From Eopsaltria australis (Eukaryota > Chordata > Aves > Passeriformes > Petroicidae), in contig JAVTVJ010001669.1 in assembly GCA_034509425.1 (NCBI GenBank), forward strand, positions 1 through 64,000: a DNA stretch of 64,000 bases, written 5' to 3'. Below are positions 1 through 64,000 of the stretch, one piece after another. Under the pieces are notes generated by a model that saw only the letters and a program-made list of their open reading frames with translations, was not told the DNA's origin and searched no databases. Within the stretch, counting starts at the first letter, position 1. Each line of letters opens with the position of its first letter. A program made the position numbers and the translations under genes.

Positions 1-323
1 AATCAGCAACGAGAGCCCAGATCAAGGATCCAAAAATAGGCAAGCCAGGAGAGGCTGAAAGCTCCAATCTTGGCACATGGAAATGTTTTTAGGTGATGAA
101 GACTTAACAAAAGCCAGCAGCAGCAGGAAAAGCACCCTGGAGAGAAATGGCTGTGGGATGATCCCTGCAGTGGGATCCTCTCCACTGGAATTCACCCCTC
201 AGCCTTGGGAAACTGCAGGAGGTGACTGTGTCACAGCTGCTGGTGACAATTGGCGTCCCCCAGTGCAGGGGTGTCCCATGGCAGGGACTGGAGAGCCCTG
301 AGTGGGGTCAGCCCTGCCCCACC
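1..323. other. Unannotated single-copy flank
   Basis: No gene, known repeat or strong signal was recognised here. Short open frames on both strands look random. Confidence 0.4.
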
Positions 324-509
324 TGAGTGTCCCCAGCTCCTGAGTGATCAGAGGATGGATCGCTGCAAAACTCCAAACACCCCCTGAGGCTTTCCCTGGG
401 AATTTGTGTCCATTCCTGAGTGTCCCCAACTCCTGAGTCATCAGAAGATGGATCAGTGCAAATTTCCAATCTCCTCCTGAGGCTTTTCCTGGGAATTTGT
501 GTCCATCCC
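324..509 (+). repeat. 93-bp tandem duplication
   Basis: Two adjacent copies starting TGAGTGTCCCC at 324 and 417, each ending AATTTGTGTCCAT followed by TCC or CCC, with scattered mismatches. Confidence 0.85.
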
Positions 510-604
510 TGAGTGACAGTGGGGAAGGATCTTCACAAGGAAATCCATGGAGCTGTGAGGATGAGCTGTGCTGGGACAGGAATCACTGACTGCACGAGGA
601 GAGG

Positions 605-893
605 GTGGAGAAAAGGCCAAGAGGGCTGGGAAAAGCTGAGAAAATTCAGATTGCTGAGCCTGGAGAAGAAACTGTTCCCTGGGAGGGTTTGAGGCCCTGG
701 CACAGGGTGCCCAGAGAAGCTGTGGCTGCCCCTGGATCCCTGGCAGTGCCCAAGGCCAGGCTGGATGGGGCTTGGAGCAACCTGGGACAGTGGAAGGTGT
801 CCCTGCCATGGCAGGGGTGGCACTGGATGGGCTTTAAGGTCCCTCCCAACCCAACCCAACCCAACCCAACCCATTCCATGATTCCATTTAGGA
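605..893 (+). mobile_element. CR1 LINE 3' end
   Basis: Typical avian CR1 tail: GGCACAGGGTGCCCAGAGAAGC, then CCTGGATCCCTGGCAGTGCC, GGTGTCCCTGCC, and the terminal CCAACCCA run ending in CATTCCATGATTCC. The CCAAC pentamer is repeated about four times at 849-873. Truncated at its 5' end, with no coding capacity. The start is approximate. Confidence 0.9.
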
Positions 894-2012
894 ACGTTTT
901 GCATGGGAAAGGACATGAAAAGCACCCACAGACACCAGGGAATCACCAAACCCCTGAGCTGATGCTGGAAAAGAGCAAAGGCAGCAGCAGTGCAGATCCA
1001 GAGGGGTGGGGTGTGCACAGCAGGGAAGGAATCCTTGCTCCCAGGGCTCTTCTCAGGTGTGCACTGCAGGAAAGGCACGGGAGGGATCAGGGAGGAGGAA
1101 TGAGCAGGAGGAATGAGCAGAGCTGGGGCAGGGGGGGCTCTGTGCCAGTGCCAGCACAGCCAGGGCTGCTCCTGGGGCTGCCCTGCACATGCAGGAGAGT
1201 CTGCAGCAAGAGGAATAAACCAAGGCTGCCGAGGGCAGGAAAAGAAGTCACAGCAATAAAATGCAGCAAGGAAGATTGAGGGTAGAGCCTGGAGAAATCC
1301 CTGCATGTGCTCCCCCTGGGAGAGTGCATAACGAGAGTGTGGAATCTCCATCTCCAAATGTCATCCACAGCAGGTTAAAATACGGCTGGGTCTGCTCAAA
1401 CAGCTCCTCAGAGTCTCTCCCAGCCCTTTTCCTCCATCTGATTCTTCTCTCCATGGCCTCAGAATCTGCTTTACAGCCTGGAAAGAAATACAGAGCTGGA
1501 AGAACTGCACGACAGATTTTCTTGGTAGTGAGTTGGTTTTTTTTTTTCAAGTGACAAATGGAAACTTCCTGTGGGAAAAGTCTGATTTCGGTGTAAAGTG
1601 ATTTTTCTGTGAAAAAGCCAAGATCACACAGAAAAAGCTGCTTGCTGGATCTGCTGACTTGGTGCTGCCCTGAGGTTTTACTGGATCTGCAGAGTTGGTG
1701 CTGACAGAAGATTTTGGTGCGGTTTTCCCTTCGGATGTTCTTCCTCCAGATCAAAAGCCCGGTTAAACACAATAAACCAAAGGTACAGATAAGAGGGCAG
1801 GAGATTGGGGCAGCTCAGGGTTTCCTGCTTCCCTGTTCACAGCCTCCTCTTGCTGGTTGCCCGGGCTGGCTGTGAAAGGTGTGACGTTAGCACAGGCTCT
1901 CCTGCCCTCCTCCCCACTGCATCCAGGATGAAGATCCAGGTTTCCCAGCAGCTTCCCCTCCCTGTGCACCCAGAAGTGCCTGGGAGGTGCAGGAACAAGG
2001 CCGGGCTTGGCA
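894..2012. other. Single-copy flank without recognised genes
   Basis: Mixed-composition DNA with one poly-T run near 1540. No exon, RNA gene or repeat family was recognised. Confidence 0.4.
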
Positions 2013-2018
2013 CAGGAT

Positions 2019-2362
2019 TGTCACACGGGTGGACACGAAAGAGTCAGGCACTCAGTCAGGTCACAGAGCCACCAAGGCTGTCAGGAGAGAAGAAGAGCCC
2101 AGCTTCTCTTTATTCTTACATTTATATACTTTTTCACATACAATTATAAACTGGACAATGAGGTTACCACCTCTCCAATTCCATAAGTGAGAAACCCAGT
2201 CGAATTAACTTTCTCTGCCTTCGAGAAAGAAATAACGAACAATACTAAAAGAACAAAACAATTCTTAACTAGTTATACAAACATAAACTATGGTTACGTA
2301 AAATCTGTGAAAACCTTTGCTACGAAGTGTCAACATAGCACACTGTAAAAATCAAAGCAGCA
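2019..2362 (-). mobile_element. Solo LTR, family L2 (344 bp)
   Basis: Ends are TG...CA. On the minus strand it has a TATATAAA box followed shortly by AATAAA, as expected of a compact retroviral LTR. Flanks are CAGGAT (2013-2018) and CAGGAC (2363-2368), a 6-bp target duplication with one mismatch. The same family occurs at 36979-37305 and 45708-46051. No internal retroviral genes are attached, so it is a solo LTR. Confidence 0.85.
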
Positions 2363-2394
2363 CAGGACAGGCTTAATCTGGAGGGAGCCTGGGA

Positions 2395-2692
2395 GGATGG
2401 GGAGGGACTTTTTCCCACAGCCTGGAGGAGAGGAATGGATTCAACTGGCAGGGAGTAGGGTTAGGTTGGATACTGGGAGGAAATTCCTCCCTGGGAGGAT
2501 TCAGAGGCCCTGGCACAGGGTGCCCAGAGAAGCTGTGGGTGCTCCTGGATCCCTGGCAGTGCCCAAGGCCAGGCTGGATGGGGTTGGAGCAGCCTGGGAC
2601 AGTGGGAGGTGTCCCTGCCCATGGCAGGGTGTGGAATAAATTAATTTTAAAAAGCTTCCAACCCAACCCATTCCATGATTCTGTGATTTGTG
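2395..2692 (+). mobile_element. CR1 LINE 3' end
   Basis: Contains GGTTAGGTTGGATACTGGGAGG, the CCCTGGATCCCTGGCAGTGCC-type block (2548-2566) and the CCAACCCATTCCATGATTC end. 5'-truncated, start approximate. Confidence 0.9.
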
Positions 2693-2847
2693 CTGCTCAT
2701 TTCCCCAGTGGCCCTTCCTCACCCTGTGCTGAGCTGGCTCCAGTCCCAGGGCAGTGGGAGCCACTGGGGGAACTGGGGCTGCACTGGTGCAGGGAAAACC
2801 TGGTGCCGCTCCTTCCTCCAAAAGAAATGCCAAGATAAATGACTTTG

Positions 2848-3231
2848 TGCAGGATTCACAAAGGGCATGGACTCTGCACGAGATGGAGAAGTGCAAAGCC
2901 CTTCATTGAGCAGTGACAATCCCTTCAATCCCAGCACACAAACAGGACAGAACCTCACCCAAACAGCAAAGATGCACCCAGAGTGTCCCCAATCCCCTGC
3001 AGCATTGCCCAGGTGTTCCCTGGGATGGGAACAGGGAAACAATGCCCTGCAAGGGCACAAACCACAATATTCCCACACAATTGCTCCAGAAGGTCACAAA
3101 CCCAGCATTCTTTTGGCCAGCCCATCCCAGGTGAGCTGGATGTGTTTCCATGGTCACCTCTGGGCCCAGGGAAAGGCCAATTCTGGGCCTTCCAGGCCTG
3201 ATTTCCATAACCCCCATGGTGGAACCCTGCA
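2848..3231 (-). mobile_element. Solo LTR, family L1 (384 bp)
   Basis: TGCAGG...CCTGCA ends, flanked by a perfect 6-bp target-site duplication ACTTTG (2842-2847 and 3232-3237). Two further copies are at 40179-40563 and 53433-53818. The minus orientation is inferred from the TATA and AATAAA signals kept in the 40179 copy; here the AATAAA position reads AATGAA. The two ends are partly complementary (TGCAGGRTTC). Confidence 0.9.
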
Positions 3232-3237
3232 ACTTTG

Positions 3238-4050
3238 CACTCTCCATGTCCCTGAGAGATGGGTTTATTTTTTGTGCTCACCCTCGTTCACTAAATAGGG
3301 GTTTTTATGAGAGCCCATCTCTGTTTCTATCATTAGCAGCACATGTGCAGAGCCAGGCTTTGGGCAGTCACCACTCACTCACTGCTCATTGTGATGTCTC
3401 CACACTTTTCCCTCCTCCCTCACTCCCCAAGCAATTAACAGGAAATTCAGCTGCAGCCTGAATGGACACATTTCCAGCAATCTTCCCGAATTCTTTATTT
3501 ACTGGAAAATGAGCAGGGCAAAAACTGCAACGTCAGTTCCCCTTCCCAGGCTGGATCTGTTCCCTCCTCCCAGCTCAGCCCCTCCCTGCCCTGCCCTTTC
3601 CCAAACCCATGCCAGATGAAATTCAGGATGGGGGGAAATTCTGATTGCTGCCCATGGATTCCTCGAGGGATTCATTTCGGGGAATTGCTGTGACCAAGGC
3701 TGAGCTGTTCTCAGCACTCAGGGCTGGGTGTCCCTCCCTGCCCTGCACAGGGATTTGTGCTGAGGGAGCCCAAAGTTCCCTTCTGCATCACCCAGAGCAG
3801 GGCCTGATGGCATTTCCTGCCGTGCCAAGAGAAAATCCGGTGCCTGCTGCCTGGAATAAGGAATGGTTTCAGCAGTGGGGATGTGCTGAGGCAGCCAAGG
3901 CACTGCCTGAGCCAGGGGAACAGGAGATGGATGGAGGAGGTGAAGGGAATTGGAGTCCAAGCTGTGCTTTCCTCTTCATACAGAGCCTGGAGCAGCTGCT
4001 GCAGGGATGAAACACCCTGTGAGCACAGCCATCAAACCTGGCCCTGCAGC
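3238..4050. other. Single-copy flank
   Basis: No gene or known repeat family was recognised in this stretch. Confidence 0.4.
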
Positions 4051-4335
4051 AGGGACCCCAGAGATCCCTCTGACATCTCCTGATGCTCTCACAGTCCTAC
4101 AAACCATTCCCAGCTCTGGGGGACCCCAGAGATCCCTCTGACATCTCCTGATGCTCTCACAGTCCTACAAACCATTCCCAGCTCTAGGGGATCCCAGAGA
4201 TCCCTCTGACATCTCCTTCTGGTGCTCTCACAGTCCAATAAACCCCCCACAGCTCTGGGGGATCCCAGAGATCTCTCTGACATCTCCTTTGGATGCTCTC
4301 ACAGTCCTACAAACCCTTCCCAGCTCTGGGAACAC
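4051..4335 (+). repeat. Tandem repeat, 68-71 bp unit, four copies
   Basis: The GAGATCCCTCTGACATCTCC motif starts at 4061, 4129, 4197 and (variant) 4268. Each is followed by a CTCACAGTCC...CAGCTCTGGG segment. Confidence 0.9.
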
Positions 4336-4473
4336 CTGAGGGAGGTCCTTGCTCTGCCCTTGGAAAAGAAAGGGAGATCTCGGTGCTGCTGGAAAGATTT
4401 AAGGCAGCTCTGGAGAAATGAAAGGCTCAGAGGATTCTCCCAGGATTTCAGCCTGCCCTCGTTCCCCTCCACT

Positions 4474-4889
4474 GGAGGAGGAGGAGGAGGAGGAGGGAAA
4501 GGAGAAAGAAGGAGGAGGAGGAAGAGAAGAGGGAGGAGGAGGAGGAGGAGGAAAAGGAGGAGCAGGAGGAGGAGGAGGAGGAGCAGGAGGAGGAGCAGGA
4601 GGAGGAGCAGGAGCAGGAGGAGGAAAAGGAGAAGAAGGAGGAGGAGGAGGAAGAGGAGCAACAGGAGGAGAAGAAGGAGGAAGAAGAAAAGGAGCAGGAG
4701 AAGGAAGAAGAGGAGCAGGAGGAAGAGAAGAAGGAGGAGGAAAAGGAGAGGAAGAAGGAGGAGGAAGGAGGAGGAAAAGGAGCAGGAGGAGGAAAAGGAG
4801 CAGGAGGAGGAAGAAGAGAAGAAGGAGGAGGAGGAAGAGGAGCAGCAGGAGGAGAAGGAGGAAGAAGAAAAGGAGCAGGAGGAGAAGGG
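4474..4889 (+). repeat. GGA/GAA polypurine tract, about 415 bp
   Basis: Almost pure purine on the + strand (GGAGGA, GAAGAA, with occasional GCA). Such tracts can form triplex DNA. Long Arg/Glu-, Gly- or Leu/Ser-rich open frames on both strands are by-products. Confidence 0.95.
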
Positions 4890-7679
4890 CTGCACCAGAT
4901 GCAGAAATGAGTCTGGTTTGGGGAGTCAATTCAAAGGATGCCCTCACATCTGGGATCTCCAAGGTCTGGGGTAGGATGGATACAGGCCAAGGTCCAAAAT
5001 CCCAGTGGGACACAAGCACAGGTCAAGAAATTCCTGAATTCTCTGTCCATGCTCCCGATCCCAGAGGAGAGTCTCACCCACAGGAGGCTGCTCTGCCTGC
5101 TCCAGCGACCTTCAGGAGCCCTGGGATGTAACAAATCCCAAAAAAACGCTTTTGTGCATCAGTTGGGACATTGGAAAAGATCTCAGGTTGATTACAGAGG
5201 ATCCAATGCTGAGAAATCCACATTTAACTTTAACTGCAGACTCTGTGACCTTGCCTGGCCCTCCCCAGCCTCTGCTGCAAACCGTGTGCTCGACAGCCTT
5301 TATTTAACGATTATTTACCCTTTATCACTGTTATTTGAAATGGTGTTGTGTGTGCAGGAGCTTCCAGAGGCAGCTGAGAACGGTGGGGTTATTTTTCAAG
5401 GCAGGCAGCAGCTCCTCTCGTGATAAAAATCCAAAATTTGATACCAGCACTCCAAAACCTGAGCTACCAGTGACTCCTGGGGGATTTACAGAGAGGGCCT
5501 GGCCACAGCGAGCTGGATTTTTCATGCTGGTAGAGATTATATTTAATTAGAGTGAAGGAAATAGAATTAATTAATGGAATTAATGCAGTGGGAGAATCAA
5601 CTCTCCACTTAAGGTGGGTGGTTTTTTCCTCAAAGGAATAATTTCTTTAAAGGGCAAGTTAGGACCCACTAAGAAGAGCAGCACTGCTGGAGTCAGGGGA
5701 TTTTAGGGTAAAATAAACTCAAAGCAGGGAAGTGTGTGATGATTGTTGTGTGTGGAGGGATCCTAAAGGACTGGGGAGAGCAAGAATGAAAAACAGAAAT
5801 GAAAAAAAAGTCCAAAAATGCCAAATTCTTCCTCGTGAGTGACTGTGCAGTGACTCCCTTGGCTTCACAATATTTTGGGGACTGAGAGCTCCCCCTGATT
5901 CCCTCCCAGGTGAAAGAAATGTCTCTGGATCTGCTTTTGCTTGAGAGGAAATTCTGGTTTTATTTCAAGAGCAGTGACATTCCTTCCATCCTGTCCAGGC
6001 TCTTTTGTTGCCATAAGAGCTGCAGTTTTTGGGTGGAAGGAGCCTGGCAGCCACACCTGGAGCTTGTTTTCCAAAAATAACATTTACTTTTGGCTAATTT
6101 AATACTTTGCAACTCCTCAGGAGGAGTTTTTCATTTCCTTTCCGAGGGACTGTGTAAATATGAATAAAAGTCAGTTGTTTCACGAGCAGGGAAGAAAATA
6201 AAATATGAAAAGAAAGAAAAAAGCTCCTTTGGCAAACACCCACGTGGAAGTTTTTAAAAGCAGCCTCAAACTGCATCTGTGGGCTGCAGCTTCTCCTCCA
6301 CCCCTGTGCATCCCTGGACTCCAGAGGGGGAGTGCAAACAGGAAATCCCCATTTTAAAGCCACTTTTTGGGGTTTTTGTAGATTTGAGCTGCCAGGTGAG
6401 AGCCTGGAAAACAAGGAGGGAATTCCAGAGGTGTGCTGGGCAAGGTGGGGAGTCCCAATTTTTATGGGAAATTGGCCAAGTTTATGGGAAATTGGCCAAA
6501 TTTATGGAAAATTGGCCAAGTTTTGCTTCCCTGTGGCAGAATTTGGGGTCTGTGCAGTTGCTCAGGGCTGGGCACACTCAGACCCAGCTGATGAACATTC
6601 AGGGTTTGGCACAAGGACAGAAAGGAGCTTTCAACAGGTGAAAGTCAAGGGATTTTGGTGGAAAAAGCCCCGAAGTACCTTGAATTAAGAGGATTTCCAA
6701 CCTCCCTGGCCAGCAGAAGCTCTGTCCTGCCTCAGGCTCCTGCCCTAAATGATCCCACAAAGGACAATCCTTTCTTTCGTATTTTCCACAGAAATTTCAG
6801 GTCCTTCTTAAGCTGCTTTACCAGGTTGTGACCAAACCTTCTTCTTGTTTAAAACCACAGAATTTCAAAATAAAGACCTTCACGGATGCTTCCTGTGCCC
6901 TTTCCAGTCCCACAGACCATCCCATCCATAAATCCCTGCAGTCTGAGCAGTAATTTAGCACAGGAGGAACACACCATGAGTCCAGGTGAGCTCGACAGCA
7001 AGGAACATCTCACTCCTGAGAACCCTGGAGATGACTGAATACTGATCTTTATACTGGAGATTCGATGGATGCAGATTGATTTTAGATTAAGAAACACGAA
7101 TCATAAACTCTGACAAGGTTCAGATTCTTTTCTGTGCTGATTTTTGGGCGATTCATTGCAATTTTTTGGTTGCTGCAGCTGTTTTTGTTGAGTTCCAAGG
7201 GACATAAATGTTGATTCCTTTGTCCTGCTCAGTTATCTTAGGGACTAAATCAAGGTTTTATTGCTGCTCCTTGCCACTGTAAATTCAGAATTAATTAATA
7301 ATCAATAATTAATTAATAATTAATAACCAATGTCCAATATTCAGTTAAAAATCTGCTGTTCCCATGGGGTTTCTAAGATGTTTATTTGCTGGGATATTCG
7401 TGGTGGCTGCGAGTGGCAGAAAATCAGAGATTCCTCGTGCATGGGAATAAAAGGTGGAAATTTCTTCTCACGAGCAGCAGGAGAACCACAAAATGCTGCC
7501 AGGGTGATTTTTAGAAGTTTCTTTTTGAAAATTTCAGAAGGAAATGGGAATGGGGCAGTCAGTCCTGCTGGGGTGGGGAAGGGATTGGGAGACTGAGCTT
7601 TGAGAAGTGCTGAGCCAGGATTCGAAGGTCTCCTGTCAGGAGGAGCTCCAGAGAGGTCAAGGATGAGCTGGACCTTCTG
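4890..7679. other. Single-copy flank with one small tandem repeat
   Basis: About 2.8 kb with no recognised exon. A 20-bp unit (TTTATGGGAAATTGGCCAA) is present in three copies at 6457-6524. An AT-rich run of AATTAAT motifs lies at 7288-7325. Nothing else could be supported. Confidence 0.4.
6457..6524 (+). repeat. 20-bp tandem repeat, three copies
   Basis: TTTATGGGAAATTGGCCAAG repeated with one or two changes per unit. Confidence 0.85.
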
Positions 7680-8365
7680 CAGGAGAGGCTGGGAATGCGG
7701 GGATGCTCCAGTGTGAGCAGGGAATGAGACTGGGAATGTTGGGATGCTCCAGTGTGAGCAGGGAATGAGACTGGGAATGCTGGGATGTTCCAGTGTGAGC
7801 AGGGAGAGAGGCTGGGAATGCTGGGATGCTCCAGTGTGAGCAGAGAGAGAGGCTGGGAATGCTGGGATGCTCCAGTGTGAGCAGGGAATGAGACTGGGAA
7901 TGTTGGGATGCTCCAGTGAGAGCAGGAGAGAGGCTGGGAATGCTGGGATGCTCCAGTGTGAGCAGAGAATGAGGCTGGGAATGCTGGGATGCTCCAGTGT
8001 GAGCAGGGAATGAGACTGGGAATGTTGGGATGCTCCAGTGTGAGCAGAGAATGAGGCTGGGAATGCTGGGATGTTCCAGTGTGAGCAGGGAATGAGACTG
8101 GGAATGCTGGGATGCTCCAGTGAGAGCAGGGAGAGAGGCTGGGAATGCTGAGCAGGGAATGAGGCTGGGAATGCTGGGATGCTCCAGTGAGAGCAGGGAA
8201 TGAGGATGGGAATGCTGGGATGCTCCAGTGAGAGCAGGGAATGAGACTGGGAATGCTGGGATGCTCCAGTGAGAGCAGGGAATGAGACTGGGAATGTTGG
8301 GATGCTCCAGTGAGAGCAGGGAGAGAGGCTGGGAATGCTGAGCTGGGAGGGAGGCTGGGAATGCT
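7680..8365 (+). repeat. 41-bp minisatellite, about 16 units
   Basis: Units read CTGGGAATGCTGGGATGCTC then CAGTGTGAGCAGGGAATGAGA (for example 7701 to 7742). Variants have GAGAGAGG in place of GAATGAGA. A 254-residue frame on the minus strand is a by-product. Confidence 0.95.
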
Positions 8366-8609
8366 GGGATGGACCTGTCAGAGGGATTTTTTCCCGAAGT
8401 CGATGTGGTGGGATGAAGCATCTGCTGTTTGATGGTGTTGAGGCTTCACTGCCTCTCCAAACATCGTGTTCAGAGCTCCAGGGCGTGGGGGATCCTCGGC
8501 TCTTCCCCTCTGGTCCCCTCTGTCCCCGTTCCCACCTGCAGGGACCCAGCTGAGCTGCAGGTTTTTGCTGAAGGCAGTGGCTGTTGTTTGCTCAGCACCC
8601 CCGTGCATC

Positions 8610-8835
8610 CCTCGCTGTTGGAGAATCCCGAATCCCTGGGGGTGGAAAAGCCCTCCAAGATCATCAACCCAGCCTGTGCCTCATCCCCAGTGCCACCTCC
8701 AGGAGTTCCTTGGGCACCTCCAGGGATGGGCACTCCAAACCTCCCTGGGCAGCCCCTGCCCACATTTAAGCACCTTTGCCATGCAGAAATCCCTCCCGAT
8801 GTCCCCGTGTGATGCTTTGATGCTTTTACACCTGA
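8610..8835 (-). mobile_element. CR1 LINE 3' end
   Basis: Minus-strand CR1: GGAAAAGCCCTCCAAGATCATC, then TCCAGGGATGGGCACTCCAA and CCTCCCTGGGCAGCCCCTGC. Diverged, so probably older than the copies with intact tails. Confidence 0.8.
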
Positions 8836-10330
8836 ATAACGTCCAAGGCAGGGCTGGCACCGGGGACTGAGCTCTGAATGGGAAACGAGCTCTGCCAACA
8901 GCGCCGGGGGAGAGCGGATATGATTTATTTAGCGTGATAAAGCAGCAGCAGTGCGTTAATCAAACACTCATTAGCAACAGGTCGGGCTATAATTAGAGAG
9001 CCTGGTGGAGTTGGCCACTTGTCCCTGAATGCCAGCAGTCAGACCCGGAGCGTCTGGGATGAGCAGGGATTAGTTTGGGAAGCAAAGTGCGCTCAGGAGC
9101 TGCTCGGGGATCCCTGAGCCTCCCTTTATCCCAGCAATTAAGGGAACACAGGGATCTCAAGTGGCGCTCGCTGCTCTCTGAGTGCCGTGAAATCCTCAGC
9201 AAAAGCTCCCAACAGTAATTAAATCTCATCTGAAAGGGCTCGAAACCCCAGGGGGTACAAAGGAGCTCTCTTCTCTCCTGTCGCAGGAGGGGGAAAGGGA
9301 AGTTCTGCTCCTCAAGCGCAGGTTTAGATTTTTAAAAGGTGTTTTTTCCCTTCTCCGTGCTGTGTTAGGAACCAAATCTCCACAACTGCATCGTCTCAAC
9401 ATCAGGAGTTTCTCCTCCTCGCGGAGGCAGCGGGATTGTGGCAGCTCAGGTGCGAAGGGAAAGCAAACACCTGGATCAAAGCTGCATCCTTTTGTTGTGG
9501 GGTTGTGCTGAATCCTCCGGGGAATGATTTAGGGAATGATGTAGGGAATGATTTAGGGAATGATTTAGGGAATGATTTAGGGAATGAAGGGCCGGGATCA
9601 GGGATTGGAGGTGGGGTTGGAAATGCCGGATAAAGGCGCATCCCTGCATCCTGACACCCTCGGGTGCTCCTGCAGTGCCCTCACATTCCAGTTCCTCTCT
9701 CCAGGCACAGCTTTCCCCTCCACCAGCACAGAGAGGCCCCAAATTCTGCTCTGATCATCAGATCGTGGAACCACACAATCCCAGAATGGTTTCCTCTAAT
9801 TGCACTGGGTTTAATTCTGCCCAAGAGTCCTCTAAGGAATTGTTTTTATCCTGTAGCAAACCCTCAGGTAACCCCAAATCAAATGCTGTCCCGAAATCAG
9901 AGAACACAGCAATTTATTAGATCAGTGTTGTTGTTGATTAGCACTGAAAATATCAAGAAGGCAAATTTATTCATTTATTCTCCTCTGATTCCTACTGATT
10001 TGCAAATTCTATTCCCCATCTTTAATTCCTGATCCTTTAGGAGCTGTTTTATTCTTGTGCTGGAGAGCAGTCTTGGATTGATGGGTTCATAATGACCTCG
10101 ATTATCCCCTTTAGTCTTTCAAAATATTGATTTTTTTTTTTGTTAACTCTGATTGTCCAAGTTTACTGGAAATCAAAACCAACCATGTCTGAATTTCCTT
10201 ATCCAGCTCTTTAAAACTCTTTCCAAAGACAAAAATACCTGGACTTGCAAATCTTGCAGTGACCAGCATCAGTAACTGCTGTTTAATCCGTGAGGGTGGA
10301 AAAATTCATCACCACTTAAGAGGGTCCCCA
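8836..10330. other. Flank with candidate conserved block and small repeat
   Basis: 8900-9240 has the look of constrained non-coding DNA (AT-rich homeodomain-like TAATTA and TTAATCA motifs mixed with CpG). A 12-bp repeat lies at 9518-9588. No gene was recognised. Confidence 0.35.
9518..9588 (+). repeat. 12-bp tandem repeat, five to six copies
   Basis: GGGAATGATTTA repeated, one unit with GATGTA. Confidence 0.9.
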
Positions 10331-10337
10331 AAATGAA

Positions 10338-10395
10338 ATCACAGAATCCTTCAGGTTGGAAAAGACCTTGGAGATCATTGAGTCCAACTTTTGAA
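10338..10395 (-). mobile_element. Short CR1 3' terminal fragment
   Basis: TCACAGAATCCTTCAGGTTGG followed by AAAAGACCTTGGAGATCATTG and AGTCCAAC is the complement of a CR1 tail. Confidence 0.8.
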
Positions 10396-10414
10396 GTATT
10401 TATTGGCAGTGTGT

Positions 10415-11005
10415 CTTTTCTTAAATCAATTCAATCATCATCAACTTAAATATTTTCCAGCTGATGAGCTTCACCTTAATTATTTTTTTACCAATATTTT
10501 TACCAATATTTTTACTCTTTTTCTGTATTCCCCTTTTTTCTATATTTTTGCCAGGCTGTGACCTCTGCCCTGAGCCTCCTCATGGCTTTTTAGGCGCTGC
10601 AGGTTTTGTGACCTGGTGCTTCTCACTCTCTTTTCTTAAATCAATTCAATCACCATCAACTGAAATATTTTCCAGCTGATCAGCCTCACCTTAATTATTT
10701 TTACCAATATTTTTACCAATATTTTTACCAATATTTTTACCAATATTTTTGCCAATATAACCTCTCCTGCAGCCTGTAAATTTGTCTGCAACTCTTATTA
10801 TTTTCTGATAATTCCTAAACTTTTACCATAAATCCACAGCTCCCAGCTTCCCCTTTTTTCCGTATTTTTGGACACATTTTCCTTCTGCATTTTTGGACAC
10901 ATTTTCCTTCCATATTTTTGCCCAGCTGTGACCTCTGCCCTGAGCCTCCTCATGGCTTTTTAGGCGCTGCAGGTTTTGTGACCTGGCGTTTCTCACTCTC
11001 TTCTC
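10415..11005 (+). repeat. Interleaved local duplications with ACCAATATTTTT repeats
   Basis: A segment beginning CTTTTCTTAAATCAATTCAATC at about 10418 recurs at about 10628. A CTGTGACCTCTGCCCTGAGC block at about 10555 recurs at about 10925. Between them are runs of the 12-bp unit TTTTTACCAATA (10485-10512 and 10697-10760). Confidence 0.85.
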
Positions 11006-11754
11006 TCTCCATCCTCCCTCCTGTTTTCAGCTCTGTCCAAACCAGGAGATTTTTGTCTCAGCAGAGCTGAAATCACAGATGGTGGAACTCAGCAGAGCCC
11101 GGGGGATTTCTTAGTCAGAGCCACACAGGAGCAATTAGAGCAGAGAGAGCCACCCAGGCCAGGAGATCCTCGTGTTCCTGCTCGAGTGCAGCCGCAGAGC
11201 CACAAACGGGGCCTTGGCTCTGCCCTTCAAAGCACCAGCTGATTTCCTGCTGGCGTCTCACAGCTTGTGGCAGCAATAAAAATAAACCAGAGGCATTTCA
11301 TTCCCCACACAATGGAGCTGAGGTTGTGCCTGAGCTGCAGATGGGGAGTGGAAGGAGCTCACCACGCCGCAGCCTGTGCGGGAAGCGGGGCAGGGGCTGA
11401 AGGTACAAATTGTGCCCATTCCTGTCGTGCTGGGGGTAAATCCTCCCTGCAACGAGGAGTTTTCCTGCCTCACTTCTCCTCTCGTGGCTCTGGGTGATGC
11501 TGGGCTGCCCAAGAGGGGTTTGCAGGCAGGACAGGGACCCAAAGGAGGGACGGAAATGGGTGGTGAAGGCTCATCTGTGCTGCTGGAAAAGGGAGGGATT
11601 CACATATTGGAATGTGGTCACCGGGAGTGGCTCCAGGCAATCCCTGGGAGGATTTGGGAGGGAGATGGTTCCTGTCCCTGCTCTGTCCCTCATCTGTCCC
11701 ATCTCTGGCACGTGCTGGCAGAGCTCAGAGCTCAGCAGTGTGCATGTGATGAGC

Positions 11755-12565
11755 TGAATGTCCACGGGAATGTGCCTCTCCCACTCTGGAGCAGGGCAGC
11801 TTTTCAAACAAGGCACTGGAGTGAAGGTGAGGATTTTGGGCAGCCCCAGGCACAGGGGATGTGTGCAGCCATCCCAGGGGCTGAGTTGAGCATCCCAAAA
11901 TTCCTCCAGCAGCATCACCCCAGTGGCAAAGCTGAGGGATTCCCACATTTACCAGCATTTCTTGTATATCTGGCTGTGTAAAAAACCAATTTATTTGACA
12001 CAGAAAGCACAGCTGGTGCCTTTCTAGGACAGCACTTTCCACCCCCTGGTGCTGGTGTGAGGAGAAGAAAAGCTGGGGAGTGTTTTTAGGAAGGAAAAAG
12101 GAAGTTCTGAGGAAGTTTGATGCCATGTGAGCAAAGAGGGAGCACTGTGTCTGTGACAGGTGAATGTCCATGGGAATGAGCCTCTCCCACTCTGGAGCAG
12201 GGCAGCTTTTCAAACAAGACACTGGAGCATCAGGAATTTGGTGAAAATGAGGATTTTGGGCAGCCCCAGGCACAGGGGATGTGTGCAGCCATTCAGGGGC
12301 TGAGCTGGGATGGTGCTGAGCATCCCAAAATTCCTCCAGCAGAACCATCCCAATGACAAAGCTGAGGGATTCCCACATTTACCAGCATTTCTTGTATACC
12401 TGGCTGTGTAAAAAAACGATTTATTTGACACAGAAAGCACAGCTGGTGCCTTTCTGGGGCAGCACTTTCCACCCCCTGGTGCTGGTGTGAGGAGAAAAAA
12501 AGCTGGGGAGTGTTTTTAGGAAGGAAAAAGGAAGTTTTTAGGAAGGAAAAAGGAAGTTTTATGAT
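11755..12565 (+). repeat. 406-bp tandem duplication
   Basis: The segment starting CCTCTCCCACTCTGGAGCAG at 11775 recurs at 12181, and the similarity continues through the CAGAAAGCACAGCTGGTGCC block. The second copy ends in a further short duplication of AGGAAGGAAAAAGGAAGTTT. Confidence 0.9.
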
Positions 12566-13281
12566 CAAAGAAGGAGCGTGGCAGCCCTGCACAGCTCAAA
12601 GACGGGGGGTGAGGAAAGCCTCCCCCACCCCTCTCACCCTCAGCTGTTAATTGACATCTCTTCCTGCATTTTTGGTCTTGTAAGCGAGCCAGGCTCTCCC
12701 GTGGGATGCTCCTCCTGCTGGAGGCTGGGTTTGGGTAGCAGAGCTGACAGTAATTGCTGAAGGTGAGAGCAGCGAGCTGTGAAAGCTCCTCATGCCCCTG
12801 TCACAGCAAACAACCCCGCAGCTCTCACAGACACAGCTCCCTCCCCTCTCCCAGAGCAAAGATCTGCCACAAAGATCTGCTCTGGAGCAGAGTCACCCCT
12901 GAGCAGCCCCGGGGACTGTGCTGCTGGGAATATTGGATCCAGGAGAGCAGGGGGGCACAGCTGCCCCTCCCCGTGCCCTCTGCCAGGGAGCTGCCCTTGC
13001 ACTGTGCTGGCTGCTGCGGCTATTTTGGTCCTCAAGGATGAGATTTCAACTTGGACGGTGCAGAATGGTCTGGGTGAGGCTGAGGAGGCACAGAGGGCAC
13101 GGCTGGGAGCTGGGAGAAACCAGGAAAAGGCTGTTTGAACACAAGGTGTGGCTGCCACTGTCACCCCCTGTGAGTGGCATCCCTTGGGAACAGGAGCCCC
13201 TCAACTCAGTGCCTGTGAGGCTTTCCTTAAAGAGCTCTTTAGAAATATAAATATGTAAAGAAATATTTCTTCTGTGCTCTC
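12566..13281. other. Single-copy flank
   Basis: No gene or repeat family was recognised. Confidence 0.4.
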
Positions 13282-13750
13282 TGTGAGGAAATTAATCCAC
13301 GTACACCAGAGGTTTATGTCCAAAAAGGAGACAGAGGAGTTCTAGAAGTTTATTGGAATAAAGAGAGGCCATGGGGCGTTTCCCCTGGGGTCTCTCCAAT
13401 TTTGGAGGACGAAGCCTCCCTCTTATCCTGATTTCCCAACCCACAGCCCTTCTCTCTTCCCCCACTGGCTGAGGCATTTGAGAGGTACAGACTTCCTGGA
13501 ATGCCTAAGACCCTCCTCTAATGTACAATTCCCTTGTGTCACTCAGTGGAATTCCTTACGGAATTCTATGGCTCTTTTCATCTCCCAATATTCAGTTTTA
13601 TTTATCAAACCTTTGGTTTGTTTGTAAATGTAAATCCCTCTTGTTCCATTCATCACTCAATGGAATCCTCCCCATTGTTTCTTTCATCTCTCAGTGTTAG
13701 CTATCCACTGGTAAGACCCACAGTTTGTTTGTAAGGACAAGTTTCTCATT
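13282..13750. mobile_element. LTR-like element, group L5 (ends approximate)
   Basis: Shares an ordered series of segments with 28660-29166: ACCAGAGGTTTATGTCC, GGAGACAGAGGAG, a TTTATTGGAATAAAG palindromic poly(A)-type signal, TTTCCCCTGGGGTCTCTC, CCCCACTGGCTGAGG, and a twice-repeated CAGTGGAAT...CATCTCTCAGT block. A related, more diverged sequence lies near 20410-20820 on the other strand. I found no clear target duplication. Confidence 0.65.
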
Positions 13751-14012
13751 CCTTTAATCTCTATTTCAAGCTGGATTCCATTTCATTTTTTGGGATGTGT
13801 CACATCTGTCTTTTAATTTCTCTCTCTAAGCAAATTGCTCCGTTTTCACCTGCAGGAATGATGCTGGGTTAAAATCAGCCCAGCAATCTGTCCCTGCTGA
13901 CAACTGAGGGGCTTCTTACCAGCTTTGTCCTTCGTGGGGAGAAAAGAGCCAGCAGTGACAGAAAGGGAAGAGGTGCTGTGGGAGGGGACAGTGCTGTGGG
14001 AGGGGACAGTGC

Positions 14013-14671
14013 TGTGGAATTTGGGGGTGGGTTTGGGACGGCCGGGACAGACGAGAGAGCTCTGCAGTCGGGTCTGAGAGCGTGAGGTTCATTGTGAAAG
14101 GGCGTGGGTGCAGGAGAGCTGCTGGGGGCTGCCAGACACAGCCTGGAGCAGGGCAGAGAGGGGAGAGAGGAGAGAAGAGAGAGGAGAGAAGAGCTAAGAG
14201 AGCAAAGAGAGGAGAATCTAAGAGAGGATCTAAGAGAGGAGTCCAAGAGAGCGAAGAGAGCGAGCTTGCCATTTACAATCCCATAAATCATCTTCTGTGC
14301 TGAATATTCTCATTTTCATTCACCAATCCAGAACAAACTACAAATCTTACCCCATTTGCATCCAGCCCATGAGAACTATTGCACCACCATCCAGTGTTCT
14401 ATTTGAAACCCTAAAAGCTGCTTTTTGGAGCCTCTGCCAGGTTGGTGGGGTCTGCTCTGAGCCTTGGGCCTGTCTGCAGGCAGAGGGGATTGTTCAATCC
14501 AAGGGGGATCACCTGCAGTGGCCATGCCATTGTTTTCCAGTTGTTCAGGAGCTGGGCTTTGGGATCTCAAAGCTTGTCTTCATTTCAATCTCGCTCAGAG
14601 TTTCCACATTCCCAGCATCTTTTGCCAGGTAATCACATTGATAAGGCTTTCCTATCTCATCTTCCCCAACA
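14013..14671 (-). mobile_element. Solo LTR, family L3 (659 bp)
   Basis: TGTGGAATTTGG...CCCCAACA, flanked by a perfect 6-bp target duplication CAGTGC (14007-14012 and 14672-14677). A copy of the same length at 37510-38168 is nearly identical. A GAGAG-rich purine block sits at 14151-14255. The minus orientation is inferred because on that strand it starts TGTTGGGG and has an AATGAA poly(A)-like signal near its end. No retroviral genes are attached. Confidence 0.9.
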
Positions 14672-14677
14672 CAGTGC

Positions 14678-16642
14678 CTTTGGCAGAAATGGGTGCAAAT
14701 AAAGCCATTTGATCTGGGAGTGAACAAGATGAATCACTTTGATATTTCCTGTTCCTCAAGTGCTGTCATGGGCAGGATATTCTCTTCCAACACGTGGAGG
14801 GTTTTGGACTGCTCTGCAGTGATGAGCAAGAAATTGTCTTTGGATTGAGGTGACTGTCACTTCAAAAGTATCAGTTTAATGTGGGCTGGGAAGATCTGGT
14901 CCAGGTAACCTCTGCTAACAATTTCTTTTCCTCTGATAATGATGGAGCTATGAGGAAAATCACCACCCCACATGTGAAATGTGGAGGGAATCGAGCAACA
15001 GCTCTTTTTTTGCTCAATCCCAGCTTCAATTTGACAGATGTTCACTACAGAAAGTGAGGAGCCTCTTGAAATCACGGATTTAGATGGTCTTTATTTAGGT
15101 CAGAGTGATTCTGCTGGCCTCAATCAGGAATCACACACTGGATGGGAGTTTAATGACTCCCTGCACTTCCAGGAACTCCTGTCTGAGGTGTGGAGGGCAG
15201 CAATTTCCAGGAGAAGGATAAAACACTTTCTAAACGTCTTTTGCTCTGTGTTACCCCATAAAAAAAAACGTGTGTGTGCCAGAAAACTACACTGAAATCA
15301 CTGCACACCACACTGGGCTCTAGAAAGCTGGCAAAGGATTGCTATAAAGAGGATTTTTTTACCTTAAACTTACAAAGAGAAGAACAAAGTCACTCAGTGA
15401 TAAGTCCAGTTCTTCACTGAGAGCATGAGACAGGCAGAAAATGGATTTGGTTCATTTTACATCCCCTCCCTGCTCTGTGGTGCAGCAGAGCGTGTCACAA
15501 ATGGGTAATTTTGATCACTTAGGGTTGTCTCCAAAGGTATTGGCAGAAGGGCTTTTAATAGGATGTTGTAAAGATGTGACTTGAGGAAGTTCAATGGCAA
15601 GGCTCACTCTGTTCCTTACTACAGGGAGGGAAAATACAAAAGAAAATAGAGTTAAAATTGATCTGGAATGATTTACAAATGATTTACAAATAATTTACAC
15701 AGTGACCAGAGACCCAAATGGGTCAGGGGGAACCTCCCATTGAGTTGTGAGGTTCAGAGTGGATCCCTTTGCTCTCTGAACTCCTGATGGAGTTTAGGTC
15801 CACTCTGAGTCTCAACTGGACAAGGTTTGTGTCTAATGGAATTGGTGACATGGATTTAATTAGAATTAATTCAACAACTGAGGGTCTGTGATGAATAAAG
15901 GCTCAGCCTTGGCTAAGGAAGAATCTCTTAGTCTCAGGTAAGGAATCTTGTTGTGTTTAAGGAAAAAAGTGTTTGGCTCACAATCAAATTGCAGACAAAG
16001 GGAAAGGTGTGTGTGAGATTCCTTTCCTTGCTTTGTTCCTTGGTAAATGAGTTTTGGAAAAGCTGCCAGCTGCTGTTCACGTGTTAATTGTGGGATCAGC
16101 GTTCCAGGCTCTGGCATATGCTCGTGTGTCACTGTTCTCCTGTCAGGGTTTCCTGGAGCAATTCCTGCCTCTGGAGCCTGTTCCAGGCTGGTGCTGCTTT
16201 GGTGAGGGGCTCAAACCCATCCCTGGCAGAGCAGAAGGGACAGAGTGGATCTTCCTGTGGGGGAAATGGCTTTTGCAGGATGCTCAGTCCACCTGGGAGT
16301 GCTGCATTCCCATTCCGGGTGCCACAAGTGGTGGAGCAGCTCCACAGCCCAGCACTGCAGGAAATGGGGGTGGGAGTTTTTCACAGTGACTCAACTCCTC
16401 TGTTGTCATCAGCTCAGCAGCGACAGAAAGTGGAACTTGATGGGGGCTGAGTGGGATGAGAAGGAATGGGATGGAGGATCTGTCAGTGTCTCGGTGAGCT
16501 GGTGCTTGCAGGGAGGATGGGGTGGCCATTGCTGGCGTCTGGGGGGACATTTCCATCTCCACTGGGCACACCAAGGCCACCACAGCCACCACGGAGAGCA
16601 GGGGAGTGTGTGGTGCCTTGAGACAGGGTCACCTGCTGGCCA
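14678..16642. other. Flank without recognised genes
   Basis: About 2 kb. It contains short repeats (ATTTACAAATGATTTACAAA at about 15672) but no exon, known element or RNA gene that I can support. Confidence 0.35.
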
Positions 16643-16646
16643 CCAG

Positions 16647-17148
16647 TGCAAAGGATGAGTGAGTGATAAATGTTGACTCTTTGTATACTTTGTAAAAATA
16701 GTGTTAGGATAAAATACTGTTAAGTAGAAACAAGATTGTAGTAAAGTGATAACCTTAAGATAAGCGTGATATATTGGAAAATGTAGTCATAAATATATGG
16801 CTGGAAATGTCTTTTGAGCTGATGACTTGCAGTGCAAAGGAATTTCAAGGGGAACAAGAGAAGACCAATTCACAACTCTGGAAGGTGTCTGGACAATATC
16901 AGACAGGCTAAGAGGTGACATTCTGGTGAGAAGGAGAGGGGCAGAGACCAGGGGGCAAGGGTTGTTTGAAATGTAATTTTTCTAATGAGCTTAATGAATA
17001 TGTAACAGTTAAAAGTATCTAACCCATTGTAAAAGAAACGCCTCTAGCAGATATTGCCATGCACCCAGCGCTGCTTTTACCCTTGTTCTATTAATAAATG
17101 TTCAATATTATTTCACTGAAACTTTTGTTCACGGACCCGTTTTTAACA
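16647..17148 (+). mobile_element. Solo LTR, group L4 (about 500 bp, ends tentative)
   Basis: AT-rich element ending CCCGTTTTTAACA, with ATTAATAAATG as a poly(A) signal near 17090. If it starts TGCAAAGG at 16647, a 4-bp duplication CCAG flanks it (16643-16646 and 17149-17152). A TGTTGAC start at 16671 is an alternative without a duplication. Single copy in this window. Confidence 0.6.
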
Positions 17149-17601
17149 CCAGCCAACCCCTCATGGCTCTGACAGGTGAAATCTTTGTTAGTGCCTTAAA
17201 TCCTTAAATAGATCCATCCATTAATCCATGTCCTCGTTGGGTTTTCCCATTTCCTGAGGAGATGAGGAGCAGAAGGGGCAGAGGCAAGGCAGTGTCTGAC
17301 AAAGGGACTGGATCATTCCTGAATTCCCCAGTGCAGCCTTTCCGTGCTGGCTCCTGGATTGCCTTTGTTTGTTGGGAGGTTTTGTCTGTGAAGATTTTTG
17401 TTTGTGAAGATCTTTTTCCATTTTACAAATCTATATTTTTTTGGGTATATTTTGGGTTTTTTGTTTTACTCTTACATAGAAAGTTTCAGTCATTGTAGAA
17501 GTCTCCATGATAGCAAGATGGTGCAGATATTGTGCAACCTCTGTTCACACTAAAATTACATTTTTTCCCAGAAGAAAATGGGAAAAAAAATCCCAATTCT
17601 T

Positions 17602-17635
17602 TTGGAAAGAAAGAAATTTCTTTCTTTCTTTCCAA
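17602..17635. repeat. Perfect inverted repeat, 15-bp arms, 4-base loop
   Basis: Arms TTGGAAAGAAAGAAA and TTTCTTTCTTTCCAA around TTTC. Low complexity (AAAG repeats), so it may have no role. Confidence 0.8.
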
Positions 17636-18159
17636 GGAAGAAAGATGGCCCCTAATTGGAATTTTGACATTCAAAATCAATGAAAACTTTCCCCTCCATT
17701 TTTGCAGGAGAAATCAGAATTAATTTTATGCTGATATCTCAAAGAGACATAACACCACACCAGGTGTTTTGTCCTGTGGAAGAACTCCAGAGCAGCACAG
17801 CAGAGTGAGCTTTGGGGTTTTTCCTCCAAATTCAAGTCATAGGTCAGGCCTTAGGGACACAGAGGTGAATCTTTAGACCCCTCACCCTTTTCTTTGCAAA
17901 ATCCAGCAGCAGTTTTTGAGTCACCACATCCCAGAGTGCCCAAAGAATCACCGGCTGAAGGTTTAAGCTGCAAACAGGGGCCAGCCAAGCTCTGCCTTTT
18001 CCCCAACAATATCCTTTTGACTCCAGCAAATTTTCCTTGCAAAATGATGTCTGATCTTTACATCCTGAATTACTCCTCGTGGCAAACGCCGAGCCAGGTC
18101 TGCAGAGCAGGGGGGGCTCGTTTGCATTGCAAACCTGGCATCGCTGTCTGGGAAGGCTG

Positions 18160-18620
18160 AGGCGATTTTATTCCAATTTTCCTTTGAAGCCAAGTAACCA
18201 CAATGGCATTATTTGCATCTGGGCTGGCATTAACAGCTCCGTGGTGGTGGCTTTATCCCCGACTCCCTAGAGACAACACAAGGGCTAATCAACAGCCTCA
18301 AGTGCTCTGAAACTGAGCCTATTTTTTCCACTGGCTTAGCAGCAGCAAATGCACAGGCACATTATTAAGATGGTGCATTCATTTCTTTGGAGTCAGGCTG
18401 GAATTTTGATAGAGTTTAAAAGCCCATTAATATTTACATCACTTAGTGGTGCTGGAAGTAAGTGCATTTATTTTAACTCGAGCTGCAAAGCGTTTAGTTC
18501 TTTGTAATTACAGCACTGCTATTAAGTATTCATAAGGCTGCACAATAGAGTGTCACAGGAAACCTGGTTTAATTTAGTGGTAAGTCAATGTTTTAGTTTT
18601 GTGTAAAAACAGAAACTAAT
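18160..18620. promoter_or_regulatory. Candidate conserved non-coding element upstream of HTR4 exon 1
   Basis: Repeat-free, AT-rich sequence with many clean transcription-factor-like words (TTAATATTTACATCA, TTTGTAATTAC, CATTATTAAGATGG, ATTTGCAT). The call rests on texture only; conservation cannot be tested here. Confidence 0.25.
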
Positions 18621-18971
18621 TTACCAAGCCTTCTTGCTTGTGTTTTCCCACCTGGGCTTTGCAAACTTTCTTCAGCTCGGCTCCGTTTAAATGACTTTTT
18701 GTAGCTTTGAAAGTTGGGAAGTTCCTGGGGAAGTCTTGCAGGTGTGCAGGGAATTTGGAATGGGCACAACCAGGCTGGGGGAAGAGCTGGAAAGCTGAAA
18801 GAGACCTGGAAGTGCTGGTCTAAAACAGCTCAACATGAGCTTGGTGGGTGCCCAGGTGGCCAAAAAACCGAGGGCACCTGGCTTGGATCAGCCCATGGGT
18901 GTCTTCATGGGGTAAATTTGCATTTATGGGAGCTCCTGGAACTAATCCCTGTATTTCTTTCTCCACTGCAG

Positions 18972-19027
18972 GATGAGGTCTCTTCTATGGACATTGAACT
19001 CCCTGCTCCCTGTGCCTGCTGCCTGTG
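18972..19027 (+). promoter_or_regulatory. HTR4: HTR4 5' UTR part of the start-codon exon, with two upstream ORFs
   Basis: The acceptor CAG ends at 18971. It follows a pyrimidine run and a strong branch-point match (CTAAT around 18942-18946, about 27 nt upstream). The exon holds two upstream ATGs. The first (18973) opens a 22-codon frame that ends at 19041, overlapping the receptor start out of frame. The second (18987) opens a 13-codon frame whose TGA (19026-19028) shares its last base with the receptor ATG, making TGATG. This layout could allow termination-reinitiation or damp translation. That role is inference; the ORFs themselves are visible. Confidence 0.7.
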
Positions 19028-19053
19028 ATGGAAGAACTTGATGTGAATGTGAG
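19028..19053 (+). CDS. HTR4: HTR4 coding exon 1: start codon and extracellular N-terminus
   Basis: This short exon encodes M-E-E-L-D-V-N-V plus two bases of Ser9. It aligns residue for residue with the human start M-D-K-L-D-A-N-V-S and keeps the N-V-S glycosylation sequon at Asn7. The start context is good (G at -3, G at +4). The exon ends AG at 19052-19053 with donor GTAGGA at 19054. Joining to the exon at 32248 completes Ser9 and gives S-S-S-E-G-F-G, the same length as in human. The preceding exon part (18972-19027) is 5' UTR. The match is short, but the splice phase, spacing and identity together make chance unlikely. Confidence 0.88.
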
Positions 19054-19839
19054 GTAGGAGGAAGGACTCAGCTCCCGAGCAGTGACCCCACGATGCGTCT
19101 GCAAGGCTGCAGGGTGGCATTTTCTGTTTGCCTGCAGATAAAAGGCTCTGCTCACACAGCAGGGCCTGATTTGGGTGCTCCTGGAGCTTCTCTGAGGACG
19201 TGGCATCACCCTGGTGTTGGGATAAGTGTCAGATGTGACCTAGACAAGTCAAGGATTTCCTTTCAGTAGAAAATGTTATGAATTTTGAAAAGGTTGCAGC
19301 GCAAAGTTGGAGAGGCATTCCTGGAAATTTTTGACAGTTCAGTTTGGAACTTGCATTCATCACGGCCCGAGGGAGGTGGCAGACCTCATTTTCTCTAATT
19401 CCAGAGTAGAAAAATAAACGACCCGCGAGTATTCCCTATTTGTATTTTATTGGATTTTTAAATTTCATGTGACTCGGCGATTGTTATTGGGCACATTTAT
19501 TATGGGCAGCAGGTTAATGAGATCCTGTCAAGTGGCTTGAAATGAAAACCTCAAATTGGTTACAGCAATCCAGAGAGGCCAAACTCTGCCTCTCTTGGGC
19601 TCTTACCAGTGTAGGCTGAATTGTGCCGTGCACAGGGGTGAGCAGTGGCCTTTGAAAGACTTTGAAAACCTTCCTAGACTTTGGGTAAGACTTTCATCAT
19701 CTCCTTGCAGAGCATTCCTGCTTGGTCTGACAACCCCTCCTTAGTCATGGTACCTAAATGTCACTCCTTTATATTTTTGGGGCACAGGTGACTCTTCTCT
19801 ACCCCAGTTCTGCACGGCATTCTTGGTCACTCTAGTGCA

Positions 19840-20350
19840 CCTTTCCTTTCTCTTCTGTCTTTTATTTCTCCTTCCTTTTTTCCCCCTACCTTTTTTCCCC
19901 ACAGTTTTTTCAGTCTGTCTTTTCTCCACTGTTTTTCCCCCTGCCCCCTTTTTTCCCGCCTTTTTCTTCCCCCTCCCCGGTTTTTCCCGCCTTTTTTTCC
20001 CGCCCTTTTTCTTTTCCCCGCCCCCTTCCCTGCCTTTTTTGGCTTTTATCCCCGCCCCCTTTTTCCCGCCTTTTTTAATCCCCGCCCCCTTTTTTCCCGC
20101 CTTTTTCTTCCTACCTATCTTCCCTGCCTGATTTTTCCCGCCTTTTTTGCCCCTTTTCCCCGCCCCTTTTTCCCCGCCCCTTTTCCCCACCTTTTTTCCC
20201 ATCCTTTTTTCCTTTATCTTTTTTTCCCCTCATCTTCTTCCCCCCCGCCTTTTCCCCTGGCTTTTTCCCAACTTTTTTTTTTCTTTAGCCCGCTTTTTTC
20301 CCCTCCCTTTTTTTCCCACCCACCTTTTTCCTCCATATTTTGTTCCTTTT
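19840..20350 (+). repeat. Pyrimidine-rich tract (TTTTTCCCGCC-type), about 500 bp
   Basis: Degenerate repeats of T5-6 and C3-5 with CCCGCC and CCCCGCCCC words. Open frames across it on both strands are by-products. Confidence 0.9.
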
Positions 20351-20409
20351 CTTTCCCGTTTCCCCATTGCAACAAGTTGGGAAATGGCACCTAATTGAGG
20401 ATCTGAGCT

Positions 20410-20820
20410 TTGCTCAACTCCAGGACCTGATTTTCCAGGGCTGGCTGATGTTTCCCTTGGAAAATCTCCTTAATGCCTGACAGGAGATGTGTGCTAATGT
20501 CTTTCCAAACAATTCCATGGGTGAGGGGAGGGGCCTTAATGGCTTTGAAATGGCTCTTAATGTCTCCGCCAACATCAAGGGCAAGGTTGTCACAGAAGTT
20601 TGAATTTTAGGGTCATAGATAAAAGGGTCAGCACAAAGTCTGTTGGAGAACCAATGGGGAAAGGAAGAGGGCTGCATGAAGCCAGGGGTTTAGGATAAAG
20701 GGAATTTTGAGAAACCCCTCAGGGTATTCCCCAGTGGACTCTCTCCCTTTATTCGAATAAAGTTGTAGGACTTCTCTGTCTCCTTTATGGGCACAGCTTT
20801 TCATAGTGGAGTTTCCCACA
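20410..20820 (-). mobile_element. Diverged LTR-like sequence, possibly group L5
   Basis: On the minus strand it has TGTGGGAAAC, GGAGACAGAGAAG and a CTTTATTCGAATAAAG block in the same order as at 13282 and 28660. The rest is too diverged to align by eye, and there is no target duplication. Confidence 0.4.
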
Positions 20821-21464
20821 CGTGCTAAATATTGATCCTACAATTGTATTCCAGGCAGATTTTGGGATATTGTCCTGAGTACTTCACAATCGATAAAGGG
20901 TTCTTGCTTCCTTAGGTGTGGGGGGCAGGTTGTTACAGTCTGGATAAACAGGTGGAAAAAAAATCCACCAGCACCTTTAGTGCAGGTGCACAGATTTTAC
21001 AAAACCCTTTTAATTGCAGCCGCTGCTGAAGGCAGACTCCCCTTGCTAAAACAACTCTGGAACAACAATGTATTCTTTCCATTTGCCACAGCAGTAATTG
21101 CTTTTTATTTTTAAGCCGAGCCCCTAAACCAGCTGAATTTTAGATTGATGTTAATTGCTCCCAAACTTGCCTTTATCAGCTTTGGTTTTCTCCGTTTTGT
21201 TGCTGAAGGTGTTTTTTGCGGCTTGAAAAGTGCAGAGCCCTCCAGCAGTTCAGTGTGAGGCTCATTAATCTTATCCTGACTTTGAGGAATGAGCAGCAAG
21301 GTGAGGGAACAAGGAATCAAATCGCTTGGATTGGCTGGGTTTGTTTTGAAGCAAAGAAAAATCCCATTTTTTAACCCAAAGTCATGGTACAGAGGCACGG
21401 GAACGCGGGTCCTGACAGGCGACCTTCACCAGTGCCCTTGGGAGGGAATTGTGTGTTTGAAGAG

Positions 21465-21535
21465 TCCCAAATCCCGGAGTTTGAGGTGTCCCAAATCCTG
21501 GAGTTTGAGGTGTCCCAAATCCTGGAGTTGAGGCT
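21465..21535 (+). repeat. 23-bp tandem repeat, three copies
   Basis: GAGTTTGAGGTGTCCCAAAT followed by CCT or CCC, repeated. Confidence 0.85.
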
Positions 21536-24500
21536 CCTTTTCCCTGTGGATCACAGGAATTGGAGCTGTTGGTGGATGGCTCTGGGCTGGATTTGGCTCC
21601 TGGTGCTGTGCACAGGAGGCAGGGAAGGTCCTGAATCTCCTCTTCCCATCCAAAACTGGAGTAAGAGGAGCAAAAGTCACAGAGCAAGAGAAAGGGACCC
21701 AAAAACCCATCCTAGGAATATCCTAGGAGGAGCTGAGCTGTGCCCTCATCCCCCCTTTCTCTGGACTTTGCCAAACCACTCGTGAGGGGGACAAGAGCTG
21801 GGCTGAGAGATTGCAACCAAACAGGCACCAAAATGGCCCAAAATGTAGGAAATGGAAGGGTTTTAGGGAAGAGTTTGTATGGGGATTCAGGGAAAGCAAA
21901 GAGCTCAGGATGCCTCCAGCAGGCTGCAATGGGAGTGTTTATCCTGGTGTGTACACAAGCTCCCTTCAAAAGCTCTCCAGCTTCTACTCTCAGAGTCATT
22001 AAATCATTGTTTATCTCGAGTCCTTTGATCACGCTTCTGTTTAGGTGAGAAATAACAGGCTATAAAATGTCATTTAACAGGCCACAATCAGCCTGGAGCT
22101 CTCTTCCTCCTTCCCTTTCCAAGGGAAGATCTGCTCTAATCCTGCTGCAATATCAGCAGCATCCATCCAGAGAGGGATTTGCTCTTGCATTTCTGCAGAG
22201 ATAAATGAACTGATTGAGAAGGTTTTCTGCCAAACCCTGGAGGTGCTGAGGTGCTTGGCCACAGCAGGGACACCTTAGGAGGAATCCACAAACCGGGAGC
22301 ACTCAAAACACCTTGGGGCATTTGTGAACCTGCAGCCTCAGAGTTCACAGAGAGCACCTGGAAAGCAAAGCAGGAGGGCACAGGAAGGGAAGCAAGGAAT
22401 GATAAAGAGGTTCACGTTCACATTTTCGTGCTATCAGCCAAAAATTTCCAGTAGCCAAAAAAACCTTGGGAGAAAAAAGTTCTCTTCCTAAAAGCTCCCT
22501 CCAGCCCAGGCACTGCTCCATGGGGGAGTCATCAGCCTGGGTATTTTTCATATTGTTCAACTCTTTTCTCAGTTTCTAGGGAAACACTTTAAAGCACTTT
22601 ATATTTATGGGAACATCTTTCCAAACACCTCCGCCAACACTTAATTAATGGAGTTTTTAAGCCTGGCTCCAGCTTCTTCAAATTAATAGTGAGCTCCCTG
22701 ATGGCAGCTGTGGAGCAAGGGAGACACACAGACTCTGTAAATAAAGTTGGAGGGTGCAGAGGGGCAGCTCCTGTTTGTGTTTGTGCTCAGCTCCACGGGG
22801 AGGTCAGGCCATCACACCCCTCTGTGAGGTTCCATCTGCTTTTATTAGAGGAAAAAAAAATTCCCTGGCCCATAAAAATGAACTTTTTGATGTCTTGCAT
22901 CACATCTTTAACGTCAGTGCCTCTGCACAGAGGGGCAGCGAGTGGAGATCTAGAAAAGGATGTGAAAATCATCCGAAAAACTGGGATATCCTAGGCCAGG
23001 CCTGGCTCCAGGGCTTGGCAAAAAAGGGCTGGACCTTATTGTCAGCTTTTGCCCAGGGGTTTCCAGGACGCCTTCCTTGACTTTCCCGGGCTGACCCTCA
23101 GTGTCAGGCTGGCAAAATTCAGTTTATCCCCACGTTTGCATCGCCCTCATCCCCAGGAGCTGCTGTTTCCAGGAATCAGGAGCTTCTGCAGATGAGCACG
23201 TTCCTGCTGGAAGCTCCTGCCCTGCTTAGCCACAATTAAACACAATTAACAAACACGCCCAGAGCTTCTCAGGCTGCAGAAATGTGCTGGTCCTGACTCC
23301 TGGGTGGCATCTGGGCTCCATCTGAGCTGAGAGCCTGCACTTCCCATCCTCAAAGCACCTTGACCTCCTCTCTTGTTTATTTGAAGTGAGAAATGTGGTG
23401 AGGCTTTTGTGGAGAGTATTCAGAACATGCACTTAGCTGGGGATGGAGAAGGAGGTTTAAATAAAACAAGGAATTTAAGTGCTCTGCTCTTGAATCAAGG
23501 ACATTCCATGTCCTTGCTTTGTAGGGACACCTGTCTGGAGCCTGCACACGAGTGAGGGCCATAAAAAACGAGCTGGTGAACATCAAGGGCTGGAAGGTTT
23601 CTGGCTGCCACCACTGGAATTATCTTTACCAAACTTTGTTTTTTTTATAGTAAAGCTCAAAACGAGCTGGGGACTGTTTTTGTGTGGCTCGGATTCACAC
23701 AAGGGGGGGTCTCAAATAAAATGTATTCTAGAAATCAATGTTTTATTCTGCCTGTGCCAAGTCTTCCATTAGCAGGGGTAACAGCAAGGAACTTCTTCGT
23801 TCCTCTGGAGGTTTGAAACTGGGAAACTCTCCAGGAAATATTAGAAGTTAGACAGCCAATAGCTGTATTTGTCTTTTGCTGTCCAAGGTGTAAACAAGCA
23901 GTGGGAAAAGGGCAGAGCCTGGATTATTTTAATACCCAGCCTCATGCCAGGAGCCTTCCAAGGGGCTCGACTAAATGCCTCTCATTTAACAAGATGTTCG
24001 TGACTGCAAATATTGTTTGAAAAAGCAGAGCAGCACCTTCATGATTTCTGATTTGAACATGGTGCAAGTCCCAAGCTTTGGGCAAAGGTGGGAACAAAGG
24101 TTTGAAAAAGAGAAGTCAGAATGAGAATGCTGAGAAGGAGTGAGAGCGGCCTGAGGGCGTTTTGATCAAGAGGTAACAAATCTCTGGGTAGAGGGCACGG
24201 CTTATTTTGGGGGAACTTTTACAGGAAAAGGTAAAATAAGACAGAGCAATAAATGCTTTTAGCCGAGGAGGAGCAGCTTTTCTGAAGAGCTGTGGGCTCC
24301 GTGCACCCCAGTTCTGCACTTGGTTATTGCAGGAGGCAATAATTCTCAATTTCTCAATTCTGTGAGAAATCAGAGTATGTTTAGCATGAGCCTAAACCTT
24401 TATTTCTCACTCTGTGTCATGGGTCTGCATCCAGTCCCTCCCTGTTTCTAAACTCCTGAGATAAAGCTTGAGTCGTACACGTGTGTAATGGTGATGTCTC

Positions 24501-25082
24501 TGTGAGGTAAAATTGTTCTGGGCAATAACCAAATTACAAACATTCCTGTGCAGGAGCACATCCTGGACTCTGCCTTCAACACTTGGAGAGTGTGGAAGGG
24601 AAATGATTGACAATTAATGATAATATTGGAAATGAGGTGCTTCGTTCCATCAGCTCTCCTGAGCACGGCTCTGTGGTGTTTGTTGTTGAACATTCAGCCT
24701 CGTGTGTGACAGGAGACAGGCAAGAGGCACCTGGAAAATAGGGGATAATCACATTGTGATTGTGGAATGCACACCAAAAGTCAGGATTGTTTTTCTGCTC
24801 CTTTCATCATCCTCTGTTCATCATTAAACTGCTGTGTAGTTTGGTAGAGGCCGTGGACTCGCTTCTGACGAGCAATTCTAATTAGGAACTGATCAAGACA
24901 TTTCTGATTAAAGCCATGTTTGATCTTTGGTTTTATTCAGCGTTTACAAAGGAGAAATGATTGTTACAACATCTCTGCTGTGTGTGTAGTGTCTAAATCC
25001 CTGCCTAGCAGAGATTTGGGTTTTTTCATTGTTGTGCAGTGTTTGATAACTCCATTAAAATACTCTGCACAGAAACAGAGAA

Positions 25083-25590
25083 AAATAGAATGGTTTGGGT
25101 TGGAAGAGACCTTAGAGCCCATCCAGTGCCAGCCCTGCCATGGGCAGGGACACCTCCCACTGTCCCAGGCTGCTCCAAATCCATCCAGCCTGGCCTTGGG
25201 CACTGCCAGGGATCCAGGGGCAGCCACAGCTTCTCTGGGCACCCTGTGCCAGGGCCTCAAACCCTCACAGGGAAGGATTTCCTCCCAATATCCCATCTAA
25301 CCCTATCCCTTTACTTTTGAAGCCATTCCCCCTTGTCCTGTCAGTCCATCCTTTGTCAGTCCTCTCTCTCCATCTTTCCTGCAGCTCCTTCAGGCACTGT
25401 AAGGCCACAATGAGGTCCCCCTGAAAATTCCCTTCTCCAGGCTGAACAATCCCAGCTCTCCCATCCTTTCTTCCCATCCCTTCTCCATCCCTCTGAGCAT
25501 CCTGGAGCCTCCTCTGGGCTCTCTCCAGCAGGTCCTTCCTGTGCTGCACATCCCAAAGTGTTGTAGGTGTGAAAACAAAAGGGGAATGTT
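25083..25590 (-). mobile_element. CR1 LINE 3' end, about 500 bp
   Basis: The longest minus-strand CR1 piece. It runs GAATGGTTTGGGTTGG, CTGCCATGGGCAGGGACACC, CCCTTGTCCTGTCAGTCC, CCACAATGAGGTCCCCCTG, CTGAACAATCCCAGCTCTC, CTCTCTCCAGCAGGTCCTTCC. This order is the known CR1 3' UTR and the end of its second ORF. Confidence 0.93.
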
Positions 25591-25949
25591 CAGCACCTGA
25601 GGGGGACAGCTGGATTAAAATCTGAAGACTTGCAAATACATTTATAAGGAACAAAGGATAATCCAAGGTGCTGCAAAGTCCAGCTGGATGTGTCAGGGTG
25701 GGATTTGGGTGGCACAAGGGCTCTCCTGTGGGAGTTGTTAGAAGATGCAAAACAAAGTATTTGCAGCAGCTGCCTTTGCCCCGTGTAAATACTGTGATCT
25801 TAATCTCATGCTGATTTCATAAGTTAATTTTAGCTTATATTTTAGGTGACAGTCTAATGGGTTTTGAGGATTGTGCTCACATACATCAGCCCTGCAGCGA
25901 TATCTGCTTGTGTGTGGGTGTAAATTATGTAACTCTTGATCTGCTGCCT

Positions 25950-27010
25950 GGGAAGGAGCAGAGGCAGGGCTGGATCCTGCCCTGCAGGAGGAGCAGGCAG
26001 AGGTGTCTGCAGGGCCAGCTCATCCCTGCAGGGAGAGAGCCCAGAGCTGCCCAGGGCTGCCTTCATCTCCTCCCTCATTCCCCCAGTCCTGCCTCACTCT
26101 CTATCAAACCACATAAACCATCTCATTGTCCTGGGTGAGTTTTTGGCCCCAGATTCAATTTCCAGTGAGCAGAGGCAGGGCTGGATCCTGCCCTGCAGGA
26201 GGAGCAGGCAGAGGTGTCTGCAGGGCCAGCTCATCCCTGCAGGGAGAGCCTCAGGCAAAGCCCAAGGTGCCCAGGCCTGGCTTAATTTTCTCCCTGATTC
26301 CCTGAGTGCAAACTCTTGCCTCGCTCCCTGCATCAAACCACAATAAAGCATCTCGTTGTCGTAGATGAGTTTTTGGCCCCAGATTCAATTTCCAGTGAGC
26401 ATTGCCTGGATGGAGCAGGCAGAGGTGTCTGCAGGGCCAGCTCATCCCTGCAGGGAGAGAGCCCAGAGCTGCCCAGGGCTGCCTTCATCTCCTCCCTCAT
26501 TCCCCCAGTGCAAACTCCTGCCTGCTCCCTACCTCAAACCACATAAACCATCTCATTGTCCTGGATGAGTTTTCAACCCCAGATCCAATTTCCAGTGAGC
26601 ATTGCCTGGATGGAGCAGACAGAGGTGTCTGCAGGGCCAGCTCATCTCTGCAGGGAGAGCCCCAGAGCTGCCCAGGGCTGCCTTCATGTCCTCCTTGATT
26701 CCCTGAGTGCAAACTCTTGCCTCGCTCCCTGCATCGAACCACATAAACCATCTCATTGTCCTGGATGAGTTTTCAGCCCCAGATCCAATTTCCAGTGAGC
26801 AGAGGCAGGGCTGGAGGTGTCTGCAGGGCCAGCTCATCCCTGCAAGGACAGCCTCAGGCAAAGCCCAAGGTGCCCAGGCCTGGCTGCATCCCCTCCCTCA
26901 TTCCCTGAGTGCCAACTCCTGCCTCCTCTGTCTCAAACCACAGAAACCATCTCATTGTCCTGGAGGAGTTTTCGGCTCCAGATCCAATTCCCACTGAGCA
27001 AAGGACAGAA
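25950..27010 (+). repeat. Tandem array, 200-230 bp unit, about five copies
   Basis: The TTTCCAGTGAGCA motif recurs near 26159, 26389, 26589, 26789 and (variant) 26989. Each unit has GAGGTGTCTGCAGGGCCAGC, a CCTCATTCC segment, AACCACATAAACCATCTCATTG and GATGAGTTTT. Variation includes loss of a CAGGGCTGGATCCTGCCC segment. Confidence 0.93.
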
Positions 27011-27114
27011 GTTCTGCTGCTGCCAGCGGAGGAGAGCTCACACATTCCTGAATTTGGCACTTGTAGCCCCTCGTGCCCCGTGTGTGGGCCTGGCCCTGGG
27101 CCTCACCTCCAGCC

Positions 27115-27640
27115 CTGAGGGCAGTTTGGGCACCACAATGGAAAAAACATCTCTAAAGCTTGGGAGAGCATCCAAAGGAGGGACAAGGGGATGGGGAAGG
27201 GGCTGGAGGGGCCATGGAGGAGCTGCTGAGGGCACTGGGATTGTGCAGCTGGAGGAGACTGAGGGAAAACTCCCCATGAGGGGCAGCTCCGATCTCTGCT
27301 CCTGTGACAGGGACAGAGCCAGGGAAGGGCTGGGGCTGGGCCAGGGGAGGTTTAGGCTGGATATCAGGGGAGGTTTAGGTTGGATATCAGGGGAGGTTTA
27401 GGTTGGATATCAGGGGAGGTTTAGGTTGGATATCAGGGGAGATTTAGGTTGGATTTAGGGCAAGGTTCTTCCCCCAGAGGGTGCTGGCACTGCCCAGGCT
27501 CCCCAGGGAATGGGCACAGCCCCGAGGCTGCCACAGCTCCAGGGATGCCCAGGCTGGGATTTTGGGGCTGTGCAGAGACAGGAGTTGGATCAATGACCCT
27601 GCGGGTCCCTTCCAGCCCAGGATATTCCATTATTCAGCCC
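27115..27640 (+). mobile_element. CR1 LINE 3' end with internal 23-bp expansion
   Basis: Plus-strand CR1: ACCACAATGG, AGCATCCAAAGGAGGGACAA, GGGACAGAGCCAGGGAAGGG, then five units of GGGGAGGTTTAGGTTGGATATCA (27341-27450), GGTTCTTCCCCCAGAGGGTG and AATGACCCTGCGGGTCCCTTCC. The expanded unit is a normal CR1 segment that has been multiplied. Confidence 0.9.
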
Positions 27641-27779
27641 CAGATCCGGAGGTGGCAGCGGGGCTGGAGCCAGGGCTGCAGTCCCGGTGTCTCCCCAGGT
27701 CCCCCCCGTGTCTGGCAGCTCCAGCAGGTCCCAGTTCCCAAACTGGAGAGAGCTCCCAGCACGCACTGATTGACTGTGC

Positions 27780-28430
27780 CAGCCCACACACGGCAATTTC
27801 GAACACATTCAAATAGCCTGTCTTCTTTGCTTCATCTTGACAATTGGTTTTAATCAGTGTTATCAGCTGCTTAAAACACTTCATTCTCTGCAGCTTTTCA
27901 GCCTCCGGGAGATTCATGGAGCGGAGGTGCAGGGTTGGTGATGCTATCGGGAGTTTTGTTTCAAACCAGCACAAAAGGAGAAAAACCTCATCCCTCCCCT
28001 CCCACCCCACCGCCACAATTCACTGCATTTTTTTATTTTTTTAAATTTTTTTCAAAAAAACCGAATCATATGACCGAGTTATTTTGATACGTGCAATGCT
28101 GTTTATTCCCGGCTTGTCAATACTTTAATTAGTTTCAATCTGTTTCTAAAACAGAAGTGAAGGACATAATCGAGTGGGATCTGTTAGGACTGTCCTGCCA
28201 TCTGCACGGGCTGAAGTGAAGCAGTGTAGTGTTCAACGGCATTAAAGGAAATTAAATGCTCCTTGATTAATGCTGATTAATATTTTAGAAAAGGATGTGG
28301 TAACAGCTGGAAAGGCAGAGATCGAATGATCTCTTCCCTGTTGTCATGTTGCTGTACTGAGATACATGATCAGGTTTACTCACAAAATCACTTATCTTGA
28401 CTTTTAGGTGCTTAAGACCTCATGATTTTT
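27780..28430. promoter_or_regulatory. Candidate conserved non-coding element in HTR4 intron 1
   Basis: About 650 bp without repeats. It is AT-rich with words such as TCAATACTTTAATTAG, CCGAATCATATGACC and TTGATTAATGCTGATTAATA. No coding potential. Texture-based call only. Confidence 0.25.
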
Positions 28431-28659
28431 TTATGCCTAGGAATAATCAGGGAAGCAGGAAAGAGGAGAGGTCAATGACAGCTTATTTGTGGTTATGAAA
28501 TGTGGAGTTACAGAGGAAAAAACGCTGGAAACAAAGCAACCCAAGCCTCCCCTGTATTCCCCACACACCCAGGGCACTGTGAAATCAAGAAAAAAACTTT
28601 CCGAGGCTCCCACTACTCCGAGCTTTTGATCTCCTTCAGTGAGGCTTGCGCATATCCCC

Positions 28660-29166
28660 TGGTCAGGAAGATGAACCCACAAACACCAGAGGTTTATGTC
28701 CAGAAAGGAGACAGAGGAGCGCTGTAACTTTATTCCAATAAAGGGAGAGGCCATGGGACATTTCCCCTGGGGTCTCTCAGATTCTTGGAGGACCCAGCCT
28801 CCCTTTTATCCCAATTTCCTGTCTGCATTTCCCTCTCTCTTTCCCCACTGGCTGAGGTACTCGAGAGGTGCAGACTTCCCCAAATTCCTAATACAGACCC
28901 CCTTCTAATGTAAACCCCCCTTTTTCTTTTCCTTGTGTCAATCAGTGGAATTCCTACAGAATTTATGCTCCTTCCCATTGTTTCTTTCATCTCTCAGCAT
29001 CCAGTTTTATTTATCAGCAGACCCGCGGTTTGTAAAGACAAATCTCCCTCACTCCACTCATCAATCAGTGGAATCCTCCCCATTATTTCTTTTCTCTCTC
29101 AGTGCTGGTTTTATCTACTAACAGACCTATAGCTTGTTTGTAAGGACAAGTCCCTCATTCCTTTCA
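28660..29166. mobile_element. LTR-like element, group L5
   Basis: Aligns along its length with 13282-13750, including the palindromic CTTTATTCCAATAAAG signal and the twice-repeated CAATCAGTGGAAT...TCTCAGTGCTGG block. A 22-bp minisatellite starts directly at its right edge. No target duplication was found. Confidence 0.65.
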
Positions 29167-29167
29167 C

Positions 29168-29635
29168 CTTGTTTGGGGTGTTCCCTGTGATCCCTGGGGA
29201 TGTTCCCTGTGATCCCTGGGGATGTTCCCTGTGATCCCTGGGGATGTTCCCTGTGATCCCTGGGGATGTTCCCTGCCATCCCTGGGGATGTTCCCTGTGA
29301 TCCCTGGGGATGTTCCCTTCGATCTCTGGGGATGTTCCCTTCAATCCCTGGGGATGTTCCGTGTGATCCCTGGGGATGTTCCCTGTGATCCCTGGGGATG
29401 TTCCCTGTGATCCCTGGGGATGTTCCCTGTGATCCCTGGGGATGTTCCCTGTGATCCCTGGGGATGTTCCCTGCCATCCCTGGGGATGTTCCCTGTGATC
29501 CCTGGGGATGTTCCCTTCGATCCCCGGGGATGTTCCCTTCGATGCCTGGGGATGTTCCCTTCGATCCCTGGGGATGTTCCCTGTGATCCCTGGGGATGTT
29601 CCCTGCCATCCCTGGGATGTTCCCTGTTCCCTGTG
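29168..29635 (+). repeat. 22-bp minisatellite, about 21 units
   Basis: GGGGATGTTCCCTGTGATCC followed by CT, repeated with variants CTGCCATC, CTTCGATC and CTTCAATC. Confidence 0.95.
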
Positions 29636-29879
29636 CAGGCAGAGTTAACCCCTCCCATCCCGGAATGACCCATCCTTTTCTCATCTCCGCTCCTCTGCCC
29701 CTCAAACACGGCATTATTTCTAATTCCTGCAGCCCTGCTGCAGGAGTTCTGTGCTCTGAGCACGGAGCTGCTCCGGGGGATTTTCCCCTCCGTGCTGCCG
29801 GGGTGGGGGTCAGGCTGTGGTGTGGGATGAGAACCAGAGAATGTTCGTGCTCTGACCTCCCTGACTGATCTGTGCCCTT

Positions 29880-31600
29880 TCATTGCCACATCAAATATAC
29901 AAAAGCACCCGAGTTCATTTAGAAAAGTTGGGGTGTTTACAGGAAAGTGAAAATTGAGCTTGAGAAAGTAATTACCCTTCTTTTTACTTTCACATTAATG
30001 ACTATGCAGAAGAGCTTTTTAAATATGTCCATATGTGGGTTTGAAGCATTCATTCCCCATCAGTATTTCACCTCTTTCCTTAAGTGATTTCTATATTCCT
30101 GCTAACCAGCAATCATTTTGCCTGAATCTCATTTCCTCATAATAGCAAACCCATCAATCTCTGCTTTATTAAAGAGGGAAGCAAGCTTGGGAGCCAGAGC
30201 ACTCCGATTTGATAAAAGATGTTATGCAAACCATTGATTTTAATTTACAGCAATATCCACTTCTTCCATTATTAACAACTCGGAATTACTGAGACTGAAT
30301 AATTAACATGTATTCCTGCTTGATGATGGATTGTTCCAAAGGCAGAAACAGCCCTGATGAAATCCCTCCTGCACCCCCAGTGAGGCATCTGCCTGTTTAA
30401 TGTTCCCCAGGGGAGAGAAATAATTCCAGAAGTGATTTCAGAGCAAAAGTTCCTCTCACGAATGTGCCAGTGGGAGTTCCTGCCCTGCTGGGCTCTGCTC
30501 AGAGCCTGGGTGGTGACCAGGCACCTCCAGGGATGCCACCAGGATGCCACCACCCTCAGGGCAGGGTTGTCTGTGGTGCTCAGGGTAAGAAATGTGGGTT
30601 TAAAACTCCTGGAGGTGAAAAAACCCCCCAGGCAACGTCTGGTGAGATGTGGCTCAGGGCTGAGCTCCTCTCGTGTTTCCAGAGCTTGTTTGGATGAGTA
30701 AAACACAAAATCTCAGTCTGCCAGGAGGCTCTAATCTTTTTTAGCTTTTCTATAAATCGGGAGAACTCAGTGAGATCAAGTGTAAAAAGCCCAGGATGTT
30801 GTTGAGTAAATAAAAAGCGACCCCAGAGTCAGTCAAGGTAAAACAGAATAACAGTTCCATTTTCCAATTACCTGAAGAGTCTCACAGCATTCATCCTGGC
30901 TGCCCAACAGCAGCTCTGTAGGCTGAGAAGAAATTTCCCTGCTGAATTACTGTCAAGTGTTGCTTTTAATGCCAGTTTATCTTGAGAACAGGAAAAAGCC
31001 CCGTTCTCACCTGTGGAATGTAAAGTCACACAAGCAGCTGAAGGTTTAGGATGCAGTTTATTCAGGTTGTATCACTAGAAAGAGCTTCAGAGGAAAAACA
31101 GCTCAGCATTTTTTAACAAAACCAGGTTTATGAGGATTTTATTGCATGCTGATTTTATTGCAAGCTCTGGGATAAAAAAAAAAAAAAGAAAAAACAAAAA
31201 CTTTCTTTGAAATGGCAGATTATTTGTAGAAATGGAGATTTAAAATGTGGCTGAGATTATGGGGAGTTTTTGTATTATTCTTCATTTTTCTTTTCTTCCT
31301 CTTCATGAACTGAAAGAAATTATTGATCTCAGGGTAGGGAGAAATCGAGCACTTGGAGAAAAAAATTTCTTTCCTTTCCTTAACTCTGGAAAAATTACTA
31401 AGTAGAAAAGGAAAAAAAAAAAGGAAGAAAAAAGAAGAGCCAGACTGTTTTGAGTTTTGTAGCACAGAGTGAAAGGAAGAGAGAAAAAGGCAAAACATTA
31501 TGTAGATTTCAAAATTCAAGCTGTGAAATGCTCGTCTTGAGGAAAGTTTGAACCCATTAATCCCTGTCACATCACGTCAGGAACTGCAGTGACAGACGAA
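29880..31600. other. HTR4: Intron 1 segment; candidate conserved block at its start
   Basis: 29880-30300 is repeat-free, AT-rich and dense in factor-like words (CATATGTGG, ATTAATGACTATGC, TTATGCAAAC). The rest has poly-A runs at 31171 and 31405 but no element I can name. Confidence 0.3.
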
Positions 31601-31838
31601 GAGTGATGGGTTCAGGCTGAAAGAGGGGAAATTGAGGTTACAGGTATGGAAAAAATCCTTCCCTGTGAGGGTGAGAGCGGCTGGGATGGAATTCCCAAAA
31701 AGCTGTGGCTGCCCCATCCCTGGAAGGGTCCAAGGCCAGGTTGGACGGGGCTTGGAGCAACCTGGGATAGTGGAAGGTGTGGAATGAGATGAGTTTTAAG
31801 GTCCTTTCCAACCCAAACCATTTTGTGATTTTATGATA
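31600..31838 (+). mobile_element. CR1 LINE 3' end
   Basis: AAATCCTTCCCTGTGAGGGTG, CAAGGCCAGGTTGGACGGGG, TTTTAAGGTCCTTTCCAACC and CAAACCATTTTGTGATTTTATGAT. It lies about 410 bp before HTR4 coding exon 2. Confidence 0.9.
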
Positions 31839-32247
31839 TGAAAACTTGGGAAAAAAAAAGTAAAAATGACAGGAAAAAAACCACAAAATACTTCTGCATG
31901 GAAATGACATCATTTACTGGGGTGAAAAAAGGATGGAAACATTTCTGTGCAGAGGCTCTGAGCTGGACTGTCAGGAATCAGGCCCAGCTCAGCCCAGCTC
32001 TCCTCAAGGAGCTCCTGCAGGGTTTGTGGAGGCTCCTCCTGCTCTGGGACCCGTGGGTGTTGTGAGTTTTCTCCTGGTGCTGCTGGAAGGGATGGGTGGG
32101 AACGGCCATGGATGGAAAGGCTGCTGTGAGTGACCCCCAGTGACTGTGAGGGGATGTCACCACCACCCCCAGTGCCGGGCCACCCCTCCCAGTGCCACTG
32201 CAGCTTCTTTTCTTTTGTCTCTTTTATGTCCTTGTGCTGCCCCCCAG

Positions 32248-32373
32248 TTCGAGTGAGGGCTTCGGCGTCGCGGCGAAGATCGTGCTGCTCTCCTTCATCT
32301 CCGCCGTCATCCTCATGGCCATCCTGGGCAACCTGCTGGTCATGGTGGCCGTGTGCCGGGACAGGCAGCTCAG
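32248..32373 (+). CDS. HTR4: HTR4 coding exon 2: TM1 and first intracellular loop
   Basis: Encodes residues 9-51. It begins S-S-E-G-F-G after acceptor CCCCCCAG and contains the hydrophobic TM1 with the G-N-L-L-V motif around Asn1.50 ([10 protein letters not shown]). It ends D-R-Q-L plus two bases of Arg51, donor GTGAGC at 32374. The sequence is nearly the human one; a tryptophan before D-R-Q-L in human is arginine here. The exon is GC-rich compared with its intron. An open frame running into it from 32192 has no ATG and is only intron read-through. Confidence 0.96.
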
Positions 32374-33607
32374 GTGAGCCCACCCAGGTGGCCACCACGG
32401 GGACAAAGCCCTCCTGACGAGCTGAGGGCAGGAGCTGCCACCAGGGAGGTGCCCCCACCTGACCCACGCCAGCCGTGGCTCAGCCCATCCTCATCCTTTG
32501 TAGCATTCTCAGGGTAGAAAAGCAGATAAATGAGTGCAAAACAGAGCTCAAATCAGTGCAAAACAGAGCTCAAACCAGTGACAAACACAGCTCAAACCAG
32601 TGCGAAACACAGCTCAAACCAGTGACAAACACAGCTCAAACCAGTGACAAACACAGCTCAAACCAGTGCGAAACACAGCTCAAACCAGTGACAAACACAG
32701 CTCAAACCAGTGACAAACACAGCTCAAACCAGTGACAAACGCAGCTCAAACCAGTGACAAACACAGCTCAAACCAGTGCAAAACACAGCTCAAACCAGTG
32801 ACAAACGCAGCTCAAACCAGTGACAAACACAGCTCAAACCAGTGACAAACACAGCTCAAACCAGTGACAAACACAGCTCAAACCAGTGCAAAACAGCTCA
32901 AATCAGTGAAAAACACGGTTCAGCATCAATTCCCTGGACAAACAGGCTGGCCTCTGCCCCTTTTCCATCTCAGAATTCCCAATGAGTTCATCAGCACCAC
33001 ACAGACCAAGGTCTGGTTGTGACTGTGCAGCACCAGCACAACTTAGCAAATGCTGCCCGTGGTTTGAGGGGGTCACAGGCACAATTCCTGTCTCGAGGCT
33101 GCTGCTAACCCTGGGGATTGTCAGCCCAGCCTTAGGAGCACAGAGAGAGAGATTTAACAGCCTCCATTCGTGTGCTGCGTGGGATTTTTAATGGATTTAA
33201 TTCTATTTTATTGTTGTGATTTAAAAAGTACTCTTCAAGATAAAATTACAGCTTCCGTCTAGATTCTTCTCAGGGCTTTCTGGAAGGATTTTCTCCATTT
33301 AGAAGTTAAAATAAAATCCCCCTCCTCCACCCCAGAGTCTCCAGTGCAAGGTGTGAGGCTGAGCCACATGCAGAGGCCTGTGAGCATCATTTGCCTCCTC
33401 TGGGTGAGCAGAAAGATGTGCTGATGCCAGGAAAACAGGAAAAAACCAGAAAAAAACCAGAAGCAAGCTGGGGTGAGCACAGAAAGTGAGGAGTGTGTTA
33501 GAGAGGGGCTTTTAGTGAGCAAATTAAACCCAAATTCAAGCCGGAATCAGTCCTTGTGTGGAGGCTGCTGCACTGAACCCACCTGAATTTTGTGATCTGC
33601 CTTGCAG
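32374..33607 (+). other. HTR4: HTR4 intron 2 (about 1.2 kb)
   Basis: Donor GTGAGC, acceptor CTTGCAG. Its first third is mostly a 22-bp minisatellite; the remainder is unremarkable. Confidence 0.95.
32535..32925 (+). repeat. HTR4: 22-bp minisatellite in HTR4 intron 2, about 17 units
   Basis: GCTCAAACCAGTGACAAACACA repeated, with variants GTGCGAAACACA, GTGCAAAACA and GACAAACGCA. It begins about 160 bp after a coding exon. Confidence 0.95.
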
Positions 33608-33808
33608 GAAAATCAAGACCAACTATTTCATTGTGTCCCTGGCCTTTGCTGACCTGCTGGTGTCGGTGCTGGTGATGCCCTTTGGGGCCATCGAGCTGGT
33701 TCAGGACAACTGGATCTACGGAGAGATGTTCTGCCTGGTGAGGACATCCCTGGACGTGCTGCTCACCACAGCATCCATCCTGCACCTCTGCTGCATCTCC
33801 CTGGACAG
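33608..33808 (+). CDS. HTR4: HTR4 coding exon 3: TM2, first extracellular loop, TM3
   Basis: Encodes residues 51-118. Acceptor CTTGCAG, donor GTAGGA at 33809. TM2 contains S-L-A-F-A-D-L-L with Asp66 (position 2.50). The first extracellular loop carries the conserved W (N-W-I-Y-G). TM3 carries Cys93 for the disulphide to the second extracellular loop, and Asp100 in T-S-L-D-V, the residue that pairs with the amine of serotonin in this family. The exon ends in L-D-R, the first part of the D-R-Y motif, with Arg118 split across the junction. Near-identity to human indicates strong constraint and an active gene. Confidence 0.97.
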
Positions 33809-34144
33809 GTAGGAATGGGGGAGCAGGGAGAAGAGTGCCATCAAAGCCTCTGCTGTGCTCTTGGTTATCCTGAGCTGCCAGAGGACAAAGATGGGGATGG
33901 CAGAGCAATAAATCTCCCCCGGTGGCTGATTTTGAAAAGAATGAGGACAGAAAAGCTTGGAATGAAATGGGATTTCTGGTGAGGGTTTGGGTTATTCTGT
34001 TCACAGCTCTGTTGGCAGCACTGACCAGGTGTGGTTCTGCTTCTCCTTTGAAGAAAAGCCACCTGGAATGTGTCCAAAGGTGGGAGCTGAGCTGTGGCAC
34101 AGGGAGGGACACGGTGCACAGGGGGATGTTCCAGCAGGGACACT

Positions 34145-34385
34145 GCTCTCTGTTCCTCTGCTCCCAGGGAACAGGGACAGGATCAGGGGAAACAGCCTCA
34201 AACTGCACCAGGGGAGGCTCAGGGTGGACAGCAGCAGGAATTTCCCCATGGAAAGGGTGCTCAGGCCTTGGAACTGCCCAGGGAGGGTTGGAGTGCCCAT
34301 CCCTGGAGGTGTCACCTGGATGTGACACTCAGTGCTCTGGACTGGTGAAGAGGCTGGGGTTTGTCACAGGAGGCTGGGGTTTGTC
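34145..34385 (+). mobile_element. CR1 LINE fragment
   Basis: GGGGAAACAGCCTCAAACTGC, ACCAGGGGAGGCTCAGGGTGG, TGCCCATCCCTGGAGGTGTC and ATGTGACACTCAGTGCTCTG follow the CR1 3' order. More diverged than the others. Confidence 0.8.
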
Positions 34386-36978
34386 ACAGGATGACCTTGA
34401 AGGTGCTTCCTTCTTTTCCAGCCTAAATCTCCTGGGAGATCCTAAAAACTTTCCTTCCTTTCCAACTTTTCTTGCCATCTAAAAATAAAGCCCAAAGCCT
34501 CACTAATTGCTGGCGAGCAATTCTCTTTGACTGCTGCCTGCAGATTTTCAGGGGAAATGGCAGAACTTCCATAAGAATTTTTCACAAGATAAACACCCAG
34601 TAGAAAACATTTTGGCTACTCTGATAACATTTAGAGCTTTTTTTTTTTTTTGAGTTCGTGAAGATTTCAATACTTTAAAAACACTGTTACTTAATATTTC
34701 CAACGGGGCCAAAAGAACCATAATTATTCTCATCATCGTGACAGCTGATATTTAAATGTGTTATTTAGATATCTTGAGAGTCTGAGCGCAGCCAGACTTT
34801 GAAGAAAAAGCTGCTTAACCTCTGGATTGATGGGCAGCACTGCTCTGGGGTGGGAGACAGGGCACCAGCACGGGCAGTTTTGTATCTAGAGTGAAGCTGA
34901 GTCCCACAAGCTCAGCTCCTGTCCTTATCTGCAAGTTTTGATGGCTGGAACACAAATGGGAAGCTCGTTATCTTCAAACCATTGACAAATTGCCACTCGG
35001 TGCCAATTAGCAGCCGAGCAGATGCTGGGCACGGTGCTCTGGGCGTGACCTCGCTCTCTGAAATGCTGGAGTTTGGTTCTCCAGGCTCTTCATTAAACAG
35101 AGGGGGTTGTGGAGAGAAGGGAAAGTGGGATTTCAGCCGCGGGTCTGCAGGAGGGAGTGAGGAACCTCCTGTGTGGGGGGCACAGAAAGGAGGCTCCCCC
35201 TTTCTCCTGGAAACCCTCCCCAAGTCCAGAGCTCCTGCTGCCTGTCCCCAACTGTCCCCAGATCCTGGGACAGCCTTGGCTTGCAGTTGATGCTTTAGGG
35301 ACACCCCCCCAGCTCAGCCCCTGCCTTTAGAGGTTGCTGGCAGGAACTTGAATTGTTTTTTAGTTGGTTTGGAGCTGGTTTTTTCCACAGTGACGATTGA
35401 CTGAGAACAGCGTGAAGGGGCCAGAATAGATGAGGAGAAGGTGGTGGATGACCCCAAAAGGGCAGAGCAGGTGGATGAATGAGAGGTTTTCGTGGAGGGG
35501 AGGATGACTCAGCCCAGCTTCGATTTGTTCTCCATCCCCTGGGCTGCAGGGGCAGCACTGCTTCCTTCCCAGGGCTTAATTCAATTTTTTTAGCTGTTTG
35601 CTCTTGTCTTCATTCAGAATTTACGGCACTGTGCTGCTTCCAGTTGGTATTTTTCCTGTAATCCATTTCCTGCCTTCTGTTTTATTTCAGGGCACGCAGG
35701 TGTGAGTTTTAAGAGCTTTTTTTTTTTAAAGACAACTGGGTGGTTAATCTAATCCTAAAGGCTCAGTCTGGAAAGTCATTCCCTTCAACATGTTCACAAA
35801 GTGTTGCTTGAAAAGACTTTTATCTGATAATACCTTGTACCTATTTCCACTGCTGCCTCTGGAAAAGGAGGGAACAAGCACTGAGGCTTGAATTCTCAAA
35901 GGCTTTGGAGAAAACCTGGAGAAATCACCACATCATAAACTGATTTTACTGCTCAGACACAGGGGGAAAAGTCCTGCAGAGAGCCACTGCCAGTCTCAGC
36001 TGGAAAAGGGATTTTCCAAGGTACCAAAGGTACCTCACTGAACCCAGAGTTTGCTGCCACTGCCTTATCCTTTTCCATCATCTCTTTGATATTCTAATAC
36101 ATTAGAGAGATTTACCCTGGAAATCTTTATTTATTGCATGTTTTATGCATACATGTCCATTCTCCGTGCCAGTGCAATAAAAAATAATTGCACTGCAGAT
36201 AAACAGGCCCAGGAGCTCTGACAGAGCCTCCAAACACAGCGAGCCTGTTAGGAGAGGCAATTTTCTTCTCCAATATCTGCGGTCCAATTTGCAATGCAAT
36301 CACTTCTCAAAGTCTTTGAGGGGTGGGGGAAAACCACAGAGAAACAAACAGGTCCTAAATGTCCATGGGGTTGGGGTTGGGTGCACATCTGGAGCATCCT
36401 CTCCCTGCTTCCTGCGCTCTCCTGGCTGTCCCAGCTTGGGAAGCTCCCCCCAAGGCTGAGTCTCTGCTTTGCTGGAGTGTTTCAGACATTTGCACTCCAC
36501 AAACCAGCCCTGAGTGTGTTTTTCGATCCCAAACTGATCCTACATTCAGGCACAGCCCCAAATCCCTGCTGAAGCAGGGCTCAAGCCTGGCAGATGCACC
36601 TGGAGAGCATCGGAGCAGAGTGGCAGATGCTCCTTGTGCCGTTTGCAAACATTAATTACCACTAATGGACCGTTCAGACAGCAAATTAGCACGGTCCCCG
36701 GGAGAGGTGATGGTTTAAAGCCTCCCAAGCCCTGTGGTGACATCCTGTGCCAGCAGCCCTGTCCCTGTGCCAGGGCACGGAGCGTGGCCCTGAGGGACAG
36801 GGGATGGGCACTGCTGCTGCTCCTGGAGCTCCAGCACAGAATTCCAGGCTCTTCCCCATCCCATGGCACCACAGACAGGCACAGGGGTGCCCAAAGGATG
36901 CCCAGGCCATGGCTGGGAGCACAGGGGGTTTTCCCAGGCTGGCAGGAAGCCCCTGTGGAACATCCCCAGGGACACGGG

Positions 36979-37305
36979 TGTCACCCTGATTTTTGCAGTG
37001 TGCTGTGTTTGTACTTTGTAGTAAAAGTTCTCATAGGTTTTGTCTAAACACGGTCCATGTTTGTGTGACCAGCCAAAGGTTGTTTTGTACCTTTGATATT
37101 GTTTTTCATTCCTTTCCCTAAGGCAGAGAAAGATGATAGATTGTGTTCATAACCTATGGAATTGGAGAGGTGGTAACCTCATTGTCCAATCCATGATTGC
37201 ATATGAAAAGATAGAAAAATGAAAGAATAGAGAAGCTGGGCTCTTCTTCTCTCTCACCCAACCTTAGTAGCTCTTGACCTAACTTGAGTGCCTGACCGTG
37301 TGACA
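36979..37305 (+). mobile_element. Solo LTR, family L2 (327 bp)
   Basis: TGTCACCC...GTGTGACA with a perfect 6-bp target duplication CACGGG (36973-36978 and 37306-37311). Aligns with the complements of 2019-2362 and 45708-46051, sharing GGTGGTAACCTCATTGTCCA. The TATA and AATAAA boxes are degenerate here. Confidence 0.93.
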
Positions 37306-37509
37306 CACGGGGATGGTTCTTAGTGAGGAGAACAATTAAACTTTGGGTGGCTGTCAGTAATTAATGCTTACAGTCAGATTAAAACCCCCGAATTCCAATT
37401 GGAGTTGTGTGAATTCCCTGTGCCTGCTTCACCTGGAGCTCAGGTGGGAGAACAGAGAGGCAGGGGCTGGGCAGGGGCAGCTGGAGCCTGTCCCCGAGGC
37501 TGTGAGAGG

Positions 37510-38168
37510 TGTGGAATTTGGGGGTGGGTTTGGGATGGCCGGGACAGACGAGAGAGCTCTGCAGTCGGGTCTGAGAGCGTGAGGTTCATTGTGAAAGGGC
37601 GTGGGTGTAGGAGAGCTGCTGGGGGCTGCCAGACACAGCCTGGAGCAGGGCAGAGAGGGGAGAGAGGAGAGAAGAGATCGAAGAGAAGAGCTAAGAGAGC
37701 AAAGAGAGGAGAATCTAAGAGAGGATCTAAGAGAGGAGTCCAAGGGAGCGCAGAGAGCGAGCTTGCCATTTACAATCCCATAACTCATCTTCTGTGCTGA
37801 ATATTCTCATTTTCATTCACCAATCCAGAACCAGCTACAAATCTTAGAACATTTGCATCCAGCCTATGAGAACTATTGCATCACCATCCAGTGTTCTATT
37901 TGAAACCCTAAAAGCTGCTTTTTGGAGCCTCTGCCAGGTTGGTGGGGTCTGCTCTGAGCCTTGGGCCTGTCTGCAAGCAGAGGGGATTGTTCAGTCCAAG
38001 GGGGATCACCTGCAGTGGCCATGCCATTGTTTTCCAGTTGTTCAGGAGCTGGGCTTTGGGATCTCAAAGCTTGTCTTCATTTCAATCTCGCTGAGAGTTT
38101 CTACATTCTCAGCATCTTTTGCCAGGTAATCACATTGATAAGGCTTTCCTATCTCATCTTCCCCAACA
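37510..38168 (-). mobile_element. Solo LTR, family L3 (659 bp)
   Basis: Same length and nearly the same sequence as 14013-14671. Perfect 6-bp target duplication GAGAGG (37504-37509 and 38169-38174). It lies 200 bp from the L2 LTR. Few differences from the first copy suggest recent spread of the family. Confidence 0.95.
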
Positions 38169-38954
38169 GAGAGGTGACACCGCTGTGGAGCTGTCCCTGC
38201 CAGCCAAAAAACCATCCCAGGCTTTGCAGGACACAGGTCTGAGGGCATTAAGGAAAATCCCAGAGCAGATGGCCACGGCACAGGCTGAGGGATGCTCTGT
38301 CCCTCCTTAATCTTTGCAAACTCTCTGGAAATATTTCATTTATTTCACCACCCTTGCTGCCAACAACCCTCCCCACACCTCAGCCACACGGGGACCACGG
38401 AGGAGCCCCCTCTCTCTCTCCATTTGGCAACAAACATTTGTTTGTGTTCCCTGCTAAATTTATCCAGCTCCAATTAACTGTTCTCTTCAGCATTTTTCTC
38501 AGTGTAATTATCTCGACACCAGCAGGCCGTTGTTTTTCTAATAAGAATTTAATTTTGTTAGATATAATCATTTTAGGACATTTTTCTTTTCCTGGACCAA
38601 CGATGCAGAACTTTGTTTTCTTTGGCACAACGAGAGCCCCAAGCTTATTTGCTCAGTGGGAAAAAGGAAAATAGGAAGAGCTTTCCTTTCCAAAAAAATG
38701 TTAAAATCTGGTTATACAGAGGCCAGAACCTGTTTTCACTGAAACATCAGCAGCAGCAGTGCTGGATTCATTTCCCACAGGCAGAAATAAATTGAAATTG
38801 TGGCTCCTTAGGTTCATCTCTTGGTCAGGGCTCAGCTGGAGACTCAGTCCCAGTCTGGATTCCCTGAGGGACAAGGACAGGGGCAGTGACTTCCCACTGA
38901 CAGAGGGCTTGGCTCTTGCACCCTGACTCTGGGAGAGAGCCAGTAGCACCCACA

Positions 38955-39595
38955 GTTATCCCATCCTTTTTATTTCTCTTTTCTCCAGTTCTCCCATCTT
39001 TTGTCTTCTTTTTTCCACTGTTCCCATCCTTTTGCCTTCTTTTTCCCAGTTTGCCCATCTTTTGTCTTCTTTTTCCCAGTTTCCCCATCCTTTTGTCTTC
39101 CTTATTTTCAGTTTCCCCATCTTTTGTATTCTTTTTAATCAGTTTCTCCATCCTTTTTTCTTCTTTTTTTTCCAGTTTGCCCATGTTTCATCTTCTTTTT
39201 TTTTAGTTTGCCCATCTTTTGTCTTCCTTATTTTCAGTTTTCCCATCCTTTTGTCTTCTTTTTTCTTCAGTTTCCCCATCCTTTTTTCTTCTTTTTTTTC
39301 CAGTTCATCCATCTTTCATCTTCTTTTTTTTTTTCAGTTTGCCCATCTTTTGTCTTCCTTTTTTCTCAGTTTCCCCATCCTTTTGTCTTCTTTTTCCAGT
39401 TTCTCTATCCTTTTGTGTTCTTTTTCCCAGTTTTCCCATCCTTTTGTCTTCCTTATTTTCAGTTTTCCCATCCTTTTGTCTTCTTTTTCTTCCAGTTCAT
39501 CCATCTTTCATCTTCTTTTTTTTTTTCAGTTTGCCCATCTTTTGTCTTCCTTTTTTCTCAGTTTCCCCATCCTTTTGGCTTCTTTTCCCCCACAT
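38955..39595 (+). repeat. HTR4: Pyrimidine minisatellite, about 30-bp unit
   Basis: Units of the type CAGTTTSCCCATCYTTTTGTC followed by TTCTTTTTC, some 20 copies with variable T and C runs. Phe/Ser-rich frames across it are by-products. Confidence 0.93.
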
Positions 39596-40134
39596 TATCA
39601 AAGGGGGGTGAGACATTACTCACTGTGAGTGCTGTGTGAGTGTTCTGTGTCTCATCCTGGCCCCGGTGCTGCTCCAGCAGATGCTCTGCACCTCATTTTA
39701 CACATGCACATGACACCAAAAATGCTTTGAGGTGTGGGCCACCCCCAGAGCCAGGCTGCTAATGAGGCTGGGGGTGGATTTGTCTGTCTGGGAGAGCTGA
39801 AGAGCTCCTTGCAGGGTTGTGCCTACAGGCTCCAGCTCCAAACTGCACTGCAAACCATGGAGATGCTTTCATTGCTCTCCAAGGGCAAGGAATTGTCTCC
39901 TGCAGCTCAGGAATTCTGTTCCTGTCGAGGCAAGGAAGAAGCAGAGGTGTGGTCAGAGCATCCTGAGCACTCCAGGGCACCTTTTCCACAGCCCTGGGAT
40001 TGAGGAGGGGTTTGGATAAATAAATAATCAATAAATAATTCCCTGCCAGGGCCCAGAGCTGGGCTGTGCTGCTGTCAGGCAGATCCAGGGTGTGGAACTG
40101 CAGGGGTTCCTCACTGGGACCTTCCAGTGCCAGA

Positions 40135-40765
40135 GAGTGACAGGACAAGGGAGTGGCTACAGTTGACAGAGGGCAGGGTGTAGGATTTATGTAAGGCTAT
40201 GGATTTTACACAAGATGGAGAAGTGTAAAGATTTTTATTGTGTAGTGAAAATTTCTTAAATATCAGTATATAAACAGGTTTTAACTTTACATAAACAGCA
40301 AAGATGCACCCAGAGTGTCCCCAATCCCCTGCAGCATTGCCCAGATGTTCCCTGTGATGGAAACAGGGAAACAATGCCCTGGAGGGGCACAAACCACAAT
40401 ATTCCCACACAATTGCTCCAGAAGGTCACAAACCCAGCATTCTTTTGGCCAGCCCATCTCAGGTGAGCTGGATGTGTTTCCATGGTCACCTCTGGGCCCA
40501 GGGAAAGGCCAATTCTGGGCCTTCCAGGCCTGATTTCTATAACCCCCATGGTGGAACCCTACAGCAGGGTTAGATGGGATTTGGGAAGGAATTCCTGGCT
40601 GGGAGGGTGGGCAGGCCCTGGCACAGGGTGCTCAGAGAAGCTGTGGCTGCCCCTGGATCCCTGGCAGTGCCCAAGGCCAGGCTGGATGGGTTTGGAGCAG
40701 CCTGGGACAGTGGAAGGTGTCCCTGCCCCTATTAAATGATCTTTATTGTCCCTTCCAAAGTCCCT
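40135..40765 (+). mobile_element. CR1 LINE 3' end, split by a solo LTR
   Basis: The left part (40135-40178: GTGACAGGACAAGGGAGTGG ... GGGCAGGG) and the right part (40564-40765: GCAGGGTTAGATGGGATTTGG ... GGTGTCCCTGCC) join into one normal CR1 when the LTR at 40179-40563 is removed. The 3' terminus is degenerate. Confidence 0.92.
40179..40563 (-). mobile_element. Solo LTR, family L1 (385 bp), inside a CR1
   Basis: TGTAGG...CCTACA with perfect 6-bp target duplication GCAGGG (40173-40178 and 40564-40569). On the minus strand it has a TATATA-type box near 40267 and AATAAA at 40234-40239. The first 120 bp are strongly AT-shifted relative to the two sister copies while the rest is about 97% identical. 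Confidence 0.95.
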
Positions 40766-43537
40766 TCCCTGCCCTAAGGCCAAAGAAATGATGGATTTCT
40801 TCTCCTCAGCCCCCTGTAGAATGTTAACACTCGATTCATTGCTGTGGCAAATGCCTGACAGGGAAAAGGAGAATTGTAACAACCTTTGCTTTATTGGAAG
40901 AGCTGCAGCTCCAGCGAGGGATTCCAGAGTTTCCCCTTCAGTGGGGAATGGCATTGCAGGGCAGAGGAGCTTTCACATCAGCTGCTCTGCTGGAGGTAGC
41001 AGGGGAGTGAACATTTGCAAGGCACTTGACTGATAATAGAGAGAATTAATATTTAATTAGGCCTGGACACGGTATTAATCATGTGTACGCATTGCATTTG
41101 GTGTTCATCCATCACTGCCACAGCAGCACGGCCCAGGTATTCCCTGTGAGCCCAGGAAAGCAGCTCTGCCTTGAAATGAAGCAGGAATGCAGAGCATGTC
41201 TTTATCCCAGCCTCTGCCTACAAATATTGATAACCTCACAGATATAATTACTTTTTCTCCCAGTGAATAAATCGCTGCTTAAAGGCTCGGGCCACCACAC
41301 ACATCAAACCCCCAGCTCCTGCAGAAGCTGCTGTGGCTTCCCAGCCTTCTGCTGGCACTCCCAGCTGATTCCTTGGCTGGAAATCCTGAGCTGAGCTCCT
41401 CTGCCTCCATCCCCATTGACACCCACATCCACCTCAGGGCATTTTGTCACCCAAAGCAGTGACAGGAGGAGCCCGGCTGAGCACAGGGGAAGTTCTGGGA
41501 GCAGCATCAGAGAAAATGAAATGAAATAAAATCTTTTGACGTGAAAGTGGAGGAAAATTGCTGCTGAATCACTGGGAGGGAAGAAATATGAGAGCTTAAG
41601 GTGTCATTTTTCCAGGCATAATTTTTACTCTAATGGCCTTTAATAGCAGGAACAATTCAGTGTAATTCTTTCAGCTGCAGCAGAGAGAGGAGCAGAGAAA
41701 TGTGATCACTCCAACTGCTGGCAGGAATTGTTTGGCTGCTGTAGTTAATTAGCGTTGTACAGTGCCTTTCCTTTCCTGTTTGCTCATCCAGCTTGTCAAG
41801 GGGTGCCTGCTGTCTTGGCTGGTTTGATCCTTTTATTTATTGGATTTCTTCTTTTGCCCTTCCTGCAAATAAATGGAGTCCCTTGTGCCTTGGCTTTGAT
41901 GCCTTTGATGTCCAGCACTTCCAGAGGGTGACTTTGAGATAAGAAACAATTAAATGGTGCAGAGATGGATCCTTTGTGCTGAGAGGAGCAGCTCTGACGC
42001 CAAGGGAAGCTCCCTCTGTCCCCATAAACATCCCAAAAATCCCTGCTGGAATTCAGTGTCACTCCATCTCCTGGGACGGGGATCAGCCCCAGGGGAGCTG
42101 GAGGAACATTTCACCCCCAGGGCTAAAAGAGCAGCTCCTGGCAAACCCCGTTTCTTTGGAAGTGCAGCTTTCCAGAGGAGCAGGCTGATATTCTGTGCTC
42201 ACAGGAAAGCAGAGGAGAAGGGGGGAATTATCAAATTGCAGGAGCTGAGTGCCTGTTTCAGCGTTTCTCCCCTGTGACATTTTGAATCTCGTTTCAAAAA
42301 GACTTTTAAGAAATGTTTTCTTTTGACACTTTGATATTATTTCAAGCCTCTGTGTGGAATATATCATCTGATTTTATCAAAATAAAGCAATTCCGTTGAC
42401 TCCACATGACTTTAAAAAAAAAAACCTCAGGAAAAAATGGAAATTCTTGTATTTTTGTGCCCGTTTAGGACAAAGCTCTTGGTTCCCAGTCAAATCTTGA
42501 TGAAATAAATGATGAAATGAAGAGCAGCTCTTTAATACACACACGTGAGCTTGCTGATTTAATTTCTCTAATTCATGGTTCTGCTGACCTCATAAAATTT
42601 TTTACAGAGTGTGCTGAAATCCAAAAATCTAAAGAGCAAAAAATATTTTATTGGGAACCCAAGACTGATGGTCAGGTCAGGAGCTCTGAAAGGCTGCAAT
42701 TGGATATTTGCTGATCTGGTCTTCTTAGGAAAAAAATAATCATTTCAGAGCCAGAGATTCCCAGTTTTTGATTTGCTACCCCTTCCTGATGGAGAAATCC
42801 ACCTGCAGGGGATGGCACAGGGACCAACCAGACAGAATATTTGATTTCTTATCTCTTTGAGACGACATTTTTAGGTCATAACTATTTTAGGAGCAGGCAC
42901 CTGTTGTGCTTGGGATATTTTGAATGGATCAGGAGGAGGAAGGAGAGTTCAGGGCACATCCCTTCGATGGTGCAAAGCCACCTTTGCCCTGTCCTTGGGG
43001 AGGTTAAAGCCCAGCTGGAAAAGAGGTGGATTCCTGGGGGGTGGAAAAACACACTTCATTTTACTGGCATTTTCACAGCTTTGGGAGACTTTGTTAATTT
43101 GTGGTAACAGCTTTTGCAGCCTTGTCAGAATCAATGTCCAGCGCAGGCAGGAAATTTGGTTAAGCTGACTGGAAGGAAGGGATATTCCTTGGAGAGGGAA
43201 TATTCAGTGCAGAGGGAGAGCAGGGCTGAATGTGGAATCTCTCCCAACCCACAGCATCAACCTGTGCCTTATTCTCCTTGCCTGGAAAGCAGAAAACTCT
43301 GCCTTTTCCTTGCAAATCACCATGATCCTGTGGAAATATCCCGAGCTGCTGGGTGAGAGACACAATAGAAACAGGATAGAAACAGACTCCTTTTTCCCCT
43401 TTATTTTGAAAGGGGAGAAACAAACTGGAGAAAAAGCTTTACAGTTTGATTTTTAGTGGAGACAGGGCTTTACACTTGAATTTTCAGAAGACTTGGAGGT
43501 GTCCCCTGACTGTTTCTGCCCCGTTTCTGCCCTGCAG

Positions 43538-43691
43538 GTACTATGCCATCTGCTGCCAGCCCCTGGTGTACAGGAACAAGATGACCCCGCTGCGCATCGC
43601 GCTGATGCTGGGAGGCTGCTGGGTCATCCCAACCTTCATTTCCTTCCTCCCTATCATGCAAGGCTGGAACAGCATTGGCATCATCGATCTG
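43538..43691 (+). CDS. HTR4: HTR4 coding exon 4: D-R-Y motif end, ICL2, TM4
   Basis: Encodes residues 118-169. Acceptor CCCTGCAG, donor GTGAGT at 43692. It completes D-R-Y and continues [10 protein letters not shown] (ICL2), then TM4 with the conserved tryptophan in G-G-C-W-V-I-P, ending I-I-D-L. Human has an optional extra exon (isoform h) after this point; I looked between 43692 and 44745 and saw no convincing equivalent. The exon follows an intron of about 9.7 kb that contains several LTR and CR1 insertions. Confidence 0.97.
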
Positions 43692-44094
43692 GTGAGTAGC
43701 CAAGGAGGGGCACCAATCCAATGTGTTGGGTGCTGAGTGTTCTTTAAAATGCAGTTTCCAAGGAAAGGGAAAAAGAAAAAGAGCTTCTTGTTCCCAGCGC
43801 AGAGGGGCTGCTGAATTTCTGGAGGGGATCTTTTAGGGGGGTTGGAGTGACTCTGTCCTGGAAGGTCTGACACAAGGACAGGGCTGGCTGGGAGAGGATT
43901 TTACCACATTCACTCCCAGTTCAGTGAGGAATCCTTGGAAAAAAGCCAAGCCCCAGCTGGCCCCTGACAACACCTCAGGAGTCCTCGGTCCCCTTGGCCT
44001 TTGCAGCTCTCACTTAAATAAGAGACAGGATAATTTCTTGGTAGAGAGGAGCTTGTAGTGCCAGGAGGAGGGGATGGCTGCACACTGCCAGAGG

Positions 44095-44710
44095 GCAGCC
44101 TTAGATGGGATGTTCGGAAAAAATCCTTCCCTGAGAGGGTGGGGAGGCCCTGGCACAGGTGCCCAGGGAGGCTGTGGATGTGTCCAAGTGTCCAAGGGTG
44201 GTTGGACAGGGCTTGGAGCAACCTGGTCTAGGGGAAGGTGTCCCTGCCCATGACAGGGGAGGACATGAGACATCTTCAAGGTCCCTCCCAACCCAACTCA
44301 ACCCAACCCAACTCAACCCAACTCAACCCAACCCAACCCAACTCAACCCAACTCAACCCAACTCAACCCAACCCAACCCAACCCAACTCAACCCAACTCA
44401 ACCCAACCCAACCAACCCAACTCAATGCAACCCAACTCAACCCAACCCAACTCAACCCAACCCAACTCAACCCAACCCAACCCAACTCAACCCAACCAAC
44501 AACTCAACCCAACTCAACAACCAACTCAACCCAACCAACTCAACCCAACCCAACTCAACCCAACCCAACTCAACCCAACCCAACTCAACCCAACTCAATG
44601 CAAGCCAACTCAACCCAACCCAACTCAACCCAACCCAACTCAACCCAACCCAACTCAACCCAACCCAACCCAACTCAAACCAACCCAACCCATTCTCTGA
44701 TTCCCATTTC
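44095..44710 (+). mobile_element. CR1 LINE 3' end with pentanucleotide tail expansion
   Basis: The CR1 body (GGCCCTGGCACAGGTGCCCAG, GGTGTCCCTGCCCATGACAG, AAGGTCCCTCCCAACCC) is followed by about 410 bp of CAACC and CAACT repeats, then the normal CR1 end CCCATTCTCTGATTCCC. The array is thus an expansion inside the element's own CCAACCCA segment. Confidence 0.93.
44285..44693 (+). repeat. HTR4: CAACC/CAACT pentanucleotide array
   Basis: About 80 pentamers alternating irregularly between CCAAC and TCAAC, with a few slips (CCAACAACTC, CAATGCAA). Asn/Thr/Gln/Pro-rich frames across it are by-products. Confidence 0.97.
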
Positions 44711-44745
44711 TTCCCTCCCTTCTTGCCTCACCCTCCCCACCCCAG

Positions 44746-45554
44746 ATCCAGCAAAGGCAGTTCAACAAGGCCTCCAACTCCACCTACTGCATCTTCATGG
44801 TGAACAAACCTTACGCCATCACCTGCTCTGTGGTGGCCTTCTACATCCCCTTCCTGCTGATGGTGCTGGCCTACCACCGCATCTACGTGACGGCGCGGGC
44901 GCATGCACGACAGATCCGGCTGCTGCAGCGCGCAGGGAACCCGCAGGAGCCACGGCAGCACCTCCAGGAGCCCCGGCAGCACCTCCAGGAGCCACGGCAG
45001 CACCTCCAGGAGCCACGGCAGCACCTCCAGGAGCCCCGGCAGCAGCACCCCCAGGAGCCACAGCAGCATCTCCAGGAGCCACGGCAGCACCTCCAGGAGC
45101 CACAGCAGCATCTCCAGCAGCACCTCCAGGAGCCACGGCAGCACTTCCAGCAGCACCCCCAGGAGCCACAGCAACACCTCCAGGAGCCACGGCAGCAGCA
45201 CCCCCCCGACCAGCACAGCAGCCACCGCATGAAAACCGAGACCAAAGCTGCCAAGACCCTGTGCATCATCATGGGCTGCTTCTGCCTCTGCTGGGCCCCC
45301 TTCTTTGTCACCAACATCGTGGATCCCTTCATAAACTACACGGTGCCCGGCAAGCTGTGGACGGCCTTCCTGTGGCTGGGCTACATCAACTCGGGCCTGA
45401 ACCCTTTCCTCTACGCCTTCCTAAACAAGGCTTTCAGACGTGCCTTCCTCATCATCCTGTGCTGCGGCGACGAGCGCTACCGCCGGCCTTCCATCCTGGG
45501 CCAGACCGTGCCCTGCTCCACCACCACCATCAACGGCTCCACGCACGTGCTGAG
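44746..45554 (+). CDS. HTR4: HTR4 coding exon 5: ECL2, TM5, expanded ICL3, TM6, TM7, helix 8
   Basis: Encodes residues 170-438 plus two bases of 439. Acceptor CCCCAG, donor GTGAGT at 45555. In order it holds ECL2 with N180-S-T and Cys184; TM5 ([12 protein letters not shown]); the start of ICL3 ending L-Q-R-A-G; an 87-codon tandem repeat (residues 236-322, separate entry); [10 protein letters not shown]6 with the C-W-A-P switch; TM7 with N-P-F-L-Y; and a C-terminal Cys-Cys likely palmitoylated. It ends S-T-H-V-L, the point where human isoforms diverge. Outside the repeat it is close to the human sequence; the repeat makes the loop about 80 residues longer than in human. If the donor is not used, the next codons are AGG TGA, ending the protein at V-L-R. 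Confidence 0.97.
44944..45204 (+). repeat. HTR4: Coding minisatellite in HTR4 ICL3: 87 codons of a Q-E-P-R-Q-H-L repeat
   Basis: Eleven units each begin Q-E-P. The basic 21-bp unit codes Q-E-P-R-Q-H-L. Units 1-4 and 7 are this form; units 6 and 10 have Q for R; units 5 and 11 have an extra Q and end H-P (8 codons); units 8 and 9 carry an added Q-Q-H-L or Q-Q-H-P (11 codons). There are 31 Gln, 13 His, 11 Glu and 8 Arg, with Pro in every unit. All unit-length changes are whole codons. Many differences are synonymous (CCA/CCC, CAC/CAT, CAG/CAA). The block is flanked by conserved receptor sequence on both sides, so it is real coding sequence if the exon is used. Confidence 0.95.
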
Positions 45555-45707
45555 GTGAGTGCTGCCACCAGCGAGGGCAGCTTGCACGGGGTTGCTGTTG
45601 TTGGTGGAATAAATGCTTAGAAATGGAAGGGGCAAAAGGAATCCTGAGGGTGCTCGGGCAGCCTGGGTTTGTAGGGAGGCATGAAATGGATGGGAGATGG
45701 GGCAGGG

Positions 45708-46051
45708 TGTCTCACTGTTGGACACGATAGAAACACGCAGAGTTCAGCAGCAGGTCAGGAACCACTCAGACAGGACCAGAATAGAGGGAGGCTGCCTTTC
45801 TTTATTCACTTATTTTTATATCTTTCTGAAGACAATCGTGGATTGGTCAATGAGGTTACCACCTCTACCATTCCACAGGATAGTGACACAGTCTATCATC
45901 TTTCTCCACCTTAAGAGAAAGGAATGAAAACAATCTAGAAGTTTAAAACTATTTAGGCCGGTTAAGAAAATACGGACTATGTTTACAGAAAATGCATGGG
46001 AAATTCTGCTACTGAAGTAAAACATAGAACACGGTAAAAACCAGAGCAACA
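45708..46051 (-). mobile_element. Solo LTR, family L2 (344 bp)
   Basis: TGTCTCAC...AGCAACA with a perfect 6-bp target duplication GCAGGG (45702-45707 and 46052-46057). On the minus strand it has ATATAAAA and GAATAAAG signals. It starts 154 bp after the last common HTR4 coding exon. Confidence 0.95.
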
Positions 46052-47689
46052 GCAGGGCTTGTCACAGCCTTGATCAGACCCCTCAGGCTTTGCAAGCCAT
46101 GAAGGACATTGCAAAATATGTATCTTCTGCTGATTAAAATCTGTTTGGTGGCCGTGGTGGCCTGTCCCCGAGCCCTGGGTGTGTGATGGATGTGTGGCAC
46201 CGTGTCAGGCTTCTCTCAGGGACACCCAGACACTCCTGAGCTGTGGTAGGAGGTGGGAGAGAGCAGCCCTTGTCCAATTCTGGTTTTTATAAATCCTGTT
46301 CTGCTCTGTCCAGGTTTTCTCCTGCCTTTCCAATCTCTCCATTTCCCAGTGCTGCATCCCCTCCTCTCTCCACGTGCTGGGGGATGCAGCTCTGCACTCC
46401 AGCCCTTCACAGAGCAATCATTGTCTGCTTTCCTCAGCTGTGGGACTGATACAAAGTGTGACTTCTGTCCCTGGTGCAGGTTGTGCACTGATGGTGGTGA
46501 CGGAGGGCTGGCAATCAAAGCAAACCCAACCAATTGTAATTTGTGGGTAGTTAATCTCAGGTGAGGAATTTATATTTCTTCAGTGCTTTGCTCTTAAATG
46601 CCAAAAAGGTTGAATCCAGCACGGATGGAAGAGGAATTTTAGTTAGGCAGCTTCTCCCAAGACATAAATAGAGCTTTTAGCTGTCTTTGAAATACAAGCC
46701 CAGCAGTGAAACACTGAAACCTTCCTGTCAGGGCTGGCTCCTCCCAGCCCCACCGAGGAGCTCCACAGGGGATCAGACACTTTTCCAACCTCAAAGTTGC
46801 TTCTTCCTGACCAAAAGCAAATGGGGAAGTTGGGCCAGTGGGGTTTTACAGCTGCTTTTTGTCGCCTGGCAGGGACAGCAGTGGCAAGAGGGACAGGCCT
46901 TGTGCTGAATATGTCAGAAAATAATGAGCTGTAAATAGATGGGGGTTTCTGGGTGTTCAGGGCTCTGTGCAACACCAGAAAAAAGCCAAAACCATCTGAA
47001 AAATGCTGTGTTTCCCTCAAAAGGATTGTTTGCATTTCTTCTGCCACGAGTAGATATTTATTGAACACAAACCAAGAAACTCCTGCCTCCATCAGTCACT
47101 GAGCTCTTGTGCAGCACAAGTGGATGGGGAGCCAGGTCAGCATTGCTGGAATTCCTGCATGAAACAAGTTGTGAAATTTTGCCACAGCAAAGGAGACTTT
47201 GGGTGAAATATATCTGAGCAATGATCAGAGCAGACAAACTCTGGGACATTTGGGTCAAGGAGGTCACTGCTGTGTCCCCATTTCCTCTCAGAAGTGCTCA
47301 GAGCACTGCCCTGGTCTCTTCAGGGAGAGCTTTGGTGAGAGCTTTATTTACCACTCTGAGAGGTGCCAGCACTGAGAGGTCTCCTCCAAATGTCAACTGG
47401 ATTTCTCCAAAGGAAAACACATCCTGATTTTTCTCTTGAAAGAGCCAAGAGAAACAAAGTGGGGAAAAATCAGAAACGAGCACCTTGGGGGCTGGAACTG
47501 CAGCGAGCCCCAGAGCCCCCTGTGCCTTTGGAACAGGAGTGAAGCAACTCAGGGCTCCAGTTTTTAGAGGTTTAACAACTCCACAGATCCTTTGGAATAA
47601 AAATAATTCCCTGCTGGTTGTAGGGAAGAGGTCAGAGCTGCTGGGGAGCAAAAGGATGAGTGATCACAGAATCATGGAACCATGGGATG

Positions 47690-48355
47690 GTTTGTGGTGG
47701 TTCTTTGAATGGTTTGTGATGTGTTTTTGAATGGTTTGTGAAGTTTTTGGAATGGTTTGTGATGGTTTTTGAATGGTTTGTGATTTCTTTGAATGGTTTG
47801 TGATGTTCTTTGAAAGGTTTGTGGTGGTTTCTGAATGGTTTGTGGTGGTTTTGGAATGGTTTGTGATGATTTTTTGAACGGTCTGTGATAATTTTTGATT
47901 GATTTGTGATGGTTTTTGAATGGTTTATGATGTTCTTTGAAAGGTTTATGGTGTTTTTTGGAATGGTTTGTGCTGGTTTTTCGAACAGTTTGTGATGGTT
48001 TTTGAATGGTTTGCAGTGGTTTCTTGAGTGGTTTGTGGTTGTTTTTTGAATGGTTTGTGATGTTCTTTGAAAGGTTTTTGATGAATTTTGAATGGTTTGT
48101 GGTGGTTTTTGAACAGTTTGTGTTGGTTTTTGGAATGGTTTGTGATGTTTTTTGAACAGTTTGTGATGGTTTTTGCATGGTTTGTAATGTTTTTGCATGC
48201 TTTGTGATGGTTTTTGAACAGTTTGTGACAGTTTTTGCATGGTTTGTGATGGTTTTTGAACGGTTTGTGATGTTTTTGCATGGTTTGTGTTGGTTTTTGA
48301 ACGGTTTGTGATGTTTTTGCATGGTTTGTGATGGTTTTTACATGGTTTGTGGTGT
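47690..48355 (+). repeat. HTR4: Minisatellite, about 21-bp unit, some 30 copies
   Basis: TGGTTTTTGAATGGTTTGTGA repeated with variants (GAACGGTTTG, GCATGGTTTG, GAAAGGTTTG). Confidence 0.95.
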
Positions 48356-48955
48356 GTGGCTCCCAGCCAGGATTCCCCCACAGCACAGGCTGGCCCTGGG
48401 GGTGGAGCAGGGATCCCATCCCTGGGATTTCATGGGCTGCAGCTGTGCCTCAGCTCAGGAAGCACAGAGTTTGTTGCTCAGAGCTGTTCCTGGTGCACCC
48501 AGCAGGTCTCTCACAGGTCTGGGCTCACAGGTAAAATATTTCCTCTTGTCCCTCATCCTTCCCTGGGCACCAAGACTGATACAGAGCCCACGGAGCTTCT
48601 CAGGGCAGAGCAACAGAATCAGGGCTGGGGGTTGGAAAGGGTTACAATTCCTGCCTGCCTGGGCATTTTAATGCTCCTGCAAGATGAATCAGAGCTCTGG
48701 CAGGTTCTGTCCTCTCCACTACGAGTTCATTAACCCAAGTGGATCATTTGGGCTTGCTCTGCCCTTCCCTTCATCCCCCAGCACTCCCTGTTTCTCACTG
48801 GATTTTTACAGGGTGTTTCTGGAGGTATTTTGGAGGCAAGAGTGGAGTTTTTGTGCTGGTGGCACCTGCAGAGCTTTGGGGTCTGTGTTGTCCCCTCTCC
48901 AGCAGTTCCTTTATTCCTGGCACCATCAGGGAAGATTTTTTTCCCCCTCACCAAG

Positions 48956-48962
48956 GTTCTGA
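48956..48962 (+). CDS. HTR4: Possible HTR4 terminal micro-exon coding R-F-stop (human d-type)
   Basis: A strong acceptor (a run of T and C ending CTCACCAAG at 48955) is followed directly by G TTC TGA. Joined to the exon ending at 45554 it gives V-L-R-F-stop, the short tail known for human 5-HT4(d). It lies between the common exon and the g-type exon. The coding part is only seven bases, so a chance match cannot be excluded without transcript data. Confidence 0.4.
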
Positions 48963-50084
48963 TAAAGCACATTCTCACTCAGTTATTTTCTTGGAAATTC
49001 CTGACCAAAAGCTTGAGAAACACAGCAAATAATGAGCATTTCAAAATGCTGATTTCAGTGGTTTTTCATTCCTTTGCCAGGGCAGGGCAGCCAGAGGTTG
49101 CTCAAGATGTGTTTTCCACTCCAGAGGTTTCAGTCCAGGGATCAGCTCCCTGTGCCAGCAGAAGTGGCTCCAGACCAAGCCCGAGCTCAGGGGATCTGAT
49201 TGCTGCCTGTAAACGTTAATTTTGTTAAATAGTCAAGAGGTAATTTGGTTTTCACCTAAATTTCATTAGCTGCCAACCTGGAAAGGGACTCTCTAAAAAT
49301 ACAGGGGATGATTAGACTCGGTAACAACTAAAAAAAGAGCTCTGTCATTTCTTGAAGGAGCTCTCTTCATTTTCTAATGAAGCTTTGCCAATATTTACAA
49401 CCAAACTTCTGTTCCAACTTCCCTGGCGTGGTTTTCCAGCCTGGCATCAGTGCCAGCCTTGGTGTGCCATCCCCTGGCACTGGGGGCTGTCAGGGGCAGG
49501 GCACAGGGAGCTGTGACCATCAGGGGTCCCTCAAACAGATTTGGGCTGGGTCAGGGGAGATTTTGGGATCTGCTGCAGGATCCAGGAGCAGAGGAACCCT
49601 CAGGGGCAGGGATGTGGGTGTTCCACCAAGCCCGAGTTGTCACCCCATGTCAGAGGAGCCTCCTTGGCACAAATCCTGCTCCCCAAAGAGCAGGACACTG
49701 CTGGAGCCTTGTCCCTGCTCCAAAAATGCCTCACTGGAGCTTCTGATAAGAGAAAAGCTTCTTGTAATTGTGCTGAGTGAAGTCAAGATATTTATCTTAT
49801 TTCTTACAAAGGAGAGAGGGGATTAGAGTGTTAAAATACCACAGTTTCCTTCCATTTTCCAAAGATAATCTCTTTCAATATGCCTGGATGTTGGAAAAAC
49901 AGATTAGAGTGAAGCTAAACCCCTTTTTTGTTATTTGGCCTGATACAAGATTCAAGATCAGAAGTTGTGCATCAGTTTGTGTCTGGTGGGGGAGCTCTGA
50001 AGGGCACCTTGAGCTTTGAAATGACTGAAATGTAACTCAGCTTTGTTCTTAATTGTGTGATTTGTGCTCTGGGTAATGAAGGGG

Positions 50085-50545
50085 TTGTGTTGTGGTGGGG
50101 CAGGATCTGGAATGGGGGATCCATGGGGCAGGATCTGGAATTGGGGATCCCTGGGAGAGGATCTGGAATTGAGGATTCATGGGGCAGGATCTGGAACTGG
50201 GGATCCATGGGGCAGGATCTGAAATTGGGGGTCCATGGGGCGGGATCTGGAATTTGGGATTCATGGGAGAGGATCTGGAATTGGGATCCATGGAGCAGGA
50301 TCTGCCCCCCAGCTGGAATTGGAGATCCATGGAGCAGGATCTGGAATTGGAGATCCATGGGGCAGGATCTGGAATTGGAGATCCATGGGACAGGATCTGG
50401 AACTGGGGATTCATGGGGCAGGATCTGGAATTTGGGATCCATGGGACAGGATCTGGAACTGGGGATTCATGGGGCAGGATCTGCTTCCTAGCTGGAATTT
50501 AGGATCCATGGGGCAGGATCTGCCCCCCAGCTGGAACTGGGGATC
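50085..50545 (+). repeat. HTR4: Minisatellite, about 28-bp unit, some 15 copies
   Basis: GGGGCAGGATCTGGAATTGG followed by GGATCCAT, repeated. Some units carry an insert CTGCCCCCCAGCTGGAA. G-rich on the + strand. Confidence 0.95.
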
Positions 50546-52304
50546 CATGGCCCAGAGCAGGGCCCTGCTGGCCACAGCCCCACATTCCCTGGAGCTGGAA
50601 TTCCCTCAGCTCCTCCTGGCAGAGCCCAGTCCTGCTGGGAGCCTCCCACTTCAATGATGGAGTGCAGCTCAAGCTCTGCATTGAGACAAAGCACAGACAG
50701 CCCTCAAACACAGCACCCTTTGAATCCAACCCCCAGCCCCTGCCGCTCTCTCCACTCATTCCAAAGGTCCAAAACAGGATTTAAAACTAATTTTGGTACC
50801 TGAATAAACTCTATTATGGATAGAAATTTGCTCTCCACCTACTTACCTTCTGTTTCAGCTGACCTTTGAATGCGTTGGGCTGGTTCTCTCCTCTCCTCTT
50901 CTCTCCAGAGATTAATTTGGTTTATCAGCAGAGTGTTTTCAGACAGTGCAAATCAGCATTTGCAAAGAGCCCCACATGCCTTAGGGTCAGAAATTCTGTA
51001 GAAACCTCAGCAATTATTGTCACGTTCTGCTCTTCCTCGGGGCAGCAGAAGCTCCGACTCAGAGCTAATTGTGTAAGTGCATTTTAATTTTAGGTTCACT
51101 TCTTTGTTCTACTTCTTTTCAATAATTCTCTTCCTTTCTGATTGCTGGAGGAGAATTTATTTCAGCGCTGCGTGCACCGCCCCATTGTGAACGCACAATG
51201 TGCAAAAGCTTCCCTGTTGCTGTGTTAAAAATTGCTTTTAAGGCTTTTGGAGTGTCTGTGGGAGAGAAAACCTTGTTATTCCCAAGATAGTTTGGCCAGA
51301 AATTCGGTATTTCCAGGAAGGTGTCAAGGACTCTCAGCACATCTGCTGTGATTTGATTGTTTTTTACCAATTTGCCACTTTTGGGATGCTCCCCATTGCC
51401 TGTGATCCCAACCCTTGGGCAGCTCTCAGCATCTTCCCACCTCCACCTTTCCATTTCAGAACAGCAAAATGGCCACTTTGAGGGTTTGGTTGGATTTTTA
51501 CGGTGTAGCAAAGGTGATTCTTGCCACCATCTGCTCCTAAATGCACCTGGAATGGGTGACCTGGCCTGGGAATTGATGCAGAGCCAGGCTTGCTCTGGGT
51601 TTGCCCCCAGTAAAGCTGCCCTGGTGCTTTGGAAATGTGGCAGTTCCATCCTGCCCTGCAGATATTCCAGCCCCATTAAATCCAGCTGATTAAAGCTGCT
51701 CCTGCACGAGCTGCTGATTTCCAGCCCTCATTTCTGCATTCATCTCTCTGTTCCGTGCCCGTGACAGAACCATTCCAGCCACCCCAGCAAGCAGCATTTT
51801 AAAATGCAGGTAACCAGATTTAGGAGGCAGTTTGGGAACTCCCCAGGGACTCCTGCCCTGGGCTCCTGCTGGGCTGCCTTTAAATTGGATTCCAGAAGGC
51901 ACAGACACATTCCAGGCACGGGTTTGAAATGAGTTTTGCACGGCAATCCTCGGGATGGGCTTGGCCGAGTGACTTTTCCTTGTTGCAGCAGTGCTGGGCT
52001 GGCAGTGGGAGCATTGCTGAGTTCATCCTCGGTTCCTCCCTCTCTCTGGTGCTGTTTCCTCTCACCGAAGTCACAATTCCCACCTTGCTCCATTCAGCCT
52101 TCCTTGGCAGTGGTTTCAGAGTCCCTGAAGTGTGGATTGTGGCTGCCACTGTCGCTGTCAGGCTTTCGGAGCCGCTCCTGAAGGTTTGGCAGGAGGGTTG
52201 TTAATGAGGCTGTTAATTTGTGTCACTCCACGGAGCCATCAAAGCACTCCAGGGACTGCAGAGCACGTGGCACTAAAGAGCTTTCTGCTTTATCTGGGAA
52301 GTGT

Positions 52305-52625
52305 TTGTGTTATCATGGAATTGCTCAGGCTGGAAAAGCCCTCCGGGATCATCGAGCCCGAGCTCTGCCCTGTCCCCACCTTGTCCCCAGCCCAGAGCAC
52401 TCAGTGCCACCTCCAGCCCTTCCCTGGATACACTTCCCTCCAGGGATGGGCACTCCAAACCTCCCTGGGCAGCCCCTTCCCGTTTTTTTTAATACTTTGC
52501 TTTGATATTTTGTCACACCCCAAACGATGTGACATCCACACAGGAGCATTTTCCTGCCCTGAAATCCTTTTCTCTCTCAAAATGAAGTCTAACAATTCCT
52601 TTCACCTCCAAATCTTCCAAGCTCT
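52305..52625 (-). mobile_element. CR1 LINE 3' end
   Basis: TCATGGAATTGCTCAGGCTGG, AAAGCCCTCCGGGATCATCG, TCCAGGGATGGGCACTCCAA and CTCCCTGGGCAGCCCC in minus-strand CR1 order; diverged. The inner end is uncertain. Confidence 0.8.
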
Positions 52626-53269
52626 GAGTTCCTGGCAGTGCTTTTTCCACCTCTGGAAAAACAGATAACCACCAGTTTAAGTGCAATGCACAGCAATAGA
52701 TTTGGAGATTTATTTAAGAATTGAAGGCAACAATAAGGTTTTGTCACCTTGCAAAGCCCCACGAACCAGAGCAGAGCCAGCAGGCAAACTGGAGCACAAA
52801 AGGCAGGAAAAATCAAGAAACTGCTCGTGTCTCACATTAACGTTATCTGTGAGTAACTTTATCACTGATTGATCTGTCAGGGCACAGAACAGCCCCAGTT
52901 GCCACTGATTTATGAAAGGCACATTAATGCATTCGGGGAGATTCATGCCCTGTGCTGCTTTTGTGACAAGCTTTTACAGCACCACGGTTGGTATTTATTA
53001 GCACTGAAAGCACTTCAGAACGCTGGGATCCAGCGTCTGAGACAAGAACTGCACACAGCAGCTGCTCCACGGGCAGGGAAGCGATTGGGAGTGACACTTC
53101 CACAAGTGCTGCCAGCAGATCCTCAAAGAGCTGCCTCCCCCAGAGCCAGCGGGGCTCTGGAGCTGCCACTGGGGAAGGTGGGGATGTTTTATCCAGCAGG
53201 AGGGTCCCATCCTCCTCCCCTGCCAGGGATGCAGCTCCTGCAGCCCCTGGGCATCCCTGGAAATCCAGC

Positions 53270-53415
53270 AGGGACTGATCTCTGCTCTCTGTGACAGGGA
53301 CAGGACCTTGGGAAGGGCTGGGGCTGTGTCAGGGGAGGTTTAGGTTGGATTTAGGGCAAGGTTCTTCCCCCAGAGGGTGCTGGGCACTGCCCAGGCTCCC
53401 CAGGGAATGGACAGG
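53270..53415 (+). mobile_element. CR1 LINE fragment
   Basis: CTCTGTGACAGGGACAGGACC, GGGGAGGTTTAGGTTGGATTT and GGTTCTTCCCCCAGAGGGTG, then cut off shortly before the L1 LTR at 53433. Confidence 0.85.
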
Positions 53416-53432
53416 TTTTGCAAAAGAGGCTC

Positions 53433-53818
53433 TGTAGGGTTCCACCATGGGGGTTATGGAAAAGCAGCCCTGGAAGGCCCAGAATTGGCCTTTCCCTGGG
53501 CCCAGAGGTGCCCATGGAAACACATCCAGCTCACCTGAGATGGGCTGGGCAAAGGAATGCTGGGTTTGTGACCTTCTGGAGCAATTGTGTGGGAATATTG
53601 TGGTTTGTGCCCTTGCAGGGCATTGTTTCCCTGTTCCCATCACAGGGAACATCTGGGCAATGCTGCAGGGGATTGGGGACACTCTGGGTGCATCTTTGCT
53701 GTTTGGGTGAGGTTCTGTCCTGGTTGTGTGCTGGGATTGAAGGGATTTTCACTGCGCAATGAAGGGCTTTGCACTTCTCCATCTTCTGTGGAGTCCATGC
53801 CCTTGTGTGAACACTGCA
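53433..53818 (+). mobile_element. Solo LTR, family L1 (386 bp)
   Basis: TGTAGGG...CACTGCA with a perfect 6-bp target duplication AGGCTC (53427-53432 and 53819-53824). Opposite orientation to the copies at 2848 and 40179. It lies 300 bp before the HTR4 g-type exon. Confidence 0.95.
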
Positions 53819-54122
53819 AGGCTCTGCAAAGAATTCCTGCCTAGAACCCTTCGGGTGAGACAGGAAAAGGATCTCCTTGAAAAGGAGAACAATTTCTAAA
53901 ATGGTTTATGGAAAAAAGGACTCCACCTGATGGCTTGGGTGGTTCTAAGTGAAAATCAGGCTCCTTTTAGTGGGAGGTTTGGGGCTGTGGCTCTGGCTCT
54001 GATGCCATTGACTGTCAGTGTTTGATGTGGGGCTGTTTCCCGATTAACCATCGCTGTGTTTTCTCCTTTTCCCCCCTTACCTCCCTCACTGTGTCTGTCT
54101 TTGCTCCCTCCTGCACTAAAAG

Positions 54123-54183
54123 TGGCTGTTCCTCTGTCTCCAAGCTCCTCCTGCTCTTCTGCAGCAGACCAGCTCCTGTCTAA
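54123..54183 (+). CDS. HTR4: HTR4 alternative terminal exon, equivalent to the human g-type C-terminus
   Basis: After the acceptor AG at 54121-54122, the first base completes Ser439. The frame reads S-G-C-S-S-V-S-K-L-L-L-L-F-C-S-R-P-A-P-V then TAA (54181-54183). This closely matches the known human 5-HT4(g) tail, which also starts S-G-C-S and ends L-L-L-F-C-N-R-P-V-P-V. The acceptor is preceded by a pyrimidine-rich run ending in CACTAAAAG. The 3' UTR continues past 54183; I could not place its poly(A) site. An internal AG at 54143-54144 would shift the frame, so a human e-like form is not expected from that site. Confidence is high because phase, length and sequence all agree. Confidence 0.9.
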
Positions 54184-54474
54184 CCATGACCATGCTCTGT
54201 AAGTCCCTTCTTTTATTACTGCAGCTCTGTCTGTTTATTGCAACCCTGTTTAAACCCTCCTTTCTTTATAGTTCAGCCTCTGTGGGGTGGAGGCAGCAGC
54301 CCCAGGGGAACGGGGACATCCCACAGGACACTGGGAATGGGCTCCTGGCTGCAATCCCTGTGGATAACAGGGATTTTCCCCTTTGGGATGGTTGTTCTCA
54401 CTCCAAGGACAAGGGGACAGCACTGCAGAGTCCCCTCAGTGGGCACCACACAGAGAAAAGCTGCACTCAGAGAG

Positions 54475-54705
54475 GGGGTTTAGATATTAGGAACAATTTT
54501 TCCCTGGGAGGGTGGGGAGGCCCTGGCACAGGTGCCCAGAGCAGCTGTGGCTGCCCCTGGATCCCTGGCAGTGCCCAAGGCCAGCTTGGATGGGGTTGGA
54601 GCACCCTGGGACAGTGGGAAGTGTCCCTGCCCATGGCAGGGGTGGCACTGGATGGGCTTTAAGGTCCCTCCCAGCCCAGTCCATTCCGTGATTCTGTGAT
54701 TTATT
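54475..54705 (+). mobile_element. CR1 LINE 3' end
   Basis: TTAGATATTAGGAACAATTTT, CCTGGATCCCTGGCAGTGCC, TTTAAGGTCCCTCCCAGCCC and CCATTCCGTGATTCTGTGAT. It lies downstream of the g-type stop, so may be part of that 3' UTR. Confidence 0.92.
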
Positions 54706-55067
54706 AGAAAACGAAACCATCTGTGCATTGAATATTATATTTCCACAAAACCTGCAGTTATCCCAGCAGATTTGTGGCAGGCAGGGGCTTCCCTCTCCTC
54801 TTTCCCTTCAGTGCTTTTGTTTATTCCTCATTAGGGACCCAGATTTCAGGCAGGCAGCAGATTTCAGCAGTTGCTCTGTGCCAGCAGAGTTCAAGGCAGT
54901 TTCTGTTGCCTCCATCTGGGAGTTTGCTCAGGAGGTTCCCTGGGTGGGCTGGGCACACTGGGCAGAGCTGAGCTCAGGCTGCAATCTGCTCCCTGGAGCT
55001 GCCCTGCAGAGCACCCAAACCCTGAGGGAGAGCTGGCAGCATCCCTCCCAACCCTGGAGGAAACTGA

Positions 55068-55200
55068 GAATCATGGAATGGGTTGGGTTGGAAGGGACCT
55101 TTAAGTTCACCTATTCCACCCCTGCCATGGGCACCTTCCACTGTCCCAGGCTGCTCCAAGCCCTGTCCAACCTGGAACCCTTCAGGATTCTTCACATTTG
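55068..55200 (-). mobile_element. CR1 LINE 3' fragment
   Basis: AATCATGGAATGGGTTGGGT, TGGAAGGGACCTTTAAGTTC and CACTGTCCCAGGCTGCTCC in minus-strand CR1 order. Confidence 0.9.
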
Positions 55201-58200
55201 GGCTTCACTTTGAGCAGAGATCAAAGGTGTAAATTCCAGCTGTTCCTCCAGTCCTTTGTGTCAGGTGTGTGTGCAATGTCCTCGTGTGGGTGTTTGTGTC
55301 TGCCCTCATCCCTCTGCAAGCATCCCTGTGTCCATCCCTTCCTTGTGATCCATCCCGGCTGCCGTTTCCCCAGGAAGCTCCCCTGGAGAGAGGCTGCAGC
55401 TGTGAGCAGCTGGGTGTGTGCTGCTCCCTCTGCCTGGAGCAATCCAAGCTGAGCTCCTGCCAAACCCTGTGACCCTTGGACAAAGCCTCTCCCCTCGTTC
55501 TGCTGGGCACAGAGAGGAAAAATCTTGATTTTTCTATTATATCTATGCAAAATACCTACAAAACCTTACCCAGCTGGTCTGGTAGGATTTTACACCTCCC
55601 TGGTCAAAGGGAAAAATGCCTCCCTCAAGGTCAGGACAGCAGCAAAAGCAGCTCGGATTCAGAAAGCAACAAGGAGCAAGGAGAAAAAAATCAAAATATA
55701 CTGGAAAAACCTGGCCTGGGCAGCCTCTTCTGTGCTCTGGGCCAATTTTCCCTGGTCTAGAGACAGAACTGGGGTGATAAAACTGCTCCTTGTTCTTCTG
55801 CTTCTCTCTTTGTCCTTGTTTGTGTCCCCCAGTTGATTTTGTCACGGCTGTTATTGATGAGAGCCTTGGTGAGGCTGCACAGGAGTTATTGGAGATCGTG
55901 CTGGGGATTTTTTTAGGGTTTAAAAGCACTGAGAGAGAAATTGTCAGTGCCTGTTGTAAGAGCAGAGCTGATTGAAACACCTCAGGCATCAGAAAAAGCG
56001 TTTTCAACTTGGAACTCCAACCTTTCCCCTCAATCCTCCTTGGAGGTTGCAGGGAGTCCTGGAAGGAGAAGGAAAAGTTCCTTTTTGTCTTTTTTCCTGC
56101 ACTCACAACTCCTTGGGGTGGTGAGGATGATCCCTGGTGGGAGTTCTGGCTGCACTGGTACAAGAGGTGCCTTGGAAAGAGATTCCAGCAGCAGGAACCT
56201 GGGGCTGCCGGATTTCCCAAAGCATAAATCCATCCGTTTTTTTGAGGAATTCTGTCAAAGAACCAGTGGAAATGCCCAGGCTGGAAAGGTCAATGTCCTG
56301 GAAAGGGCAATGAGGACGATCAGGGCTTCATTCCCAGCGTGACTCCAGGATGAACTGGGAGTGGATTTGTGGCAGTTTGCTCGGCAGGTGCAGCCTCTGC
56401 CCTCCCTGGGAATTCCACGTGCGTTCCTCCAGGAGAAACGAACTCCAGGGCTGGGCAGCATCTCTGGCTCGGATCCAATGGGAAGGAGAGAAAACGGCCA
56501 TGGGGGAATCAGGAAAGAGAGGGAGACTTGCCCTTTTTTCCAGTAAAACCCCAGGATAAAAGAGGAAACAGGCACGGGTGTGTGTGAGCTCAGTTCCAAG
56601 GGCACATCCCAGCAGCAGCAGGAAACTGGAGCCAGCACCTCTGAAAGCTTCCCCAGACACCCCCACTGGGACTTTTTCCTTAAGATTCCAGGGATTTCTG
56701 AGCTGAAGCTGCTCCTCCACCCTCATTCCTTCCACGCAAGGCCTCTGGAGCACAGGAGGAGCAGGGAGGGGCCGGAGCCGCCGTGGTGCCGATGGCAGCG
56801 CCATTTCCAGAGCTACAACAGTGTCATTGTCATAGCTCTTGGAATGGTTCTGCCATAAGCACTGGACTGCCAGCAGCTGGCCTCGGTGGAGCCTGACATT
56901 TCCCACCTGGAATCTCCCTCCGTTGGGATGAAGCTGATTCCTGAAGGATGGATCAAGGTTGGCCCTCAGTGCTTGAGTGTCCAGCAGCCGCCGCGCTCTC
57001 CTGAGCCACAGATCCCTGCAGAGATTGCTGCTGCATCCAAGAAGAGGCAGAAAACTCCTGGAAATGTTGGGAGCAAAGCAGTCAGGCTCTGCTCGTCTGT
57101 CTTTGGGAAGAATTGTGCTTTTCCAGCCAGTTTGGGTGTGTCTGGGTGGGGGAGTGGGAACTGCTCATCCTAAACACCCATCTTTGGGGTTGTGGGACTG
57201 CTGTGCTGTATCCCTGAAGGAATCACGGCTGGAGAGAAGATCCTGGGGAAAAAATCGTCACAAGTGGAGCATCAGGAGCCCCAGGGTCACAGGACACTCC
57301 CTGCCTTGGCTCCCCTTTGTCCTTGTTCCCTGCAGTGGTCTGGATTTTGCCATCCCAGTTTGTTTTGGCCAGAGAGGAGGAGGAGGCTCAGCAGCTCCAG
57401 GCTTTGCTGGGCAGAGGAATCAGGGTGGATGTGCCAAGGTGCCAGGCAGGTGCTGGGGAAGGGAGTGCCCTGTTCCCATGCAGCCCTGGCAAACAGGGAG
57501 AGGCTTTTCCTGCTGGAATTTCCATTCCATGGGCAGCTGATCCCTTCTGGGCTGGCTCAGAGCTGGGGATGCAGAGAGGGGCCAGGGCACAGGGGGAAAG
57601 CTTTTGGAGCAAGAACAAGCTGCAAACTCTCGGCAAATCTGAGATCTCTCAGTCTCCCATGAGTGATTCCTGCTCCAGAAGATCCCACAGGGATCTGAGC
57701 GCCCCAGCAAAGGGAAATGTGTTCCTGGCTCAAGGTGTGCAGGGTCAGGGATGGATTCTGGTCACTAACGAGCCCAGGAATTTGTGACAAAGCCACCTGG
57801 CCACCCCTCTGGAGACGTTCTGAGAACTAATTAATTCCTCTGGATTAAACTCTTGTGCAAAGCACCCCAACAAACAGAGAGCATTCTATGGTGTGTTAGT
57901 GTAATTAAATAAAGAGACAACTGAGCTCCAGAACAGCGCTTAATTAACATTAATTAAGCAACATGATTTACAGCTGGAGAGGATGAAAGGGAGCAATTGA
58001 GACCTGGCTCAGTGAAGGGCTGTGAGATGCTGGGTTCATGAATGGTTTCTCAGGAGCAGCTTCCCCAGGCAGGTTTATTTAAAGGGGTTGGGTTTAGGCC
58101 CTGGAGCAGCCCCGTTCTCCTGGCCAAGCTCAGGGATCCCTGGAGGAGGGGAGGCCTGGGTTTCTGGAGGTTCACTGGCACAGATAAAGCTCTGCCCAAA

Positions 58201-58269
58201 TAAAAACGAGATTCCCTTCCCTTCCTCTCTGAGGCAGCAGCCAGAGCAGTGTGATCTTCATTCCTTACA
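55201..58269. other. Region downstream of the HTR4 g-type exon, no genes recognised
   Basis: About 3 kb of mixed DNA. An AATAAA lies near 57906. No exon matching other HTR4 tails or another gene was found. Confidence 0.35.
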
Positions 58270-58510
58270 ATTATGGAATTACAGAATGGTTTGGGTTGGA
58301 GGGGACCTTAAACCTCACCCAGTTCCAACCCTAAAGCACCTTCCCCCATCCCAGGCTGCTCCAACCCCATCCAGCCCGGCCTTGGGCACTGCCAGGGATC
58401 CAGGGGCAGCCACAGCTGCTCTGGGAATTCCAGCCCAGCCCCTCCCCACCCTCCCAGCCAGGAATTCCTCCCAATATCCAACCTAAACCTACCCTCAGTT
58501 TGAAGCTGAA
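58270..58510 (-). mobile_element. CR1 LINE 3' end
   Basis: TTACAGAATGGTTTGGGTTGG, AGGGGACCTTAAACCTCACC, GCCTTGGGCACTGCCAGGG and TTCCTCCCAATATCCAACC in minus-strand order. Confidence 0.92.
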
Positions 58511-60420
58511 TTATTGGGCAAAGCACAGCTTTGGTTACCTCAATGTAACACGAAGAATTGTGGTAAAGTTGGGTTTATTTTGTGAGACAGTGATTGCTGT
58601 AGGAGAGCCCAAATTTCAGGCAGTCGCACTGGAAGCTCGATGGCTGAAAAGCAATTTTCTGTTCCATTTGCCACATGTATCAGCGCTCTGCTTTCCCTCA
58701 GGAAGGGACAAACATAAATCTGAGCAGATTTTATTTACCAAAGCAGGGACCAGGGCAGGGATTTATGGGCTGTGTCATCTCCTCTGGAGCAGGAAATAAC
58801 CAGGCCCAGGGGCAAGCAAGGGATGGCACAACCTTCAGAAGTTGGAGTTTGTTTGCTCTGCACTTCAGCTTTGATGGTGATGGATAAATTGGGCAGGTGG
58901 GGCCTCACAGGTGACTCTCAAAGAGTCTCAGATCTGCAGAAGAAAGCACAAAATAACAGAAATAACCTCGAGTTACCAGCAGGGGTGTGGAAATGAAGGG
59001 TTCACACACACACACAGGTGCTTTGATGGCCTTGGTCACCTCCTCCTGTGCTCAAAATCAATTCACTGAGCACTGGAACTCCTCCTGGCAGGGCATTGCT
59101 CTGAGGAATGATCTCAAAAGGAGTTGCTGACAGTTGGTTTTACTCTGAGTTAAAAAAAAACCAAACAAACCCATCAGAGAATAAATAAATAAATTAATAC
59201 CTGCTTGATTATTTCCCTCATTTCTTGGGTTCCCCTCCTCCTCCCCACAAAATGAGCTGTGCAGATATTCAGATTTCTGCCTCTCCTGACCCTGGACACG
59301 ATGAATTCAAACGTTGAGCTCGGCATTTTTCTTTTGGGCCTCTTCAGGAGATTTGAGGCTCTGCTCGTTGGGATGCTCAGAGAAAATAAGATTTTCCTCA
59401 GTTCCTTGTTCACAGAGAAGTTCAGAAAAATCCCAGAGGGAGCAGAACCTGGGATCACCTGGATTTTCATAAGGAGATGCCCAGGAGAGGCTGGGGTGGG
59501 AAAACAGCCCCAGGATGGGAGGTTTGGGCACAGAGTGACAGAAATTGGGGACTCTGAATCACAGCCAAAGGAAGCAGCAGCTCCTGCCCCCCTCCTGAAG
59601 AGGATCTGGCCCTGCTGGGAGAGCTCCTGGCAGGGAAGGGGATGAGCAAGGGGAGCATCATCCTTCCTGAGGAACAGGGAAGGAACAGAGCCCAGGCAGT
59701 GTGTGCTCCTGGCTGGGCATCTCTGAGCCAGCCAAAACCAGGGAGAAAACGCCCAGAAATTGAGGAGAAAGCGAGGCAGGGAATTCACTGCGCTGGTGGG
59801 AGCACAGGGGGTCTGAAATCCCAGCCTGCACCGATCAAACCAAGGGAAAATCTGGAGATTTTATTCCTTGGAGGGAGAATGTGGAGATTTTCTTCCAATT
59901 CAGCCCCCACAGCCAATGTCCCCATCTGTGGTGTGACATTTCATCCTGCTAAAAGGCTCACCAGGGATGAGGAGTGGGGAGCAGAGCTCACAATTAATGA
60001 ATATTGTTCACAATACCACGGATGAGGCTCTGTGAATTCACACCCAGTGGGTTGGGAGGGAGAAAGTCCAAAGCCAGGAATGTTCTGCTTTAATCACATC
60101 AGAGGAATATTAATTGGAAAATCTGGATAAAGGGGGAGAGGGGAGAGCAAAGTCACGTTAAACACAACGTGGTGGAACTTGGTGTTTGCTCTCTCAGAGA
60201 GCTGAGAAATTCAATAAACTTTAAGTTAAGTTCTTAAGATTTCCTAAGCTTGGCCTACAACAGGTCCTAGCTGAGATGTTCAAGGCATCACAAGGATATT
60301 TGTTATTAATTTTAAATGGGGTATTTTTGTTATTAATTTAACAGTTTTTAAATGAACTGTTAATTAACGGCTTGTTATTTAATATTTATACCATTACTCC
60401 ATGACAAAAAAATATCATTT
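58511..60420. other. Flank or intron without recognised genes
   Basis: Contains a short CA run at 59000. 60290-60420 is AT-rich with TTAATTAAC and GTTATTAATTT words. Nothing further can be supported. Confidence 0.35.
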
Positions 60421-60424
60421 TCAG

Positions 60425-60950
60425 CCCTGGGTTTGACACCTAAAAAATCTGAGTTTGACACCTAAAAAAGTCTGGGTTTGGCACCTGGAAAAATCTGGGT
60501 TTGGCACGTAAAAAAATCTAGGTTTGACACCTGAAAAATCTGGGTTTGATACCTGGAAAAATATGGGTTTGACATGTGAAAAAATCTGGGTTTGACACCA
60601 AAAAAAATCTGGGTTTGACACAAAAAAAATCTGGGTTTGGCACCTGGAAAAATCTGGGTTTGATGCATAAAAAAGCTGAATTTGACACCTAAACAAATCT
60701 GGGTTTGACACTTGAAAAATCTGGGTTTGGCATCCAAAAAAGTCTAGGTCTGACACCTTAAAAAATCTGGGTTTGGCACCTGAAAATATCTGGGTTTGGC
60801 ACCTAAAAAATCTGGGTTTGACACCTGAAAAAATCTAGGTTTGACACCTACAAAATTTGGGTTTGGCACCTGGAAAAATCTAGATTTGATACCTAAAAAA
60901 ATCTGGGTTTGACACCTAAAAAATCTGGGTTTGACACCTAAAAAAAGCTC
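60425..60950 (+). repeat. 22-bp minisatellite, about 24 units
   Basis: AAAAATCTGGGTTTGACACCTA repeated with variants (GGCACCTGG, GACACAAAA, AGGTTTGACA). Phe/Gln/Cys-rich frames on the minus strand are by-products. Confidence 0.95.
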
Positions 60951-61074
60951 AGCTGTTCACACACAAAGCAGAGGAGGATGGGGAATTTTTTCCGAGATTT
61001 CCACGAGCTGTAATTCCATTTTCTGCTGAATTTTTCAGTGGAGAAAAGCCACCCATTCCCAGATTGGGAGGGTT

Positions 61075-61230
61075 GGGAAATATTGGAATGAAGGGCTGGA
61101 TCCTCATCCCTGGAGGTGTCCAAGGAATTCCTGGAGGAATTCAGAGCTCTGGGCTGGGGACAAGGTTGGACTCAACGACCTGGGAGGGCTTTTCCAACCC
61201 CAATAATCCTGGGATTCTGGGATTCTCCCA
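61075..61230 (+). mobile_element. CR1-type LINE 3' end
   Basis: ATCCCTGGAGGTGTCCAAGG, GGTTGGACTCAACGACCTGG, GGGCTTTTCCAACCCCAATA and the characteristic GGGATTCTGGGATTCTCCC terminal octamer repeats. Confidence 0.88.
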
Positions 61231-63640
61231 CTGTGGCACATTTGAAACCTGAAAAACTCCAAATTTTTCCAGTTTCACTCCACACCTTTAACAAATGTCG
61301 TTTTTTCCCTCCCTCCCCCCAGCAGATCAAAGATTTAATTACACCAGTGGTGACACCTCTGTTAAAAAAACAATCCAAATCATCCTTCTGTTCCATTTGA
61401 ATGTTATTAATTGATCCTGCTGGTGGCTCATTAATTGAGACACTTAAAGCCCATCCTGAGCCATCCCATCTGGGGCTGGCTGGGAGCTGCTCCGTGGCTC
61501 TGATGTGGCTCAGCCCTTCCAAGTGCTCTCCTCCTTATCACATTTGGGCCTCTTATGGCTCTTGCATTAATTGTGGTGCGAAAAAAACCAACTGGAGGCC
61601 AAAATCTGGAGCTAATTAGAGGCTCTAATGGAGTGCCAAGCTTAGCATTAATGAGAGGGAAGTGGAAATTGGGAGTTAATGGGAGGAAAAGGGGAAAGGG
61701 CTCCTCTTCCCCACGTCCTCTCTCATTTGTTTATTTGTTTACCCTGGTTTATAATTAGCAAATGGATTTCACTCACTGCAAACAAGGAGCTCCTCGTTGA
61801 TTTTTGAATTTGCTTCATTCCCGTGCTTTTGGTGCCCAAATTGCAGCTTCTGCTGTGGAAACATCGATTTCTGCAGCATTGAAATGGCACAAATTCCCCA
61901 GTGGAAGAATTCTGCAGCTCTGGGCCATCCCCACCCTCTGGGCTGCTGGGTGGATCTGTGGTTTTCCATCACCAATTCCTGTTCATAATACCCAAATTCC
62001 AAGGTTTTTAGCTAAAATGGAACAAAACATCCTGCAGTGGAAAACAGGGAAAATTAGGAACATTATCCAGGTGGAGCAGCTGAAAGCAGGAGAGTGGGGA
62101 AAGGAAAAACGATCAAATTCAGCAACGGGGGTGAGGGGGATTGGAAAGGACCAGAGAAAAATTCATTAACAGAGGCTGGAAATGAAAAAGATAAAAAAGG
62201 AGGGTGGGAATGAGCACCTGCAGTCGCAGGGAAACAAAATCTGGGTCAAATTCAGCAGGAGGAAAGCAAAAGGAAACGAGATGCTGAAGGGTTTGGACAT
62301 CTCATCTCAGGATCCTATTTCAGGTGATTATTTGGCTGCACTTCTAAACATCCTCCTTGAAAGGATCCACAGCTCCTGCAAACACAAAAATAAAGGGGCT
62401 GGAGCGGGGTTGAGGCTTGGTTTGCCAGAAAAAAAGAGGGATGGTGGAACAATGGGGGGAAAAGGAGAGACACAAACATGTTGGGAGATGCTTTGCTCCC
62501 TGTGATTTGTCAGAGGCAAAAAAAAAAAGAAAAAAAATCTCTTTTTTATCTTTTTTTTAATGTTTCTCTTATTCAAGGGCTTTGCTTTCTTGAGAACTGC
62601 TAATTTTAAATCTGTATTTCTGCAGAAATGCTCTGCAGGCTGGGTGATGGGGGCTGGACACAGATGTTTTATAAAACCCCTGCCTGAAATTCAGCAGAGA
62701 ATGACGAGGGCTGGGTTCAGCTCCCGAGGTCAGAACTGCATTATTTGATTTAAAGATAATTAAGAGATTCAGCTTAACTGCTCAGGAGTGGGAAAATAAA
62801 CACTTGTCACGAGCCAGGGAGAGATTTGTGTTTAGATTTGACTACAAAGGACTCTAAAATCAACATTGCTGTCAGAGCCATGTAAATAATTCAAACGTTT
62901 TCCCAAGGTCTGGGTTTTCACTGTTGGGTTGTGATGGGATAATTCCATTTATTCTTCCCCTGCTCTGGTGGTTTTTGCTGATGGTCAAGTGCAGAACTTC
63001 ACTGCAGGGGTGGGGGCAGGAGAAATTCAGCCCAGAGCTCCCAGAGTTACTGGGAGGTTTTGAATTTTATGGACTCTGGGAATGCTGAGAGAGGGATAAT
63101 TCTGCTCTCGTTTGTGGAAGTTTTATTGCAGCTGCACTAAAAGCCAACGTTTTGTGAAATTCCATTGGATTTGGCCTCTGTGCATTCATTTTTTTTCAGC
63201 AGGAGGTGGAAGTGGAACAATGAATTTTGCTCCCAGTTCATTCTGACTTGTGGTGGGGTTCAGATTGGAGGATTTTGCTCTTTCAGAGTGGAAAAATAGC
63301 CCAGATTAAAACAGGGATTTCCAGGGATTCTTGGATGTTGTGCCACACTCTTCTCAATTCTCTGTTACCCAAATTTCCCAAGAATATCCAAAAATCCCTT
63401 TCCAGGGCAGCAATAGGAGGGCACTTCCTGATGTCCTGGAGAACTCACCCAGATTTTATTCCTGTGCCACTGGAATTCCATCTGGGGGATCTTTCCTGGT
63501 GCTTCCAGCCTGGGGAACTCCTGGTGCCACCCAGCCCCATCCTGCACCTCCAGGGATGGGTTCTTGGGGGGTTGTGGCTGCCAAAAAGCACAGAATTTTT
63601 AAAAAAATATTATTTCCCACCTGTTCCTGAGCCAGGAATG
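61231..63640. other. 3' flank, no recognised genes
   Basis: 61260-61480 is AT-rich and repeat-free and may be conserved (AGATCAAAGATTTAATTACACC). Poly-A and poly-T runs lie near 62517-62560. No exon was recognised. Confidence 0.35.
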
Positions 63641-63645
63641 GAGCA

Positions 63646-64000
63646 GAGCAGATCCAGCACGGGCTGGGATAAAGCACAAAGATCATCTGAATCTGCTCCC
63701 TCTTCCCCTCACTTTCAGAATTCTGTTGTTTTCCTAATTCAGAATTTATCATTCTGGGGCTGAGCAAATCCAGCACGGGCTGGGATAAAGCACAAAAATC
63801 ACCTGAATCTGCTCTCTCTTCCCCTCACTTTAAGAATTCTGTTGTTTTCCTAATTCAGAATTTATCATTCTGGGGCTGAGCAGATCCTGCACAGGATGGA
63901 ATAAAGCACAAAAATCACCTGAATCTGCTCTCTCTTCCCCTCACTTTTAGATTTCTGTTGTTTTTCTAATTCAGAACTTATCATTCTGGAGCAGAACAGA
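63646..64000 (+). repeat. 116-bp tandem repeat, three copies, running off the window
   Basis: Units start GAGCAGATCC or GAGCAAATCC at 63646, 63762 and 63878. Each has GGGATAAAGCACAAA (GGAATAAAGCACAAA in the third) and a TTCTGTTGTTTTCCTAATTC segment (one base changed in the third). Confidence 0.93.

Follow-up and report, generated by a model that had tools for sequence, protein, structure and literature searches.

In-frame minisatellite arrays lengthen the third intracellular loop of the serotonin 5-HT4 receptor in songbirds

Results

In songbirds, a near-invariant neurotransmitter receptor has had one loop stretched from 10 to between 31 and 155 residues. The loop is the third intracellular loop (ICL3) of the serotonin 5-HT4 receptor, and it is filled by a tandem array that is real, lies in frame in an intact gene, is hypervariable in length beside an almost unchanged receptor core, and occurs in every unbroken songbird record that we compared. 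Our window, the 64,000-nucleotide stretch of Eopsaltria australis DNA that was analysed, holds one such array at positions 44944-45204.

We assigned the array-bearing gene to HTR4, the serotonin 5-HT4 receptor gene, on its best match over other aminergic receptors. A phmmer search with the translation of the exon at 44746-45554 (plus strand) matched human 5-HT4 (PDB 7xt8) with an E-value of 7.8e-104, the next receptor giving 1.1e-28, and Pfam 7tm_1 was found on the same exon (E 1.2e-26). The gene model comprises six exons, all on the plus strand. The first coding exon (19028-19053; MEELDVNV plus AG) was located by motif search, starts as in the Cyanistes and Anser records and has the donor GTAGGA. 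It is followed by exons encoding TM1 (32248-32373; 91-95% by tblastn against songbird HTR4; AG/GTGAGC), TM2-TM3 (33608-33808; 93-96% by the same comparison; AG/GTAGGA) and ICL2-TM4 (43538-43691; 91-93%; AG/GTGAGT), and then by the array-bearing exon, which runs from ECL2 through TM5, ICL3, TM6 and TM7 to helix 8 (AG/GTGAGT). The last is an alternative C-terminal tail exon at 54123-54183, in which the frame closes; its tail, SGCSSVSKLLLLFCSRPAPV followed by the stop, is common to Catharus, Ficedula and Passer isoforms in tblastn. Joined, the six exons make 1377 nt and encode 458 amino acids with a single terminal stop and GT-AG at every intron. The seven-transmembrane reading frame and the splice sites of HTR4 are intact, and the spliced open reading frame closes as the preliminary description of this DNA had claimed.

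The array itself covers 261 bp (87 codons), keeps the reading frame of the HTR4 exon and encodes exactly eleven Q-E-P units, the number first counted there. The consensus unit is CAG GAG CCA CGG CAG CAC CTC, or QEPRQHL. Because the 21-bp period has a Tandem Repeats Finder score of 293 (83-364 for other periods of the same array), the array is not attributable to chance. Successive QEP motifs are separated by 7, 7, 7, 7, 8, 7, 7, 11, 11 and 7 codons, after which comes the last unit. On the left the array is bounded by G-N-P (44935-44943, plus strand), which follows LQRA, and on the right by P-D-Q-H (45205-45216, plus strand), which forms the joint to TM6. Measured from LQRAG to DQH, the loop has 90 residues, and by alignment that of human 5-HT4 in PDB 7xt8 has 10, in agreement with the proposal that an in-frame coding minisatellite has added about 80 residues to ICL3; the span from TM5.56 to TM6.37 is 132 residues. 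Two further observations made at the outset are correct and carry little weight. No stop has arisen in the array, but all six reading frames through it are free of stops, so their absence is weak evidence. Likewise, the unit-length changes of 7, 8 or 11 codons keep the frame, but this also says little, since TM6-TM7 downstream demand it.

No second copy of the unit was found anywhere in the 64-kb window with up to 4 mismatches allowed. The window contains 37 tandem-repeat loci, amounting to 12.5% of its bases, and only the ICL3 array touches coding exons. One neighbour is an intronic array of about 81 CCCAA pentamers (44287-44692, plus strand) that ends 53 bp before the array exon; it is not part of the receptor, and might influence how that exon is spliced. 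Outside the coding exons of the locus there are other large minisatellites, with periods of 21-23 bp, at 47687-48355, 60427-60946, 29174-29627 and 32539-32916.

We compared the window with other HTR4 proteins using three protein searches, of which we took the best 120 of 546, 120 of 123 and 120 of 1518 matches, the query of the third being a crow record. These yielded 194 distinct cluster representatives, behind which the individual cluster members lie, and with the window a set of 195 sequences. Among the matches listed, all 20 songbird taxa whose loop is unbroken carry an array, with 31-155 loop residues. These taxa are 18 named genera, one unnamed record and the window; Lonchura is represented twice, giving 21 sequences. 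The loop of the window is identical to none of the others parsed. Every one of the 58 other loops parsed among the matches listed measures 8-10 residues from LQRAG to DQH, a pattern that missed fish-type flanks. The TM5.56-TM6.37 span could be measured in 159 of the 195 sequences, the 36 failures being models that are cut and sequences in which the anchor motifs are missing. Among the matches listed, it is 73-197 residues in 28 songbird records with an unbroken loop, as compared to 48-67 in 130 other records, 59 of which stand at 52; these 130 carry mostly the names of other vertebrates, and some are unnamed. The preliminary description had known of no 5-HT4 receptor with such a feature. Alignment of HTR4 across birds bears out the array as real but not as special to this genome, every unbroken songbird record among the matches listed having one.

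Cut models without the left flank also show array-like residues, among the matches listed, in 13 further genera: Vireo, Aegithalos, Sinosuthora, Loxia, Hypocryptadius, Erpornis, Brachypodius, Phainopepla, Drymodes, Malurus, Oenanthe, Sylvietta and Hirundo. Since the DQHS joint is missing from the model of Malurus cyaneus (P0075, span 47), this record looks cut and was set aside; Malurus elegans (P0046) shows array residues. The Corvus model P0093 retains EPRQHPP alone and the Lamprotornis model P0180 retains no array residue, both models skipping the region. Climacteris and Malurus branch early among songbirds, and the genera in the comparison other than these two, Vireo and Drymodes we take to be songbirds. 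NCBI taxonomy places those four in four passerine families. Some cluster, for example that of Anser with its 69 members, could conceal a short-looped songbird. No suboscine is among the best 120 of the 1518 matches of the crow-record search, and one could sit in a cluster; thus, the origin of the array can probably be dated only to at or before the songbirds sampled. The longest loop seen, at 155 residues, is that of an unnamed short contig (P0001), whose degenerate units mix QET, QEP and QHP. Modestly longer 5-HT4 loops, with spans of 63-66, are found in three fish records (P0136, P0155 and P0165) and in the mammal Perognathus (P0159), and their filler is Gly/Ser/Ala-rich or Gly/Ala/Arg-rich, a composition quite unlike that of the songbird array.

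The edges of the arrays resemble the short avian loop. That of Anser reads TPADGRQHPP, and the songbird array edges read NP[A/Q]EPRQHPP. Arrays start with N-P in 20 of 21 songbird sequences, the P being common to the short loops and the N not, and P-P precedes D-Q at the array end in 17 of 21, as in Anser; the arrays of Catharus, Ficedula, Passer and Sitta are without this right edge. The unit E-P-R-Q-H-P resembles the D-G-R-Q-H-P of short avian loops, which suggests that the array may have arisen by duplication of the receptor's own loop segment.

The excess of loop length over 10 residues is an exact multiple of 7 in 10 of 21 songbird loops, and clean steps of 31, 38, 52, 66 and 73 loop residues are seen in estrildids and a flowerpecker. 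Units from one sequence resemble each other more than units from different sequences do (0.69 versus 0.59; 140 units from 20 sequences, with the last unit dropped where more than one was present), and the difference of 0.103 compares with a largest value of 0.025 in 500 label shuffles. This likeness would, as expected, fit concerted turnover, with shared descent also contributing. Between two Lonchura striata records (P0008 and P0014), all 377 of 377 non-loop residues are identical and the loops have 73 and 66 residues, differing by one 7-residue unit plus several differences within units, which may reflect the assembly or the strain. Five zebra finch records, some perhaps isoforms of one assembly, all have 38 loop residues. 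The earlier expectation that such arrays often vary in copy number between individuals may hold for the Lonchura striata pair, and the zebra finch records are all alike; the two Lonchura striata records are suggestive, not proof, of a within-species VNTR.

The rest of the exon has hardly changed. With the loop left out, 19 comparisons with the window show 0-7 differences over 178 positions, and six of them show none; Chloebia could not enter this comparison. Within the loop, 1184 of the 1448 residues across the 21 songbird sequences are Q, P, E, H or R.

Several database models of songbird HTR4 excise the repeat. A rival explanation is that the array is removed by splicing to leave a normal protein. 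Of the 16 cut songbird models, 12 break directly after R-I-Y, at the GT at 44887 in the window. However, this GT matches 5 of 9 donor consensus positions, as compared to 6-8 for the gene's five donors, its use would remove the end of TM5, and there is no GT dinucleotide within the array. Eleven partial models running from IQQRQF to THVLR, with the LQRAG flank absent, are 178-194 amino acids long, close to the 190 expected without 80 extra residues, and we therefore read them as template-led prediction artefacts. Among the matches listed, 18 named genera have models that include the array. Removal by splicing is thus very improbable, and we infer that the array is retained in mRNA. An assembly artefact, to which repeats are generally prone, deserves almost no credence, since 20 taxa have arrays and these contain lineage-specific units. 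Sixteen public songbird HTR4 models lack part or all of the array and so give a wrong loop length, namely those breaking after RIY (P0028, P0031, P0032, P0033, P0035, P0036, P0037, P0038, P0046, P0051, P0125 and P0180) and those cut otherwise (P0039, P0075, P0077 and P0093). The models from Hirundo (P0125) and Lamprotornis (P0180) also carry a long Lys/Glu-rich low-complexity stretch N-terminal to the first HTR4 exon; a GGA-rich array at 4474-4888 of the window may or may not relate to it.

Discussion

The best supported reading of these results is that the array is a spacer under loose constraint, driven by slippage and probably translated and flexible. By the base of the sampled songbirds, a 7-codon piece of the receptor's own ICL3 would have become a tandem repeat, and units would since have been gained and lost by slippage or unequal exchange. 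The product would be a flexible, nearly uncharged spacer rich in Q, P, E, H and R, presumably disordered, between an intact TM5 and TM6. Two structure models of the Ficedula receptor, with mean pLDDT of 47.3 and 50.5 (46 and 97 aligned sequences), are helix-free in the loop, but since the membrane helices are also poorly modelled, little weight can be placed on them. The 5-HT4 receptor couples to Gs, and its core would still do so in songbirds. According to the ICL3 gating model, a longer floppy loop would shift how often the G-protein cavity is covered, and a loop enlarged by 21-145 residues is predicted to push 5-HT4 toward stronger gating and Gs selectivity. Unit number might then mildly tune selectivity or efficacy, while mostly drifting under loose constraint. 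We regard the explanation as a whole, an own-loop repeat expanded in songbirds and translated as a flexible spacer, as probable; the part in which unit number mildly tunes coupling through covering of the cavity we offer tentatively, as something that could be so.

A purely neutral account, in which any flexible in-frame filler would be acceptable at the apex of ICL3 and the array would be mutational drift at a repeat-prone locus with signalling unaffected, is a quite plausible competitor. It draws on loops of 31-155 residues beside a near-identical core, on the abundance of tandem repeats in the window (12.5%), and on the freedom of the unit, with wide variation at positions 6 and 7 and R at position 4 in just 70% of cases (Q in 11%, and W, P and H in 6% each). 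It also fits what the five core codons of the window array show: six differences, three of them synonymous and the other three nonsynonymous and all CGG to CAG, which is the kind of change that CpG decay gives; six are too few for a test of selection inside the array. On the other side, a return to 10 residues is seen in none of the 20 unbroken songbird taxa among the matches listed, P0075 being taken as a cut model. Moreover, across 191 units, each located by its E, Q at position 1 (88%) and P at position 3 (81%) stay frequent, and Ser, Thr and Tyr are rare (24 of 1375 loop residues in 20 songbird sequences), although homogenisation may explain all of this.

The array might instead resemble that of the dopamine receptor DRD4 in serving as a docking site, with repeated proline motifs recruiting SH3 or other scaffold proteins. 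Class I SH3 ligands follow the pattern RxxPxxP. Units ending in P yield RQHPQEP, which fits it, and 1-6 copies occur in 11 of the 21 songbird sequences, a count that stands without a composition control; binding of DRD4 to the SH3 domain of PSD-95 is described in a portion of PMC10454781. However, the other 10 of 21 sequences have none, including the window, zebra finch, both Lonchura records, Cinclus and Catharus. Since the pattern is found in 11 of 21 songbird loops and is absent from the window, we rejected SH3 docking as a shared property, and docking of this kind is improbable overall. The preliminary description proposed that the insertion could change coupling, trafficking or partner binding; such effects would be hypothetical, this docking motif being missing from the window and Ser, Thr and Tyr being few in the loops. 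Rather unlikely, too, is a bolder version in which the array would be a fast-changing length dial across songbirds, with unit number setting coupling and partners, varying between individuals and underlying heritable variation in serotonin traits, as an independent counterpart of the DRD4 VNTR.

The loops of songbirds offer a natural length series for asking how ICL3 length governs coupling, and for songbird behavioural genetics the array is a candidate VNTR marker in a serotonin receptor.

In the portions of the open-access literature on birds, DRD4 and ICL3 that were covered, we found no description of a songbird 5-HT4 repeat loop, and the covered part of a review of avian serotonin, which treats chick HTR4 expression and isoforms, is without this repeat (PMC10394247). 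Short repeat length variation in birds is itself familiar: polymorphisms in CLOCK, NPAS2, ADCYAP1 and CREB1 are linked to traits by their authors in the relevant part of PMC4567867, but these are other genes, and here a 21-bp minisatellite lies inside a receptor loop. Closer in kind is the proline repeat of chicken DRD4, also repeat variation in a bird aminergic receptor, which its authors, in the section concerned, place in the extracellular region and not in ICL3 (PMC4117491).

With regard to loop function, Sadler et al. (2023) report, in the portions of PMC10033409 covered, that ICL3 gates G-protein selectivity in the beta2-adrenergic and other receptors, with a long-loop regime set at 46 residues by their own count; the spans given here (52 to 73-197) use 5.56-6.37 and are not directly comparable to that figure. 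The likeness is a long ICL3 between TM5 and TM6, unstructured there and predicted to be so here. The difference is that gating was shown in other receptors, and 5-HT4 repeat loops are absent from those portions of the article. The closest parallel is human DRD4, whose exon 3 carries a coding VNTR with a 48-bp unit in ICL3, as described in part of PMC10454781. Both are coding, in-frame, proline-rich tandem repeats whose copy number varies, and both sit in ICL3 of an aminergic class A receptor. The songbird arrays differ in lying in 5-HT4, in not all having the SH3 pattern, in showing possible within-species variation in one record pair only, and in consisting of a 7-residue Q-E-P-R-Q-x-x unit, as opposed to the 16 residues of DRD4, that extends across songbirds.
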